64,000 nucleotides of DNA from Cenococcum geophilum 1.58 (taxonomy: Eukaryota; Ascomycota; Dothideomycetes; Gloniales; Gloniaceae): the NCBI GenBank assembly GCA_001692895.1, contig KV748183.1, forward strand, positions 3,100,001 to 3,164,000, written 5' to 3'. The notes beneath the pieces are model-generated. The model was given only the letters and a program-made list of their open reading frames with translations. It did no database searches and was not told where the DNA came from. A program made the translations under genes and the position numbers. This document shows positions 1 to 64,000 of the stretch, piece after piece; position 1 is the first letter of the stretch; each line of letters opens with the position of its first letter.

Positions 1-234
1 ATACCATTTAGAAGCCCTAAGTCTTAAAAATAATATATAAACTTTTGGTAATAATAACGCGTTATATAAATAAATAAATTAGATATCCGCAATATCCGTT
101 TTGCGGATTTTGCTTACGTTTTTAACAAATCTCGCCAAAGGCTCTTAGACGTGATTTTGCACGAAGGAGACGGCGTAGCTGTTATTCCGACGCTAGCCAA
201 AAAAAATCACGTCTGAGCTCGCTAAGGTAACGTA
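1..234. other. Left-edge AT-rich sequence, unassigned
   Basis: AT-rich sequence with no readable gene. It lies to the left of the clear part of the L1 long terminal repeat. If L1 were simply inserted in Copia A, Copia coding sequence should appear here; I do not find it, so this edge is rearranged or the Copia was already truncated. A small hairpin (atccgc...gcggat) lies near 95-115. Confidence 0.4.
141..217. repeat. Short inverted repeat, MITE-like, 77 bp
   Basis: The left arm at 141-158 (gctcttagacgtgatttt) is the imperfect inverse of 200-217, with about 16 bases paired. The compact arm-loop-arm form resembles a miniature inverted-repeat element lodged in or beside the L1 LTR. No target duplication is convincing, so it may be only a hairpin. 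Confidence 0.3.
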
Positions 235-1595
235 GTGCTTAAGTAGGGGGCTGATGAGTTACTATAAGGGTGACTAATCAGATACACGCGACCGCGCAAT
301 ATACATTCCAACACTGGCAGTTCTTTCTTTATGCGTAGAACAGCCATCCTAAGATATACAACTACGTAACCCTTATACATACACTCTAATATAACCTCTG
401 TCTATACATTCCGACACTAGCAGTTCTTTCTTTATGCTTATGGCGCTATAGGAAGGCAGTAGAAGTCGATCAGCTATAGGTAGGGCAGCAAAGGTAGGTT
501 TGTTTACTGCGGGCAGAGCAGTAAGGTATTAGTATAGCTATAGGTAGAGCAGCAAGTTATTAGTTAGCTGCGGGTAAGGTAGTAAGGGTAGGTCTACTAT
601 AGGCGGAGCAGTAACGGTCGAATGGGGGTTAGCTGCAGGCGGAGCAGCTAGAGGTCTATTTAGGTGGTAGTACGGTACTAGCGGCGGTAGTAGTAGTAGT
701 TAAGCATAGAGCTTGTCTATCAGTCGGTCGGTTAATCGTAGGCGTACAGGCACGATTATTTGGTCGGTAGATCGCAGGCGTATCGGCGCGATTAGTATCG
801 TAATAGCAGGCATAGCGGCGCTATCAGTTTATTGATGGTATATAGCAGTACGGTGCTAGCGTTAGATAGATTGCAGGCGTAACGGCACAATCGTTTAGTC
901 AGTAGAGGATAGGGAGCGCGCTAGCGTTGTAGGCGCGCTATTAGACGTATATTCGACGTGGCAGATCTATAAGGGTCGTGGCAGAGTGTTGAGCTTATAT
1001 AGGGTAACTGTTTTGGCGCGTATAAGGTATTCTAGACGCGTTTACAGTCGTTTTTAACGTGGTTTCTTGATAGGTTTAGTAAAGAAGTCGAGTTTAACGT
1101 TGTGTAAGAGGTAAGGGGTAGTTACGCAAGAAGCTAAGGGGGAGTTAGGGAACGTGTGGTCTTCTTTATGTTTATATAAGGAAGTAAAGGTGGCGAGCTT
1201 ACGGTAAACGTGATGGACGTAGAATTAAGGGTGGGTAAGGCTGTTAATTCCTTAAATATCTTTTATATTCTTTGCTTGTATAAGGAGGAAAGAAAATATC
1301 TAATATTCCTTAGCATAAGGTAGTTCTATAAGTTCGTATAAGGAAGTTACAGAGGCCTTATCTCTTCTGAAAAGACCTTATTAATCTATGGTATAACCTA
1401 TAAGGTTAACCATTGATTAATGTCGGTTTTATAGGGGGGTGACCTATTAAGAGTATACTCTTGTTCTGATGGTGTTGCAAATAGGTTATCGAAAGCAGAG
1501 GATCGTAAGGATCGCAGTGCTTAAGTAGGGGGCTAATAAGTTACCATAAGGGTGACTAATCAGATACACGCGACCGTGTAATATACATTCCAACA
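235..1595. mobile_element. Non-autonomous LTR element L1 (hairpin-array family)
   Basis: Two direct repeats of 79 bp, at 235-313 and 1517-1595, both end in ccaaca and are the parts of the two LTRs that align clearly. The LTRs probably extend further left, and the 3' copy may start near 1440 just after a purine run (ataggggggt). The interior has no retroelement protein. Instead, 440-960 is packed with short hairpins of the same families as in L3 at 43.2-46.2 kb: for example stems AATCGT/ACGATT at 734-757 and ATAGC/GCTAT at 803-824. The leader after the LTR (cactggcagttctttcttta) recurs at 415-434. The element interrupts Copia A; the five bases after it (ataac) fit its target site (atgac in Copia B). 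It is moderately RIP-mutated. Confidence 0.7.
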
Positions 1596-3627
1596 ATAAC
1601 CCTACTAAGTTTAATAGAGTTCGCATCTTTAAGTTAAGAATGGTTAATAAGATTAAGGGTAAAGCTACTAACGCCCTATTTAAGAAATTAAGGCTTATTA
1701 TCTAAGGTTACAACAATAATAGTAAAGAGATAATTTTTATATAATCTCCTATAATTTAACGAGCTAGTTAGCGAGTTATTGTTGCATTAGCTCCCTCCTT
1801 AATAAAGAATAGAATAGCAGTTTATTTATAAAATATTACTTAAGCCTATACCTAATTAGAGACGCACCTTTAGCGCTTAATATTAGCATACCTTCTAGAG
1901 TAAATTCGCCACTAGTATCCTAAAGACACGATTATGGTTATGCTTAAGCCATTATATAGAATCGCAGAGGTAGGAACTTACTAGTAGGCTACCTACAGTA
2001 AGCACTATAAAGAGAAGCTTTTAATAACTACTTCTATATTTAATCCCTACTTTCTTATTATAACCATGGGAACCCTATTTAGAATTGTTGGTATATAAAC
2101 TAATAATATAATTATCTTAGGAGACGACCAATTCTTAGCTCTTAAAGAGGATGAGCTAGTAAAGGTAAATCTTATAGTAAAGCTAAAGGAAAAGCTTAAC
2201 TTAATAACACTATTACTCTTTAATAGATACATCCTTTCCCTAAATAAGGATTCCATTACTTTACGCCAGAAGGGTTAAGGCAAGAAGATTAACGTTATTA
2301 ACGTTAATTCTCTAAAGTAAGGATATATGGAGCAACGTGCTCGCGGAGCTTATATTGCTTTTATCTATTAACCTAAGGCTTTATTTAATCTCTTTATTAC
2401 GGCTTAATACTAGGAACTAATTAAGGATAATATCCTTACCCTAAATAAGCGTCTTTTTTAGTAAATAAACTATCTTAATTGGGGACTACTCTACGTACCT
2501 ATTAATCTTCCTATTGCTAAGCTCTTTATATTTATTAATAGATCGTTTATAAATAATAAAGATTTTAGCTCCTAGTTAGAATATAAGATTATTATTATAA
2601 ATAAATTTACTAGAGAGAATAACTTTATAATCTATAGCAATCTTATCTATTAGAGCTTAACTAAGAGCAAGCGCGTTACCTAAAGTGTTTTGGCGTTAGA
2701 GATATATAGAATAGTTAGCGGAGTTAATATAGCAATTGTAATTAGAACTACCCTAAAGATAATTATAGATTAACTTAAACTTCTTATTATCCCTACAATT
2801 ATATATACTGATTTATTTTCCCTCTATAAGTATTTAGTCAAGCTTAGTACTATAAAGGAGAAGCGCCTTATAATTAATATTATAGCACTTTAGTAATCCT
2901 ACAAGCGTTAAAAACTCTTTAAGATTTAATAGATTAATGGCTAAGATAACCCGGTAGATGTAATAATAAAGGCAAACCTAAATAAGGCACTAGAGACGTT
3001 TGTTAATACAAATACTCTATATATACGAGTTAAAGGTTAGGTTAAAAGGGAGTCCCTAGAAATTTCTTAGTCACGTAAGGTCTTAAGATGTCCAGGAACT
3101 TCAACCGGCGGTCGAAGTTATTTAATTAGTCAGATTCTGCAGACCCTAACTTAAACTAGCCAATTAGGATTTTCTATCCCTGGGATAGAAAATCGCTATT
3201 GGCTTACTTACCGCTAGCGCCTTGGCGGCCCTACTAACAAGATACCTACCTATAACTTATAAGCAAAAAAAAAGCACCACGTGCTAAGAGGCAAATTTTG
3301 GGATAGCGAGACTTATATTGCAATAGCAATAGTAAGTAAGGAGGATTGATTTTTATTCCGCTAGTTAAGCGGTATATATATAGATGGCAACTATAAAAGA
3401 AGAGTTGCTAGTGTTGGGAATAAAGGCAAATAGTTACTATATAAGGCATATTACCGTTATATATGGCAAGTTGCCGTTACGTGCGGCAAGTTGCTATCAC
3501 GTGCCGCCGCGGCACTAGCGTGGTGAGGAACCTTAAGGTCCTTACCCCTTTCTTTAAGAAGAACATAGAACAATCATTATACTATCTACGAACCGTAGCT
3601 ATGTAATATCCCCTTATGTAACCAACA
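1596..3627 (+). mobile_element. Ty1/Copia retrotransposon A, 3' part (RIP-degenerate)
   Basis: The sequence reads as the reverse transcriptase and RNase H part of a fungal Copia polyprotein with many in-frame TAA/TAG codons, followed by a 3' untranslated part and a 3' LTR. It aligns along its whole length with 19201-21196 of Copia B. Nearly all differences are C/T or G/A, with copy A the more mutated, which is the RIP pattern. The upstream gag and integrase parts are absent because L1 interrupts the element and the rest lies outside the window or is lost. It is inserted in Gypsy II; ccact after 3627 is the likely target duplication. Dead. Confidence 0.9.
3412..3627 (+). repeat. 3' LTR of Copia A (216 bp)
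   Basis: Begins tgttggg and ends ccaaca, and aligns with the 204 bp LTRs of Copia B. A purine-rich stretch (ctataaaagaagag) lies just upstream and is the likely polypurine tract. Confidence 0.9.
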
Positions 3628-4260
3628 CCACTTATTATTATGTCGTTGCCTATACCACTTTTAGTATAGCTATTAAAGTATATACGGTTTATCTATAAGG
3701 AAGTATCTTCTTATTACTATATTATAATAGCCTTTTATATATTATTCTTTAAACCTAATAAAAATCCCTAGATCCTCTTCTTATTCTAGTTTAATAAGCC
3801 ATTTAGCTTTTAGTATACCTATCTTAGGTTTATTAGTAATTCTTTATATAGGTACTCTATCCCTTATACGTCCTAACGTGCTAGATCTCTTATCTAATTT
3901 CTATTCTTATTATAAGGTAATTCTTACTCTAAATTCCTCCATAGTTTCTTTTTTTTTGCGTCTTATAAGTAAATCCTTAAAGTCTTCTTACTTCTTAATC
4001 TTGGTATTAAACTCTTAATCTTTAGTCTAAACATTTTATTTAACTAATAAGTCCTTTAGGTCTATATATCTGTCTCCCAATCTAACTACTGTTTATATTG
4101 TAGATTCTCTAATTTATAGTAAAGCTACTTACTTCTTACTTATAGGTGTCCTTATTCGTACTCTAAACTTTTAACCCCTTAGATTCTTTAACCCTAAGCT
4201 TACCTCTTTCTTAAGCTACGCTCTAGCCTTAGTTTAACTAAGCTTTACTAGTGTTCTTAT
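3628..4260 (-). mobile_element. Gypsy II, third segment (coding-region remnant)
   Basis: The complement matches the gag-to-protease interval of Gypsy III (around 29975-30610) and of Gypsy I (around 6540-7170). It is the continuation of the minus-strand Gypsy II, cut off from 22697-24846 by the insertion of Gypsy I. The five bases cttat at 4256-4260 are repeated at 22697-22701 as the target duplication. It is fully RIP-degenerate. Confidence 0.85.
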
Positions 4261-4680
4261 TATTACAGACGCTTTAAGTACGATGTTATAACTACTTAAG
4301 GAGGAGTTAAAAGAAGCTAGTTAGTTAATATAAGCACGGTCTAGGATGGAACCCGTAGAACTACGTGACGAGGAATAGTAAGCAGAATTACGTGATATAA
4401 TCTATATAATTTGGGTAATCTATAAGATCTACAATGGAGCGAATAGAGTAGATAAAGTAGATAGAGTAACGACTTTTTTAGAAGTACGGTTGTGTATTTA
4501 AGGACCTTTAGTCCCTACCTAGATAGTTTCTTCCTTATAGTAATTCTTAGAATATAATTAGAGTTAATCTATTAGGCAACTACTCTACTAGTTATTATTA
4601 CGTTATTAACTTCTAGTAATACCTATATACCTAGCCTATTAATAAGTCCACCGTAGTTCTTACTACAAGGCTCCGTTATA
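4261..4680 (+). repeat. 5' LTR of Gypsy I (420 bp)
   Basis: Starts tattacagacgc (TG lost to RIP) and ends ctccgttata. It is the same length as the 3' copy. Its centre (around 4390-4490) differs from that of the Gypsy III LTR while both flanks match, so there are two LTR subfamilies. Confidence 0.9.
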
Positions 4681-7540
4681 TAATTACTACCACAGTTATA
4701 GTTTTAAGAAGTTAAATAATATACTACTAAAAGCAGCCACTATAATACTGTTAACGGCAGCAACTATATTAAGGTTAAGTGGAGATATAAGTATATAAGA
4801 TACTAACTTATAACTAGTTATAGTTGGGCAGCTATAGGAAATTATTAATAGGTTAAATAAGAATAACTAAATACTTAAAGAAAGACTTAATGGGATCGGA
4901 GTAGTAAAGGTTAATTTACCTTTAATTAAATAATTCTTAGGGGAGAGATTAAAGCTTAAAGGATTCCTAATGTAAATACATTTTAAAGTTATGTAAGAAG
5001 GGGCTAAGTTAGCTATAATAATGGATTAAATAGCCTATATAGGACTATTCTTATTAGGACGGGCACTTAAATGGTTTAAACCCTACTTAACGGAAATATA
5101 GACTAACGGAATAACTACTACTAATTAAGAGGTACGATTTATGTTTTTTTTAGCTAGGTAGGATTTATAGAACGATTAATATAGATATTTAGGGACCCGG
5201 AAGTAATAGTTATAGTAAAAAAAAAGCTTTAGGACCTAATGCAGCGAACTTTAGTAATTAAGTATATAATATAGTTTTAAATACTTACTATATAGGTTAA
5301 ATAGAATAATAAGGCACTTATGGTATAGTATAAATAGGGACTTAAGGCTAAAGTCTAGGATATAATTATTCTAATAGAAGATATGGACACCCTAAGGGAA
5401 TTAATAGATTAAGCGATTAAGATTAATAATAGGATCTTCTAAAGGGAATAGGCTAAAAGAGGCTAGAATAGAGTTCTATAGTTATATAAGACGTAAAGTA
5501 TATAATAACTAAAGCTAAGTTAAAAACTATAGTATAGCGTAGAGCTAATAAACCTAAGTAGTACTAAAGAAACCTATAAAAGATAGAGTAAGAAACTATA
5601 GAAACCTAGAGGTTAAGGATTAAGTAATTATAAAACTAAGGAGTATAGGCTAAACTAAGGATTTTAATAGTAGAAGATGTTTAAACGGACTCTATAATAA
5701 AAGTAATAGTTTAAAAATAGAGCTTATATAAATTGCGGAAAATAGGGTTATTTTGCTAAAGACTATAAAAGTGGTTAGAGTTATTATATAGTAAAGGGAA
5801 CTAGACTAGTAGTATATAACACATATATATAAAGGGATAATAGTATACTATAAGGAATAAAAGAATATTTAATTAGAAGTTTTGCGTTTTATTATAATAA
5901 CGTATACTAAATTTATAAAGACGCTAAGTATAGTACAAGCTATTAGCTATAAAAGCTAGAGTTAAGAGAACTTAAAGGAACTAAAGAGTTAAATAAAGAA
6001 TAGGATCGACTCTATAAGCTAGATTAAGATATTACAGCAATATATAGATAATAATTAGCAACAATAATAATAGAGTTAAAGTACTTATTAATTAATAGCG
6101 ATAAGGATAATAAAGAAACTAACTAGGGGTATCTAAACCTTAATAACGTAATAAAAGTAAAGACTAAGACCGCTATAGAGCAAGGATTAGTAATAGGTAT
6201 TATAATACCGTTAAATACAGTATCTATTACTTTATAAGATAGAAGGAGTAATATCTAGAGATAATTAAGCAAGCAGATAACTGCTAGTGCTAGCTTACTA
6301 CTTAATAAAGGTAAAAGGCTAAAGGCTTAAGATTCTTAAGACGAGATAAGAGATAACTAAGATTCTTAAGATAAGATAAGGTATACTTAAGGACCTATAA
6401 TAGACGCAAACCGATGGAGTAGGGTAGTAGCTTAGTTTAAAAATATATAAATAAGCTTGGGATAAGTGTTCCTAACAGTATAAGATTCTTAAGATAAGAT
6501 AAGTAAGATTTAAGACTCTTAAGACGAGATAAGAACACTAGTAAAGCCTAGTTAGACTAAGGCTAGAGCTAAGCTTAAGTTAAAAGTAAGCTTAGGATTA
6601 AAGAATCTAAGGGATTAAGAATTTGGAGTGTAAATTAGGACACCTATAAGTAAGAAGTAAGGAGCTTCTTTATAGATTAGAGAATCTATAATATAAATAG
6701 CAGTTAGATTAGAAGACAAATATATAAACTTAAAAGACTTACTAGTAGAATAAGATGTTTAGACTAAAGATCGAAAAGTTAATACAGTAATTAAGAAGTA
6801 AGAGAACTTTAAGGATTTAGTTACAAGACGCAAACTATAGGAAACTATAAAAGAATTTAGAGCAAGAATTATCGCATAGTAAGAAAAGAAACTAGATATA
6901 AGATTTAGTATATTAGGACATATAAAGGATAGAGTACTAGTATAAAGAATTACTAATAGGCTAAGAATAGGTATATTAAGAGCTAAGTAGCTTACTAAAC
7001 TAGAAAACAAAGAGGATTTAGGGATTCTTATTAGGTTCGAAGAATAATATATAAAAGGCTATTATAATATAGTAATAAGAAGATACTTCCTTATAGATAG
7101 ACCGTATATACTCTAACAGCTATACTAAAAGTGGTATAGGCAACGACACAATAATAAGTAGGAAGATTTCTATATATAGTTAGACGAAAAAGTTATCTAA
7201 AACCACCTAATTATGGAAAAAGTAATAAATTATATTAAGGGAGCCTTAATTATAATATTAAAGGATCTAAAGGAATAATTAGAGGACTAGAGAAGTAAGA
7301 AACGCGTCTTAGTACCTGTAAATAAAGTTATAATATTTAGATTAGTATAATAGAGGTCTAAACCTAAAGATAAAGATAAGCTAAGAGTTAACCTAAAGCA
7401 CCTAGTATATTATATACTATTATAGATTACATATATAGATAATATGTGCGAGATATATAAGAATCTAAAGGAAAAGAATTGAAAATACCCTATAAGGATA
7501 TACTGGATAATAGATAAATAATAGTATAGGAATGCTAAGT
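4681..7540 (+). pseudogene. Gypsy I gag region, RIP-degenerate
   Basis: Read in frame through the stops, 4840-5460 resembles a Retrotrans_gag capsid domain (for example the block ending LGRALKWFKPYLTEI). A nucleocapsid knuckle of the CCHC type follows at 5722-5766, its first cysteine codon changed to TAT. The distal part (5880-7540) holds repeated short motifs such as gattcttaagacgagataag and no domain I can name. Homologous sequence lies in reverse at 22697-24549 and 3628-4260 (Gypsy II) and at about 29590-32468 (Gypsy III). It cannot make protein. Confidence 0.8.
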
Positions 7541-8236
7541 ATATATACAGCTAGGCCCACGAAGCCCTACTACACGCGTCCACGTCGCCGCGGGTGGAAA
7601 CATCATCTGGAATCCTATTCCTCTTGATGGCCAAGTGCAGAGGCGATGGTAGAGAGCCGTCGCAGCGCGTGTAGCGCTGTCGTTCGACTCTGTGGTGACG
7701 AGCTCGCGACGCGTGCAAAGCATCGCCCTCAACAACACCAGGAGCCTCACTGCCTCCGCTTGGAGCTCTTGTTCTACCATCCAGGGAGGCCTATCAAGGG
7801 AAACTGGGATACGAAAACCGCCCGATATACAACTACCTGGCTCGCAGCCAGGCCCGAAACTGGCCTTATCCAGCCAGTCGACGTGGACGCGTCCTAGGCG
7901 TATAACAGGACACCCTTGGGCTTGCACTAGCTCTGAGATCGCGAAATACTTCGTACGAAACTTGTTAAGGCCCCAAGGCCACTGCGAAGAACTTATTAAG
8001 GCCCTGCCTAGAGAACTCGTTAAGGCCCCTCTATAAGGGCCCATCTGGTATTCGGTACAATCAGGTGACTCAGAAGAGGGTCTTAATAGGCGTGGTGCGC
8101 GCGACCTAGGGGACGGCGACGCGACGGCGCTGCGACAGCAACGCGACGGCGACCAGACGGCCCAACGAGGTGGAAACACGGGCAAAGGTCTAGGCAGGGA
8201 AATACAGGCCAGCTTCGACGGCCCCATAGCGTTCAA
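7535..8236 (-). other. 233-codon open frame in the GC-rich part, doubtful
   Basis: The GC-rich 5' part of the insertion keeps a 233-codon frame open on the minus strand, plus shorter plus-strand frames. The minus-strand frame has its ATG at 8234-8236 but runs over the target duplication into Gypsy I, so it cannot be an original gene. The composition (arginine, serine and proline rich) is what random GC-rich DNA gives. I recognise no domain. Confidence 0.15.
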
Positions 8237-9936
8237 CTCACAGTCGACTTATAGGCGACTCACAGGAGGGTCTTAATAGGCGTAGTGCACGCAACCCGAT
8301 GCATACATATAGGGGAGGCTATAAGGGAAACATAGGCCAGTCGGATAAGGACTTAACAGTTAAAGATATAGGCCAGCTTATAAAAGGGGGGGATATAAGC
8401 TTAGTTAGTAGGAGAGGGGAGAGCAGGTTGTCTGGTGTGGGACCTAGTATCTCTATAGCCCCTCTCCTATAAGACACGGTTAGCTTATTATAGGGAGACC
8501 CTTATAAGCAACGTAAAACGGAAGCTGGTAGTATATAGGGTGTTACGCCCCTATATTACTACTAGCCTCCTATAGGGCGTAGTACGTAGTAGCTACTGCT
8601 AGCTTTAGGGACCTTACCCCTTAGCTAGGCTCTAACCCCTAGTGTACCTAGTATATAGATAGGATTATATCCTAGCCGGAGAAGACTACTACGTGGCTTA
8701 AGAGAACGGATGCGCGTATTAGTATATTAACAGACGAAACCGTTCGCCTCTAGGGCAGCTCGCTAGTAAGATATGCTTAAGGAGTAAATAGGAGTTACTT
8801 AGGTAGGGGAGGCTTTTTAGTCTAGGCCTTAACTATAAAAGGTACCTAAGGCTTCTATATTGCAGGATACAGCTATAACGCCCTTATAGGATTACGCCAG
8901 TAGGCACGTAAGAAGGGAGTTGCGACCCCTAGAAATGGCAGCTTATGCCTATACCGGCGAAAATAATAAAGAAAGGCGTAAAACCAGAGGCTATAGAAGG
9001 CTCCTAAGCCGTGTAAAAGCGTATTAACTTTAGGAGGAGACTCTTATATAGACCGCTAGGGGGCGGTCTAGTACTTGGGCTAATCCCATTATAAGATACC
9101 CAAAAGAATGGTGAAATTCCCCGTTAATTGGTGGTGGCAGCTAACTGCTTGTGGAAAGCCCTAGGCCCTTAGGCTTAGTAAGGGAAAGCTATTTAAAAAC
9201 TAAGGTAAAGGCCTGGATAAGCAGGTATATTAAACTCTACTATATAACTATCTACTTAGGTAAGATAAACCTAAGCTATAGTATAGTTAACGCTATGGGG
9301 GGTAAATACCTAAGGGCTCCGAGAAGGCCTAATAAAGGCAGAAAATATAATAGCAACACTCTTAAGAATAGGAATAATAGGACTAAAANANTGGCTTTAC
9401 TNGGTGGGTNTNNTAGTAGGTAGCCTAAGATGNNAATNTNGCTNGCTAAGANAGACACNAAAACACGTAATACTGCTATGCCCCCTACGCACCAATTAAG
9501 AAATAATNCTCTTAGNAGCTNGCATAGAGAACTATAATANACTNCTCTTAATATAAAAAGGCCTTAAGGCGGTTACCCAGTGGCTTATTAGTTAAAATGT
9601 GCTAAATTAGTTCCGGGTTATAAGGGAAATGGTAATAAAAGGTAAGGGGGTAAGTAGTAGGTGCCCCCTAGTAACTCTACAGTAGTAGAGTAATAGTTTA
9701 TAATACTAGCGCGTCCATAGGCTTGTTACGGCAGCAGTGGTTCCTAAAGAGGTTAAATAGTAAGGTAGTANAGCACTATAGGCGACTTGTAGGCGCTAAG
9801 TAGGCGAGTCCTAAAAGGCGGGGAGATGGATTACGGGGNTTTCTCATTTTTCTTAAATAGAGTTTTCTCCCTATATGTAAATAAGGAGTAGTCTGTGTAG
9901 GCCTAATAGGGATCTAAATCGGACGTTAAGCAATAA

Positions 9937-9960
<24 letters not shown>
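7555..9960 (+). mobile_element. Unclassified insertion, 14 bp target repeat, ATT-repeat tail
   Basis: The 14 bases atatatacagctag occur at 7541-7554 and again at 9961-9974, and the sister element Gypsy III has a single homologous site near 29586-29605. The right end is a run of ATT trinucleotides (about 9932-9960). A long target duplication plus a simple-repeat tail is typical of target-primed (non-LTR) retrotransposition, as in fungal Tad/MGR-type LINEs. However, I cannot find a reverse transcriptase, so it may be a 5'-truncated or non-autonomous element. The first 700 bp are GC-rich and not visibly RIP-mutated; the rest is AT-rich. A segment (gagggtcttaataggcgt) occurs at about 8075 and again at about 8263. 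A stem gaccgc/gcggtc lies near 9050. Ambiguous bases cluster at 9390-9540. Confidence 0.6.
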
Positions 9961-9967
<7 letters not shown>

Positions 9968-9974
9968 CAGCTAG

Positions 9975-12634
9975 CATCCAGTAGAAGTCTAAGAGGAAGA
10001 AAGTTTAATATTTTAACTAGGAAGATTCCTTACGGAAGAATGCTTAGATAGACGATAATAATAGAAATATCTAGAGAATACCTATCTATAGTATATTAAA
10101 GATAAAAAGCAAACTAGATATTGGCTAAAGAGCGAGCCAAGTATAATAGGATTAAGTGGCTAATAATTAGGAAAAGTAGAGGCCTATAGGACCAGAGGGA
10201 GCCAGTAGTAGAGCCTTAGACCCTTAAAGGAATTTAAGGATAACACCTAAATTTAAAGGTTAAATAGTAAGATTAGCAGTTTAAAGTATTAGTAGATAGT
10301 AGAGTAATAAGGAACTATATCTTACTAGTAGCAGTTAAAAAAATAGGGCTATCATATAGGTAAGAGCATCCTTATCTATTAGTAACAATTTTAGGAGATC
10401 TAATAGCCTATAGAGGAGGCATTATTAACCTTAAAATAGGACCAGTTTAGTTAACCATTAAAGGGAAATAAGTTAAGATATCTTTTAATATATTACTATT
10501 AGGGAATAATAAGGCAGTATTGGGAATACCTTAGTTATAGGAATATAATCTAAAGATTAATTAGGTTATAGGTTAGATTAATATTAGAGATATATAATAA
10601 TATAAGATGCGATAATAAACTAAGTTAGTATAATACTAAGTTAGAGCGATATATAAGGAGACTAATTAAGGATTAAGTTATATACTAAAAAGATACCATA
10701 AGTATAGTAAGAAGCTATAGTTACTAGAAAAAGCTGTTAGAATATATAGCATAGGACTCTAAGATAGAGCTAAAACTAGGAATAAGTTTAAGGTTCTACC
10801 TAACTTATAAGTTAACAGAAAAAGAGTTATAGGCACTTAAGGAGTTTATCTAGGAAATTTTTTAAAAGGGATATATTAGATCATTATAGTTATTAGCGGG
10901 ATATCTAGTACTATTTATACTAAAGAAGAATAGAAAACTTAGACTATATATTAACTATAGATAGTTAAACAGCATTACTAGGAAGGATAGGTATCCTTTA
11001 CCCTTAATTAGCAAAATTTAAGATAGGATCGGTAATATACAAATCTTTATAAAGATAGATTTAAGATAGGCGTACTATTAAATTAGGATTAAGGAAGGCG
11101 ACAAATAAAAGGCAGCTTTTAGGTTAAAGGAAGGACTATATAAACTACTAGTTATACAATTCGGGCTTATAAACGCACTAGTAACATTTTAGAAGCGTAT
11201 TAATAATATATTAAAAGAATACTTAGATGAATTTATTATAGTATATTTTAATAATAATATTATCTACTTAATAAGTAAGGAAGAATATAGAGAACATATT
11301 AAATGGGTCTTAAAGAGACTATAGGAAAAATAGATGCTAATAGCAATTAAGAAATATAAATTCTTTACTAGGAAGACAGATTTTATTAGATTTATTATTA
11401 AACTAGACTAACTTAGTATAGATCTAAAGAAGATTAAGGCTATAGTAAATTAGTAAGAACTAGAAAATATAATATAGTTAAGGTTATTTCTAGGGTTCTG
11501 CAACTACTGTAGAAGGTTTATAGCTTAATAGTTAAAGAATATTAAGCCACTTATAAGATTAATAAAGAAGGAAGAACTATAGGTATAGGGAGAGGAACAA
11601 AAGGAACTATTTAAAAAAGTTAAATAGTTGTTTACCTAGGAGCCAGTTCTTAAAAATTATTAACTATAGTTAGAGATAGTAGTTAAAACAGATGCATTAG
11701 ACTATATACTAGGAGCATACTTTCTATAAAAATATTAAGATAAATAGCACCTAGTAGTATACTATAGTTAAAAGATAACGCTACCGGAATTAAACTATAA
11801 TATCTATAATAAAGAATTGTTAGGTATAGTTATAGTACTAAGGGAATAGAAATTATTCTTATAAGGTATAGAAAAACTATTTATAGTTAAAATAGATTAT
11901 AAGAACCTAATGGGGTTCCTAATAATAAAAGAACTTAATTATAAATAGGTTAGATAGGCGGAGATACTTATAGAATACTATTTTAAGATTTAGTATACTA
12001 AGGGTATAGAAAATGCACAAGCAGACGCTTTAAGCAGAAAGACTAAATTATAAAATAATAAAAAGCTATTAGGGGCTTTATTGCGAAAAGATATAAATAG
12101 ATTAATTAAATATAATTATCTAAAGATTATAGCAATATAAGAAGAACAGATCTATAAATTACTAGAAAGTAATTAGATATAAAAGATCCTAAAAGTATAA
12201 ATAGAGGATCTAGACTTAGAGCAGTACGAAAATTAAAAAGCAATATACGTACTAAGATCTATCGCAAAGGAGTTTATTAAATTGTTTTATAAAGGACTAA
12301 CTTAAGGACACAACGGAGCTATAGGCTTAGTGTTAAGACTTTAAAAGAAGTATATTATTAATAGAATTTAAAAACTAGCTAAGTAAGTTATAAAAGAATA
12401 TCTAAATTACTAAAGGAATAAACTAACGAGGTATAAGCTATATAGAAAGCTACAACCTATTAAAATACCAGAGAGACTATAGGAGGTTATATTATAGGAC
12501 TTTATTATTAAGTTACTAAAGTTAAGAAACCCTATTATTAGATAAGATTATAATATAATCTTAGTAATAATAGATAAGCTTATAAAGTAGGGATACTTTA
12601 TAGTATATACAAAAGAAATATTAGTAAAAGATAT
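9975..12634 (+). pseudogene. Gypsy I pol: protease, RT, RNase H, start of integrase
   Basis: Reading through stops, an aspartic protease motif (VLVDS then RNYI) starts at about 10286. Reverse transcriptase runs over about 10960-11480, with the catalytic YxDD at 11241-11261 changed to a YFNN-like reading, the result expected when RIP turns GAT into AAT. RNase H (DALDYILGAY onward) lies at about 11690-12030 and the integrase zinc-binding and core regions begin at about 12280. The frame is broken at 12634 by L2 and resumes at 14661. Non-functional. Confidence 0.85.
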
Positions 12635-12810
12635 TGTTGGTATTACCTGGGGGGGTACTGCAATTGCAATATAAGGTAATAGGTTCTTTAATTTATTTGT
12701 GTCTTTCGCAAAGGATTGTAAGGATCGCGGTGCCTAAATAGGGGGCTAATAAGTTACCGTAAGGATGACTAATTAGAGATATAACCACGTAACCTCTACT
12801 TATATAGATA
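12635..12810 (-). repeat. LTR of L2, left copy (176 bp)
   Basis: Begins tgttggtattacc and ends tatatagata. It pairs base for base with 14485-14660 apart from transition differences. Confidence 0.9.
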
Positions 12811-13390
12811 CTGGCGACATTTACAAAAAGGAAAGAAGGTAAGAAAGTATAAAGGAGAAGTATATAGCAGTATAGTGCCAGCTTAGACGGACTATAGGCG
12901 TAATAGTATAATCGTTTAGTTAGTAGACTCTATCTATATATTTTAATACTAATAGTTCTTTCTTTATATATAAAACCACTAATATATAGACTTTATTAAT
13001 ATAGTATTCGTAGCTTATAAAGGCCGTAGGGGGGGGAGGAGCACGCTGGCGTTTAGGGCGCGCTATTAACGTAATTTTTAACGTAGCAGATCTGTAGGGG
13101 AGGCAGTAGATAGTATTAGGATTATAGGTAGGGGGAGCCGTAACGTTTATAGAAGTAGCTATAATATTTATAGGTAAAGGGAGCTTAGCTATAGAAGGGT
13201 TATTTAAAATAGCTGTAACGTTTATAGGGGGAGCCGTAGCGTTTATAGATAAGGGGGGCTTAGTTATAAGAGGAAGGTTATTTAAAACAACTGGAGCTAA
13301 GTTATACTATTGCTAGGCTTACGGAGGTTTATATAGGCTTAGCTGCTATAGGTCCTTAGCTTTAGTTAAGGGGGAGGGTAAAGCTAGTAG

Positions 13391-13525
13391 GGCTTATATG
13401 GGCGGAGCTTATATAGACGGAGCTTATATAGGCGGAGCTTCTATAGACGGAGCTTACGTAGGCGGAGCTTACGTAGACGGAGCTTGCGTAGATAAAGCTT
13501 ATATAGACGAGGCTTATATAAATAG
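13391..13525 (+). repeat. 15 bp minisatellite inside L2
   Basis: About nine tandem copies of a unit close to gacggagcttatata. On the minus strand it is open in several frames and gives a short repetitive reading (KLRLR and similar) that I regard as a by-product of the repeat. Confidence 0.8.
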
Positions 13526-13639
13526 AGCAGCTTACTAGGGTATAGATATAGTAGGTAATTAAGGTGTCCTAGGGGTAGTAGCAAGTAGGCGTAATTTAAG
13601 ACGATAGTTAATAATATATGAACTAAAGGGTCCTTTATT

Positions 13640-14000
13640 GTCAATATATAGCTTAATTTCTATATCTAACCATTCCGTACGGTTATCCTCGTAAGCGATA
13701 TTATATAGTGCTTATAGTACTAACTTACTCTTTATATTAAAGACCCATACTCTATTATATTAGAGTAATTATTTAAGTCCCTTAAGTTTAGACTTATCGG
13801 CGTTTTTAAATGTTTACACTGTAAAATTATTAAAGTCCTCTTAGTATAATTCCCATAAGCTCTTATCCTTAAAGTTATACTTAGTATACTTTTTAATTTT
13901 AAAGTTAATGTAGTTGGTAATATCTTCCGCAGTAGTCTCGTTAGTTAGGGTTATTCCATTAGCCTAATTTAGACATTTAATTAACATAATAACTAGCGTA
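13640..14000 (-). pseudogene. Degenerate gag-like frame in L2
   Basis: On the minus strand a frame is readable through several RIP-type stops. It contains stretches such as TAEDITNYINFKIKKY and IAYEDNRTEWLDIEI, rich in charged residues. It resembles a gag remnant more than random AT-rich DNA, but I cannot name the family. If real, L2 is a deletion derivative that kept part of gag, transcribed on the minus strand. Confidence 0.35.
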
Positions 14001-14039
14001 GATTGTAGTATTTGTGGTATAGGTCGTAGTATAGGGTTA

Positions 14040-14460
14040 TAGTATAGGTAGGGGTGCTACTAACGTTGCTAGGTATACTAGCGCTTAGTAAAAAGGTCGT
14101 ACTAGGTATTAATTTGCGTAGTGGACGCGAACTAAATAAAGCCTTAGTAGGAGTTAGTTTTTTAAGTTCCCAGGGCCTATATAGGAAGGGTTCTCCTTAA
14201 TAAACGCGACGTAATTAACGGGCCTTAGTAGGAGCGATTGCGTAGTGTCTTTCTTAGGTATTAGGGGTACTAGTACTTAGTAAAGAGATCGTATAGGGTT
14301 AATTTACGTGATAGACGCGAACCGAATAAAGCCTTAGAGGAGTCGGTTCTTTAAGTTCCTAGGGCTTATATAGGAAGGGTTCTCCTTAGCAAATATAACG
14401 TGGTTAATAGGCCTTAGTAAGAGTAATCGCGTAGTGCCTCTCTTTATAATAACACCTAGC
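14040..14460. repeat. Tandem duplication of about 190 bp in L2
   Basis: A block with tagtaaa-agg-tcgta, gacgcgaac, aataaagccttag and ggaagggttctccttag occurs twice in a row (about 14060-14250 and 14251-14445). The copies differ mostly by transitions. Confidence 0.75.
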
Positions 14461-14484
14461 TAATCTATAATATCTACTAATTAA

Positions 14485-14660
14485 TATCGGTATTACCTAG
14501 GGGGGTACTATAATTGCAATATAAGGTAACAGGTTCTTTAATTTATTTATATCTTTTGTAGAGGATTATAAGGATCGTGGTGCCTAAATAGGGGGCTAAT
14601 AAGTCACCGTAAGGATAACTAATTAGAGATATAACTACGTAACCTCTACTTATATAGATA
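14485..14660 (-). repeat. LTR of L2, right copy (176 bp)
   Basis: Matches 12635-12810 in full length. The canonical TG at its start is TA here, a RIP-type change. Confidence 0.9.
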
Positions 14661-15213
14661 GATATCGCTAGAATCTATATTAAAGAAGTATTTATAAGAT
14701 ATAGAGTATTAAGTAAAATTATATTGGATAGAGATCTAAGATTTATAGCAGTATTTTAGGAAGTATTCTTAGTAGAGTAAGGAGTTTAAGCAGCAACTTT
14801 TACGATATATTATCTATAGACAGACGGTTAAATAGAAAGATTAAACTAAATACTAGAATAGTATCTAAGGCATTATATTAATTATATATAGAATAATTAG
14901 GTATTACTATTACTAGTTATATAGTTTATATATAATATAACACTATAAAAAGGAATAGGTACGTTACTATTTAAGGCGAATTACGGATATAAGCTAAGGA
15001 CCTTATTATCGCTATATTAAGCAAAAAAGATAAGTAGTATAGCTAAGTAAAAAATAAAGAGTTTAATAAATCTTTATATAGACCTTATAGAAATAGCTAA
15101 GGTAGTACAGCAAAGAATAAAAAAGTACTATAATGCTAAGAGATCTAAGGGACCAGATCTTAAGGAGGGAGATAAAGTATAGCTACTATATAAAAATTTT
15201 AAGAGTTAATAAC
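14661..15213 (+). pseudogene. Gypsy I integrase, continued
   Basis: After L2 the integrase core resumes and runs into its C-terminal part (KNFK motif). It is then cut by Copia B at 15214; ataac at 15209-15213 is the target duplication. It contains RIP-type stops. Confidence 0.8.
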
Positions 15214-15417
15214 TGTTGGGAATAGGGCAAATTGCCGCCATGTAAGGCAAATTGCCGTCACGTGAGGCAAGTTGCCGTTATGTGTCGCCGCGGCACTACC
15301 GTAGCGAGGAACCTTAAGTTCCTCAACCCTTACCCCTATCTATGAAGAATAAGAAACAATAAACATTATACTATCTACGAACCGTAGCTACGTGATATCC
15401 CCCTTATGTAACTAACA
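15214..15417 (+). repeat. 5' LTR of Copia B (204 bp)
   Basis: Starts tgttggg and ends aactaaca. Contains three short direct repeats of the form ggcaaattgccgtca. Same length as the 3' copy. Confidence 0.92.
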
Positions 15418-15730
15418 CTAATTAGTGGTTAACTTTACAGTTATGCTATAGAACAGCTAGGTATTTACTAAAAAGAGACAAGCTACTATACTAGTGCTAC
15501 TCGTGCTAAGGGAAGCTATCTTTTAAGGTTAGAACTAGTCCTAAACCTTAAATAGAACTCTTCTACAAATCTAAGGATTTAAAGGCTAGAACTGGTCCTA
15601 AGCCTTCCCTAAATTACAGATTCTTGCGTCTATTACGCAGAATAACATGCTTTATAAGTCTTCGCAATTTAAGGCCAGAACTGGTCCTAAGCCCTATAAT
15701 CGCAAATATATATTATAAACGCGTACTAAA

Positions 15731-17380
15731 TGACAATCCCTATACTACTAATATTCCCTTCCTCTAAAGATATAACTATGGCCACTCTAAACAACTAGAG
15801 AGACTTCTTACTACTAGGGGTAGCTATATACACGAAACTTATTAATAAAGATTGGGATGTATTTACCTTTAATATAACAACCTATACCGTAAAACAAGTT
15901 AATGGCTTTCTCCTATACTATATTCTATTTTACCGAGATAGCTACTATGCCGATTTACAGTTATAGGAATACTTTAGGGAGGATTTTGTAGGATGGACTG
16001 CTAATACCTAAGCACTTAGTAATGTTAATATTATTTAGGATTTTCGAGACTCCCTTTAAAGGAATAGGGTGTATATTGCTAAGGACGGTAACCTAATTAC
16101 TAGTAATATTTACGCCGTTCTTACTAGTATAGAAGAACTAGTATAGACAGAAGCTAAGATTATACGTTAACTATGGAAACCTAAAACCAACCTATATTCT
16201 TTAGAAGGCAACTTTAATTTGAAATGAAACCCCTAGAACGCTATTCTCCTACCTAAAGGTGCTCTACTACCTAGAGGTGCTCTTCCTCTACCTTTACTAC
16301 CTCTAACTCCTCTATCCTAGCTAACCGATAAGCCTCTATTTTAAGAAGTCACGAATTTAATAAAGGTATATTTAGACGAAGAGAAGAAGTTTAGAGGAGA
16401 ATTGTATAATATACTTGGAGCAAAACTATAGGTCTTTTATAACTACTGTAATAAGGTCGGAATTTAACGCTACTAGTTCCATTATGCTTTCTCTATTATA
16501 TTAAAGGGACGGGCGGCAACGTTCTATTACGACTATATTATAGGTAAAAACTATAGCTTTAATATAATGCTTTAGCTTACTAGAGCCTATTTTAAAACCA
16601 ATAAGAACCGCTAACTCTATATATCTAAATGGCGGGAGACTATATTTTAGAGAGTTATTACTTCTAACCCAATAACGACTCGCCTAGAGTGCCTTTAACT
16701 ACTCTTTAATAAACTCTAGAAAATCTAATACGGATTTACTAAAACTTACTAAAATAAGAACAGCCTAAGGGACTAGGTTATCTTAGCATGCCGTAGCGTT
16801 CCTAAGTGCAACTTGGCGCTATATAAACCTATAAACACGTTTAAAGGAGTATATACCGAGCTACGCTTCGCCGTAGGTACTGCGATATAAACACAAGAAT
16901 CTTAATAGCTCTATACCAAAAGCTTTACCTAACTAAGCGTTTCTAATTAATACGATTATAATTGGACTAATCAAATATATAGCGGCCATGGTAGGGAATA
17001 CGGTAAAGGGTACAATTAATATTAACTATAAGGTAATTATAGAGGTCCTTATAGAGGTTTATTTTAAAGTAATTATTAAAAGAAGTGCTACATTTATAAG
17101 AAGCTAAATTATTAGTTAACTAGACACTCCCTTAATAAGTAAAAAGAGGCATATAATAAGTTCCATTAAAGTGCAAAAAACGTCGGAAATTATAAGGTTA
17201 CTACGGCCTACTTCTAAAGCTTCCTAGTTTAATACGAAGGCGTAAAAGACCTTAAGGGTAAGGTTAATAAGACTAAACAGCTCCTTATAGATATAGAAAT
17301 TAAGAACTACTTACCTAACCAATACTTTACTAAGTATGGTAAGGTAAATGGTATATAAACCGTCGCTGTTCTTAATGACT
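15731..17380 (+). pseudogene. Copia B gag region
   Basis: A gag frame can be followed from about 15731, with blocks such as NNxRDFLLLGVAIYTKLINK. A cysteine-containing motif (CYIYKKLNY then a TRHSL block) at about 17085-17165 corresponds to the C-x2-C nucleocapsid segment of fungal Copia elements. It is interrupted by RIP-type stops. Confidence 0.75.
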
Positions 17381-17879
17381 AATCTACGCTCCATTTTATT
17401 ACGAAGTTAGATATCTTTAATAAGCTAAAGGAGAGCTCCGCGTTTTCCTTTAACGATAGATACTTAGCGAACGTCTTCTATAGTATTATGCCGGATACTA
17501 AAGCCGCAGGAGTATTTATAATAGGAGAACCTTAAGTTTAAGCCCTTTAGCAGCTTAATAGCTCTATTTAGATTAACTATTTAACGGCAGGCTAACACAC
17601 AATTCGTTTTAGTAAAGGTACTACAATCTCTCTTAGCACAATTAGGGTTTAAACCCCCTTAGGGTATATTACTTTTTATATTATTCCCACAAACACCCCG
17701 TTTTTATTTTACATTAGAGATATAGATAAACTAGGCGTTAAGCTTAATAACCTTAAGAATATACTCGTGTAGGGAGATAATTAGGTGCCTATTATACGTA
17801 AGTAGGGTCACCCTTAGCTGCTCCTTTAATAACCAGAAAAGAGTGTTGCTTAGAGCCATTTAACTAAGTTAGAGTTACG

Positions 17880-18770
17880 CCAACTACACCGTTGTTTTGG
17901 TTACCTATTAGTTTACTAATTACTTAGGGTTCTTTAGTAAGTAGGCTATAAAGTTAAGGTTAAGGTAATTAAGCATCTTATAAAATACTGCTACTACTAC
18001 TAAATAAACTAGAGGTCCCCTAGCCGATTTAAGTTCACCCTTAAAGATAACTATAACTTTAACTTCTATATCATCGTTGACGTTATATACCTTAGCGGCA
18101 AGCTAGTACTCTAAGTTGTTAACTTCTTAACCTCCTTTTAAGCCGCACGATTCTTAAAGGATATATTAGCTAGGAACGCATAGGATACCCTTTAGTTATG
18201 CTAGATTAATATCTACCTAGGACCCCCTAATTAAATTGTCTATAATATAGGAAAGAACTTTTTATTTATAGAGTTCCGACAATAAACAAAGGTAATAGCA
18301 ATTAAGGTTAAGGAAGTCCCTATTAAGGCATATAATAGTATTAGAAAAGTAGAGCAATATTACGCGCCATTACGCCGCGTATATAAGATTATCTCTTTAG
18401 AACTAAAGGACGCTAGCGAAGAACTTACCTTATAAATAGCTGTTAAAGCTATTAACAATTCCGCTGGCCCGGATGGACTCATACCTATATTACTAGTCTT
18501 TAGCGCCTACCCACGAATAACTAACAATTCTCTACTATCTCCCTCCGTTATATAATAAGCTAAGGCGATTTATAAGGCAATAAAGGAGGTATAACGCCTT
18601 TATGCTATACGCCAGGTTAATAACATACTAGGAATAAGAAATGGCCTAAATACCTTAACTGCGCTTAATCTGCCACTTTAGTCTAAAGTACGCGTATAGT
18701 ATAAAAGGGGAGGATAGTTAGGCCCACATTAACTTATTGCAATTAATGGTTAAACTTGCACTATTTAGAT
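17880..18770 (+). pseudogene. Copia B integrase
   Basis: Frame with the integrase core layout: an N-terminal histidine/cysteine zinc segment, then a DVIYL block for the first catalytic aspartate (about 18065), NIGKNF for the second, and a conserved region ending NNSAGPDGL (about 18450-18480). Stops at former Gln and Trp codons show RIP inactivation. Confidence 0.8.
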
Positions 18771-19194
18771 GCCTTATAGACCCACCTAATTCCGTTTAAC
18801 TGTTATTAAGCCTTATTATAAAGATAATAATTCCGAGCCTTTATAGGATGCCCTAGAAGATACCCTGGAAGAGAATTACGACCAATATGCTTTAGAAGGC
18901 GACTACAATCCTAATACAATTGTAGTAGATGCGCTATAACTACGACGCGGTAGAGGTCGCCTAAAGGGATTACGAAATCGCTAACACCTTATTAATTTTA
19001 AAGAATAATTTGTTGCCGCCATTAAGAATAAAGTTAAGTTATTAATGGCCTTTATAACAGCTAAAGAGAAGGCTAACTTTAAGCTCGCAAAATAGCTCTA
19101 AAAGGAAGGTCGTATTATAACCCTAGGAGCTCCTTTCTAAGCATCCGACAAGTAGGAGATCGACGGTCTTATTATAAGAGGAGTCTTTAAATTC

Positions 19195-20640
19195 GAGAAG
19201 TATGACCCTACCAAGTTCGATGGAATTCGCATCTTTAAGTCAAGAATGGTTAATGAGATTAAGGGCAAAGCTACTAACGCCCTATTTGAGAAATTAAGGC
19301 TTATTATCCAAGGTTATAACGATGATAGTAAGGAGGTAATTCTTACGCAATCTCCTACGATATAACGAGCTAATTAGTAAGTTATTGTTATACTAGCTCC
19401 CTCCTTAATGAAGAACGGAATGGCAGTTTATTTACGAGATATTACTTAGGCCTATACCCAATTAGAGACGCGCCTTTAGCGCTTAATACTAGCATACCTT
19501 TTAGAGCAAATTTGCTACTAATATCCCGAAGATACGATTATAGTTATGCTTAAGCCACTATATAGAATTGCAGAAGTAGGAACTTATTAGTGGGCTACCT
19601 ATAGCAAGCACCATAAAGAGAAGCTTTTAATAACTACTTCTATATTTAATCCCTGCTTCCTTATTATAACTATAGGAACTCTATTTAGAATCGTTGGTAT
19701 ATAAACTAATAATATAATTATCTTAGAAGACGACTAATTCTTAGCTCTTAAAGAAGACGAGCTAGTAAAGGTAAATCTTATGGTAAAGCTAAAGGAAAAG
19801 CTTAGTTTAATAACACTATTACTCTTTAATAGATACATCCTCTCCCTAAACAAGGATTCTATTGCTCTACGCCAGAAGGGTTAAGGTAAGAAGATTGACG
19901 TTATTAACGCTAATTCTCTAAAGTAAGGATATGTAGAGCAACGCGCTTGCGGAGCTTATATTGCTTCTATTTATTAACCTAAGGCTTTATTTAATCTCTC
20001 TATTGCCGCCTAATACCAGGAACTAACTAAGGATAATATCCTTGCCCTAAATAAGCGTCTTTTCTGGCAAATAAACCATCTTAATTGGGGACTACTCTAT
20101 ATGCCTATTAATCTTCCTACCGCCAAGCTCTTTATATTTGTTAATGGATCGTTTATAAATAATAAAGATTTTAGCTCCTAGTTAGGATATAAGATTATTA
20201 TTGCGAATAAATTTACTAGAGAGAATGACTTTATAATCTATAGTAATCTTATTTATTAGAGCTTAATTAAGAGCAAGCGTGTTACCTAAAGTATTTTGGC
20301 GTTAGAGATATATAGAATAGTTGGCGGAGTTAATATAGCAATTGCAATTAGAACTACCCTAAAGATAATTATAGATTAACTCGAACTTTCCGTTATCCCT
20401 ATAATTATATACACCGACTTATATTCCCTCTATAAGTGTTTAGTTAAGCTTAGTACCATAAAAAAAAAGCGCCTTATAATTAATATTATAGTACTTTGGC
20501 AATCCTATAAGCGTTAAAAACTCTTTAAGATTTAATGGATTAATGGCCAAGATAACTTAGTAGATGTAATGACAAAGGCGAATCCAAATAAGGCACTAGA
20601 GACGTTTATTAACACAAATACTCTATATATATGAGTTAAA
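19195..20640 (+). pseudogene. Copia B reverse transcriptase and RNase H
   Basis: Follows the Copia RT closely: KGKATNALFEKLRLIIQGYN at about 19260, NGMAVYLRDIT at about 19417, and an RNase H with KLFIFVNGSF and CTDS-like segments ending in NPNKALETF at about 20600. Stops replace Gln codons throughout. The paralogous segment in Copia A is 1596-3070. Confidence 0.88.
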
Positions 20641-20992
20641 GGTTAGGTTAAAAGGGAGTCCCCAGAAATTTCTTAGTTACGTAAGGTCTTAAGATATCTA
20701 GGAACTTTGACCGGCGGTTGAAGTTGTCTAATTAGTTAGATTTTCTTGCCAAGACTTTTTAGAGCATGACATTCTGCAGACCCTAACTTAATCTAGCCAA
20801 TTAGGATTTTCCATCCCCGGGATGGAAAATCGCCATTGGCTCGCTTACTGCTAGCGCCTTGGCGGCCTACCCGTCTTCGCCAACTGCTGCATTATCGCAT
20901 AATGTTTGGTCTTGTCGTACACTATCTGGTATCGTTGCATCCTGTCTGTTTATATATATATAAATGGCAACCATAAAAAGAAGAGTTGCCAG
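20641..20992 (+). other. Copia B 3' untranslated region
   Basis: Non-coding interval between RNase H and the 3' LTR. It contains a palindrome (ccatccccgggatgg, near 20810). The stretch 20867-20950 has near-normal GC content, and it is absent from the matching place in Copia A, so it looks like an insertion specific to copy B. The polypurine tract is near 20973-20985. Confidence 0.6.
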
Positions 20993-21196
20993 TATTAGGA
21001 ATAGGGCAAATTGCCGCCATGTAAGGCAAATTGCCGTCATATAAGGCAAGTTGCCGTCACGTGTTGCCGCGGCACTACCGTAGCGAGGAACCTTAAGTTC
21101 CTTGACCCTTACCCCTATCTATAAAGAATAAGAAACAATAAACATTATACTATCTACGAACCGTAGCTACGTGATATCCCCCTTGTGTAACCAACA
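20993..21196 (+). repeat. 3' LTR of Copia B (204 bp)
   Basis: Starts tattagga (TG changed to TA) and ends taaccaaca. Aligned over its full length with the 5' LTR. Confidence 0.92.
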
Positions 21197-21201
21197 ATAA
21201 C

Positions 21202-22276
21202 TAAGTAAGAAGTTAGATTATATTAGACTAGGACCTTTTAAAATTATATAGAAAATTTTATTAGTTATATTTAAGTTAAACCTACTAGCTAGGATAAGAA
21301 TCTACCCTATATAGTATATTATAATGCTAAAGCCAGTATACAGAAATATTAAGCCACTAGTCTATAAAGCAGACACATATAAAGAATAAAAGGAAGATAA
21401 ATAGTAAGTTTTAAAGATCATTAGTTATAAGGATATAGACGATAAAATATAGTATAAAGTAAAGTAAATAGGCTATAACGAGATTACCTAGGAGCTATTA
21501 GAGAACCTAAAGAACGCTATAGGAAAGGTATAGGAGTATTAGAAGAAAAAAGGTTAAGTAATATTAATAAAGAGGAATTACTAAAGAACGAGGCACCTAA
21601 GGGGGACCTAGGAAGAGCGACTGCTGAACTACTTAGAGTTATTTCCTTCTCTGTTAAAAAAGAATCCGTTCTTTTATTACTAAGTTCCTATAGACCTTAT
21701 TAGATAAGTTTCTACTCCTTTAAATAAACCTTCTTATAAACACGTTCTAGACGCTAAAAACGAGCGTAAGCTAGACGCTAAGCTTTAAGAATATATATAG
21801 ACTTTTCTAAGGCATGTTAAACCGTAAGCAGCGCTGAGGATAGCTTACTATTAAGCTTTATAGCGGCAGATTAAACACAAAACCCTATAATAAATTACTT
21901 AGGGAACTTAGAGATTATTAAGAGTTATAAAACACGTATACTTAGCGTTAGGAATTAAGCGAATATTATAAAACGATTAAATATTTGCTTTAGTATACTC
22001 TAAATAAAAAGAGGGCTATTAAGATAAAGGACTCGCTAACGTAATATAGACTAACCCCTTTTTCGCGCAATAAAAATATAGAGATAGTATTACTTCACTA
22101 AGCGATAGTATAGAAGAGACTATACGTGTATAATAAAGGGTTAAAGAAGAAGAAGGAGCTTTAGGTATTATAAGTAATAATATTAACCAAATTAATTAGA
22201 TGGATATTATACCTCTAATAAACAACTTAGAGATATTAAATATCTTTAAGGATAAAAATAAAGAGGAGGGAGATAG
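21202..22276 (+). pseudogene. Gypsy I integrase end, chromodomain and 3' UTR
   Basis: After Copia B the frame resumes with KKLDYIRLGPFKI, the integrase C-terminal segment. It continues into a chromodomain-like stretch at about 21410-21560 (SYKDIDDKI, YKVK, ELLENLKNA). A chromodomain at this position is the mark of chromoviruses and is thought to guide integration to heterochromatin. A GC-poor 3' UTR with no gene follows to the polypurine tract aaagaggagggagatag at about 22260-22276. Confidence 0.8.
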
Positions 22277-22696
22277 TATTACGGACGCTTTAAGTATAAT
22301 ATTATAACTACTTAAGGAGGAGTTAAAAGAAGCTAGTTAGTTAATATAAGTATAGTTTAGGATAGAACCTATAGAACTATATAATAAGGAATAGTAAGCA
22401 GAATCACGTAATGTAATCTATATAATTTAGGTAATCTATAAGATCTATAATAGAGCGAATAGAGTAGATAGAGTAAATAAAGTAATAACTTTTATAGAAG
22501 TACGGTTATATATTTAAGGACCTTTAGTCTCTACCTAGATAGTTCCTTCCTTATAGTAATTCTTAGAATATAATTAGAGTTAATCTATTAGGCAATTACT
22601 CTACTAGTTATTATTACGTCGTTAACTTCTAGCAATACCTATATACCTAGCCCATTAATAAGTCTACCGTAGTTCTTACTATAAGGCTCTATTACA
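22277..22696 (+). repeat. 3' LTR of Gypsy I (420 bp)
   Basis: Starts tattacggacgc and ends ctctattaca. Exactly the length of the 5' copy; followed by the target duplication cttat. Confidence 0.92.
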
Positions 22697-24846
22697 CTTA
22701 TCTCGTCTTAAAAGTCTTAAATCTTACTTATCTTATCTTAAGAATCTTATACTATTAGGAACACTTATTCTAAGTTTATTTATATATTCTTAAACTAAGC
22801 TATTACTCTACTCTATTAGTTTGCGTCCGTTATAGGTCCTTAAGTATACCTTATCTCTTCTTAAGAATCTTAGTTATCTTTTATCTCGTCTTAAAAATCT
22901 TAAGCCTTTAGCCTTTTACCTTTATTAAGTGGTAAGCTAGTACTAGCAGTTATCTACTTACTTAATCATCTCTAGATATTACTCCTTCCGTCTTATAAAG
23001 CAATAGATACTATATTTAATGGTATTATAATACCTGTTACTAAACCTTACTCTATAGCGGTCTTAGTCTCTACTTATATTATATTATTAAGGTTTAGATA
23101 CCCCTAATTAGTTCCTTTACTATCCTTATTACTATTAATTAATAAGTACTTTAACTCCATTATTATTGTTGCTAATTATTATCCGTATATTACTATAATA
23201 TCTTAATCTAGCTTATAGAGTTAATCTTATTTTTTTTATCTAACTCTTTAGTTTCTTTAAGTCCTTTTAACTCTAGCTCTTATAGCTAATAGCTTATACC
23301 ATACTTAGCATCTTTATAAATTTGGTATACGTTATTATAACAAAACGTAAAACTTCTAATTAAATACTCTTTTATTCCTTATAGTATACTATTATCCCTC
23401 TATATATATATATTATATACTATTAGTCTAATTCCCTTTACTATATAATAACTCTAACTACTTCTATAGTCTCTAGTAAAATAATCTTATTTTTTATAAT
23501 TTATATAAGCTCTATTTTTAAACTATTACTTTTACTATAGAGTCCGCTTAAACATCTTCTACTATTAAGATCCTTAGTTTAGCTTATACTCCTTAGTCCT
23601 ATAATTACTTAATCCTTAACCTCTAGGTTTCTATAGTTTCTTACTCTATCTTTTATAGGTTTCTCTAGTACTACTTAGGTCTATNNGCTCTGCGCTATAC
23701 CATAGTTTCTAATTTAGCTTTAGTTATTNCGTACTTTACGTCTTATATAACTATAGAACTCTATCCTAGCCTTTCTTAGCCTATTCCCTTTAGAAGATTC
23801 TATTATTAATCTTAATCGCTTAATCTATTAATTCCCTTAGGGTATCCGCATCTTCTATTAGAATAATTACGTCCTAAACTTTAGCCTTAAGTCCCTATTT
23901 ATACTATGCTATAAGCGCCTTATTATTCCATTTAACCTATATAGCAAGTATTTAAAACTATATTATATACTTAATTACTAAAGTTCGCTATATTAGGTTC
24001 TAAAGCTTTTTCTTTACTATAGTTATTACTTCTAGGTCCCTAAATATCTATATTAATTATTCCATAAATCCTACCTAGCTAGAAAATACAAATAGTACCT
24101 TTTAATTAGTAGTAGTTATTCCGTTAGTCTATATTTCTATTAAGTAAGGTTTAAACTATTTAAGTGTCTAACCTATTAGGAATAGTCCTACGTAGGCTAT
24201 CTAATCTATTATTATAGCTAACTTAGCCCCTTTTTATATAACTTTAAAATACATTTACGTTAGAAATCCTTTAAGCTTTAATCTCTCTCCTAAGAATTAT
24301 TTAATTAAAGGTAACTTAACCTTTACTGCTCTAATCCTATTAAGTCTTTCTTTAAGTATTTAGTTATTCTCGTTTAACCTATTAATAATTTCCTATAACT
24401 GCCTAACTGTAACTAGTTATAAGTTAGTATCTTATATACTTATATCTCTACTTAACCTTAAAGTAGTTACTGCCGTTAACGGCGTTATAGTGGCTGCTTT
24501 TAGTAGCATATTATTTAACTTCTTAAAACTATAACTGTGGTAGTAATTATATAATAGAGCCTTATAGTAAGAACTACGGTAGACTTATTAATAGGCTAGG
24601 TATATAGGTATTACTAAAAGTTAATAACGTAATAATAACTAGTGGAGTAGTTGCCTAATAGATTAACTCTAATTATATTTTAAGAGTTACTACAAGGAAG
24701 GAACTATCTAGGTAGGGATTAAGGGTCCTTAAATACACAACTATACTCTTAATAAAGTCGTTGCTCTATCTGCTCTGTCTACTCTATTTACTCTATTATA
24801 GATCTTATAGATTATACAGATTATATAGATTATATTACGTAACTTT
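22697..24846 (-). mobile_element. Gypsy II, second segment: gag and part of 5' LTR
   Basis: On the minus strand this holds most of the 5' LTR (24550-24846) followed by gag, with the capsid-like block and a CCHC remnant near 23488. It is RIP-degenerate throughout. Gypsy III is inserted at 24847 in the LTR; the two LTR parts (297 bp here, 123 bp at 32891-33013) add up to 420 bp, the LTR length of Gypsy I. Ambiguous bases at 23685-23686 and 23729 fall in the same alignment columns as ambiguous bases in Gypsy III. Confidence 0.88.
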
Positions 24847-25272
24847 TGTAACGGAACCTTGTAGTAGGAACTACGATGGGTTCTATTAATAGGCTAGGTA
24901 TATAGGAAATGCAAAGATAGTAGTTAACAACGTAATAATAACTAGTGGAGTAGTTGCCTAATAGATTAACTCTAATTGTATTCTAAGAATTACTATAAGG
25001 AAGGAACTATCTAGGTAGGGACTAAGGGTCCTTAAATACACAATTGTACTCCTATAAAATCCTCCTTATACGTAATATACGTATTATACGTATTATACGT
25101 ATCGTATACCGCGTATACTGCGTATACTGCGTATAATATTATATAACTCGCTTACTACTCTTTGTTATATAGTTCCACGGGTTCCATCTTAGACCGTACT
25201 TATATTAACCAACTAGCTTCTTCTAACTCCTCTTTAAGTAGTTGTAATATTATACTTAAAGCGTCCGTAACA
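24847..25272 (-). repeat. 3' LTR of Gypsy III (426 bp)
   Basis: In plus-strand reading starts tgtaacggaacc and ends gcgtccgtaaca. The centre has repeats of tatacgtat and gcgtatact not present in the Gypsy I/II LTR. Confidence 0.92.
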
Positions 25273-28200
25273 CTATCTCCCTCCTTTTTATCTTTGTTCT
25301 TAAAGATACCTAGCATCTCTAAGTTGTTTACTAGAGGTATAATATCTATCTAATTAATTTAGTTAATATTGTTACTTATAATACCTAAAGCCTCTTCTTT
25401 TTTATAAGCGTAACGTTATGCCCGCACTATTGCTACAATTTTATCGCTTAGTAAAATAATATTATCTCCATATTCTTATTATATAAAAGAGGGGTTAGTG
25501 TGTATTGCGTTAGCGAGTCCTTTGTTTTAACAGCCCTCTTTTTACTTAAAGTATACTAAAGCAAATATTTAATCGTCTTGCGATGTTCGCTTTACTTTTA
25601 ACGCTAAGTATACGCGTCTTATAACTCTTAATAGTCTCTAAGTTCCCTAAGTAATTTATTATAGGGTCTTATATTTAATTTACTACTATAAAGCTTAATA
25701 ATAAACTGTCCGTTGCTTTAGCGGAACTTTATTATTCGCGTAATGCTAAGAAGGAGGCCGCTAATACTTAATAATAGGCCCTTAACTCTTATCTTGCTAC
25801 GTTTACTTAGTTAATTTATCTTAAGAAAGTTCGCAAGAAGGTTTGTTTAAAGGAGTGGAAACTTATTTAATAAGGTCTGCAGGAACTTAGTAATAAAAGA
25901 ACGGATTCTCTTCTAATAGGAAAGGAAATAACTCTAAGTAGTTTAGCAGTCGCTTTTCCTAGGTCCCCTTTAGGTAACTTGTTCTTTAGTAATTCTTCTT
26001 TGTTAATATTGCCTAACCTTTTCTCTTCTAATACTCCTGTACCTTTTTTATAGCATTTTTTAGGTTTTCTAGTAGTTCCTAAGTAGTCTTATTATAGCCT
26101 ATCTATTTTACTTTATACTATATCTTATTGTCTATATCCTTATAACTAACGATCTTTAAAACTTATTATTTATCTTCCTTTTATCCTCTATATATGTCTA
26201 CCCTATAGACCGGTGGCTTAATATTTCTATATACTGGCTCTAGCATTATAATATACTATATAGGGTAGATCTTTATCCTAGCTAGTAGGTTTAACTTAAA
26301 TATAACTAATAAAAATTTCTATATAATTTTAAAAGGTCCTAGTCTAACGTGGTTTAACTTCTTACTTAGTTATTAACTTTTAAAATTTTTATATAGTAGC
26401 TATACTTTATCTCCCTCCTTAAGATCTAGTCCCTTAGATCTCCTAGCATTGTAGTACCTTTTTATCCTTTACTATACTACTTTAGCTATTTCCGTAAGGT
26501 CTATATAAAGATTTATTAAACTCTTTATTCTTTACTTAGCTATACTACTTATCTTCTTTACTTAATATAGCGATAGTAAGGTCCTTAGCTTATACCTATA
26601 ATTCGCCTTAAATAGTAACATGCCTATTTCTTCTTATGGTATTGCATTGTATATAAACTATATAATTAGTAATAGCGATACCTAATTATTCTATACGTAA
26701 TTAATATAGTGTCTTAGATACTATTCTAGTGTCTAATTTAATCTTTTTATTTAACCGTCTGTCTATAGATAATATATAGTAAAAGTTACTGCTTAAACTT
26801 CTTACTCTGCTAAGAATACTTCCTAAAATACTACTATAAATCTTAAATCTCTATCTAATATAATCTTACTTAGTGCTCTATATTTTATAAACACTTCTTT
26901 TATATAGATTCTAGCGATATCTTCCGCTAATATTTCTTCTATATATGCTATAAAGTATCCCTACTTTATAAGCTTGTCTACTATTACTAAGATTACATTA
27001 TAGTCTTATCCGGTAATAGGATCTTTTAACTTTAGTAACTTAATAATAAAGTCCTATAATATAACTTCCTATAGTCTCTCTAGTATTTTAATAGGTTGTA
27101 GCTCTCTATATAGCTTATACCTTATTAGTTTATTCTTTTAATAATTTAGATATTCTTTTATAACTTGCCTAGCTAATCTCTAAATTCTATTAATAATATA
27201 CTCTTTTTAAAGTCTTAACACTAAGCCTATAGCTCCATTGTGTTCTTAAGTTAGTCCCTTATAAAATAACTTAATAAACTCTTTTGCAATAGATCTCGGC
27301 ATATATATTATTTCTTAATTTTCGTACTACTCTAAGTCTGGATTCTCTACCTATATATCTTAGATCTTTTATATTTAATTACTCTCTAGTAATTTATAGA
27401 TCTATTCTTCTTATATTACTATAATTTTTAGATAATTATATCTAATTAATCCGTCTATATCTTTTTGCAATAAAGCCCCTAATAGCTTTTTATTATTTTA
27501 TAGTTTAGCTTTTTTACTTAAAGCGTCTGCTTATATATTCTCTATACCCTTAATATGCTAAATCTTAAAATAGTATTCTGTAAGCATCTCTACCTATCTA
27601 ACTTATCTATAATTAAGTTCTTTTATTATTAGGAACCCTATTAGGTTCTTATAATCTATCTTAACTATAAATAGTTTCTCTATACCTTATAAGAATAATC
27701 TCTATTCCCTTAGTGCTATAACTATACCTAATAACTCCTTATTATAGATGTTATAGTTTAGTTTTAGTAGTGTTATCTTTTAACTATAGTATACCACTAG
27801 GTGCTATTTATTTTAATATTTCTATAGGAAGTACGCTCCTAGTGCATAGTCTAATGCATCTATTTTAACCACTGTCTTTAACTATAGTTAATAAATTTTA
27901 AGAACTAGCTCCTAGGTAAATAACTATTTAATTCTTTTAAATAGTTCCTTTTATTCCTCTCCCTATACCTATAGTTCTTCCTTCTTTATTAATTTCGTAA
28001 GTAGCTTAATATCTTTTAACCATTAAGCTATAAACCTTCTACAGTAATTGCAGAACCCTAGAAATAACCTTAACTATGTTATATTTTCTAGTTCTTGCTA
28101 ATTTACTATAGCCTTAATCTTTTTTAAATCTATGCTAAGTTAGCCTAGTTTAATAATAAATCTAATAAAATCTATCTTCCTAGTAAAGAATTTGTATTTC

Positions 28201-31200
28201 TTAATTACTACTAGTATTTATTCTTCCTATAGTCTCTTTAAAACCTATTTAATATATTCTCTATATTCTTCCTTACTTATTAAGTAAATAATAATATTAT
28301 TAAGGTATACTATAATAAATTCATCCAAGTGCTCTCTTAATATATTATTAATACGTTTCTAAAATATTGCTAATACGTTTATAAGCCCAAATTATATAAC
28401 TAATAGTTTATATAGTCCTTCCTTTAACCTAAAGGCTACCTTTTATTTATTGCCTTCCTTAATCCTAATCTAATAGTATACCTATTTTAGATCTATCTTT
28501 ATAAAGATTTACGTATTACTAATCCTATCTTAGATTTCGCTAATTAAGGGTAAAGAATACCTGTCCTTTCTAGTAATGCTATTTAACTATCTATAGTTAA
28601 TATATAGCCTAAGTTTTCTATTCTTCTTTAGTACAAATAGTACTAGATATTCCGCTAATAACTATAATAGTCTAATATATCCCTTTTAAAGATTTTCCTG
28701 GACAAACTCCTTAAGTACTTATAACTCTTTTTCTATTAACTTATAAGTTGGGTAGAACCTTAAACTTATTCCTAGTTCTAACTCTATCTTATAGTCCTAT
28801 TCTATATAATCTAATAGCTTTTTACTTTCTAGTGACTATAACTTTTTGCTATACTTATAATATCTCTTTAGTATATAACTTAATCCTTAATTAGTCTCCT
28901 TATATATTACTCCAACCTAATACCATACTAACTTAGTTTATTATTATATTTTGCATTATTATATATCTCTAATATTAACCTAACCTATAACCTAATTAAT
29001 CTTTAGATTATATTCCTATAACTAAGGCATTCCTAATACTGCCTTATTATTCCCTAATAGTAGTATATTAAAGGACATTTTAATCTATCTCCCTTTAATA
29101 GTTATCTAAATTGGTCCTATTTTAAGATTAATAATGCCTCCTCTATAGGCTATTAGATCTCCTAAAATTATTACTAATAGATAAGGGTGCTCTTTTTGCC
29201 TGTATAGTAGCCCTATTCTTTTAACTGCTATTAATAAGATATAGTTCCGTATTGCTCCACTATCTACTAACACTTTAAACTGTTAATTTTACCAATTAAC
29301 TCTTAGGTTTAAGTATCGTCCTTAAATTCCTTTAAGGGTCTAAGGCTCTACTACTAGCTCCCTCTAGTCCTATAGGCCTCTACTTTTCCTAACTATTAGC
29401 TGCTTAATCCTACCGCACTTAGCTTATTCCTTAGCTAATGCCTAGTTCGCTTTTTATCTTTAATATACTATAGATAGGTATTCTCTAGATATTCCCACTA
29501 TTATTATCTATCTAAGTATTCTTCCGTAAGGAATCTTCCTAGTTAAAGTATTAAATTTCCTTCTTCTTAGACTTCTGTTGGATGCCAGCTGTATATATAC
29601 TTAGCATTCCTATACTATTATTTATCTATTATCTAGTATATCCTTATAGGGTATTTCTAATTCTTTTCCTTTGGATTTTTATATATCTTATATATATCAT
29701 CTATATATACAATCCATAATAGTATATAGTATGCTAGGTGCTTTAGGTTAACTCTTAACTCGTCTTTATCTTTAAGTTTAAACCTCTATCGCACTAATCT
29801 AAACGTTATAACTTTATTTATAGGTACTAAGATGCGTCTCTTACTTCTCTAGTCCTCTAATCGTTCCTCTAGATCTTTTAATATTATAATTAAGGCTCCC
29901 TTAATATAATTTATTACTTTTTCTATAATTAGGTGGTTTTAGATAACTTTCTCATCTAACCATATATAGAAATCTTCCCACTTATCATTATATCGTTGCC
30001 TATACTACTTTTAGTACAGCTGTTAGAGTATATACGGTCTATCCATAAGGAAGTATCTTCTTATTACTACGTTATAACAGCCTTTTATATATTGTTCTTT
30101 GAACCTAGTAGGAATCCCTAGATCCTCTTCTTATTCCAGTTTAGTAAGCTACTTAGCTCTTAGTATACCTGTTCTTAGTCTATTAGTAATTCTTTATACT
30201 AGTACTCTATCCTTTATACGTCCCAATATGCTAAATCTCTTATCTAGTTTCTTTTCTTACTATAAGGTAATTCTAGCTCTAAATTCCTCTATAGTTTCTT
30301 TCTTTTCGCGCCTTATAAGTAAATCCTTAAAGTCTTCTTACTTCTTAATCTTAATATTAAACTCTTAATCTTTAGTCTAAATATCTTATTCCACTAGTAA
30401 GTCCTCTAGGTCTATATGTTTATCTCCTAATCTAACTACTATTTATATTACTAATTCTCTAATCTATAGTGAAGCCATTTACTTCTTGCTTATGGGTGTC
30501 CTTATTTATACTCTAAACTCTTAACTCCTTAGATCCTTTAATCCTAAGCTTACTTCTAACTTAAGCTTAGCTCTAGCCTTAGTCCAACTAGGCTTTACTA
30601 GTGTTCTTATTTTATCTTAAGAGTCCTAGATCTTACTTATCTCGTCTTAAAAGTCTTATACTATTAGGAACACTCGTCCTAAGCTTATTTATATATTCTT
30701 AAACTAAGCTACTACCCTGCTCTATCGGTTTACGTCTATTATAGGTCCTTAAGCATACCTTATTTCTTCTTAAGAATCTTAGTCGTCTCTTATCTCGTCT
30801 TAAGAATCTTAAGCCTTTGGCCTTTTACCTTTATTAAGTGGTAAGCTAGCACTAGCAGTTATCTACTTACTTAATCATCCTTAGATATTACTCCTTCCGT
30901 TTTATAAAGCAATAGATACCGTATCTAACGGTATTATAATACCTGTTACTAAACCTTGCTCTATAGCAGTCTTAATCTCTACTTCTATTACATTATTAAG
31001 GTTTAGATACCCCTAGTTGGTTCCTTTACTATCCTTATTACTATTAATTAATAAGTACTCTAACTCTATTATTATTATTATTACTAATTATTGTCCGCAT
31101 GTTGCTATAATATCTTAATCCAGCTTATAGAGTTAATCTTATTCTTTATCTAACTCTTTAGTTCCTTTAAGTCCTTTTAACTCTAGCTTTTATAGCTAAT

Positions 31201-32468
31201 AGCTTGCACCATACTTAGCGTCTTTATAAATTTAGTATACGTTATTATAACAAAACATAAAACTTTTAATTAAATATTCTTTTATTCCTTATAGTATACT
31301 ATCGTCCCTCTATACGTATATATCATATATTATTAGTCTAGTTCCCTTTACTGCGTAATAACTCTAACTACTTCTATAGTCTCTAGCGAAATAACCCTGT
31401 TTTCTATAATTTATATAAGCTCTATCTTTAAACCATTGCTTTTATTATAGAATCCGCTTAAACGTCTTCTACTACTAAAATCCTTAGTTTAGCCTATACT
31501 CCTTAGTCCTATAATTACTTAATCCTTAGCCTCTAGGTTTCTATAGTTTCTTACTCTATCTNTTATAGGTTTCTNTAGTACNACTTAGGTCTATNNGCTC
31601 TNCGCTATACNATAGTTTCTAATTTAGCTTTAGTTATTNCGTACTNTACGTCTTATATAACTATAGAACTCTATCCTAGCCTNTCTTAGCCTATTCCCTT
31701 TAGAAGATTCTATTATTAATCTTAATCGCTTAATCTATTAATTCCCTTAGGGTNTCCGCATCTTCTATTAGAATAATTATGTCCTAAACTTTAGCCTTAA
31801 GTCCCTATTTATACTATGCTATAAGCGCCTTATTATTCCATTTAACCTATATAGTAAGTATTTAAAACTACGTCGTATATTTAATTGCTAAAGTTCGCTA
31901 TATTAGGTCCTAAAGCTTTTTCTCTACTATAGTTATTGCTTTTAGGTCCCTAAATATCTATATTAATTGTTCCGCGAATCCTACCTAGCTAGAAAACATA
32001 AATTATACCTTTTAATTAGTAGTAGTTATTCCGTTAGTCTATATTTCTATTAAGTAGGGTTTAAACCATTTAAGTGCCTAACCTATTAGGAATAGTCCTA
32101 TGTAGGCTATCTAGTCCATTATCGTGGCTAACTTGGCCCCTTCTTATATAACTTTAAAATGCATTTACGTTAGGAATCCTTTAAGCTTTAATCTCTCTCC
32201 TAAGAATTATTTAATTAAAGGTAACTTAACCTTTACTACTCCAATCCCGTTAAGTCTATTCTTAAGTATTGTATTATTTTCTATTAATTAATCCACTATT
32301 TCTTATAATTGTTCTACCGTTATAGGTTGCTGCGAGTTAGTATCCGCTATACTAGTGTTACCCCCTAACCTTAAAGTAGTTGCCGCCGTTAATAGCGTTA
32401 TGGTAGCTGCTTTTAGTAGTATATTGTTTAACTTCCTGTATTTAATACTATAACCGTAGTAGTAATTA

Positions 32469-32885
32469 TATAACAGAACCTTATAGTAGGAACTATAATA
32501 GGTTCTATTAATAGGCTAGGTGTGTAGAAAATGAAAAGACAGTAGTTAATAACGTAATAATAACTAGTGGAGTGGTTGCCTAATAGATTAACTTTAATTA
32601 TATTCTAAGAATTACTATAAGGAAGGAACTATCTAGGTAGGGACTAAGGGTCCTTAAATACATAATTGTACTCCTATAAAATCCTCCTTATACGTAATAT
32701 ACGTGTTATACATATTATACGTGTCGTACACTGCGTATACTGCGTATAACATCATGTGACTCGCTTACCACTCTTTGTTATATGGTTCCACGGGTTCTAT
32801 CCTGGACCGTGCTTATATTAACCAACTAGCTTCTTCCAACTCCTCTCCAAGTAGTCGTAATATTGTACTTAAAGCGTCTGTAACA
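32469..32885 (-). repeat. 5' LTR of Gypsy III (417 bp)
   Basis: Aligns with 24847-25272 over its whole length except for one missing 9 bp unit. Followed by the target duplication acttt. Confidence 0.92.
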
Positions 32886-33013
32886 ACTTTACTTACTATT
32901 CCTTGTCATATAGTTCCATGGGTTTTATCTTAGACCGTGCTTATATTAACCAACTAGCTTCTTCTAACTCCTCTCTAAGTAGTTATAATATTATACTTAA
33001 AGCGTTCGTAACA
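32886..33013 (-). mobile_element. Gypsy II, first segment: start of 5' LTR
   Basis: This 128 bp completes the Gypsy II LTR interrupted by Gypsy III and ends gcgttcgtaaca, the outer terminus of Gypsy II. It is the right boundary of the retroelement nest. Confidence 0.88.
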
Positions 33014-33751
33014 TATTTCTCTATAATAGTAGAGATAGTAGCGTTATAGAGCTTTATAAGGCTGGTAAAGAAGATTATAATTATTAGTAATATATTATAA
33101 ACACAATCTAAATAAATATACGTACTCTTCACTACCTAAGTCTTAGCAGTAGATAGCTTTTTAGCAATATTAACGGGTCTAAAAGTAAGGCTATAAGCCT
33201 TTTTATTATAGGTATATAAGGCGCTAGTAGTTTAAAAATGCTTTTAAACACGTTCTAAATATATTAGTTATTATAGTTCTATAAGAAAAGTATATCTAAA
33301 CGTATAATAAATATATTTATTATATACCCTATAGCCTTTATACAAGTCTCCTAACTAAGCCCTATAAAAGATTTTACCGTACTTAATAATAACTTTAGTA
33401 AGCTCTATACTATTTTATAACTAATTAGAATATATTATTAATATATTTAAAAAGTACTTACTTTATTAATTATCTTATTCCTAGTCTTTTTAAAAAAAGG
33501 GTAACTTATAAACTTATCTAGTTTAAGGTATCTCTTAGAGAAACCCTATTATAATTAGAATATAGTAGAATATTTAGATAATAAAAATTAGTATATTTAA
33601 TATATTTAAACCGTATTTTAATAGTAAGCGTTAATTTAAAAGCCGTTGCGAAGTAGTTATAGCGGTGAGAGGTATGACAGGTAAGGTAAACATTTTTAGT
33701 AGTAGGCCAAATTAAGCGAGACTTAGTGAGTTTTTAGCGTGGCGGGGTGAG
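33014..33751. other. AT-rich gene-free sequence right of the nest
   Basis: Highly AT-rich with many TpA steps, no open frame of note and no recognised domain. It is probably a RIP-mutated remnant of unknown origin. GC content rises after about 33640. Confidence 0.5.
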
Positions 33752-34355
33752 GCACTACGCGCACGGGCGGGCATACTGCTCCTTATTCAACGAATTCTCC
33801 ACCGAGGGTCTGAGGCTTATGGTCGCAGCTTTAATAACGAAGCATTAAAATACACCAAAATCACCGTTTTCACAGCGGTATCTCGACCCTTTTATAACGT
33901 CCAGCTACTATAAAAACACTATAAGGTGGGAGCTCTTTAGCTTCTCTATCTATTGTATTAAATAAATATTAGATATAGGCAATCGGTCGCATTTTATCTT
34001 CTCTATCGCCTCTATATCGTAGCTCCATTTTACGAGAAGTCAGATATAGGCAGTCGGTTAGTTTTGGTCAAAATCTACAAAAATTCCGTTAAAAATCTAG
34101 CTTACGTTCTACATCAATATATCTCGCCCCCTAGTATTCTTAGCATGGGGTTATAGTTTATAAATATATAAATATAATTACCTAAAGAATCTATTACATT
34201 AATAAAATATACAATAACTCTCGTGGTCAGGACGTCGCTCATAGAAATATACAAAATTTGATTTTTAAAACAATGAGTTCCCACCCAGAAGCTCTCCTCA
34301 GTGGAGAATTCGTTGGTTAATAAGGAGCAGTATGCCCGCCCCGTGCGCGTAGTGC
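33752..34355. mobile_element. MITE-like element with 51-55 bp terminal inverted repeats
   Basis: The left arm 33752-33802 and the right arm 34301-34355 are inverse copies, identical apart from a 1 base and a 3 base gap. The arms are GC-rich (gcactacgcgcacggg at the tip) while the 500 bp interior is AT-rich and has no gene. Structure and 604 bp length fit a non-autonomous DNA transposon. I see no clear target duplication, so the superfamily is open. Confidence 0.75.
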
Positions 34356-35004
34356 ACGTACCAACGGTCCATCGAGGGTCTCATTTAACATGCGGATCGT
34401 TGGTACCCCCCAACGAAAATTTTGACCCGAGTTTATGATTAATAAGCCGATTAATTAACCTAAAGCTTTAATTTAGAGCCGTATTGTATAGAGCTTAATT
34501 AACATATACTGGTAGGTATGGATTTGCTTTATAAATCCTATACCTCCGTTGTGCTTCGCAGTAGGGGGTAAGCTTTGGGCAGACCTATGTGCAGAGCTTT
34601 AATAGAGCCTTATATAGAGCTTTGGTAGAGCCCCACGCGGAGCTTTATATAAAGCCTTGCGCAGAGCCACGTGCAGACGTGCAGATGTGCAGCTATTTGT
34701 TCCGGCGATTAATTGCAGAGACATTTGTAGAGACGGCTGTATAGGCAATTATATAGGCGTTTAATTAATTGTTCGTACGGGCGTTCGTATAGGCAATTAA
34801 TTGATTAATTAATTAATTATATAGACGTTTATAGAGCCGTTTATAGAGACGTTCGTATAGGCGTTTAGTTAATTAATTGATTAATTGTATAGGCGTTTAT
34901 ATAGGCAATTGATCGATTAATCAACTAATTATATAGGCGTTCGTACGGGCGATCGTATAGACGTTTGTAGAGCCGTTTATAGAGCCGTTTGTGTAGACGA
35001 TTAT

Positions 35005-37020
35005 AGAGCCTTCCTAGTATCAGTGCTGCATATTAGTAGAGCTTTAGAGCTCCGTATTAAGCTTTAAGTAGAGCTTTAAGTAGAGCTTTAAGTAGAGCTT
35101 TAAGATTAAGGGGGAGACCCCCTTGGACCCCCCTACGCACTACGTGCTCCATTTGCTGCGTGGGCAGAGCTCTTACAGAGGCTTTAGTAGAGCGCTTAGT
35201 AGAGCTTTTATAGAGCTTTATATAGAGGTTCGTGTAGAGCTTTTGTAGAGCTTTTGCAGAGCTCTATATAGAGCTTCGGTAGAGCTTCGTGCAGAGCTTC
35301 GGTAGAGCTTCGTATAGAGCTTTGGTAGAGCTTCGTGTAGAGCTTCGTGTAGAGCTTCGGTAGAGCTTCGTGTAGAGCTTCGGTAGAGCTTCGTGTAGAG
35401 CTTCGGTAGAGCTTCGTGTAAAGCTTCGGTAGAGCTTCGTGCAGAGTCTTGTGCAGAACCGCATGCAGGCGTTCGCATAGGCGATTAACTGCAGAGACGT
35501 TTGTAGAGACGATTGTATAGGCAATTGCATGGACGTTTGATTGATCGTTTGTATGGGCGTTTGATTGATCGATTGTATAGGCGTTCGTACGGGCGATTAT
35601 GCAGACGTTCGCAGAGCCGTTTGTAGAGCCGTTCGTGTAGACGATTATAGAGCCTTCCTAGCATATCAGTGCTGCGTGTTAGTAGAGCTTCGAGTAGAGT
35701 TTTAAGCTCAAGGGGGAGACCCCCTTGGACCCCCCCTGCGCACTGCGTACTCCATTTACTGCGTGGGCAGAGCTCTTGCAGAGGCTTTAGTAGAGCGTTT
35801 GGTAGATCTTTTGCAGAGCCTCGTATAGAGCTTCGTGTAGAGCTTTGTGTAAAGCTTCGTATAGAGCTTCTATAGAGCTACAGGTAGGCGTGCAGACGTT
35901 CGTACGGGCGATTAATCGTAGAGACGTTTATAGAGACGATTGTATAGGCAATTGTATAGACGTTTGATTGATTAATCATATGGACGTTTAATTGATCGTT
36001 CGTATGGGCGTTCGTACGGGTGTTCGTACGGGCGATTGTGTAGACGTTTATAGAGCCGTTCGTAGAGCCGTTCGTAGAGCCGTTCGTAGAGACGATCGTA
36101 CGGCGATTAATCGTATGGACGTTCGTACGGCCAATTATAGAACCTTCCTAGTATATTAGTACTGCGTGTTAGCAGAGCTTTAGAGCTCCGTATTAAGCTT
36201 TAAGTAGAGCTCCGAGTAGAACTTTAAGCTTAAGGGGGAGACCCCCTTGGACCCCCCTGCGCACTGCGTGCTCCATTTACTGCGTGGGCAGAGCTCTTGC
36301 AGAGGCTTTGGTAGAGGCTTTGGTAGAGCTTTTAGTAGAGCTTTTGCAGAGCTTCGTACGGAGGTTTGTGCAGAGCTTTTATAGAGCTTCGTACGGAGGT
36401 TCGTGCAGAGCCTTTGTAGAGCTTTAGTAGAGCTCCATGCAGAGCTTTGATAGAGCCTTATGTAGAGCTTTGATAGAGCCTTATGTAGAGCTTTGATAGA
36501 GCTTGTATTTAGGCTTGTTTTTAAAGGCCTTATAAACGACTTCGTATAGAGCTTTGAGCAGAGCTTTGTATAGGCGTTCGTGCAGGCGTTCGTGCAGGCG
36601 TTCGTGTAGACGTTCGTGCAGGCGTTCGTACAGACGTTCGTAGAGACGTTTATAGACACTCGTAGAGATGTTTATACGGGCGTCTGATTAATTGTATAGG
36701 CGTCTAATCGATTAATCGTATGGACGTTTGATTGATCGATCGTATGGGTGTTCGTACGGGTGATCGTGTAGACGTTTGTAGAGCCGTTTGTAGAGCCGTT
36801 TGTACGGACGATTGTACAGGCAATTGTAGAGCCGTCGTAGAGGTGTTTGTAGAGACGTTCGTCGAGACGATTGTGAGACTTCCTAGTATATTAGTGCTGC
36901 GTGTTAGTAGAGCTTTGGAGCTCCGTATAGGGCTTCGAGTAAAGCTTCGAGCAGAGCTTCGAGCAGAGCTTCAAGGGGGAGACCCCTTAGACCCCCCTGC
37001 GCACTGCGTGCTCCATTCAC
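35005..37020. repeat. Higher-order repeats of about 490-740 bp (four units)
   Basis: A block that starts ccttcctagtat-agtgctgc and continues through a ggggg-aga-ccccc palindrome, ccttggaccccc and gtgctccattt recurs at about 35012, 35650, 36145 and 36885. Between these landmarks are arrays of tagagctt-type units and of cgttcgtacgggcga-type units. The overall pattern is a tandem array whose units differ in the number of short repeats they hold. Confidence 0.8.
35225..35450. repeat. 11-12 bp minisatellite (gagcttcgtgta type)
   Basis: Tandem units alternating between gagcttcgtgta and gagcttcggta, about 18 copies. The same 12 bp unit forms the long array at 51220-51500 inside H-A. Open frames reading through it are repeat artefacts. 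Confidence 0.85.
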
Positions 37021-37191
37021 TACTTGGCTAGCACACTGAGTGGGCAGAGGTGCTGCAAAGCCTTTGGTAGAGCTTTTGGTAGAGCTTTTGCAGAGCTTCG
37101 TACGGAGCTTCGTGCAGAACTTTTGCAGGGCTTTGGTAGAGTTCGGTGCAGAGCTTTTGCAGAGCTTTAGTTAAACCCAATGTTTTGAAGT

Positions 37192-37316
37192 TCGTCACGT
37201 GTATTTTGCAGGTAGATACCGCCCGCAACTTTTTTTGGACCAATCAAAAGCTGGCTTGGCAAGGGTTTGAAATCTGGGACCCGAAAATATAGACCACTCG
37301 TACCTCGGGTCAATGA
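37192..37316 (-). repeat. 5' terminal repeat shared by H-B and H-A
   Basis: 125 bp that match 56654-56779 with scattered substitutions. Contains a CCAAT-type motif (accaatcaaaa) and ends cctcgggtcaatga. Taken as the 5' terminus of the Helitron-like element on the minus strand. Confidence 0.75.
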
Positions 37317-37947
37317 GATGCCGGTGTGGACTACTCCGCTACTGCTGACGATTCGCGCTGCTTTGCTACTGCGACTGCTGACGATTCGCACTGCTTTCCT
37401 ACTGCTACTGCTGCTGCAGGTCCTCGACTGGGGCCGTGGACACGGGGGGTTTTTTTTTAAAGTTGCATGCAAGCCACACTAGGAATAGATCTTCGATAGA
37501 TCGCTTGGGCCGTCTCCTAATGCGCCTTATTAGGCCATGGCATTGGCAGCCGCGACCTTTCTTGCTGCCTCCCACCCGCCTTTAGGCTAAGGCGAAGCTA
37601 AACAGAAGGCATTGGTTGCCCCCGGAGCCATTCACGCCCGACAGAGGCCTCTTCACTGGCTAAATGGCGCAGGGATGCTCTTCGCACGGCCTTCCTTTCA
37701 CATCGGATCGTAACAGTAATAATGCGTGCTAATGTACGCATCTAGACAGCTTAGCTTATATATTGACGTCCTCCGTTACCCCGATTTTTTTGGAGCTCTC
37801 TTCTGCTTCGGCATACTACCACCGGGCCATCGCTTTGAGCTGCCTCTGCGCGTCCTTAATAGGATCTACATCCGCACCCCATCTACGTCCACCACCCGTC
37901 ACTCCTCAATCCGGTTTACAGCCTTGCTGCCATTCACTTCTACCGTT
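37317..37947. other. Non-repetitive sequence of normal composition, no gene
   Basis: A 33 bp unit with gctgacgattcgc-ctgcttt occurs twice at 37340-37405. The rest has balanced base composition and no open frame I would defend. It probably represents the old flank of H-B. Confidence 0.4.
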
Positions 37948-37950
37948 TTA

Positions 37951-38832
37951 GGGATCGTTCGGTTGCAACTTCATATTGAATATGGAGGCTCCATATTGTA
38001 ACCGAAATGGAGCTCAAATCTGAATATGAGGTGGTCGTTCGGTAGATCTGACGACTTTTGAATATGGAGCTCCTCCATATCGGTAAGCGCGGCAAACTTG
38101 CAAGCTATACCGTATACAGTAGTTGAAATGGAGCTCTTGGCACCGTTTCAATATGTTGCCTCGAGCTCCTGCCCCATATTCCATATTGATTCTGGAGCTC
38201 TCATATACACGCTAAAGTGACGACTCTACACACCCCAATTGCGATACTACTGTCGCATTTGCAAGCTTTATATAAATATTGTTGGCCACGGAGGTAGCCC
38301 TACTACAGAGGTGCGACGGGTGCTGTTCGACGTCAGTTTCAACGTGTATCATCACTCTCTAGGGACCCCTGTAGGGGGTCAATTCTCTTATGTATATTAG
38401 GGCTCTTAGAGCCACCTTGAATAAAGGAGATCACTCGTACAATTCTGTGTCTCTACCTACCAGCTAGCTTATATCATTCGTGATATCTGCCTGGCTGAAA
38501 AATATTATTATCTTAACCTTCGTAATCGCGATAAAAGTGTAGAAAATATCAATTTAGGAGAGGGCGTTAGCCGAGGAGGAGGCTCTATTACTACACCAGG
38601 GTAGGGAGTCGCGATAAAGGCCTGGTAGCAGAAGGGGTCACTCAAATCGCGATGAGACATTGTGCGAAGTCGAATCTGGAGCCTCATATGGAGGCTTACC
38701 GAACGATCGACTCAATTACAGATTCAACTGAGCCACGGTAGTAGCCGCCACTAATTACAAAATGGGCGACACTAAAAGGCGCACAGATGGAACAGATTAT
38801 GATGTGGACCTCATTTGCAACCGAACGATCCC
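37951..38832. mobile_element. Harbinger/Tourist-like element, 18 bp TIR, TTA target site
   Basis: Perfect 18 bp terminal inverted repeats (gggatcgttcggttgcaa at 37951-37968, its inverse at 38815-38832) are flanked by the trinucleotide tta on both sides (37948-37950, 38833-38835). A TTA/TAA duplication is the hallmark of the PIF/Harbinger superfamily. No transposase is present. A second, inner inverted pair (ggtcgttcggta near 38033, inverse near 38697) and many palindromic ggagctc sites lie inside. Confidence 0.75.
38280..38476 (+). repeat. Possible Copia LTR remnant inside the Harbinger-like element
   Basis: The sequence starts tgttggccacgg, contains aataaagg and ends tatatca, followed at once by tgatatctgcctgg, which resembles the methionyl-tRNA primer site next to Copia LTRs. 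Composition is not RIP-shifted. No second LTR or duplication proves it. Confidence 0.35.
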
Positions 38833-38835
38833 TTA

Positions 38836-39421
38836 CATTTTTATCTAACTACCTTCCCACCCCCTAAACGGTTATAACTCTCGACGCCCTGTGCCCTGCG
38901 GTCTTAGCTCAGCCTCCCGAGGCCTTTAGCAACCTTGTCTCCTTCTTAAGAACGGTATGCAAATTGCGACTCTAGTGTTTATCTTAACTTATGAGCTATA
39001 TCCTAAATTCAATTAATAAAATGTCGATTAATATTTTCATTATACTAATGCTCTTTAATATCTATATCTTACGACTAACATGCTAATAAGAACGACTACC
39101 TTTATAAGTATATCAAATTTTTCAAAGGTCCTTAAAATAAACCTTCTTCACCTTTTTCGCTTAGGTATCGAAATGCGACAATTCGAAGTAGTCTGGGAGC
39201 TTGCATGTCAGCTAACGATATACCACAGATCGCAGAAACCTAGCTCCATCCGCTGCTGGCAGGGCGGCCTGTGATTCCCGACCTCTCTCACCTTCGATCG
39301 AGACATCAAAACTACAAAACTACCTTCTAGTTGGACCGTTGCTAGCTCTTCTTCATGTTGTTGTTGCATTCGTCCGCTTCCTTGAGTTGTTCTACGCCAA
39401 AATTGAACAGCGAGTGCTTCC
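38836..39421. other. Upstream region of the kinase gene
   Basis: Mixed composition, AT-rich at 38940-39140. No gene or repeat recognised. The last 300 bases have normal GC and pyrimidine-rich stretches and are the likely promoter and 5' leader of the kinase. I see no defined TATA box that I would place. Confidence 0.4.
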
Positions 39422-41284
39422 ATGGATCTTCAAACTGGCCGAACTTCTCTGCGAGTGGAGGAGCTTCTCTCAGATTACTTCCCTCCTAGCAAGAACGTCC
39501 ATACACCAGAAAATGGACGAACTTATACTGATTCAGACATTCAAGAGATTGCGTCATTACTTCGTTACCTGAACCGTTCGTGGAGCCGCGTCCCAAGAGC
39601 CTACATCGTCCTACGTGTTATCGGTCGGCTCAGCCTTCTCGACGACTTCATTAAAAGCCGCTTCACAGACCACTGGTTTCCAGTCACTGCGAGAAGCCTT
39701 CCACCTCATATCGATACAAGGATATGCAGAGATTTTGTAAGAGCACAGTCTCTGGTTCTTACGAAATCAGTGGATTTAGAGAAAGGCGAGAATGGAAGAC
39801 ACAGGCACTTTGGGCGTGGCGAACCGCTTCCTCTTGAGAGCAAGGAGATTCTTGGCGCAGGCTCTTATGGGCAAGTCGATCGTGTGGTTAGCCTGATTAG
39901 CTACAAGGAATACGCGAGGAAGCAAATACATCGCCAGACAATATTTAAGGATAAGAGCAAGGAAGCTATGGAACGCTTTGCAGAAGAATTGCACGTCCTC
40001 AAGAAATTACAACACAGACACACTGTGCAACTCATTGGAAGTTATACGGACCCGTCATTCTTGGGTCTTCTTCTTTCGCCAATTGCTGATATGGATCTGT
40101 CGATTTATCTGGCCGATAACCTCGTACCGCCCTCTCTCAGTAAAAATGCAACAATACGAACCTGGTTTGGTTGCCTTGTAACCGGCCTTCAGTATCTTCA
40201 TGAGAAATCTATTCGCCATAAGGACATCAAACCTCAAAATATTCTTGTCAAAGGTGAAAGGGTGTTGTTTACAGACTTCGGCTTGTCTCGTGATTCAACA
40301 GACTGTACGGGGAGTACAACATCAGGACCGGCGATGATGACACCACGATATTGTGCCCCAGAAGTAGCAGCACAATCTCCCCGCAATTCCTCTTCCGATA
40401 TCTGGTCTCTCGGCTGTGTCTTTCTGGAGATGACATCTATTCTCAAGGGCTGGAATATCGATCAATATAAGGCGTACTTTAAATCCCACGGGACAGAAGA
40501 ACCGTACATCTATAATAACTTACCTGCTGCAGAAGCTCTGCTGTCTGAGCTCCGGAAAATTGGTTCTTCTCGCGATAATAAGCCGTTAGATTGGTCCCTG
40601 GCAATGCTTCAGATCGACCGTAGCGCACGTCCAACCGCAGCAACACTCGCTACATCTATCATATGTAACGATGAGGATGTCTTTGGCTTTTGCGGTGTAT
40701 GCTGCCGAGGCGACCCCGAGCCCGATGGTCCTGATGAGCTCGCAGAAATTTTCGAGAATATGGGTATTGGAGAGATTCGGAATGACATAACGGAAACTGC
40801 TGTTGAACGAGCGCCTAACCTTTTAAGTTGTGAGAAGCGCCCATACCGTCCTACCGGCGAACGCTTGGCACTTCCCCTGGTACCTGAAAGAAACCCAGCA
40901 CGCAATCCTCCTGAATCACAGAGGATTTTAGACCTTCCTCCAGTGGGCTTCTTCTGGCCTTCGGAACCCCCTCTGGTTCATAGTCCTATCACGTCTCATC
41001 GTGAAATGGACTCACAGCTGATTACAGTACTTGAATCTATCCCGAAGCCGCAGGAGGCTCGCCATAAGAATATCGAACAATCTGATTTCGCAAACAACCG
41101 CCGGCTTGTCATTAGAAAACCTCGCGAGGAATCATTATCCCCTGCCAGTCACAAAATAACGCAAAGCCGGCCTAATGGGAACAAAAATGAGCGTGTTAAG
41201 ACTTCTAAAACTCCCGCCCGCAAAACCCAGGAACTCAAGCTTCCCCCTACTACAAAGAGTATACTATCGCGGGTTTTCTTCTGA
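39422..41284 (+). CDS. Serine/threonine protein kinase, intact
   Basis: A 620-residue single-exon frame starting at ATG 39422 (context cttccATGG). Residues 1-140 form an N-terminal region without a domain I know. A eukaryotic protein kinase domain covers about residues 141-415: glycine loop GAGSYGQV at 145-152, ATP lysine probably K167 (EYARKQI), a C-helix glutamate near 188-189, catalytic loop HKDIKPQN at 266-273 with D268, DFG at 285-287, APE at 312-314, the DIW of subdomain IX at 326-328 and SARPTA near 401. All catalytic residues are present; the usual HRD arginine is lysine. The C-terminal 200 residues are polar, proline-rich and probably disordered. Codon use and GC content are normal, with no RIP damage, although transposons lie on both sides. 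Substrate and pathway cannot be read from the sequence. The gene stands alone, in the gap between H-B and H-A. Confidence 0.93.
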   Translation: MDLQTGRTSLRVEELLSDYFPPSKNVHTPENGRTYTDSDIQEIASLLRYLNRSWSRVPRAYIVLRVIGRLSLLDDFIKSRFTDHWFPVTARSLPPHIDTRICRDFVRAQSLVLTKSVDLEKGENGRHRHFGRGEPLPLESKEILGAGSYGQVDRVVSLISYKEYARKQIHRQTIFKDKSKEAMERFAEELHVLKKLQHRHTVQLIGSYTDPSFLGLLLSPIADMDLSIYLADNLVPPSLSKNATIRTWFGCLVTGLQYLHEKSIRHKDIKPQNILVKGERVLFTDFGLSRDSTDCTGSTTSGPAMMTPRYCAPEVAAQSPRNSSSDIWSLGCVFLEMTSILKGWNIDQYKAYFKSHGTEEPYIYNNLPAAEALLSELRKIGSSRDNKPLDWSLAMLQIDRSARPTAATLATSIICNDEDVFGFCGVCCRGDPEPDGPDELAEIFENMGIGEIRNDITETAVERAPNLLSCEKRPYRPTGERLALPLVPERNPARNPPESQRILDLPPVGFFWPSEPPLVHSPITSHREMDSQLITVLESIPKPQEARHKNIEQSDFANNRRLVIRKPREESLSPASHKITQSRPNGNKNERVKTSKTPARKTQELKLPPTTKSILSRVFF

Positions 41285-41722
41285 AGACAGCCAGCCGATT
41301 ACTTGGACCCATCAATAAAGCTCACTAGGCAATGATAGGTAGCCGGTCGCTGGAAAAATTGTGCCCCAATGCCATCTAGGGCAAGCAGCCGGTCACACGG
41401 CGCAATAGTTCTGCGCACCAAGGGTTTCTCATAGAATCGTCAACGCGTTATTCCGCCATTTTATACACATTACCGAAAATGCGGAGGGACTCCAGAACCA
41501 CCTTTTCACCTAGCTTGGTGGCAATGTTAGTTTCGCCACGGCTGAAATGTCACTTAAAGACAATTACCTGTAAAAAGGGCTATTGCTTGGTTACTGCCTC
41601 TCAGCACCAGTTGAAGGGGTAGATGAGACAGCGGAGCGTACAAGGTTCGGCAGGCCTGAGCTGGGTAGTCACTGGGTATGAAAATGACGCCATCTGCAGA
41701 AGATGATACCAGGTGGTAGAAA
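41285..41722 (+). other. Kinase 3' flank
   Basis: Balanced composition with no further gene. An aataaa signal (41313-41318), 30 bases after the kinase stop codon, is a plausible polyadenylation signal. The segment ends where the H-A terminus begins. Confidence 0.45.
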
Positions 41723-41764
41723 ACATGCGGAACGTTGATCCCCCAACGTAAATTTTGACCCGAG

Positions 41765-42656
41765 TTTATAAGTAATAAGCCAATTAATTTTAGAGCTTTA
41801 TTATATAGACTTTAATTAATATATATAGAGATAAGGTTTTCTAGGGGAAGACCCCCTGGGACCCCCCTATATAGAGCTTTTGCTTAATTTAGAAGTGGTA
41901 GTAAGAGTAAGGCGCCTTAGTTACTGCTAGGTAAGAATCTACTATAGTGACCGAGGCGCCCTACTTAAGCTAGGCTTAAGGATTATATTGGTTACGAATC
42001 TAGTATATATTTAGACTATAGAGCTTTAATACAGAGCCCTCTACGTAGGATCTGATATAGTAGATTATAATTCTAATTTAAAGCTTTATATACTAAATAT
42101 TTTTAATACCTAATAACTAAATCGCCGCATAGCTAAAATTAAAGTAAGTCTACTACCCCAACTTAATTAAATACGCGTATAAAAAGAGACATAACTATAT
42201 ACAGAAACGTCTAACATAATTAAGTAACTATGTCATTACCTACCCAGTTCGGACGTATAATAACGCGATAGCTCGGCGATAACGTAATAGCTCGGCGCCA
42301 AGTAATAGGAGGGGGAAGAAGGGGGAGGAGATTAGGGGTAGCTCGGCCACTGCAAGAAGGTCATAATATTAGTGTAGTATTAAACTTTAAAAATTGTGTC
42401 CCGGGAGCTTAATTAACGACCCCTATATAAAATGTTAATAACGTTTAATTATAGAGCTTTAAACTAGCAGATCTTCTAGGAATGCCTATTATAAGTAGCT
42501 CCAAGTGCAAAATCTAAAATATTTAGTAGTGGTGTGAGTATAGGACGGGGGTATATATTTGCGTTCCCAAATATCGTTATATAACGTAATTTTTAGGTAA
42601 CGAAAACTGCCGTTAATGTTACTTAACTAATACCTACCAGAGGTTCCTTTATCCTT
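41765..42656. other. H-A 3' subterminal region, gene-free
   Basis: AT-rich with tagagcttta units, one ggggaagaccccc hairpin near 41841 (same motif as the H-B higher-order repeat) and, from 42385, a block shared with 48545-48750. The last 55 bases belong to the 258 bp tandem repeat that continues at 47052. No coding potential. Confidence 0.5.
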
Positions 42657-42661
42657 CCTAT

Positions 42662-42848
42662 TGTTACGGCTCGTACAAATGCCTCTGAACCAAAGCTTGT
42701 AAAATGCTGTATTACGAAGATACTAAGCTAAGGAGCAGAAGAAGGTCGAGGAAAGGATACGTCTATATACACGAGCCAAGTCTCCAAGCGAGCCCCTAAC
42801 TAGGCTGCATGTAGACGTCGCATAGGGCGGTGCCCCAGCGCCGTTACA
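42662..42848. repeat. LTR of L3, left copy (187 bp)
   Basis: Starts tgttacggctcg and ends gcgccgttaca, with an 8 bp terminal inverted repeat tgt-acgg-type at its edges. It differs from the right copy at about four sites. Confidence 0.93.
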
Positions 42849-43239
42849 TCACCCCCCTCTTCCAAAAAAGCCTGCCCTCAGGCTTTAGCCCCTCGTAGAG
42901 AAGAAAGAGAAAAGAAAAAAAATCTTACATCTAGCGCTCGATCGCGATGCTAGTTAACATAGGACTTACAGCAGTCCTGCAGCTCCTGCTGCTGCGAGGT
43001 ATATTACTATACCTAGTTAACATAGGGCAGGCAGCCGTCCTGCAGCTCCTGCTGCAGCAAGGGGTCTATTGCTAGGAGCCCTCCGTTGGTCGTCGTTCCT
43101 CCTCCCTCCTCCTAGAACTCCGGTACCTCCTAGCTATACTCTCCCCCCTTTTGTTATAGCGCGCCCCGAGCCATAAAAAAAGCCCCCCTAGTCCCCCTCT
43201 TAGAAAAGTAGGCGTAAAGGTTTAATAAGGGTGGGAGGG

Positions 43240-46220
43240 TTAGGGAGTTACTCGCATGCATATCGGCACGAGTTCTTGTCCGTTCGGTAGCAGTACGGTG
43301 CCAGCAACGGGTCGTTCGGGTGGCAGTATAATGCTAGCAACAGGGTCGTATTCTAGGGAGCAAAGCTCTACCTAGTTATGCAGGTGTTACCGCAGGCGGA
43401 GCAGCAAAAGTCGGTCGGCTGTAGGCAGAGCAGCAAGGGTCGGCTAGCTGCTAATAAAGCAGCGAGGGTTAGTCGGCTACAGGTAGAGCAGCAAGGGTCT
43501 ATTATAATAGCAGGCATATCAGCGCTATTATTCGGTCGGGTTTGCATTCGAATTACGTTCGGGTAGCATTCGAATCGCATTCGGGTCGCAGGCGGATCGC
43601 AGGCGTAACGGCACGATCGGTCTGTCGGTTAGACTATAGGCGTAGCAGCACAGTCGTTATCAGGTTATAATAGCAGGCGTATCGGCGCTATTGTTGTCTA
43701 GTCGGTTAGCTGCAGGTAGAGCAGCAAGGTATCGTCTAGTTGGGTAATAGTACGGTACCAGCGTCAGGTAGTAATAGTAGGTCGAACATTCGGAGCTCGA
43801 TCTATCAGTTGGCCAGTAGATCGCAGGCATATCGGCACGATTAGTCGGTCGGGTATACATTCAAATCACGTTCGGGTCGCATTCAAATCGCATTCGGATC
43901 GCAGGCGTATCGGCGCAATCATTTAATCAGTTAGCTGCAGGCAGAGCAGCAAGGTATCGGTTCTTATAGCAGTACGGTGCCAGCGTTAGGTGGTAATAGT
44001 AGGTCGAACATAGAGCTCATCTATCAATAGGTCATAGTTCCACAGGCATATCGGCGCGAAGCTTATCAATTCGGGTAGCAGTACGGTGCTAGCAGCGGGG
44101 TCGTATTCCAAGGGGCAAAGCTCTCCCTTGTATACAGTTATTACTACAGGCAGGGCAGTAGAAGTCGGTTGTAGACTACAGGCAGAGCAGCAATGGTCTA
44201 TCGTAGTGCTGCAAGCGAGGCAGCAGAAGATGGTTCGCCGCAGGCGGAGCAGCGGAGGTCGAATTAGTATTAGCTGCAGGCAGAGCAGCTAGAGTCGATC
44301 GTGGTGCTGCGAGCAAGGCAGCAAGGTGTTAGTTAGCTGCAGGCGGAGCAGCAGGTGTCAATAGTAATACTACGGGCAGAGCAGCAGAAGGTCGATTAGG
44401 TTACTGCAGGTAGAGCAGTAGGTGGTCTATCGTAATAGCAGTACGGTGCAAGCGTCAAGTGGTGATAGTCAGTCGAACATTCAGAGCTCGGTCTATCAGC
44501 TGGTTAATAGATCATAGGCGTAGTAGCACAATCGTTGGTCAATGGATCACAGGCGTAACGGCGCGATCGTTGTCGTAGTAGTACGCAATAGCAGTCATAT
44601 CGGCACGATTATCTCATTCGTAGATCACGGGCGTATCAGCGCGATCGTTCGGTCGTCAGACTGTAGGCATAGCGGCACAGTCGTTGTCAGGTTAGCGTAG
44701 GGCATGCAGCCGTCCTGCTGCTGCAAGGGGTGTATCCTAGCTCTCTACCCCCTCCTTTAATATGGCGCGCCCCAAGCCATAGAAAAAAGAAATATAGCTC
44801 GCATACGTATCGGCACGAGCTCTTGTCCAAATCAACTTCATTGTTAAAGCTTACACAGCTCAGTACTAACCTCGTTGTCGAAGTGTACAAATACCTAAGG
44901 TAAAGCTTGTATAACTCAGTATCAACCATAGTCGTTCCTCAGTATACGTAGCTTAGTGTCAGTCAAAAAGGATCACCGTAGGTAAAGAAGAAGACAATCA
45001 AATTAGTAAGGGAGGCAGTTGATCGTCAACGAACTCATACGGTCGTTATCAAAGTCGTAGTTCGTGTCGCAGGCATATCGGCACAACGGTCGGTCGGGTT
45101 CGCTTTCAAATCGCGTTTAGGTCGCGTTCAAATCGCATTCAGATCGCAGGCGTAACGGCACAATCCATCTATCGGTTTCTCAAGGTCTACCGTCAATCGG
45201 TAGGTAGTTTAAGATATTAACTTATTAGTTAAAGGTATGCTGTCAATCGTAGCACATTCAACCAGTTATTATACAAGTATGGTATCAAGAGAGATGCGCC
45301 GATAGGTTAATTCTCGTTAAGGTATTTAATTAAGGTATCGGTGTATAGTCTATCAATATTCTCATAATTCTTAGAACAGGTCGTCGTTAAATGGTAGACG
45401 TGTTCAAGTGCTGTTAGGATATTTAAAGGTACGCTATAGGGTCAACAGGCGTATTTAAATACTTATATTCAATCAAGGATATCGCTTTAGGTAATAGATA
45501 TCTAGAGTCGATCAAGGACTTATAGGAATGCCGTTATAACTTAGCATATCAAATCGTTGTCAGAGAGGTATCAAAAGAGGTATCAAGAAGGTACGTATCA
45601 ATATTTCGATTCTTGTCAACAACTAGCAAGACATACTTTCGTAACGGTAGGCCGTCTCGTTCGTAGAAGGTCGTACAAATAGCTATTGAGAGAAACGCGT
45701 CAATAGTTCGTAAGAGGTCGTAGAAATAGGCTCATCTATAGGGCTATTAGAGAGTGCCATGAATCGGAATAATTCTCCTGATCTATTCTCCTAATCAAGA
45801 GTGCCATAAATCGCTCAAATTCTCCCCTAGGTTCCTAGTACCCTATACATAGGACTGTAATGCTTGTAGATGTATTCGGCCGTAAGATCGAGAAACTATC
45901 TAGGTCAATAGTAAGGTTCAGGTCGATCAGGTACGGTGGTTATTAATAAGAACTCAACGGGTGTCTATAAGGGCGTTTATAGACAGGTCAGAAAGTCGTC
46001 GTATCGCAGGCATATCAGCGCGACAGGTTATCGGGTTTGCTTTCAAATCACGTTCGGGCCGCATTCAAATCGCATTTGGATCGCAGGCGTATCGGCGCGA
46101 TCGTTCGGTCAGTAGGACTATAGGCGTATCGGCACAGTCGGTAATCGAGTTTGGGGGTTTGGGGTAGCAGTACGGTGCCAGCGTCAGGTCCTTCCCAATC
46201 AATTTCGTCTCTCCTCATAC
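43240..46220. repeat. Array of short hairpins with constant loops and covarying stems
   Basis: More than twenty copies of an about 24-base unit with loop consensus AGGC(G/A)TA(T/A)CGGC are spread through this interval, each closed by 5-6 bp stems that differ between copies but stay complementary: AATAGC/GCTATT at 43669-43692, GACTGT/ACAGTC at 44659-44682, GATCGC/GCGATC at 46079-46102. With a related loop: ACTCG/CGAGT at 43250-43273 and AGCTCG/CGAGCT at 44796-44821. A second class has a 7-base loop such as AGGTAGA with stems GCTGC/GCAGC (43709-43725) or TACTGC/GCAGTA (44402-44420). A third has loop GTACGG. L1 carries the same classes. Confidence 0.85.
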
Positions 46221-46864
46221 AGCTCAGTATCAATCGGGGTAGTTATCGCAGCGTAGTAGCCAGAGGACAACGGGTAGGATTCGTTCCAGAGGACTCCGCA
46301 AACAATATGCACCTACCGCCCAATGGCACGGCACGGGTCATAAGTCAGCTCGTCTTGGCTATCGGCCCAAACCTAATACATACCAGAGGACTTCGCGGAC
46401 AATATGCACCTACCGCCCAATAGCACAGCGCGGGTCACAAGTCAGCTCGTCTTAGCCGTCACTGCGGGATCAGTGCTAGGCTTAGTGACAGGATCACTAT
46501 ATCATTCTCCGCAGTACTAGGCTGAGTCTCAACCAGGGTCGTCTCTGCAGCTCGTACAACTCCGTATCAGTCGAAAAGGTCAGAGGGGTGAGATATTCTA
46601 AGCCTTCCCAGGCACGTGTCCTTGGCCATCAAAGTCGGCATTCGATCGCAACCACAGGAGACCTTCTAGCTGCTTAAGTACCGGCTCCCAGTAACTCAAT
46701 AGTAGCGACTCAACGCGTCGACGACGCGCAGCTAGGGGTGTTCGACGCGAGTCCTCGAGGACCTACGGAACGGGGGTGGGAGATTATCCAGGCCTTCCCA
46801 GGCGAGGTAAAGAGGGAGCTTCAAAACGAATGAAGTCCCCCCCGGGTGGGTAAGCTTAGTATAA

Positions 46865-47051
46865 TGTTACGGCTCGTACAAATGCCTCTGAACCGAAGCT
46901 TGTAGAATGCTGTATTACGAAGATACTAAGCTAAGGAGCAGAAGAAGGTCGAGGAAAGGATACGTCTATATACACAAGCCAAGTCTCCAAGCGAGCCCCT
47001 AACTAGGCTGCATGTAGACGTCGCATGGGGCGGTGCCCCAGCGCCGTTACA
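46865..47051. repeat. LTR of L3, right copy (187 bp)
   Basis: Full-length match to 42662-42848, followed by the target duplication cctat. Confidence 0.93.
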
Positions 47052-47745
47052 CCTATCTCCTCTCTTACCCGTCTCCTTGTTAGATGCTATTTATATTACT
47101 ACGTTAACCAATAGATCCCTTAGTGGAGACTAGGGAGGGGTATTAGAGCGCCCCTAGCTTTTATAAGGAAGAAGAAAGAAGAAAAGAGGAAGGTATAGAG
47201 GAGGGAGTATTTATAGATAGGAGGAGGCCTACGAACGGGAGATTAGGCAGCTATAATATAGACATTAACGTTACTTAACTAACACCTATTAGACGCCCCT
47301 CCGTCCTTCCTATCTCCTCTCTTACCCGTCTCCTTATTAGATGCTATCTATATCGCCACGTCGACTAATAGATCCCTTAGTAGGGACTAGGGAGGAGTAT
47401 TAGAGCACCTCTAGCTCTTATAAGGAAGAAGAAAGAAGAAAAGAGAAAGGTGTAGAGGAGAGAGTATTTATAGACGGGAGGAGGCCTACGAGTACAGGAG
47501 ATTAGGCAGCCATAATATAGCTAGTGACGTTACTTAACTAATATATACCAGAGGCTCCTCCGTCCTTCCTATCCTCTCTCGCCCGTCTTATTATCCAATG
47601 CTATTTATATTGCCATATTAACTAATAGATCCCTTAGTGGGGACTAGGGAGGGGTATTAAAGCACCTCTAGCTCTTATAAGGAAGAAGAAAGGAAAAAAG
47701 AGGAAGGTATAGAGAAGGGAGTATTTATAAATAGGAGGAGGCCCT
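47052..47745. repeat. 258 bp tandem repeat, about 2.7 units
   Basis: Units begin at 47052, 47309 and 47568 with cctatc-ctctc and contain an agaagaaagaagaaaagagg purine run and a gggag-atttatagat segment. The end of a preceding unit (acttaactaatacctaccag and on) lies at 42630-42661, left of L3, so L3 interrupted the array at a unit boundary. Confidence 0.85.
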
Positions 47746-48985
47746 ATAAGTATGTAATTTGGTAAGTACTAATAGTATAAAATTCTCGTATAAGATGGGC
47801 TTAATTACTTACTAAAATATAGGGTATCTCTATTACTGTAGTAGCTACTACAGTAGTAGAGACGCCTTAAATATTTAATATAACCAACTACTAAGGCTAT
47901 TAATGAGTAAAAGGTAGGCTACCAATATGGTGCGAACGATGTAGTTATTAATATTGTTTATAGCCAGTTTTTGCTTCTAGTATACGCGTAGATCGTCCTT
48001 ATATTTAGCATAGAGCTAGTTATAGGTAGTAAGCTAGTTTAGGTCTAGCTTTGCTATTAATATAGCCGTAGGTAGTATATCCCTTAGTATAGGCTAACTT
48101 AGTAGTTCTAGCTTTAGAAGATTATCTTTCTTCTTAAATGGGTCGATATACTGCTATACCTCATTAGTTTTAGCTATGTCTTAAATAATAAAGAACTATT
48201 AAATCCAATTAGATAGCTTATTAAGGATAAGGTTAATTTTTAATTTAGTAAAGGTTATTATTTTTAAAATTTAATAGGTTAGAAAGGGTCTAGGTTAGGG
48301 TCTAGCTAGCGTCTTAGCAGAACCTTATTTGGACATTCCAAACTTTTAATTTAATTTATTAGTTTATTCGTTAGTCGGGTACGTTCGTCAACTTGGGTTA
48401 ATCGTCCGTTTATTTAATAGGTAAAGAAGCTTAAGACACTACAAAGGTGGTAGAAGTAGTGACTTCTTAAATAAGGTAGTAGATTGATTGCTTAGCAAGT
48501 AGTTAATTACATTTAACGATCTAGACTTCGCATCACTAAAATCCAAAATTTTATCACGGGGAGCGCGATTAATGACCCCTACTAATAGCTCTAACCACGT
48601 CTAATTTTTAATTTATAAATTAGCAGATCTATAGGCAATAGTTATTACAAGTAGCTCTAGGTGTGGTATATATAAAATCTTAACTATAGTGTAGAGAAGT
48701 TATAGCTGCTAATATGCGGTCCTAAGTAGTATATATTCTCAGAGGTTATATAACTCCTTATATAAGCGACATTTCCGCCCTTTAAAAAAAATTTAAAAAA
48801 ATTCTAAAAATCAATTAACGCCACAGATAGTAGTAATATTGATTCGGTAATACTGCCAATTCTCCCTATATATTATTATATGTATATCTAACAGCTCTAG
48901 AAGTGGTAAAAAGGTAGAACGGATAGGGGGGTTAAAATTTAGAAAATTGGATTTCGCGGTTAAGCTATTTAAAAGTTAGGAAGCT
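47746..48985. other. AT-rich gene-free interval of H-A
   Basis: No readable gene. 48545-48750 is a diverged copy of 42385-42600 (shared landmarks gacccctat, agcagatct and aagtagctc). Runs of A near 48787-48800. Probably the 3' untranslated part of the Rep-helicase unit. Confidence 0.45.
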
Positions 48986-48989
48986 AAGA

Positions 48990-49379
48990 TAAATGCCGCA
49001 TTCTCTACTTACCTCCAAGCCAGTATATAATTTTCTAATTAGGAAAAGTTGTTTATAAGTAATTACTGCTACCTTTATATAAAATCTTCTTATTATACCT
49101 CTTTAGTCTTACTTATAGATAACTAAAATTATTCTATATTAAACCTATATTTAAATATAAGCCCTAAAAGCTTCTTAACTCGTGAGATTGCTATATAGGT
49201 TAGCCTAGCTATTTTATCCTTTTCCTTAACATCTAGAACTACCTGGTTAAGTATTAGGCCCTAGCTTTTATATACAGTAAGAGCAAAAGCTAAAGTGACT
49301 AGAAATTAATGCCGTAAGTAAGAGCCTCTTATACCCTCCTACTTATAAAGCATAGAAAATATAGGGATAACTTTCTTAC
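48990..49379 (-). pseudogene. Rep-helicase C-terminus (helicase motifs V-VI)
   Basis: On the minus strand a frame contains LAFALTVYKS-GLILNQVVLD and then LTYIAISRVKKLLGLIF at about 49165-49205. These are the last motifs of Pif1-type helicases: the TVHKSQG-like motif and the AISR motif with its arginine finger. Gln and Trp codons are stops. It is the continuation of 51889-56090, separated by the minisatellite block. Confidence 0.75.
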
Positions 49380-49505
49380 CATCCTGCCGCATCGGCAAAA
49401 TATGGTACCCTTTCAATGGCCTCAATGGTTGGTGGTTGACGCAATTGGCGCGCAGTTGAGGTCATTTGGCAACTCGACCGACTAGCCTATGTCGTGTTTT
49501 TTTGA

Positions 49506-49562
49506 CACGCAACCTGCGCGCAGCCTGCGCGCAACCTGCGCGCAACCTGCCAGCAATCTGCG
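49506..49562. repeat. 11 bp repeat (cgcgcaacctg)
   Basis: About five imperfect tandem copies. Flanked by a direct repeat catttggcaact on both sides (about 49470 and 49563). Confidence 0.75.
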
Positions 49563-49573
49563 CATTTGGCAAC

Positions 49574-49700
49574 TATAATTATATTTACCTCTTTTATACT
49601 AATAGCATATTTTAAATAAATAAAAGCTATTTTAAAGCTATTTATAAGCTAGCAAAATAATATTTATTTTAGATAATTTAATATAATATAGCGATGGTTC
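49574..49700. other. AT-rich spacer
   Basis: AT-rich stretch with repeated agctatttt- motifs between two minisatellites. No gene. Confidence 0.4.
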
Positions 49701-49715
49701 TCTCTACCTATCTAC

Positions 49716-50152
49716 TTATTGACTTACCTACCTGCCTATCTACCTACCTGCCTACATTGCCTACCTGTCTACATTACCTACCTGCCTGCATCGCCTACCT
49801 ATCTGCATTGCCTACCTGTCTGCATTGCCTACCTGTCTGCATTGCCTACCTGTCTACAATTGCCTAACCTGGCCTATCTACCTACCTGCCTGCATTGCCT
49901 ACCTATTTATATTGTCTACCTGTCTGCATTTGCCTACCTGTCTTACATCGCCTACCTGTCTGTATCGCCTACCTATTTTACATCTACCTACCTGTCTATA
50001 TCTGCCTACCCGTCAGCATCTTCCTACCTGTCTGCATCTGCTTGCCTATCTGCATCTACTTACCTGTCCTATATCTTGCTTACCTATCTGCATCTGCCTA
50101 CCCGTCAGCATCTCCCTGTTTGTGCCTACCTGTCTGTGCTACCTTGATTCGA
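49716..50152. repeat. 17-18 bp minisatellite (cctacctgtctgcattg)
   Basis: About 25 imperfect units built on ctacctg and tctgcat. Three overlapping open frames run through it as an effect of the repeat; the protein readings (YLPVCI and similar) are not credible genes. Confidence 0.85.
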
Positions 50153-50195
50153 TCAATCGATCGAATCGTTTATAGTGTTCGCTGGCTAGTCCGTT

Positions 50196-50690
50196 GTCGT
50201 CTGGCTCTGGCGACAGTCGTCTGGTTCTGGCGACGGTCGTCTGGTTCTGGCGACGGTCCGTCTGGTTCTAGCGATGGTCGTCTGGTTCTGGCGACGGTCG
50301 TCTGGTTCTAGTAACGGTCGTCTGGCTCTGGTAACGGTCGTCTGGTTCTGGCGACGGTCGTCTGGTTCTAGCGACGGTCGTCTGGTTCTGGCGACGGTCG
50401 TCTGGTTCTGGCGACGGTCGTCTGGCTCTAGCGACGGTCGTCTGGCTCTGGCGACGGGTCGTCTGGTTCTGGTAACGGTCGTCTGGTTCCGGCGACGGTC
50501 GTCTAGTTCTAGCGACAGTTGTCTGGCTCTGGCGATAGTCGTCTGGCTCTGACGACGGTCGTCTGGTTCTGGCGACGGTCGTTTGGCTCTGGCGACGGTC
50601 GTCTGGTTTTGGTAACGGTCGTCTGGTTCTGGCGACGGTCGTCTGGTTTTAGCGATAGTCATCTAGTTCTAGCAACGGTCCTCTGCTGGC
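50196..50690. repeat. 20 bp minisatellite (ggtcgtctggttctggcgac)
   Basis: About 25 tandem units, most identical or with one or two transitions, and two units one base longer. Open frames on both strands (up to 158 codons) are repeat artefacts. Confidence 0.9.
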
Positions 50691-50812
50691 TGCCGTTCTA
50701 GTGCCTCCCTAGGTAGGGAGGATGTAAGGAAGGAAGGGTAAAAAATAAGGCGGCTACATAGGCAGAGAGACACGTGTAGACGCTATCGGGAAATATAGCG
50801 GGGACCCGATGC

Positions 50813-51520
50813 CAGAGCTTCGTGTAGAGCCTCCGTACGCAGAGCTTCGCGCAGAGCCTCGTGCAGAGCTTCGTGCAGAGCTTCGTGCAGAGCCTCCGTA
50901 CGCAGAGCCTCGCGCAGAGCCTCGTGCAGAGCCTCTGTACGTAGAGCTTCGTGGCAGAGCTTCGTGCAGAGCTTCGTGCAGAGCCTCCGTACACGCAGAG
51001 CCTCGCGCAGAGCCTCGTGCAGAGCCTCTACGTAGAGCTTCGTGCAGAGCCTCTCCGTACGCAGAGGCTTCGCGCAGAGCCTCGTGCAGAGCCCTCCGTA
51101 GGCAGAGCTTCGCGCAGAGCCTCGTGCAGAGCCTCTGTACGTAGAGCTTCGTGTAGAGCTTCGTGCAGAGCTTCGTGCAGAGCCTCTGTACGTAGAGCCT
51201 TCGTGTAGAGCTTCGTGTAGAGCTTCGTGTAGAGGCTTCGTGTGTAGAGCTTCGTGTAGAGCTTCGTGTAGAGCTTCGTGTAGAGCTTCGTGTAGGAGCT
51301 TCTGTGTAGAGCTTCGTGTAGAGCTTCGGTAGTAGAGCTTCGTGTAGAGCTTCGTGTAGAGCTTCGTGTAGAGCTTCGTGTAGAGCTTCGTGTAGAGCTT
51401 CGTGTAGAGCTTCGTGTAGAGCTTCGTGTAGAGCTTCGTGTAGAGCTTCGTGTAGAGCTTCGTGTAGAGCTTCGTGTAGAGCTTCGTGTAGAGCCTTATG
51501 TAGAGCCTTATGCAGAGTCT
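50813..51520. repeat. 12-15 bp minisatellite (gagcttcgtgta / gagcctc-type)
   Basis: The first half mixes units such as gagcttcgtgca and gagcctccgtacgca. The second half (about 51220-51493) is a nearly perfect array of gagcttcgtgta, with about 13 identical units in a row at 51338-51493. The same unit occurs in H-B at 35225-35450. Confidence 0.92.
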
Positions 51521-51589
51521 CTAAGTAATAAAACTGTGTAAAAATTCATTTGCGTAATTAGCATATAACTTTACCTTAATTGCATGTCA

Positions 51590-51850
51590 AGGAATATACA
51601 GTTAGCTTTTAAAGTTGTTAAGTAGGTTAACTGCGTGTTATTTAACTTTTAAATATGTCAAGTAGGTTAATTGCGTGTCAAGGATATGCAGTTAGCTATT
51701 AAGTAGGTCAACTACGTGTTATTTAACTTTTAAAGTTGTTAAGTTGGTCAACTGCGTGTTATTTGACTTTTAGATGTGTCAAGTTGGTCAATTGCGTGTC
51801 AAGTTGGTCAATTGCGTGTCGAGTTGGTCAAATTGCATGTCAATTACGCG
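51590..51850. repeat. Repeat of tgcgtgtcaagttggtcaat type
   Basis: About eight imperfect units of 20-50 bases with cores aagttggtcaa-tgcgtgt and ttatttaacttttaaa. Confidence 0.75.
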
Positions 51851-51888
51851 AAACGCGAAAACCAAAGTCTACTTGAATCTCATCCTGC

Positions 51889-54800
51889 GAATATTTTCCC
51901 GATGCGAGTAAATAGGGTAGGTCCGCTATACCCATCTACCATAATTAGTAGTGACTAAGGCTAATCCTTTTTAATATCCGCGTGTCCCTTTTATACAACA
52001 TCTTTAACTATACTAGTAGTACCGTTTACTAAGCCTAGTTTAACCCAGATATTCTATATTAGCATTATTTTCGCGCTAATATATAGGGCTAGATTATCTA
52101 TAGTATCGCACTAATTAGGAGTAACTTTCTGCGCACCTATACTAGTGTTAACTAACCTAATAGCCACTATTGGCTGTAAAAGGTCGCGAAGCCAAGTAGT
52201 GTTATACTTACCTATAGCAGCGCATATACCATATAGCCGAATTACGTTATTAAAGCCCGCAACCTCATTGGTAGATAGGCCCTACTTATACCTAGTTAAA
52301 AAAAGCTTCTAGGTCGAATTACTTATAGAATTACTATATAGCTCCGCAAGGGCGGTCCTAAATATAGAGCTCTTAGCGTTATTACCGCCCTACCGTATAA
52401 CTTAATCCAGGACAGCAGTTCGGTTAATTACCTTATAGGCTCCTTTTCCGTGGCTAGCGAGCTCTGACGGCCTAGTGGGTAGATTACTATATAAGGCCGC
52501 CTAATTTATAGGGGGAAGCTGATAGAAATTGCCTATTAGTAAGATGTTTAAGCCTCTAAAGTAGTCGTTATTACACACAGGGTAGATTTAACGAAGGCGG
52601 CGATTAATCTAGGCCAGATATACTTGCCTAATTATAGATTTCTCATTAAGGACAAGATAGTAAATATCCTTAAAAGCTTGCTATAGAGGCGTAAGACTAG
52701 TAGTAGGCAATTTCTTAAACGGGTAATTTACTGGCAACCTTAATAGATCGTATATAGTTCTGCCGTTAATATTAAAAGCAGCTACCCTAGTAGGGGCCGC
52801 TTAAGCCAATAGTATTGGCTTACTATTAGCCCTTACTATATTACAGAGCGTAGTAAAAAGGACAGTAATAAGATATAATTTGCCGGTTCCTACCTCTCCA
52901 TTAACGTTAATCCATAGTAGGGAGGGACTAAGGCCTACTTAGATCTGCCTATAGTAATTAACTATAATATTATAGATATAACGCTAGCCTAGTTATAAGG
53001 AGGACGGAGTTGCTATTTAAAATAGGCGGCTCTACGGTAAAGGCTATAGCCGTGCTTCCTACTAATAAGTCCTCTTATTAAGCTACGGGTATATACCCTA
53101 ATGCGTACTCCAGTCGTAGTTATAATTAAGCTCCCTATTACCAAGCCTATTAGGATCCTTAATTTTAACTCCGTTAGTATTTCAAACGCGGGTATATAGG
53201 GCCTTAAAGAACTAGTATAGCTCTAAGTCGTCTACGAAATCGCCCTTAAACTCATTAATATTATTAGCAGTTTTATAACCTTCCTCTAGTTTCCGATTAT
53301 AGAAGTAGTCGGGCGGGTGCTAATAAGAGTTAATATAAGCCTAATAGGAAGCCATATAATTAGGGGCCCCAAATCCATTAGTATAAGTAGCCACTTCCTT
53401 ATACTCCCTCTACGGATAATAAAGAATAAGCTTTATACGGTAGAACTTAGGATACTACGGATAGAAAGGATCGCCCTTATATTGCAGAAAGTATAATATA
53501 ACTTAAGGCCTTACTCTTAGTTAACGCTTATAAGTAGAGTAATTAAAATAAAGTAAAAAATTAAGGAAAGTAATATCCTCTACCCTATCTAAACGGCGCT
53601 TATATTTCTTATAGTTAAATAGTCTATACCCTCTTAGTTGCCTATCCTTAAGCTTATATATAGCGCTTTAATCGTCCTCCTAGCGGTAGTTTAAAGTTAC
53701 TACATTCCTTAAGCCTTCGGAAAGTGGAATATTAAAAAGTAGATAGTATACCTTCTACGCCAACTAATTGCGTTTAGCAATAAGCTTATTTATAAACTTA
53801 GCTACTACTAAACTAAAGGTATAAAGACTGTTGGCGTACGGCTATACTAATTAGAGTAACTCCTAGTAGGAAGTTGACTTCTTCTCTTCCTTACTGCAAT
53901 ATTTGCCTATATAGTTAATTATTACTAATATACTTATAGCGGGCGACGTATTAATATTTGCCATCCACGCCAGTATTATAGCTGTATTATAGCTATTAAG
54001 AAGCTTATTATTGCGCTATAGACAAAACGTCCAGTAATATAGATTTTAATCCTTTAATACAGCGGCCTTATCGCGGAGAGAGCGTAGAAAGTAGAAGCGG
54101 TACTCCTTTACTCCAGCGGAGCCTTTCTTTAATCTTAAGCAGTAAGACTTAGTGTAATTACAGTGCCGTTAAAATCGATTAAGGCAGGCGGTAAGAAGCT
54201 TATTAGTATTAAGCTGTTCTTTATAGCTAAGAGTAGAAGAATATTAAAAATCGGGAGGCCTAGATTAATTAGGATTTATTACGGATATAAAAGCAGCCCT
54301 TAATTCACTAGTTAACGGATCTGGCTTTAAAGCTATTAAACTCCATAAAAAGCCATATATATAGCCACTACCTTACACCTACCACTTATATTAGGACTAA
54401 AAGTCAGTGCTATTAAACAGACCTATAAGTATATGCTTCCTAAACAGATTAAAGCGGTAATGCAGCTAGTAAGCAGCAATATGCGGATTATTGTTAAGAT
54501 TCTAAGAAGCAATCCGGTAGCGTTAAGCCTTATTAGTAGCCTTATATTCATTAAATAGAGGCATATAAGAGTGTAGATTATGCCAATGTAGATTAGCCGC
54601 GCTAAGTATAAAGAATAAAGACCCGCTCTTAATATTTTTAGCATAAGCTATAAGCTTATTTCTCTTCTACTTCTAGTAGAGCCTAGTGCCTTTAAGCTTC
54701 CGTATATGCCGTATAATCTTATTTAGAACCTAGTTACCCCTACTACCGTTTATAAGATTACCGAGCTTATCTAAAGATAGGCTATTCTTATTTAATCGGC

Positions 54801-56090
54801 TATAAAGGAAGCAAGTAGCATTAAGGGCTTACTCCCTTATAATCTAATTAAATACATAGTAGTAAAATAAGGGGTAGCGGCCGAACCAACCGTCCTAATA
54901 CTTAAGTATATACTTAGCGTACGCAGCTAGGGTAACCGTATAGCTTCGTAGCATATTAAAGTTGGCTTTACTATAAGGAAATAGAGTAGGAAAGGTGCCG
55001 CGTATAATAAAGCTAGCTAATCATTTAGAGAGAGGTGTTTATCGCATAGTAGGAACCTCTAGGCCCGCTTATAGGTCTTGCTAATATTAAACCTCGCGAC
55101 CTAAAAGCTCTAATTTGTTAAGGTTAGGCACTAGATTAGAAACTAAAGTATCTAGTATATTATTATTAAATTCGCCGTCTAGTATATTACTACCAAGCTT
55201 GGCAGGTAGAGGATTAGTAAGAGAACGTTATATAGAAGCAGTAAGGTAAGCTATTGGGCTACTAGAATCTAACTCTAACTTATTAATATAAGGTAGCTGA
55301 TTTAATATAGAGCTATTTTCGGGTAAGCTGGTAAGCTAGGTGCTATATATTTTAACGTCGCGATAATTAGGATAATTGGCCTTTAAAAAGTAAAGCTATA
55401 GTGCTATAGTAGAGCGCTTTACGGTATACCGCTTAGTAAACCGCTAACTTAAATATTGGCTACCCTCTACTGCTATAGGCCTTACGACTAGTATATTAAG
55501 TTCGGTAGGTAGCCATAGTAGCTGCCTTTAAGTCTTTAGTGTGTTCTAGCCAAAGTAGTAGACGTAGCCAGTATAGCGATATTACTAGCCGCGTATACGC
55601 ATGACTTGTAGATAAACGTATACGCGCGCAACCAGAAGCTCCTCTACCGCGGTAAGTATAGGTAGGAAGCCAGAAATAGGCCCCGGATTAAGCCCGTTGC
55701 TTTCACCAAATAGGGAAAAAAGGGTTAGATCCTTAAGGCTATTAGTGTCCTTAATGCAGGCTTTATATATACCTATATTGTCACCCTCTATAGCTAAGCC
55801 CATTTAGAACTACCGCTCCTTATAATAACTGCACGTCTCTATACGTTTAGCCTATAGTATACTCCTAAACTTCTTAATTCGCTCCTAATTAATAGCTAAA
55901 ACGGGTAAAGATATAGCCGTAGTTGGAGTAGGGGTAGGTATTGGCGGTAGAGTAGGCATAGAAGCTAGTTCTAGCAAGGACGTATTTAGGCCATCTAAAG
56001 CACCTCTTCTGCTATATAGAGCTTTATCTATAGTATACAGCGGAGGAATAGGCAAGTAAGTTTTACCCCGCCAATTAAAAATGCGGTGCT
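51889..56090 (-). pseudogene. Helitron Rep-helicase, main part (RIP-degenerate)
   Basis: Read on the minus strand through stops. 55990-55400: an N-terminal module with YYKERWF, then LTAVEELLVARVYVYLQVMR, like the DUF6570 region of fungal Helitron proteins. 55060-54900: a segment with FPTLFPYSKANF. 54640-54340: the Helitron_like_N/Rep region, where the HUH histidines read GSGYIYGF (54343-54390), that is both His changed to Tyr, as C-to-T mutation would give. 52902-52000: Pif1-like helicase with Walker A NGEVGTGK at 52879-52902, then LLIGNFYQLPP and VNGTTSIVKDVV. In a live element Rep nicks and joins single-stranded ends and the helicase unwinds. This copy cannot act. Confidence 0.8.
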
Positions 56091-56097
56091 CCCGTTA

Positions 56098-56286
56098 TAT
56101 TATCCTAATTATCTTCCGCCATTAAGCTATTTTAGGGGTATCTTAACTGTTCTAGCCATGTATTATCCTAATTATCTTCCGCCATTAAGCTATTTTAGGG
56201 GTATCTTAACTGTTCTAGCCATGTATTATCCTAATTATCTTCCGCCATTAAGCTATTTTAGGGGTATCTTAACTGTTCTAGCCATG
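56098..56286. repeat. Three perfect tandem copies of a 63 bp unit
   Basis: Units 56098-56160, 56161-56223 and 56224-56286 are identical base for base. The unit is a multiple of three, so each strand keeps one frame through it. The identity of the copies in otherwise mutated surroundings suggests a recent expansion after RIP. It lies at the N-terminal edge of the Rep-helicase gene. Confidence 0.95.
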
Positions 56287-56653
56287 GGGTAAAAAGATAT
56301 CTTTAGTATCGGTTTTAGGTAAAGCATTTCGCTAGCGCTTTATAGGACGAATTTCAGTAAAACTAAGCTCTGCTTTCCGCCTATTTGAATTATATTTAGA
56401 GCCCTAGGAAAGTAAGTAAAAGTAGAAGCAATATATAGGGAAAACGTGCCTTTAACCGACACGATTGATATTACTTTAAAAGCTTAGTAAATGGGCCGTT
56501 TTTAATAAAATTAATACGGGGTTATATTAAACAGCACTTGCTATACTTAATTAAAGCAGGTTCTACTATAATTAAGACGCGTATAGTAGTATTAATAAAG
56601 ATATCAACAAAAAGGTCGGTTTCTTAATAGTGGAATCTTAAATATTTTAATAT
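56287..56653. other. H-A 5' leader region
   Basis: AT-rich, no gene seen. Lies between the start of the Rep-helicase frame and the conserved 5' terminal repeat, so it probably held the promoter and leader of the Helitron gene. Confidence 0.4.
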
Positions 56654-56779
56654 TCGTCACGTGTATTCTACAGGTAGATACCGCCCGCGGTTTTTTTTTA
56701 GACCAATTAAAAGCAGGCTTGGCAAAGTTTGAAAATTGGAACACTGAAAGTATAGACCACTCGTACCTCGGGTCAATGA
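56654..56779 (-). repeat. 5' terminal repeat shared by H-A and H-B
   Basis: 126 bp matching 37192-37316. It marks the change from RIP-mutated to normal composition, as expected for an element boundary. Confidence 0.75.
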
Positions 56780-57282
56780 ATATGCCAAGAGTAAACGCCA
56801 AGAGCAATTTCCTTCGTCAACGGCTTCGAGAGATAGTTCGACCGTCCGACATTTCCTCCACACTCCTGCCTCGAATTTTGTCCTCCGCTCTCTTTCGGCA
56901 TGGGGGCTTTCTTGACAGTCTCCACAGTCCACGAAGAGCGGAACAACGAGGCGGTGTGGTTGAAGCAGAAAGCTGCTTTGTAGGTGGCGCGTCGCCTTGG
57001 AGTTGGCGTTTCTCTAGGGGCAGCGGTGGGCCTCTGAGCACCGGCTCTGCCGTCATGCCGGATCTACGCTCGCCAAGCCCGGCAAACTTCCGTGCCACAG
57101 CCAACCAGGTGGCCTGCAGTCAACCCAGGCACCATCCTAGAATATGCCAAGATAAACATCCTGTCGAAGACGTCTTGTTTTGGGGCAACCGACGCGTAGT
57201 TGATTATCCAAAGCGTATTAGATTGGGGCCTCACTTCATAACCCCTGGGTCGCCAGTGGCATTTCTTGCCCCGGAAGCTTAA
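56776..57282 (+). other. 168-codon open frame, unrecognised
   Basis: Open from ATG 56776 in sequence of normal GC content. No signal peptide, membrane segment or motif that I recognise; serine, arginine and proline rich. Its start lies in the Helitron terminal repeat, and minus-strand frames of similar length overlap it, so chance is a real alternative. Confidence 0.2.
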
Positions 57283-57459
57283 CCCCACCACCAACATTTC
57301 TCACATTCAAGGAACCTAGAAGGCCAACGGCAACGGCCCGGCCACGTTTTCAAACGACGGAAGCAAATTACATGCGCATTCTCTTACATAGTACATCCTG
57401 CCCTGTGTACAGCGCCCAGAGAAGCCAAGCAACCTCTCCATGTGATGAACCATTTACTC
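57283..57459. other. Spacer without gene
   Basis: Normal composition, no repeat or gene recognised. Confidence 0.3.
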
Positions 57460-57461
57460 TA

Positions 57462-57591
57462 TCCCTTAACCCGCTTGCGTCCATCACTAAATCGCGACTA
57501 GAATTAATTGGGCACTAGTATCTCGTGCAGCTTACCTGATTGGCTGACCCGTTATTGATAACAGATGGACGCAAAGTAGCGGGTTAAGGGA
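57462..57591. mobile_element. 130 bp MITE with TA target site
   Basis: The left end (tcccttaacccgc then gcgtccatc) and the right end (gatggacgc, spacer, gcgggttaaggga) are inverse copies over about 22 paired bases with a short unpaired spacer. TA flanks both sides (57460-57461, 57592-57593), the target of Tc1/mariner/Fot-type elements. Too short to encode anything. Confidence 0.75.
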
Positions 57592-57593
57592 TA

Positions 57594-57989
57594 CTACCTC
57601 TTACGCGGCCTATCCGTCCTGTTTGTTCCCCGCAACTACTATTACGGATTCGGAAAACACGGCCGACGCAACGTTCCTGGGTAGCTTCACTATATATACT
57701 GGATGAGAAGGCCTGACCGGTGTGCTATTGAGAACTCCATCATATCATAAGTTTCCAAGTCATTGATTTCCAAGCATAGTTCTTGTAACCGACTACGGTA
57801 CCCTGCCAAAACACTACCTTGTCTCACTAGCGTACCACCTTGTTTCAGTTGCCTAGCCCTTGACTCGCTCACCGACTCGGTCTACTTTCATGTATTTATA
57901 CCACTTGATTTCCATAGATTTACAATTAAGTTGCTCGTTCAATTCCCACACACTGCAAAAGCTTACAGTTCTCTTTACCAAATCCCTTA
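57594..57989 (+). other. Upstream region of the dioxygenase pseudogene
   Basis: Normal composition. Contains tatatata near 57691 and tatttatacc near 57892 as possible TATA elements. Open frames here are short and cross the start of the pseudogene in other frames. Confidence 0.35.
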
Positions 57990-58726
57990 TTGCCGCGGGC
58001 CACATTGCTGGCTGCTGGTGTTTTTGCTCACCCGGACCATGATGCCACGGCAGAAATGGCCCAGCGTGCGGAGTACATGGCGAGCATTGACAAACGCTCA
58101 CTGTCCCGCTACGCTACTAAACTAAAGGCCAGAGGCAATGAGGAGAGGTTGATTGCCAGGCGGGAAGCTTTGGTCGAGAACCGTCGCAGGAAGCGATCAA
58201 TAGAGCGCCGCGACTTTACTTCAGTCTTGAACACTTATCACCTTTCGAACGAAAGTGTTACACCGGACAGCTTGGACAGTGTCATCTTTGCTGCAACTCA
58301 TGCATTCTCACTCCCGAAGCCACTGAGGGCCTATACTGTTAGTGGCACCTCCTATATACTCCAAAATTCCATGCTAAATCCAAAACAGATGTCTCGGGCG
58401 AGTATGTTCGCAGCAATGTAATAGAAGGCGAACCTGGTGTCCCTTTGACCTTCGATGCCCAAGTCATCGATATCAATACCTATGAACCTCTTCCGAATGT
58501 GCTGCTTGAGATGTGGCACTGCAACAGCACTGTATGTAAGCATCAAAATTGAAGTCACGCAGCTGCTCATCCGGATTTAGGGTGCATACAGCGGCATTGT
58601 TGCCAACGGTAACGGAAGCTCTGCCGACGCAACCAACATCAACAAGACTGCTCTCTGCGGGATCCAGAACAGCAACGCTGACAACGTTCTGACTTTCGAC
58701 ACCGTCCAGGACATTATACCAGTTCT
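57990..58726 (+). pseudogene. Intradiol ring-cleavage dioxygenase, truncated
   Basis: The reading matches the secreted fungal intradiol dioxygenase family: a hydrophobic leader ending LLAAGVFAHPDHD, a basic propeptide-like region, then CILTPEATEG, YVSGEYVRSNVIEGEPGVPL, VIDINTYEPLPN and EMWHCNST. Two introns fit: 58338-58388 (gttagt...acag) and 58532-58580 (gtatgt...ttag). Damage: no ATG opens the frame (it begins at TTG 57990, where an extra T may have split an ATG), there is a frameshift near 58300, a 4-base loss near 58706 in the PGHYT segment, and then loss of everything after 58720. Of the four iron ligands known for the family (Tyr, Tyr, His, His), the distal ones, including both histidines, are missing. 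The changes are indels, not RIP. Family members open catechol-type rings; this copy cannot. Confidence 0.85.
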
Positions 58727-59569
58727 AGTTCTGGTATTTTGCTCTCTAATATCCGGTTCGCACCAAGGAAATCCTAGCTCTTTTATCTATTCTGCCGTTC
58801 CTAGAGTAGAAAAAGCGCTCTAAAAGATAGATTTTAATTTTAATAAAATAGTTTTGTATATAAAAATAAGAGAAACCTAATAGCTTGCTAGCTTGGAAGC
58901 AAGCTTTGATTTAATCAATAGGAGGCTTTTATTACCACAAGAAGCTCGACGTAAGATAGGCTTATACGATTTTGAAACCTCAAAAAATACAAGGCTCGAC
59001 GCCAGCTTGTGCAGGAGGCTAAGCATAGCTCCCTTGCAGAGTCTCTCGCCCAAATCAGCATCCTCTAAGCCGTATTCGAACTCCCTGTGGGCCTCCTAAA
59101 TTAGCTCCAACTAGTGTAAGAAAATTCGCGAAATCCTTCCAGTACCCTCAAGAAACGCAAAAGACGGCACTACTAATTATCGTGTAGAGTTGTAATCTTC
59201 CCTAAGCACAGCTTATATAGGTTAACAATTTTTAACCTAGGAATGTGGGCCTAATTAGGAGACGCAGCTTCATGTCTACGAGAGCAATAGCACAAACACT
59301 TCGAAGTCGTATCCTTAGCAGATTTAAAATGGCCCTATTCCTATTTAACAGGGTATGTCTTGAGTTAAGTGTACTCTCCGGCTGTGAGCCAATGCTTAAC
59401 CAGAACAAAATCTTAACCTCCTTAATTACTAATTCTAGCGCATTGTAATTAAGCTCCCCATCAGCGCGAAGAAAATCTTGGCCCTTGCTGCAATATTTCG
59501 AAGATAGCGTTTAGAATTAAAAATTCGTTCTAATATAGTTAGATAAGCCGCTTCGCAGTCTCGCAGCGT
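58727..59569. other. AT-rich remnant replacing the dioxygenase 3' end
   Basis: Starts abruptly where the dioxygenase ends. Minus-strand readings such as YGLEDADLGERLCKGAMLSL (about 59060) and NALELVIKEVKILFWL (about 59430) look like decayed protein sequence, but I cannot assign them. A self-complementary stretch (ctcttttatcta / ctaaaagatag) lies at about 58778-58830. Likely a degraded transposon. Confidence 0.4.
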
Positions 59570-59574
59570 CATTC

Positions 59575-59784
59575 TGTCACGGGAGTCACCCGCGCACGTT
59601 CGTCCCGTGACACCTACGCACGTCCCACGACCACCCCTATTTCTTTAACCACGTTGACCTGACCTATTCTATTTCCTCATCCAAATATCTTTGTATCAAC
59701 CACGCATAGTTACGCGTACGTAGCCTTCTCAATTACTACCCCGTTTAGTACATTGTATTCTGGTTCGTGCCCACTTCCGTGACA
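59575..59784. repeat. Solo LTR, 210 bp
   Basis: Begins tgtcacgg and ends ccgtgaca, an 8 bp terminal inverted repeat, and is flanked by the 5 bp duplication cattc (59570-59574, 59785-59789). No internal region is left, so recombination between two LTRs removed it. Composition is only mildly AT-shifted. Confidence 0.85.
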
Positions 59785-59789
59785 CATTC

Positions 59790-59984
59790 AAAGGCAACCA
59801 AGCATTATAGCTATTAGCCTGTTTTTTGTTTAGCTCTTTTCTATTGAGGCATAGTAACTGTCTTATTTGCCCTCCGGTGCTCGTGCCACGAATCATGTCA
59901 AATACTTCCCAGGGCTAGTAGAGACGGCCTGTGGATCTTTTAACTCCCCTTATAATCTCTTTGAGTATAAGTTTGGGATCAACC
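59790..59984. other. Spacer between solo LTR and membrane-protein gene
   Basis: No gene or repeat recognised; probably the 3' flank of the minus-strand gene that ends at 59985. Confidence 0.3.
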
Positions 59985-60654
59985 TCATGTTTGCCACAGA
60001 ATCAAAAGTCCCTGAACCGTTGAAAGTATAGCTAAAATACAAGTGCCAACATTAAAACCAATGTTGGCATCATCCGAGCTTACGCCTGCTGCAACGCCCC
60101 TAGAATAGAAAGGATAAGCGCAACAAAGAGCCACATGGAAGCAATTCTCCTATCTATCTCCAGATATAAGGACCACGCGGGTGGACCGGCACCCAAATTC
60201 CCGCAGAAAGTCTCATCGGAGAGATACTTGGCGATGATGCTGGAAGTCGGCGAAAGCACGGAAGGATTGTGCAAGGCGGTGGTGAGAAAGTCATCTCGAG
60301 TGATTTGCTTAATGTACTGGTATCTTGGTTCTTGGGTTTCCAGGTCGAGTGGCTAACTAGTCAGCTGGGTGCTAGTCTTTAAACGAGTAGGGAAAAATTC
60401 GTCCTCACTTTCACCAGATTAACTGTTCCGATTACAACCCTCTGCATAGAAAGCGTGCGGCAAATTGGTCTGAGCGTTCCAAAGCACTTTGCAGCATCTC
60501 CCGGGTCCAGTCTGCGGATCTTCGCTATCACTTCACTGTCCAACTCTTCCATTGTCAGAGAGATCTTATGGAGATGAAAACTATTACGCTTATGGAATAG
60601 AATATAAATCGGCCGTGTCTTGGTCGTCTTCTCAAGAGGCTGATGTTTTTCCAT
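59985..60654 (-). pseudogene. Small protein with C-terminal membrane segments, frameshifted
   Basis: Minus strand, ATG at 60654 (or 60552). Exon 1 runs to 60409. A 56 bp intron (60408-60353, gtgagg ... ctgactagttag) joins in phase with exon 2, which reads DLETQEPRYQYIKQITRDDF, then WSLYLEIDRRIASMWLFVAL with a first hydrophobic segment ending LGALQQA and a stop at 60080. Beyond the stop, a shift of frame near 60095 gives AGVSSDDANIGFNVGT and a second hydrophobic segment (ILAILSTVQGLLILW) ending at 59985. A hairpin of two membrane helices is the probable original C-terminus. Either one indel has broken the gene or a shorter protein is now made. Function unknown. A TATA-like ggtatataatatg lies at about 60773-60785 on this strand. 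Confidence 0.6.
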
Positions 60655-61181
60655 AGTACGAGGCTGTCACAAGCCACGACGGTTTCTCATTCGACCGTTA
60701 GGGGATTTGAAGACTTTAGTCTCCGCTCACTGATTTTTCGCTATATGAATATTGCGTTCCGGAGACTAGGCATATTATATACCAAATTCGGGCACACATT
60801 TGCGGCCTGCACTCTGTCAGAATACGAGCGGCGTGCATGGAGTGTATCCACATAATCACTCTCTGCGCAGTCGGTGTTGAGATTTACTTACCTGTGGTCA
60901 CAGAAGCACCACAGCGCACACGCTGTGCTAGAGAATTAGCTGAGGGCTGCGCCACCTCCTGGCGGTGTAGGGCTTTTGACCAATCAAGGCATGGTGGACG
61001 CGGCTGAGCGCACATCTTGTGCGCAACCGCCCATGTGCTCTATCACCTCTCCCACGGCCTTGTGCCCTTGCGATATTCACACTTAAATCTGATCACGCCT
61101 AGTGCTTTGACTTCCTTCAAAACATCGGTCCTGCGATGTCTGAACAAGCCCAGTCCTTCCAGACAACTAGAGTTCACAGCG
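60655..61181. promoter_or_regulatory. Shared intergenic region of a divergent gene pair
   Basis: Lies between the minus-strand membrane-protein gene and the plus-strand zinc-finger gene. Contains a TATA-like motif for the left gene (about 60780), a possible 5' splice site on the minus strand (ggtaagtaaat, about 60890) that may mark a leader intron, and a CCAAT motif (gaccaatcaa, about 60978) about 200 bases before the zinc-finger ATG. Confidence 0.45.
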
Positions 61182-64000
61182 ATGGACAGCGGTTCCAGCG
61201 GCCCACCTTTGGAACACCCCAAACATTTCGGCACTTGGTTGACTCACCTAGACGGCTCACAGCAATGCACCTCCTCCAATTCTCAATTATTCCAGTCGTT
61301 TGAAGAAGCCTGGGTTGGGAAAGACCCCCAACAACTCGACTCCTTGCAGCATCGGCGATTGAATCCATACGCCGATGGTTACAGCCCCACCATCCCTCCC
61401 ACTGACGAAGAACCTTCATTATGTGGAAGTAGTGTTCCTTCAGCAAACCCTAGTCCCAGCAGCTCTACTTTGTACAGTCCCGGGGAGGGAACCAGGAATC
61501 CCCAACCCCGTGAATTTGAGTGCACGTATTGCATAAAAGAATTCGTGCGACCAGTTGATTGTTTAAATCACGAAGAGGCCTATCATAACCAGGAAAGGAG
61601 ATGGATCTGTCCGCATTGCGTCTTTCAAGCTGAAACTAGGAGTAACTATTTTCGGCATCACAGGTTAGCGCATCATCGTCAGAGCTGCGGCTTAAAGGAG
61701 CGAGTTGAAATACTCTCTAAGCCCAAGACAGCTTGCGCTTGTCCGTACTGCGGCCGCCTATTTCAGGGTGACGCTAGTTTCGAGGAGCGATTAAGCCATG
61801 TCGATTTGATACACTACAGAGGCGATGAACCCAAACGAAGGAGTGACTTGGACCACACAAAGATGATTCTAAGCCTATTATGCCGTAGAGAGCTCTCTGG
61901 GCCTTGGAAAATCTTTATCTCCAAGAAATTAAAGCGCTCTCTAACATGGACTCCTGAAAAGGCTAGGGCTATTATTCCCGAACTAGAGGAAGGTATCTTC
62001 CCAAATGGCGTACATTATATGCTACAGAAAGTCTATAATATGTCCACTGAGGCCTCAGTACAGCCAGACAAATCTCAGGAGTGTACTGAACCCTACCAAT
62101 CCTCGAATTCCATAACTCGCTTCCCCATTCATTCGGCCCTTTTTGTCTCAGACTGCTCTTTCGATCCACCAGCCCACGTTGGAGCAGGCACAGCTCCTCT
62201 GGATCACCAAGATCTCCCGATACAATCTCTTCCCAAAAAAGGTAGCGCAGACCTTGGGATTACAGCCATGAACAACACGTCGAGTGATCCTTTTGAACCG
62301 TCGTCTCACCGGAAATCTAATGGAGCATCTGGTAGTCAGCATGGGATGACTTATCGCCGTCCGGCTATCCCTACCTGGGAAACGAATTACAAGGAACTGG
62401 AGAGTTTAATAATGAGAATATCAGAGAGAGACTCGGCAGCAGGTATAACAGCAATAGAAAGAGGCTTAGCAATGGAAATAGCAAACGGCGAAGAAGCAAA
62501 AATAGAAAAGTCGCCGCTAGGGAAAAGAGTCAAATTAGATCTGGGAGAAGTGGAAAGAGGGGATCATCCCGAAGAGTTGAGTTTTAGCCAGAGCCCTGAT
62601 GGAAATGACGACCACGAATGGATAGAGTTCACGACAACCGCCGTAAACATCTCGAATGATTTACGAGCGTACCCTCAAACCACCCAACCTGTGTTCAACT
62701 GGCTTTCTAAGACCATCGAAAACTCTCCTCCGACTTCAAGTCTACAGTCCACTTCCGAAACCCCCAATCCCGATGACTCCATCTCGATGAAAACACCGAG
62801 GAACGACGACTATTCTCCTGGTGCTATGTCCTGCGATTCCGGGTGGTGGAGTGAGGACTCATCTGATGACATAGACTTAATGGTACCATCTGCATTGAAT
62901 CCTTTTGTAAAGAAAGCTGCAACGCAGCTCTTCCAGGCCTTCGCAACGTGGCGTCGGACTCCAAGTACCCAATCTCGTGGTCATACGTCGCAGAGCAACC
63001 AAGGGGTCGATTCGTGTAATACCTCAGCAAGTGCAAGTACACGTCCAGACACGGCAGCTTCAATGACGTCGAACAAGGGAGACGATGTAACCAAAACACC
63101 CGGGAAGAGGCTTCCTGGTGACGACGACAAAGACGAGGACGAGCGTCGACCTGCTCAGAGACGCCGACTCAACCCTTCATCCGAGGATACAAATAATCGT
63201 CTGCTGGCGTGTCCGTTTGCGAAGAACAATCCTTTGCAACATAGGAAATGCTTCAAGTATGTGCTTCAAGAGTTAGCAAGGCTGAAGTAAATATAAACCC
63301 TTCCGTATCATAGCTTGTCCTTCTGCACATATGATTTCTAACCTATGGCAGGCAACATTTGATGAGGGTACATCAGACGCCTATCCACTGCGTTAGATGC
63401 TCGGAAATATTCGGTACGGAGGAGGAACGGGACTCTCATCTTCGCCAACAACCTGAATGCACAGTCCAACCACCACGGGCTTGGGATGGAATCAATGAGA
63501 GCAAGAGACGGCAGCTAGCAAAGAGAATTTCTTCCAAGAAAACTAAAGAAGAAAACTGGTATTTGATTTACCAGATATTATTCCCAGAATCCCATCGGCC
63601 GGAGAGCCCATGTAAGTCCATGGCTGATTCCGATTTATCCTTTGACTCAGTTTTTACGGCTAATATCGCGTCCCGCTTCTAATGGATCGTCAACTAACGT
63701 CATCGCAGTCGTAGATGACATCAACCTCTCAGAGGAGCTGCAAGCCCTACGAGAATTCGCTTCTCAGGAGGCACCAAGCAGAATTGCTACATTTGTCCGT
63801 TCCGACCTCCCCCCAGACCTTCGCCCAAACCAGGCAGAAATTGAATTGTTCACTCAAGCGGCGGTTCGTGATGTGTTCAATACGCTGGTTGAACGATGGC
63901 AAAGCGACCAGGGTGCTAGCCAGCAAAGTTCGCCAGTTCAGTCCACTTCGACGAACGCGGACTCTGGGTACAGGTCAAGCGAGCCTTCTTCCGCTGGCAA
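61182..64000 (+). CDS. C2H2 zinc-finger protein, 3' end beyond the window
   Basis: Start ATG 61182 (context acagcgATGG); the frame is open further upstream but has no earlier ATG. Exon 1 ends at 63286, intron 1 is 63287-63351 (gtaaat, branch site ctaac, gcag), exon 2 is 63352-63611, intron 2 is 63612-63650 (gtaagt...ctcag), exon 3 runs off the edge. The joins keep the frame. Three C2H2 fingers lie at residues 114-135, 143-164 and 187-211, each C-x2-C; then a long polar region and a basic stretch near the end of exon 1. Across intron 1 the sequence CPFAKNNPLQHRKCFKYVL continues to KQHLMRVH and HCVRCSEIFGTEEERDSH, a paired cysteine-histidine module common in large fungal proteins of this type. 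Nuclear nucleic-acid binding is likely; targets unknown. No RIP damage. Intron 2 is only 39 bases, short even for fungi. Confidence 0.85.

Follow-up and report, generated by a model that had tools for sequence, protein, structure and literature searches.

Stem-loops with a constant loop and covarying stems within a non-autonomous LTR element of Cenococcum geophilum

The stretch of DNA analysed here, referred to as the window, is 64,000 nucleotides long (C8:3100001-3164000) and belongs to a genome of 177 Mb in 162 contigs. A non-autonomous LTR element of 4.39 kb occupies positions 42662-47051; it is bounded by two 187-bp LTRs, 97% identical to each other, and carries a dense array of short hairpins. 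Its parts are listed below. Minus is taken as the sense strand, because the pol pieces of a 6-kb relative sharing its LTR ends lie on minus.

42657..42661, no strand: left target-site duplication CCTAT, equal to 47052-47056
42662..42848, minus: LTR of 187 bp, TGTTACGG...CCGTTACA on the plus strand; the 3' LTR if minus is the sense strand
42849..42869, minus: polypurine tract adjoining the left LTR, TTTTTTGGAAGAGGGGGGTGA on the minus strand, as read from the sequence
43240..44828, minus (sense taken as minus): dense hairpin array with units of classes A, B and C and further hairpins; most of its length matches other copies at 79-92%
46853..46864, minus: stretch adjoining the second LTR, common to a 6-kb Ty3-type element (46853-46948 against positions 6079-6174 of that element, L042, 89%)
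46865..47051, minus: LTR of 187 bp, 97% identical to the left LTR; the 5' LTR if minus is the sense strand
47052..47056, no strand: right target-site duplication CCTAT, equal to the left copy

Stop-to-stop frames reaching 120 aa are absent from 42662-47051, and no primer-binding site of tRNA type was recognised by eye at 46853..46864, beside the 46865-47051 LTR. The LTRs, the CCTAT duplication and the lack of such frames bear out the preliminary description, which had placed the hairpins inside a non-autonomous LTR element. Rfam returned no match for the whole window at the gathering score and none up to E 1 for 42600-47100; a search for tRNA genes by ARAGORN, run with the bacterial code, returned 0.

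A 257-bp tandem repeat directly follows the element (47052-47743), and 42613-42661, on the opposite flank, matches the same repeat; judging from these matches, the element seems to sit inside a 257-bp tandem array. Elsewhere in the window, long arrays repeating about every 12 bp, around AGAGCTTCGTGT, are located at 34817-37168 and 50814-51506, a 20-bp repeat in 24 copies, open in several frames, at 50196-50685, and a 625-aa protein kinase-like ORF at 39407-41284. The best named relatives of this ORF are from Coniosporium apollinis (57-59% over 66-70% of the query), while two further, unnamed matches reach 94 and 82%.

When the array was used as a query against the genome, at least 305 matches were obtained (40 of 389 candidates scored); those listed, other than the window itself, are 69-94% identical. 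The pattern of the LTR start of the element occurs 273 times genome-wide, and the exact 14-mer GCAGGCRTAWCGGC is found at 430 places, its reversed control at 1. From the first 100 listed of the 430 places, 40 loop sites were picked, 39 of which resemble other arrays; the remaining one (L069), considered as an isolated unit, was rejected as a 15-nt chance match in unrelated sequence. Loci were sorted by eye into five groups, G1 to G5, from BLAST sums; the G1 alignment contains 26 sequences and the further sets 13 (G2), 10 (G3), 5 (G4) and 6 (G5).

Among the first 100 listed occurrences of the LTR-start pattern, seven neighbouring pairs are 5974-5989 bp apart, and one of these, L042, is the 6-kb relative mentioned above. 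It has 84 bp of LTR start in common with the window element (93%), and its positions 312-361 are 90% identical to 42837-42885, the LTR end with the purine tract. Two of nine minus-strand ORF pieces gave matches, to RVT_1 (1.3e-9) and to RT_RNaseH_2 (3.1e-8), in broken reading frames. Judged by sequence, L042 represents a pol-bearing element that shares the ends of the window element. Searching both strands of this one copy with the patterns of classes A, B and C gave 0 matches, which weakens the simplest form of a packaging or dimerisation reading of the hairpins.

Hairpin units were distinguished by their loops: class A, AGGCRTANCRGC, with the 12-nt pattern AGGC(G/A)TANC(G/A)GC; class B, AGGCAGA; class C, GTACGG. 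A 28-nt covariance model of class A (R1; 42 sequences, 3 of them from this window) matches the window 24 times at E<0.05, always on the plus strand, with 19 matches in 43248-46141, 4 at 732-894 and 1 at 12888; three extra matches, with E 0.16-0.46, are class B-like. The "more than twenty" units reported earlier are therefore present in the window, but not in the element alone. All units cited there are in place: AATAGC/GCTATT at 43669, GACTGT/ACAGTC at 44659, GATCGC/GCGATC at 46079, ACTCG/CGAGT at 43250 and AGCTCG/CGAGCT at 44796. The class A units, and a second element containing some of them, are the following.

223..1595, minus (sense likely minus): second, shorter element, of group G3, with 91-bp direct repeats at 223-313 and 1506-1595 (91%)
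12888..12915, plus: decayed class A unit, found by the covariance model
43248..43275, plus: class A unit, stem ACTCG/CGAGT; pair 6 is A-T or G-C depending on the subfamily
43504..43531, plus: class A unit, stem AATAGC/GCTATT, found by the covariance model
43593..43620, plus: class A unit, stem GATCGC/ACGATC, found by the covariance model
43630..43657, plus: class A unit, stem GACTAT/ACAGTC, with an A.C on plus that is G.U on minus
43667..43694, plus: class A unit, stem AATAGC/GCTATT; at pair 5, group G2 has G-C where this unit has A-T
43817..43844, plus: class A unit, found by the covariance model
43895..43922, plus: class A unit, found by the covariance model
44036..44063, plus: class A unit with the poorly paired stem TTCCAC/GCGAAG, found by the covariance model
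44508..44684, plus: five consecutive class A units (44508, 44543, 44585, 44621, 44657), the last with stem GACTGT/ACAGTC
44795..44822, plus: class A unit, stem AGCTCG/CGAGCT, found by the covariance model
45063..45167, plus: two class A units (45063, 45140), found by the covariance model
46000..46141, plus: three class A units (46000, 46077, 46114); that at 46077 holds GATCGC/GCGATC

The units of the 223..1595 element start at 732, 768, 800 and 867, and its terminal repeats are unlike those of the 42662-47051 element. The unit at 12888 is probably what is left of a G3-like array. Another hairpin, GGGAGC AAA GCTC, recurs in the arrays (43352-43375, near 44110 and in locus L065), with an outer stem that is variable by eye (CTAGG/CCTAG, CAAGG/CCTTG).

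The pairing of class A arms was evaluated on unit positions, defined as alignment columns with a loop-like match in at least 4 sequences (G1) or at least 3 (other groups). Out of 44 positions found, G1 columns 1428 and 2196, class B units picked up by the class A pattern, were removed before counting, leaving 42 (29 in G1, 4 in G2, 3 in G3, 2 in G4 and 4 in G5). Alignment A1 contains one real copy per position, chosen by CpG count outside the arms. Its six-pair stem score is 0.632, against 0.261±0.027 in 500 shuffles and 0.210 in the best slid control; the shuffle model lacks the kinship of units related by duplication, among which perhaps ten changes are independent by eye. Paired cells amount to 85.3% of 252 (66.6±1.7 when shuffled), and cells changed on both sides to 57 (18.5±3.3). 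All 6 pairs show at least one change on both sides, which is not unusual, as it is reached by 196 of the 500 shuffles. Since the unit finder itself requires a loop-like pattern, and is thus partly circular, conservation of the class A loop carries no weight here.

The signal survives the collapsing of related copies. With majority letters, 28 distinct inner arm pairs contain 112 Watson-Crick cells out of 140, whereas 5000 shuffles of the collapsed pairs gave a mean of 78.7 and a highest value of 95. The tally of distinct arm pairs, from which nine loci lying inside other loci or duplicating them were left out, comes to 208; at least five Watson-Crick pairs together with an intact loop were found in 31 of them, and many of the remaining ones are decayed or belong to class B. 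The well-paired arms include AATAGC/GCTATT, AGTAGC/GCTACT, GATCGC/GCGATC and GACTGT/ACAGTC, as well as CTCGT/ACGAG, GTCGT/ACGAC, TCCGT/ACGGA and TGTCGC/GCGACA. Single-linkage clustering of units in a purine/pyrimidine code merged 652 of 740 units, and its statistics were discarded.

Perfect 6-bp arms were also counted without reference to the loop, at spacings 3 to 30, in eight array stretches (10,021 bases; two of the stretches are copies of one family). Spacing 12 yielded 25 arm pairs (2.49/kb), 17 of which enclose a class A-type loop, against an average of 0.31/kb for the other 27 spacings (15 pairs at 14, 12 at 7 and 0 to 7 elsewhere); the two G5 stretches have 0 at spacing 12. An AT-rich control sequence of 42,601 bases shows no peak, with 10 to 36 arm pairs per spacing and 29 at 12. 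The proposed behaviour is confirmed for class A: covariation of the arms exceeds that of the shuffled and the slid controls, the two arms changing in matched pairs around a constant 12-nt loop.

The same behaviour had been claimed for the two other loop classes, which do not exceed their shuffles. For AGGCAGA (19 positions), 51 of the 70 cells of the inner five pairs are complementary, where shuffles average 48.0 and reach 57 at most; for GTACGG, 53 of 70 are (mean 50.4, highest 59), at 24 positions that take in one stray LTR match. AGGCAGA has three complementary arm types, TGCTGC, AGCTGC and TACTGC, and may show a weak version of stem covariation.

Copies occupying one position tell a different story from that told by different positions. 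In the G1 copies (L015 left out), 3696 of 3870 minor-allele counts in columns 43240-44830 are C/T or A/G; these changes fall mostly at CpG, by eye, and break pairs on either side, so that the decay of copies is RIP-like. As copies at one position differ nearly only in this way, pairing is not maintained after insertion. Compensatory change, absent among recent copies, is found between unit positions and between subfamilies, and it predates the insertions. Two cases at matched positions are clean. Pair 5 is A-T in 25 of 25 sequences at G1 column 1389 and G-C in 12 of 13 at G2 column 1784 (one A.C), within similar linkers. Pair 6 at G1 column 792 (25 copies) is A-T in 20, G-C in 4 and A.C in 1, its left side being altered via a 3-nt indel.

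The choice of strand was examined through the pairs that are not Watson-Crick. In the inner five pairs of A1, 29 such cells are of C.A type (G.U on minus) and 10 of G.T type, decay included. Majority letters lean towards G.U on minus by 15:3 at threshold 0.6, 6:3 at 0.75 and 5:2 at 0.9, whereas G5 alone leans the opposite way (0:2 at threshold 0.6), as does decay within copies (97 against 133). Model hairpins fold in both senses, slightly better in plus; in minus sense, two extra pairs and a CU bulge leave the hexaloop CGAUAC. Given the pol pieces of L042, minus is likely the sense strand. G5 was considered as plus-sense for a TATA-like stretch, but its purine tract on minus rules against this.

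Folding energy was expressed as mean z, from 60 shuffles per 160-nt window, for plus/minus. Arrays are only mildly better than their shuffles (window element -0.62/-0.92; L040 -0.49/-0.67; L066 -0.69/-1.18; L073 -0.53/-0.43), and the G5 array L076 is no better (+0.08/+0.88); L042 gave -0.07/-0.01.

The module is common to several LTR lineages. Short LTR elements, 1.7-2.1 kb long, are represented by a G2 copy (L086) and two G5 copies (L083 and L084), all with a purine tract on minus; G3 elements have different LTRs. With one representative each of G1, G2, G3 and G5, the arrays are related in 6 of 6 pairs, but among their LTRs only G1 and G2 match (plus strand, E 0.01), those of G3 and G5 having no match to any other tested LTR at E 0.01. 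This suggests that the module either moved between LTR lineages or outlived the resemblance of their LTRs. L087 and L088 were considered as full-length Copia elements carrying an array, and rejected: inside the outer LTR pair of each lies another LTR-like pair, that of an element nested in a G3 hairpin element (1808-1924/6671-6787 in L087, 938-1149/3746-3956 in L088), and the RVT_2 match at C1:2502887-2503603 belongs to the element nested within L087.

From the stem covariation, the LTR anatomy and the presence of the module in several LTR lineages, we favour, with moderate confidence, the following reading: the interior of this non-autonomous LTR element would be a noncoding RNA domain, the transcript having been selected, while the family was active, for many copies of one stem-loop with a variable 5-6 bp stem around a fixed 12-nt apical segment, the loops being bound by protein. 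Selection would have acted at the RNA level, probably on the minus strand, which is the pol strand of the 6-kb relative. While the elements were moving, the folded shape would have been important at many places in each molecule, and a putative loop-binding protein, likeliest one that helper elements use for their capsid or for reverse transcription, is the simplest cause. We propose that, with its loops bound many times over, the array made a better template, a packaging-like multivalent role. Arrays would grow and shrink by duplication or deletion, as indels suggest, and after insertion the copies would merely decay.

RNA structure could instead have been selected for stability, export, 3'-end formation or escape from silencing. 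Two observations would suit such roles: in those G2 and G3 copies that were read, the array starts within about 100 nt of the minus-sense 3' LTR, and hairpins are missing from the one 6-kb copy examined. We know of none among them, however, for which a fixed loop would have to occur twenty times, and we consider them a rather unlikely basis for the array.

A purely mutational origin of the matched arms, by template switching between the arms of imperfect palindromes, is unlikely in our estimate. Perfect arms do recur next to mismatched ones in a repeat-rich array, and the folding energy of G5 is unremarkable, both of which would fit this origin. Yet matching is limited to about six pairs, beyond which linkers diverge, and transversion-type deviation is 0.10 in the arms against 0.34 and 0.32 in the linkers. 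Moreover, at certain positions the majority of copies holds a wobble-type state (pair 2 of G1 column 1352 is A.C in 15 of 24, pair 1 of column 792 is C.A in 19 of 25), and recent copies bear no sign of correction.

An extension of the packaging idea, which we hold to be quite unlikely, would make the array a transferable multi-hairpin assembly tag. Its loop would be recognised by the capsids of several unrelated LTR lineages, and the tag would have spread between non-autonomous elements by template switching, expanding since more hairpins package better, in the manner of the dispersed packaging signals of small RNA viruses.

That the hairpins act as DNA, by serving as binding sites or by extruding as palindromes, appears improbable. 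Both strands fold, and the evidence on strand is weak, as this action would allow; but a double-stranded binding site does not require arms that are free to vary as long as they pair, and a 5-6 bp stem with a 12-nt loop would make a weak cruciform.

A tiny mobile palindrome inserting unit by unit, comparable to mitochondrial GC clusters, had also been suggested. The indels bear on this: seven passed the filter; four contain hairpin units, two have no hairpin, and in one, different hairpins had been misaligned with each other. Of 13 G2 sequences, 10 contain and 3 lack a 34-nt stretch holding one class A unit; the stretch has 3-nt edge repeats and could be seen as such an insertion. A class B unit is present in 5 and absent in 20 G1 copies, and a class C unit present in 2 and absent in 8 in G3, both with direct repeats of about 10 nt at their ends, by eye, longer than those of the class A stretch, as in tandem duplications; a two-unit block in G1, which takes in the units at 46077 and 46114, is carried by 7 copies and lacking from 15, with repeats of about four nt, by eye. 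Gain and loss of units looks more like tandem duplication or deletion than like a mobile unit inserting itself, though this is least clear in class A, whose single indel has only 3-nt edge repeats. As no isolated unit was met among the 40 picked sites, 39 being within related arrays and the 40th a chance match, the mobile palindrome is very improbable. Least probable of all is that one ancestral repeat supplied the stems as its fixed flanks, with their matching inherited: classes B and C behave nearly so, but the excess of class A cells changed on both sides speaks against it.

To our knowledge, the way in which protein-less LTR elements bring their RNA into foreign particles is largely open. 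The hairpin is a short, countable and structurally constrained unit, present in many copies and common to LTR lineages without detectable LTR similarity; it represents a concrete candidate cis signal, which can be deleted, counted and swapped. Covariation, in addition, is visible between repeat units within one genome despite decay after insertion.

In the literature searched, largely outside subscription journals, no description of such a hairpin array was found. The hallmark of retrozymes is a hammerhead ribozyme, and Rfam reported none in the window or in 42600-47100. In small RNA viruses, packaging signals are distributed as several stem-loops per RNA, each a possible contact for one protein. 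Multiple packaging signals are described, for example, in satellite tobacco necrosis virus (PMC3662417, PMC3593212), whose coat protein is known, whereas the present array is known from sequence alone. Helenus, Ajax and Cassandra elements carry tRNA- or 5S-derived sequence in the LTR (PMC10886601), which is absent here (0 by ARAGORN with the bacterial code, 0 by Rfam). LARD and TRIM elements, including Cassandra, have LTRs and target-site duplications, code for no proteins and are presumably mobilised in trans, features that the window element shares; Cassandra, however, forms a super-hairpin of its LTRs and 5S parts, whereas the window element has separate hairpins with one loop and varying stems (PMC7215508). 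Tandem repeats between pol and the 3' LTR are found in plant Retand elements, and resemble the present arrays in lying ahead of the 3' LTR, but they are family-specific, and the main text describing these plant elements does not use the terms hairpin, stem-loop or secondary structure (PMC11963269). Ty1, like the present family, has hairpins in the RNA of a fungal LTR element; those of Ty1 serve packaging and dimerisation and are required in cis, and a mini-element is moved by a helper, but they are few, 5' and part of a pseudoknot in which loops pair mutually, whereas the loops described here are not mutually complementary by eye (PMC5454406).

Fungal GalEa Copia elements of Pezizomycotina contain a Conserved Hairpin Site directly after the 5' LTR (PMC5445492). 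The sequence following the 5' LTR of G1 (minus) is, by eye, non-palindromic, as compared with the 9-bp palindromic CHSeq1 of GalEa; a possible decayed form of CHSeq1 is seen at a G3 LTR. The likeness lies in a conserved hairpin within LTR elements of Pezizomycotina, but GalEa has one hairpin, with a conserved stem and the loop as its least conserved part, whereas the arrays described here have many, in which the loop is conserved and the stem is variable (PMC5445492).
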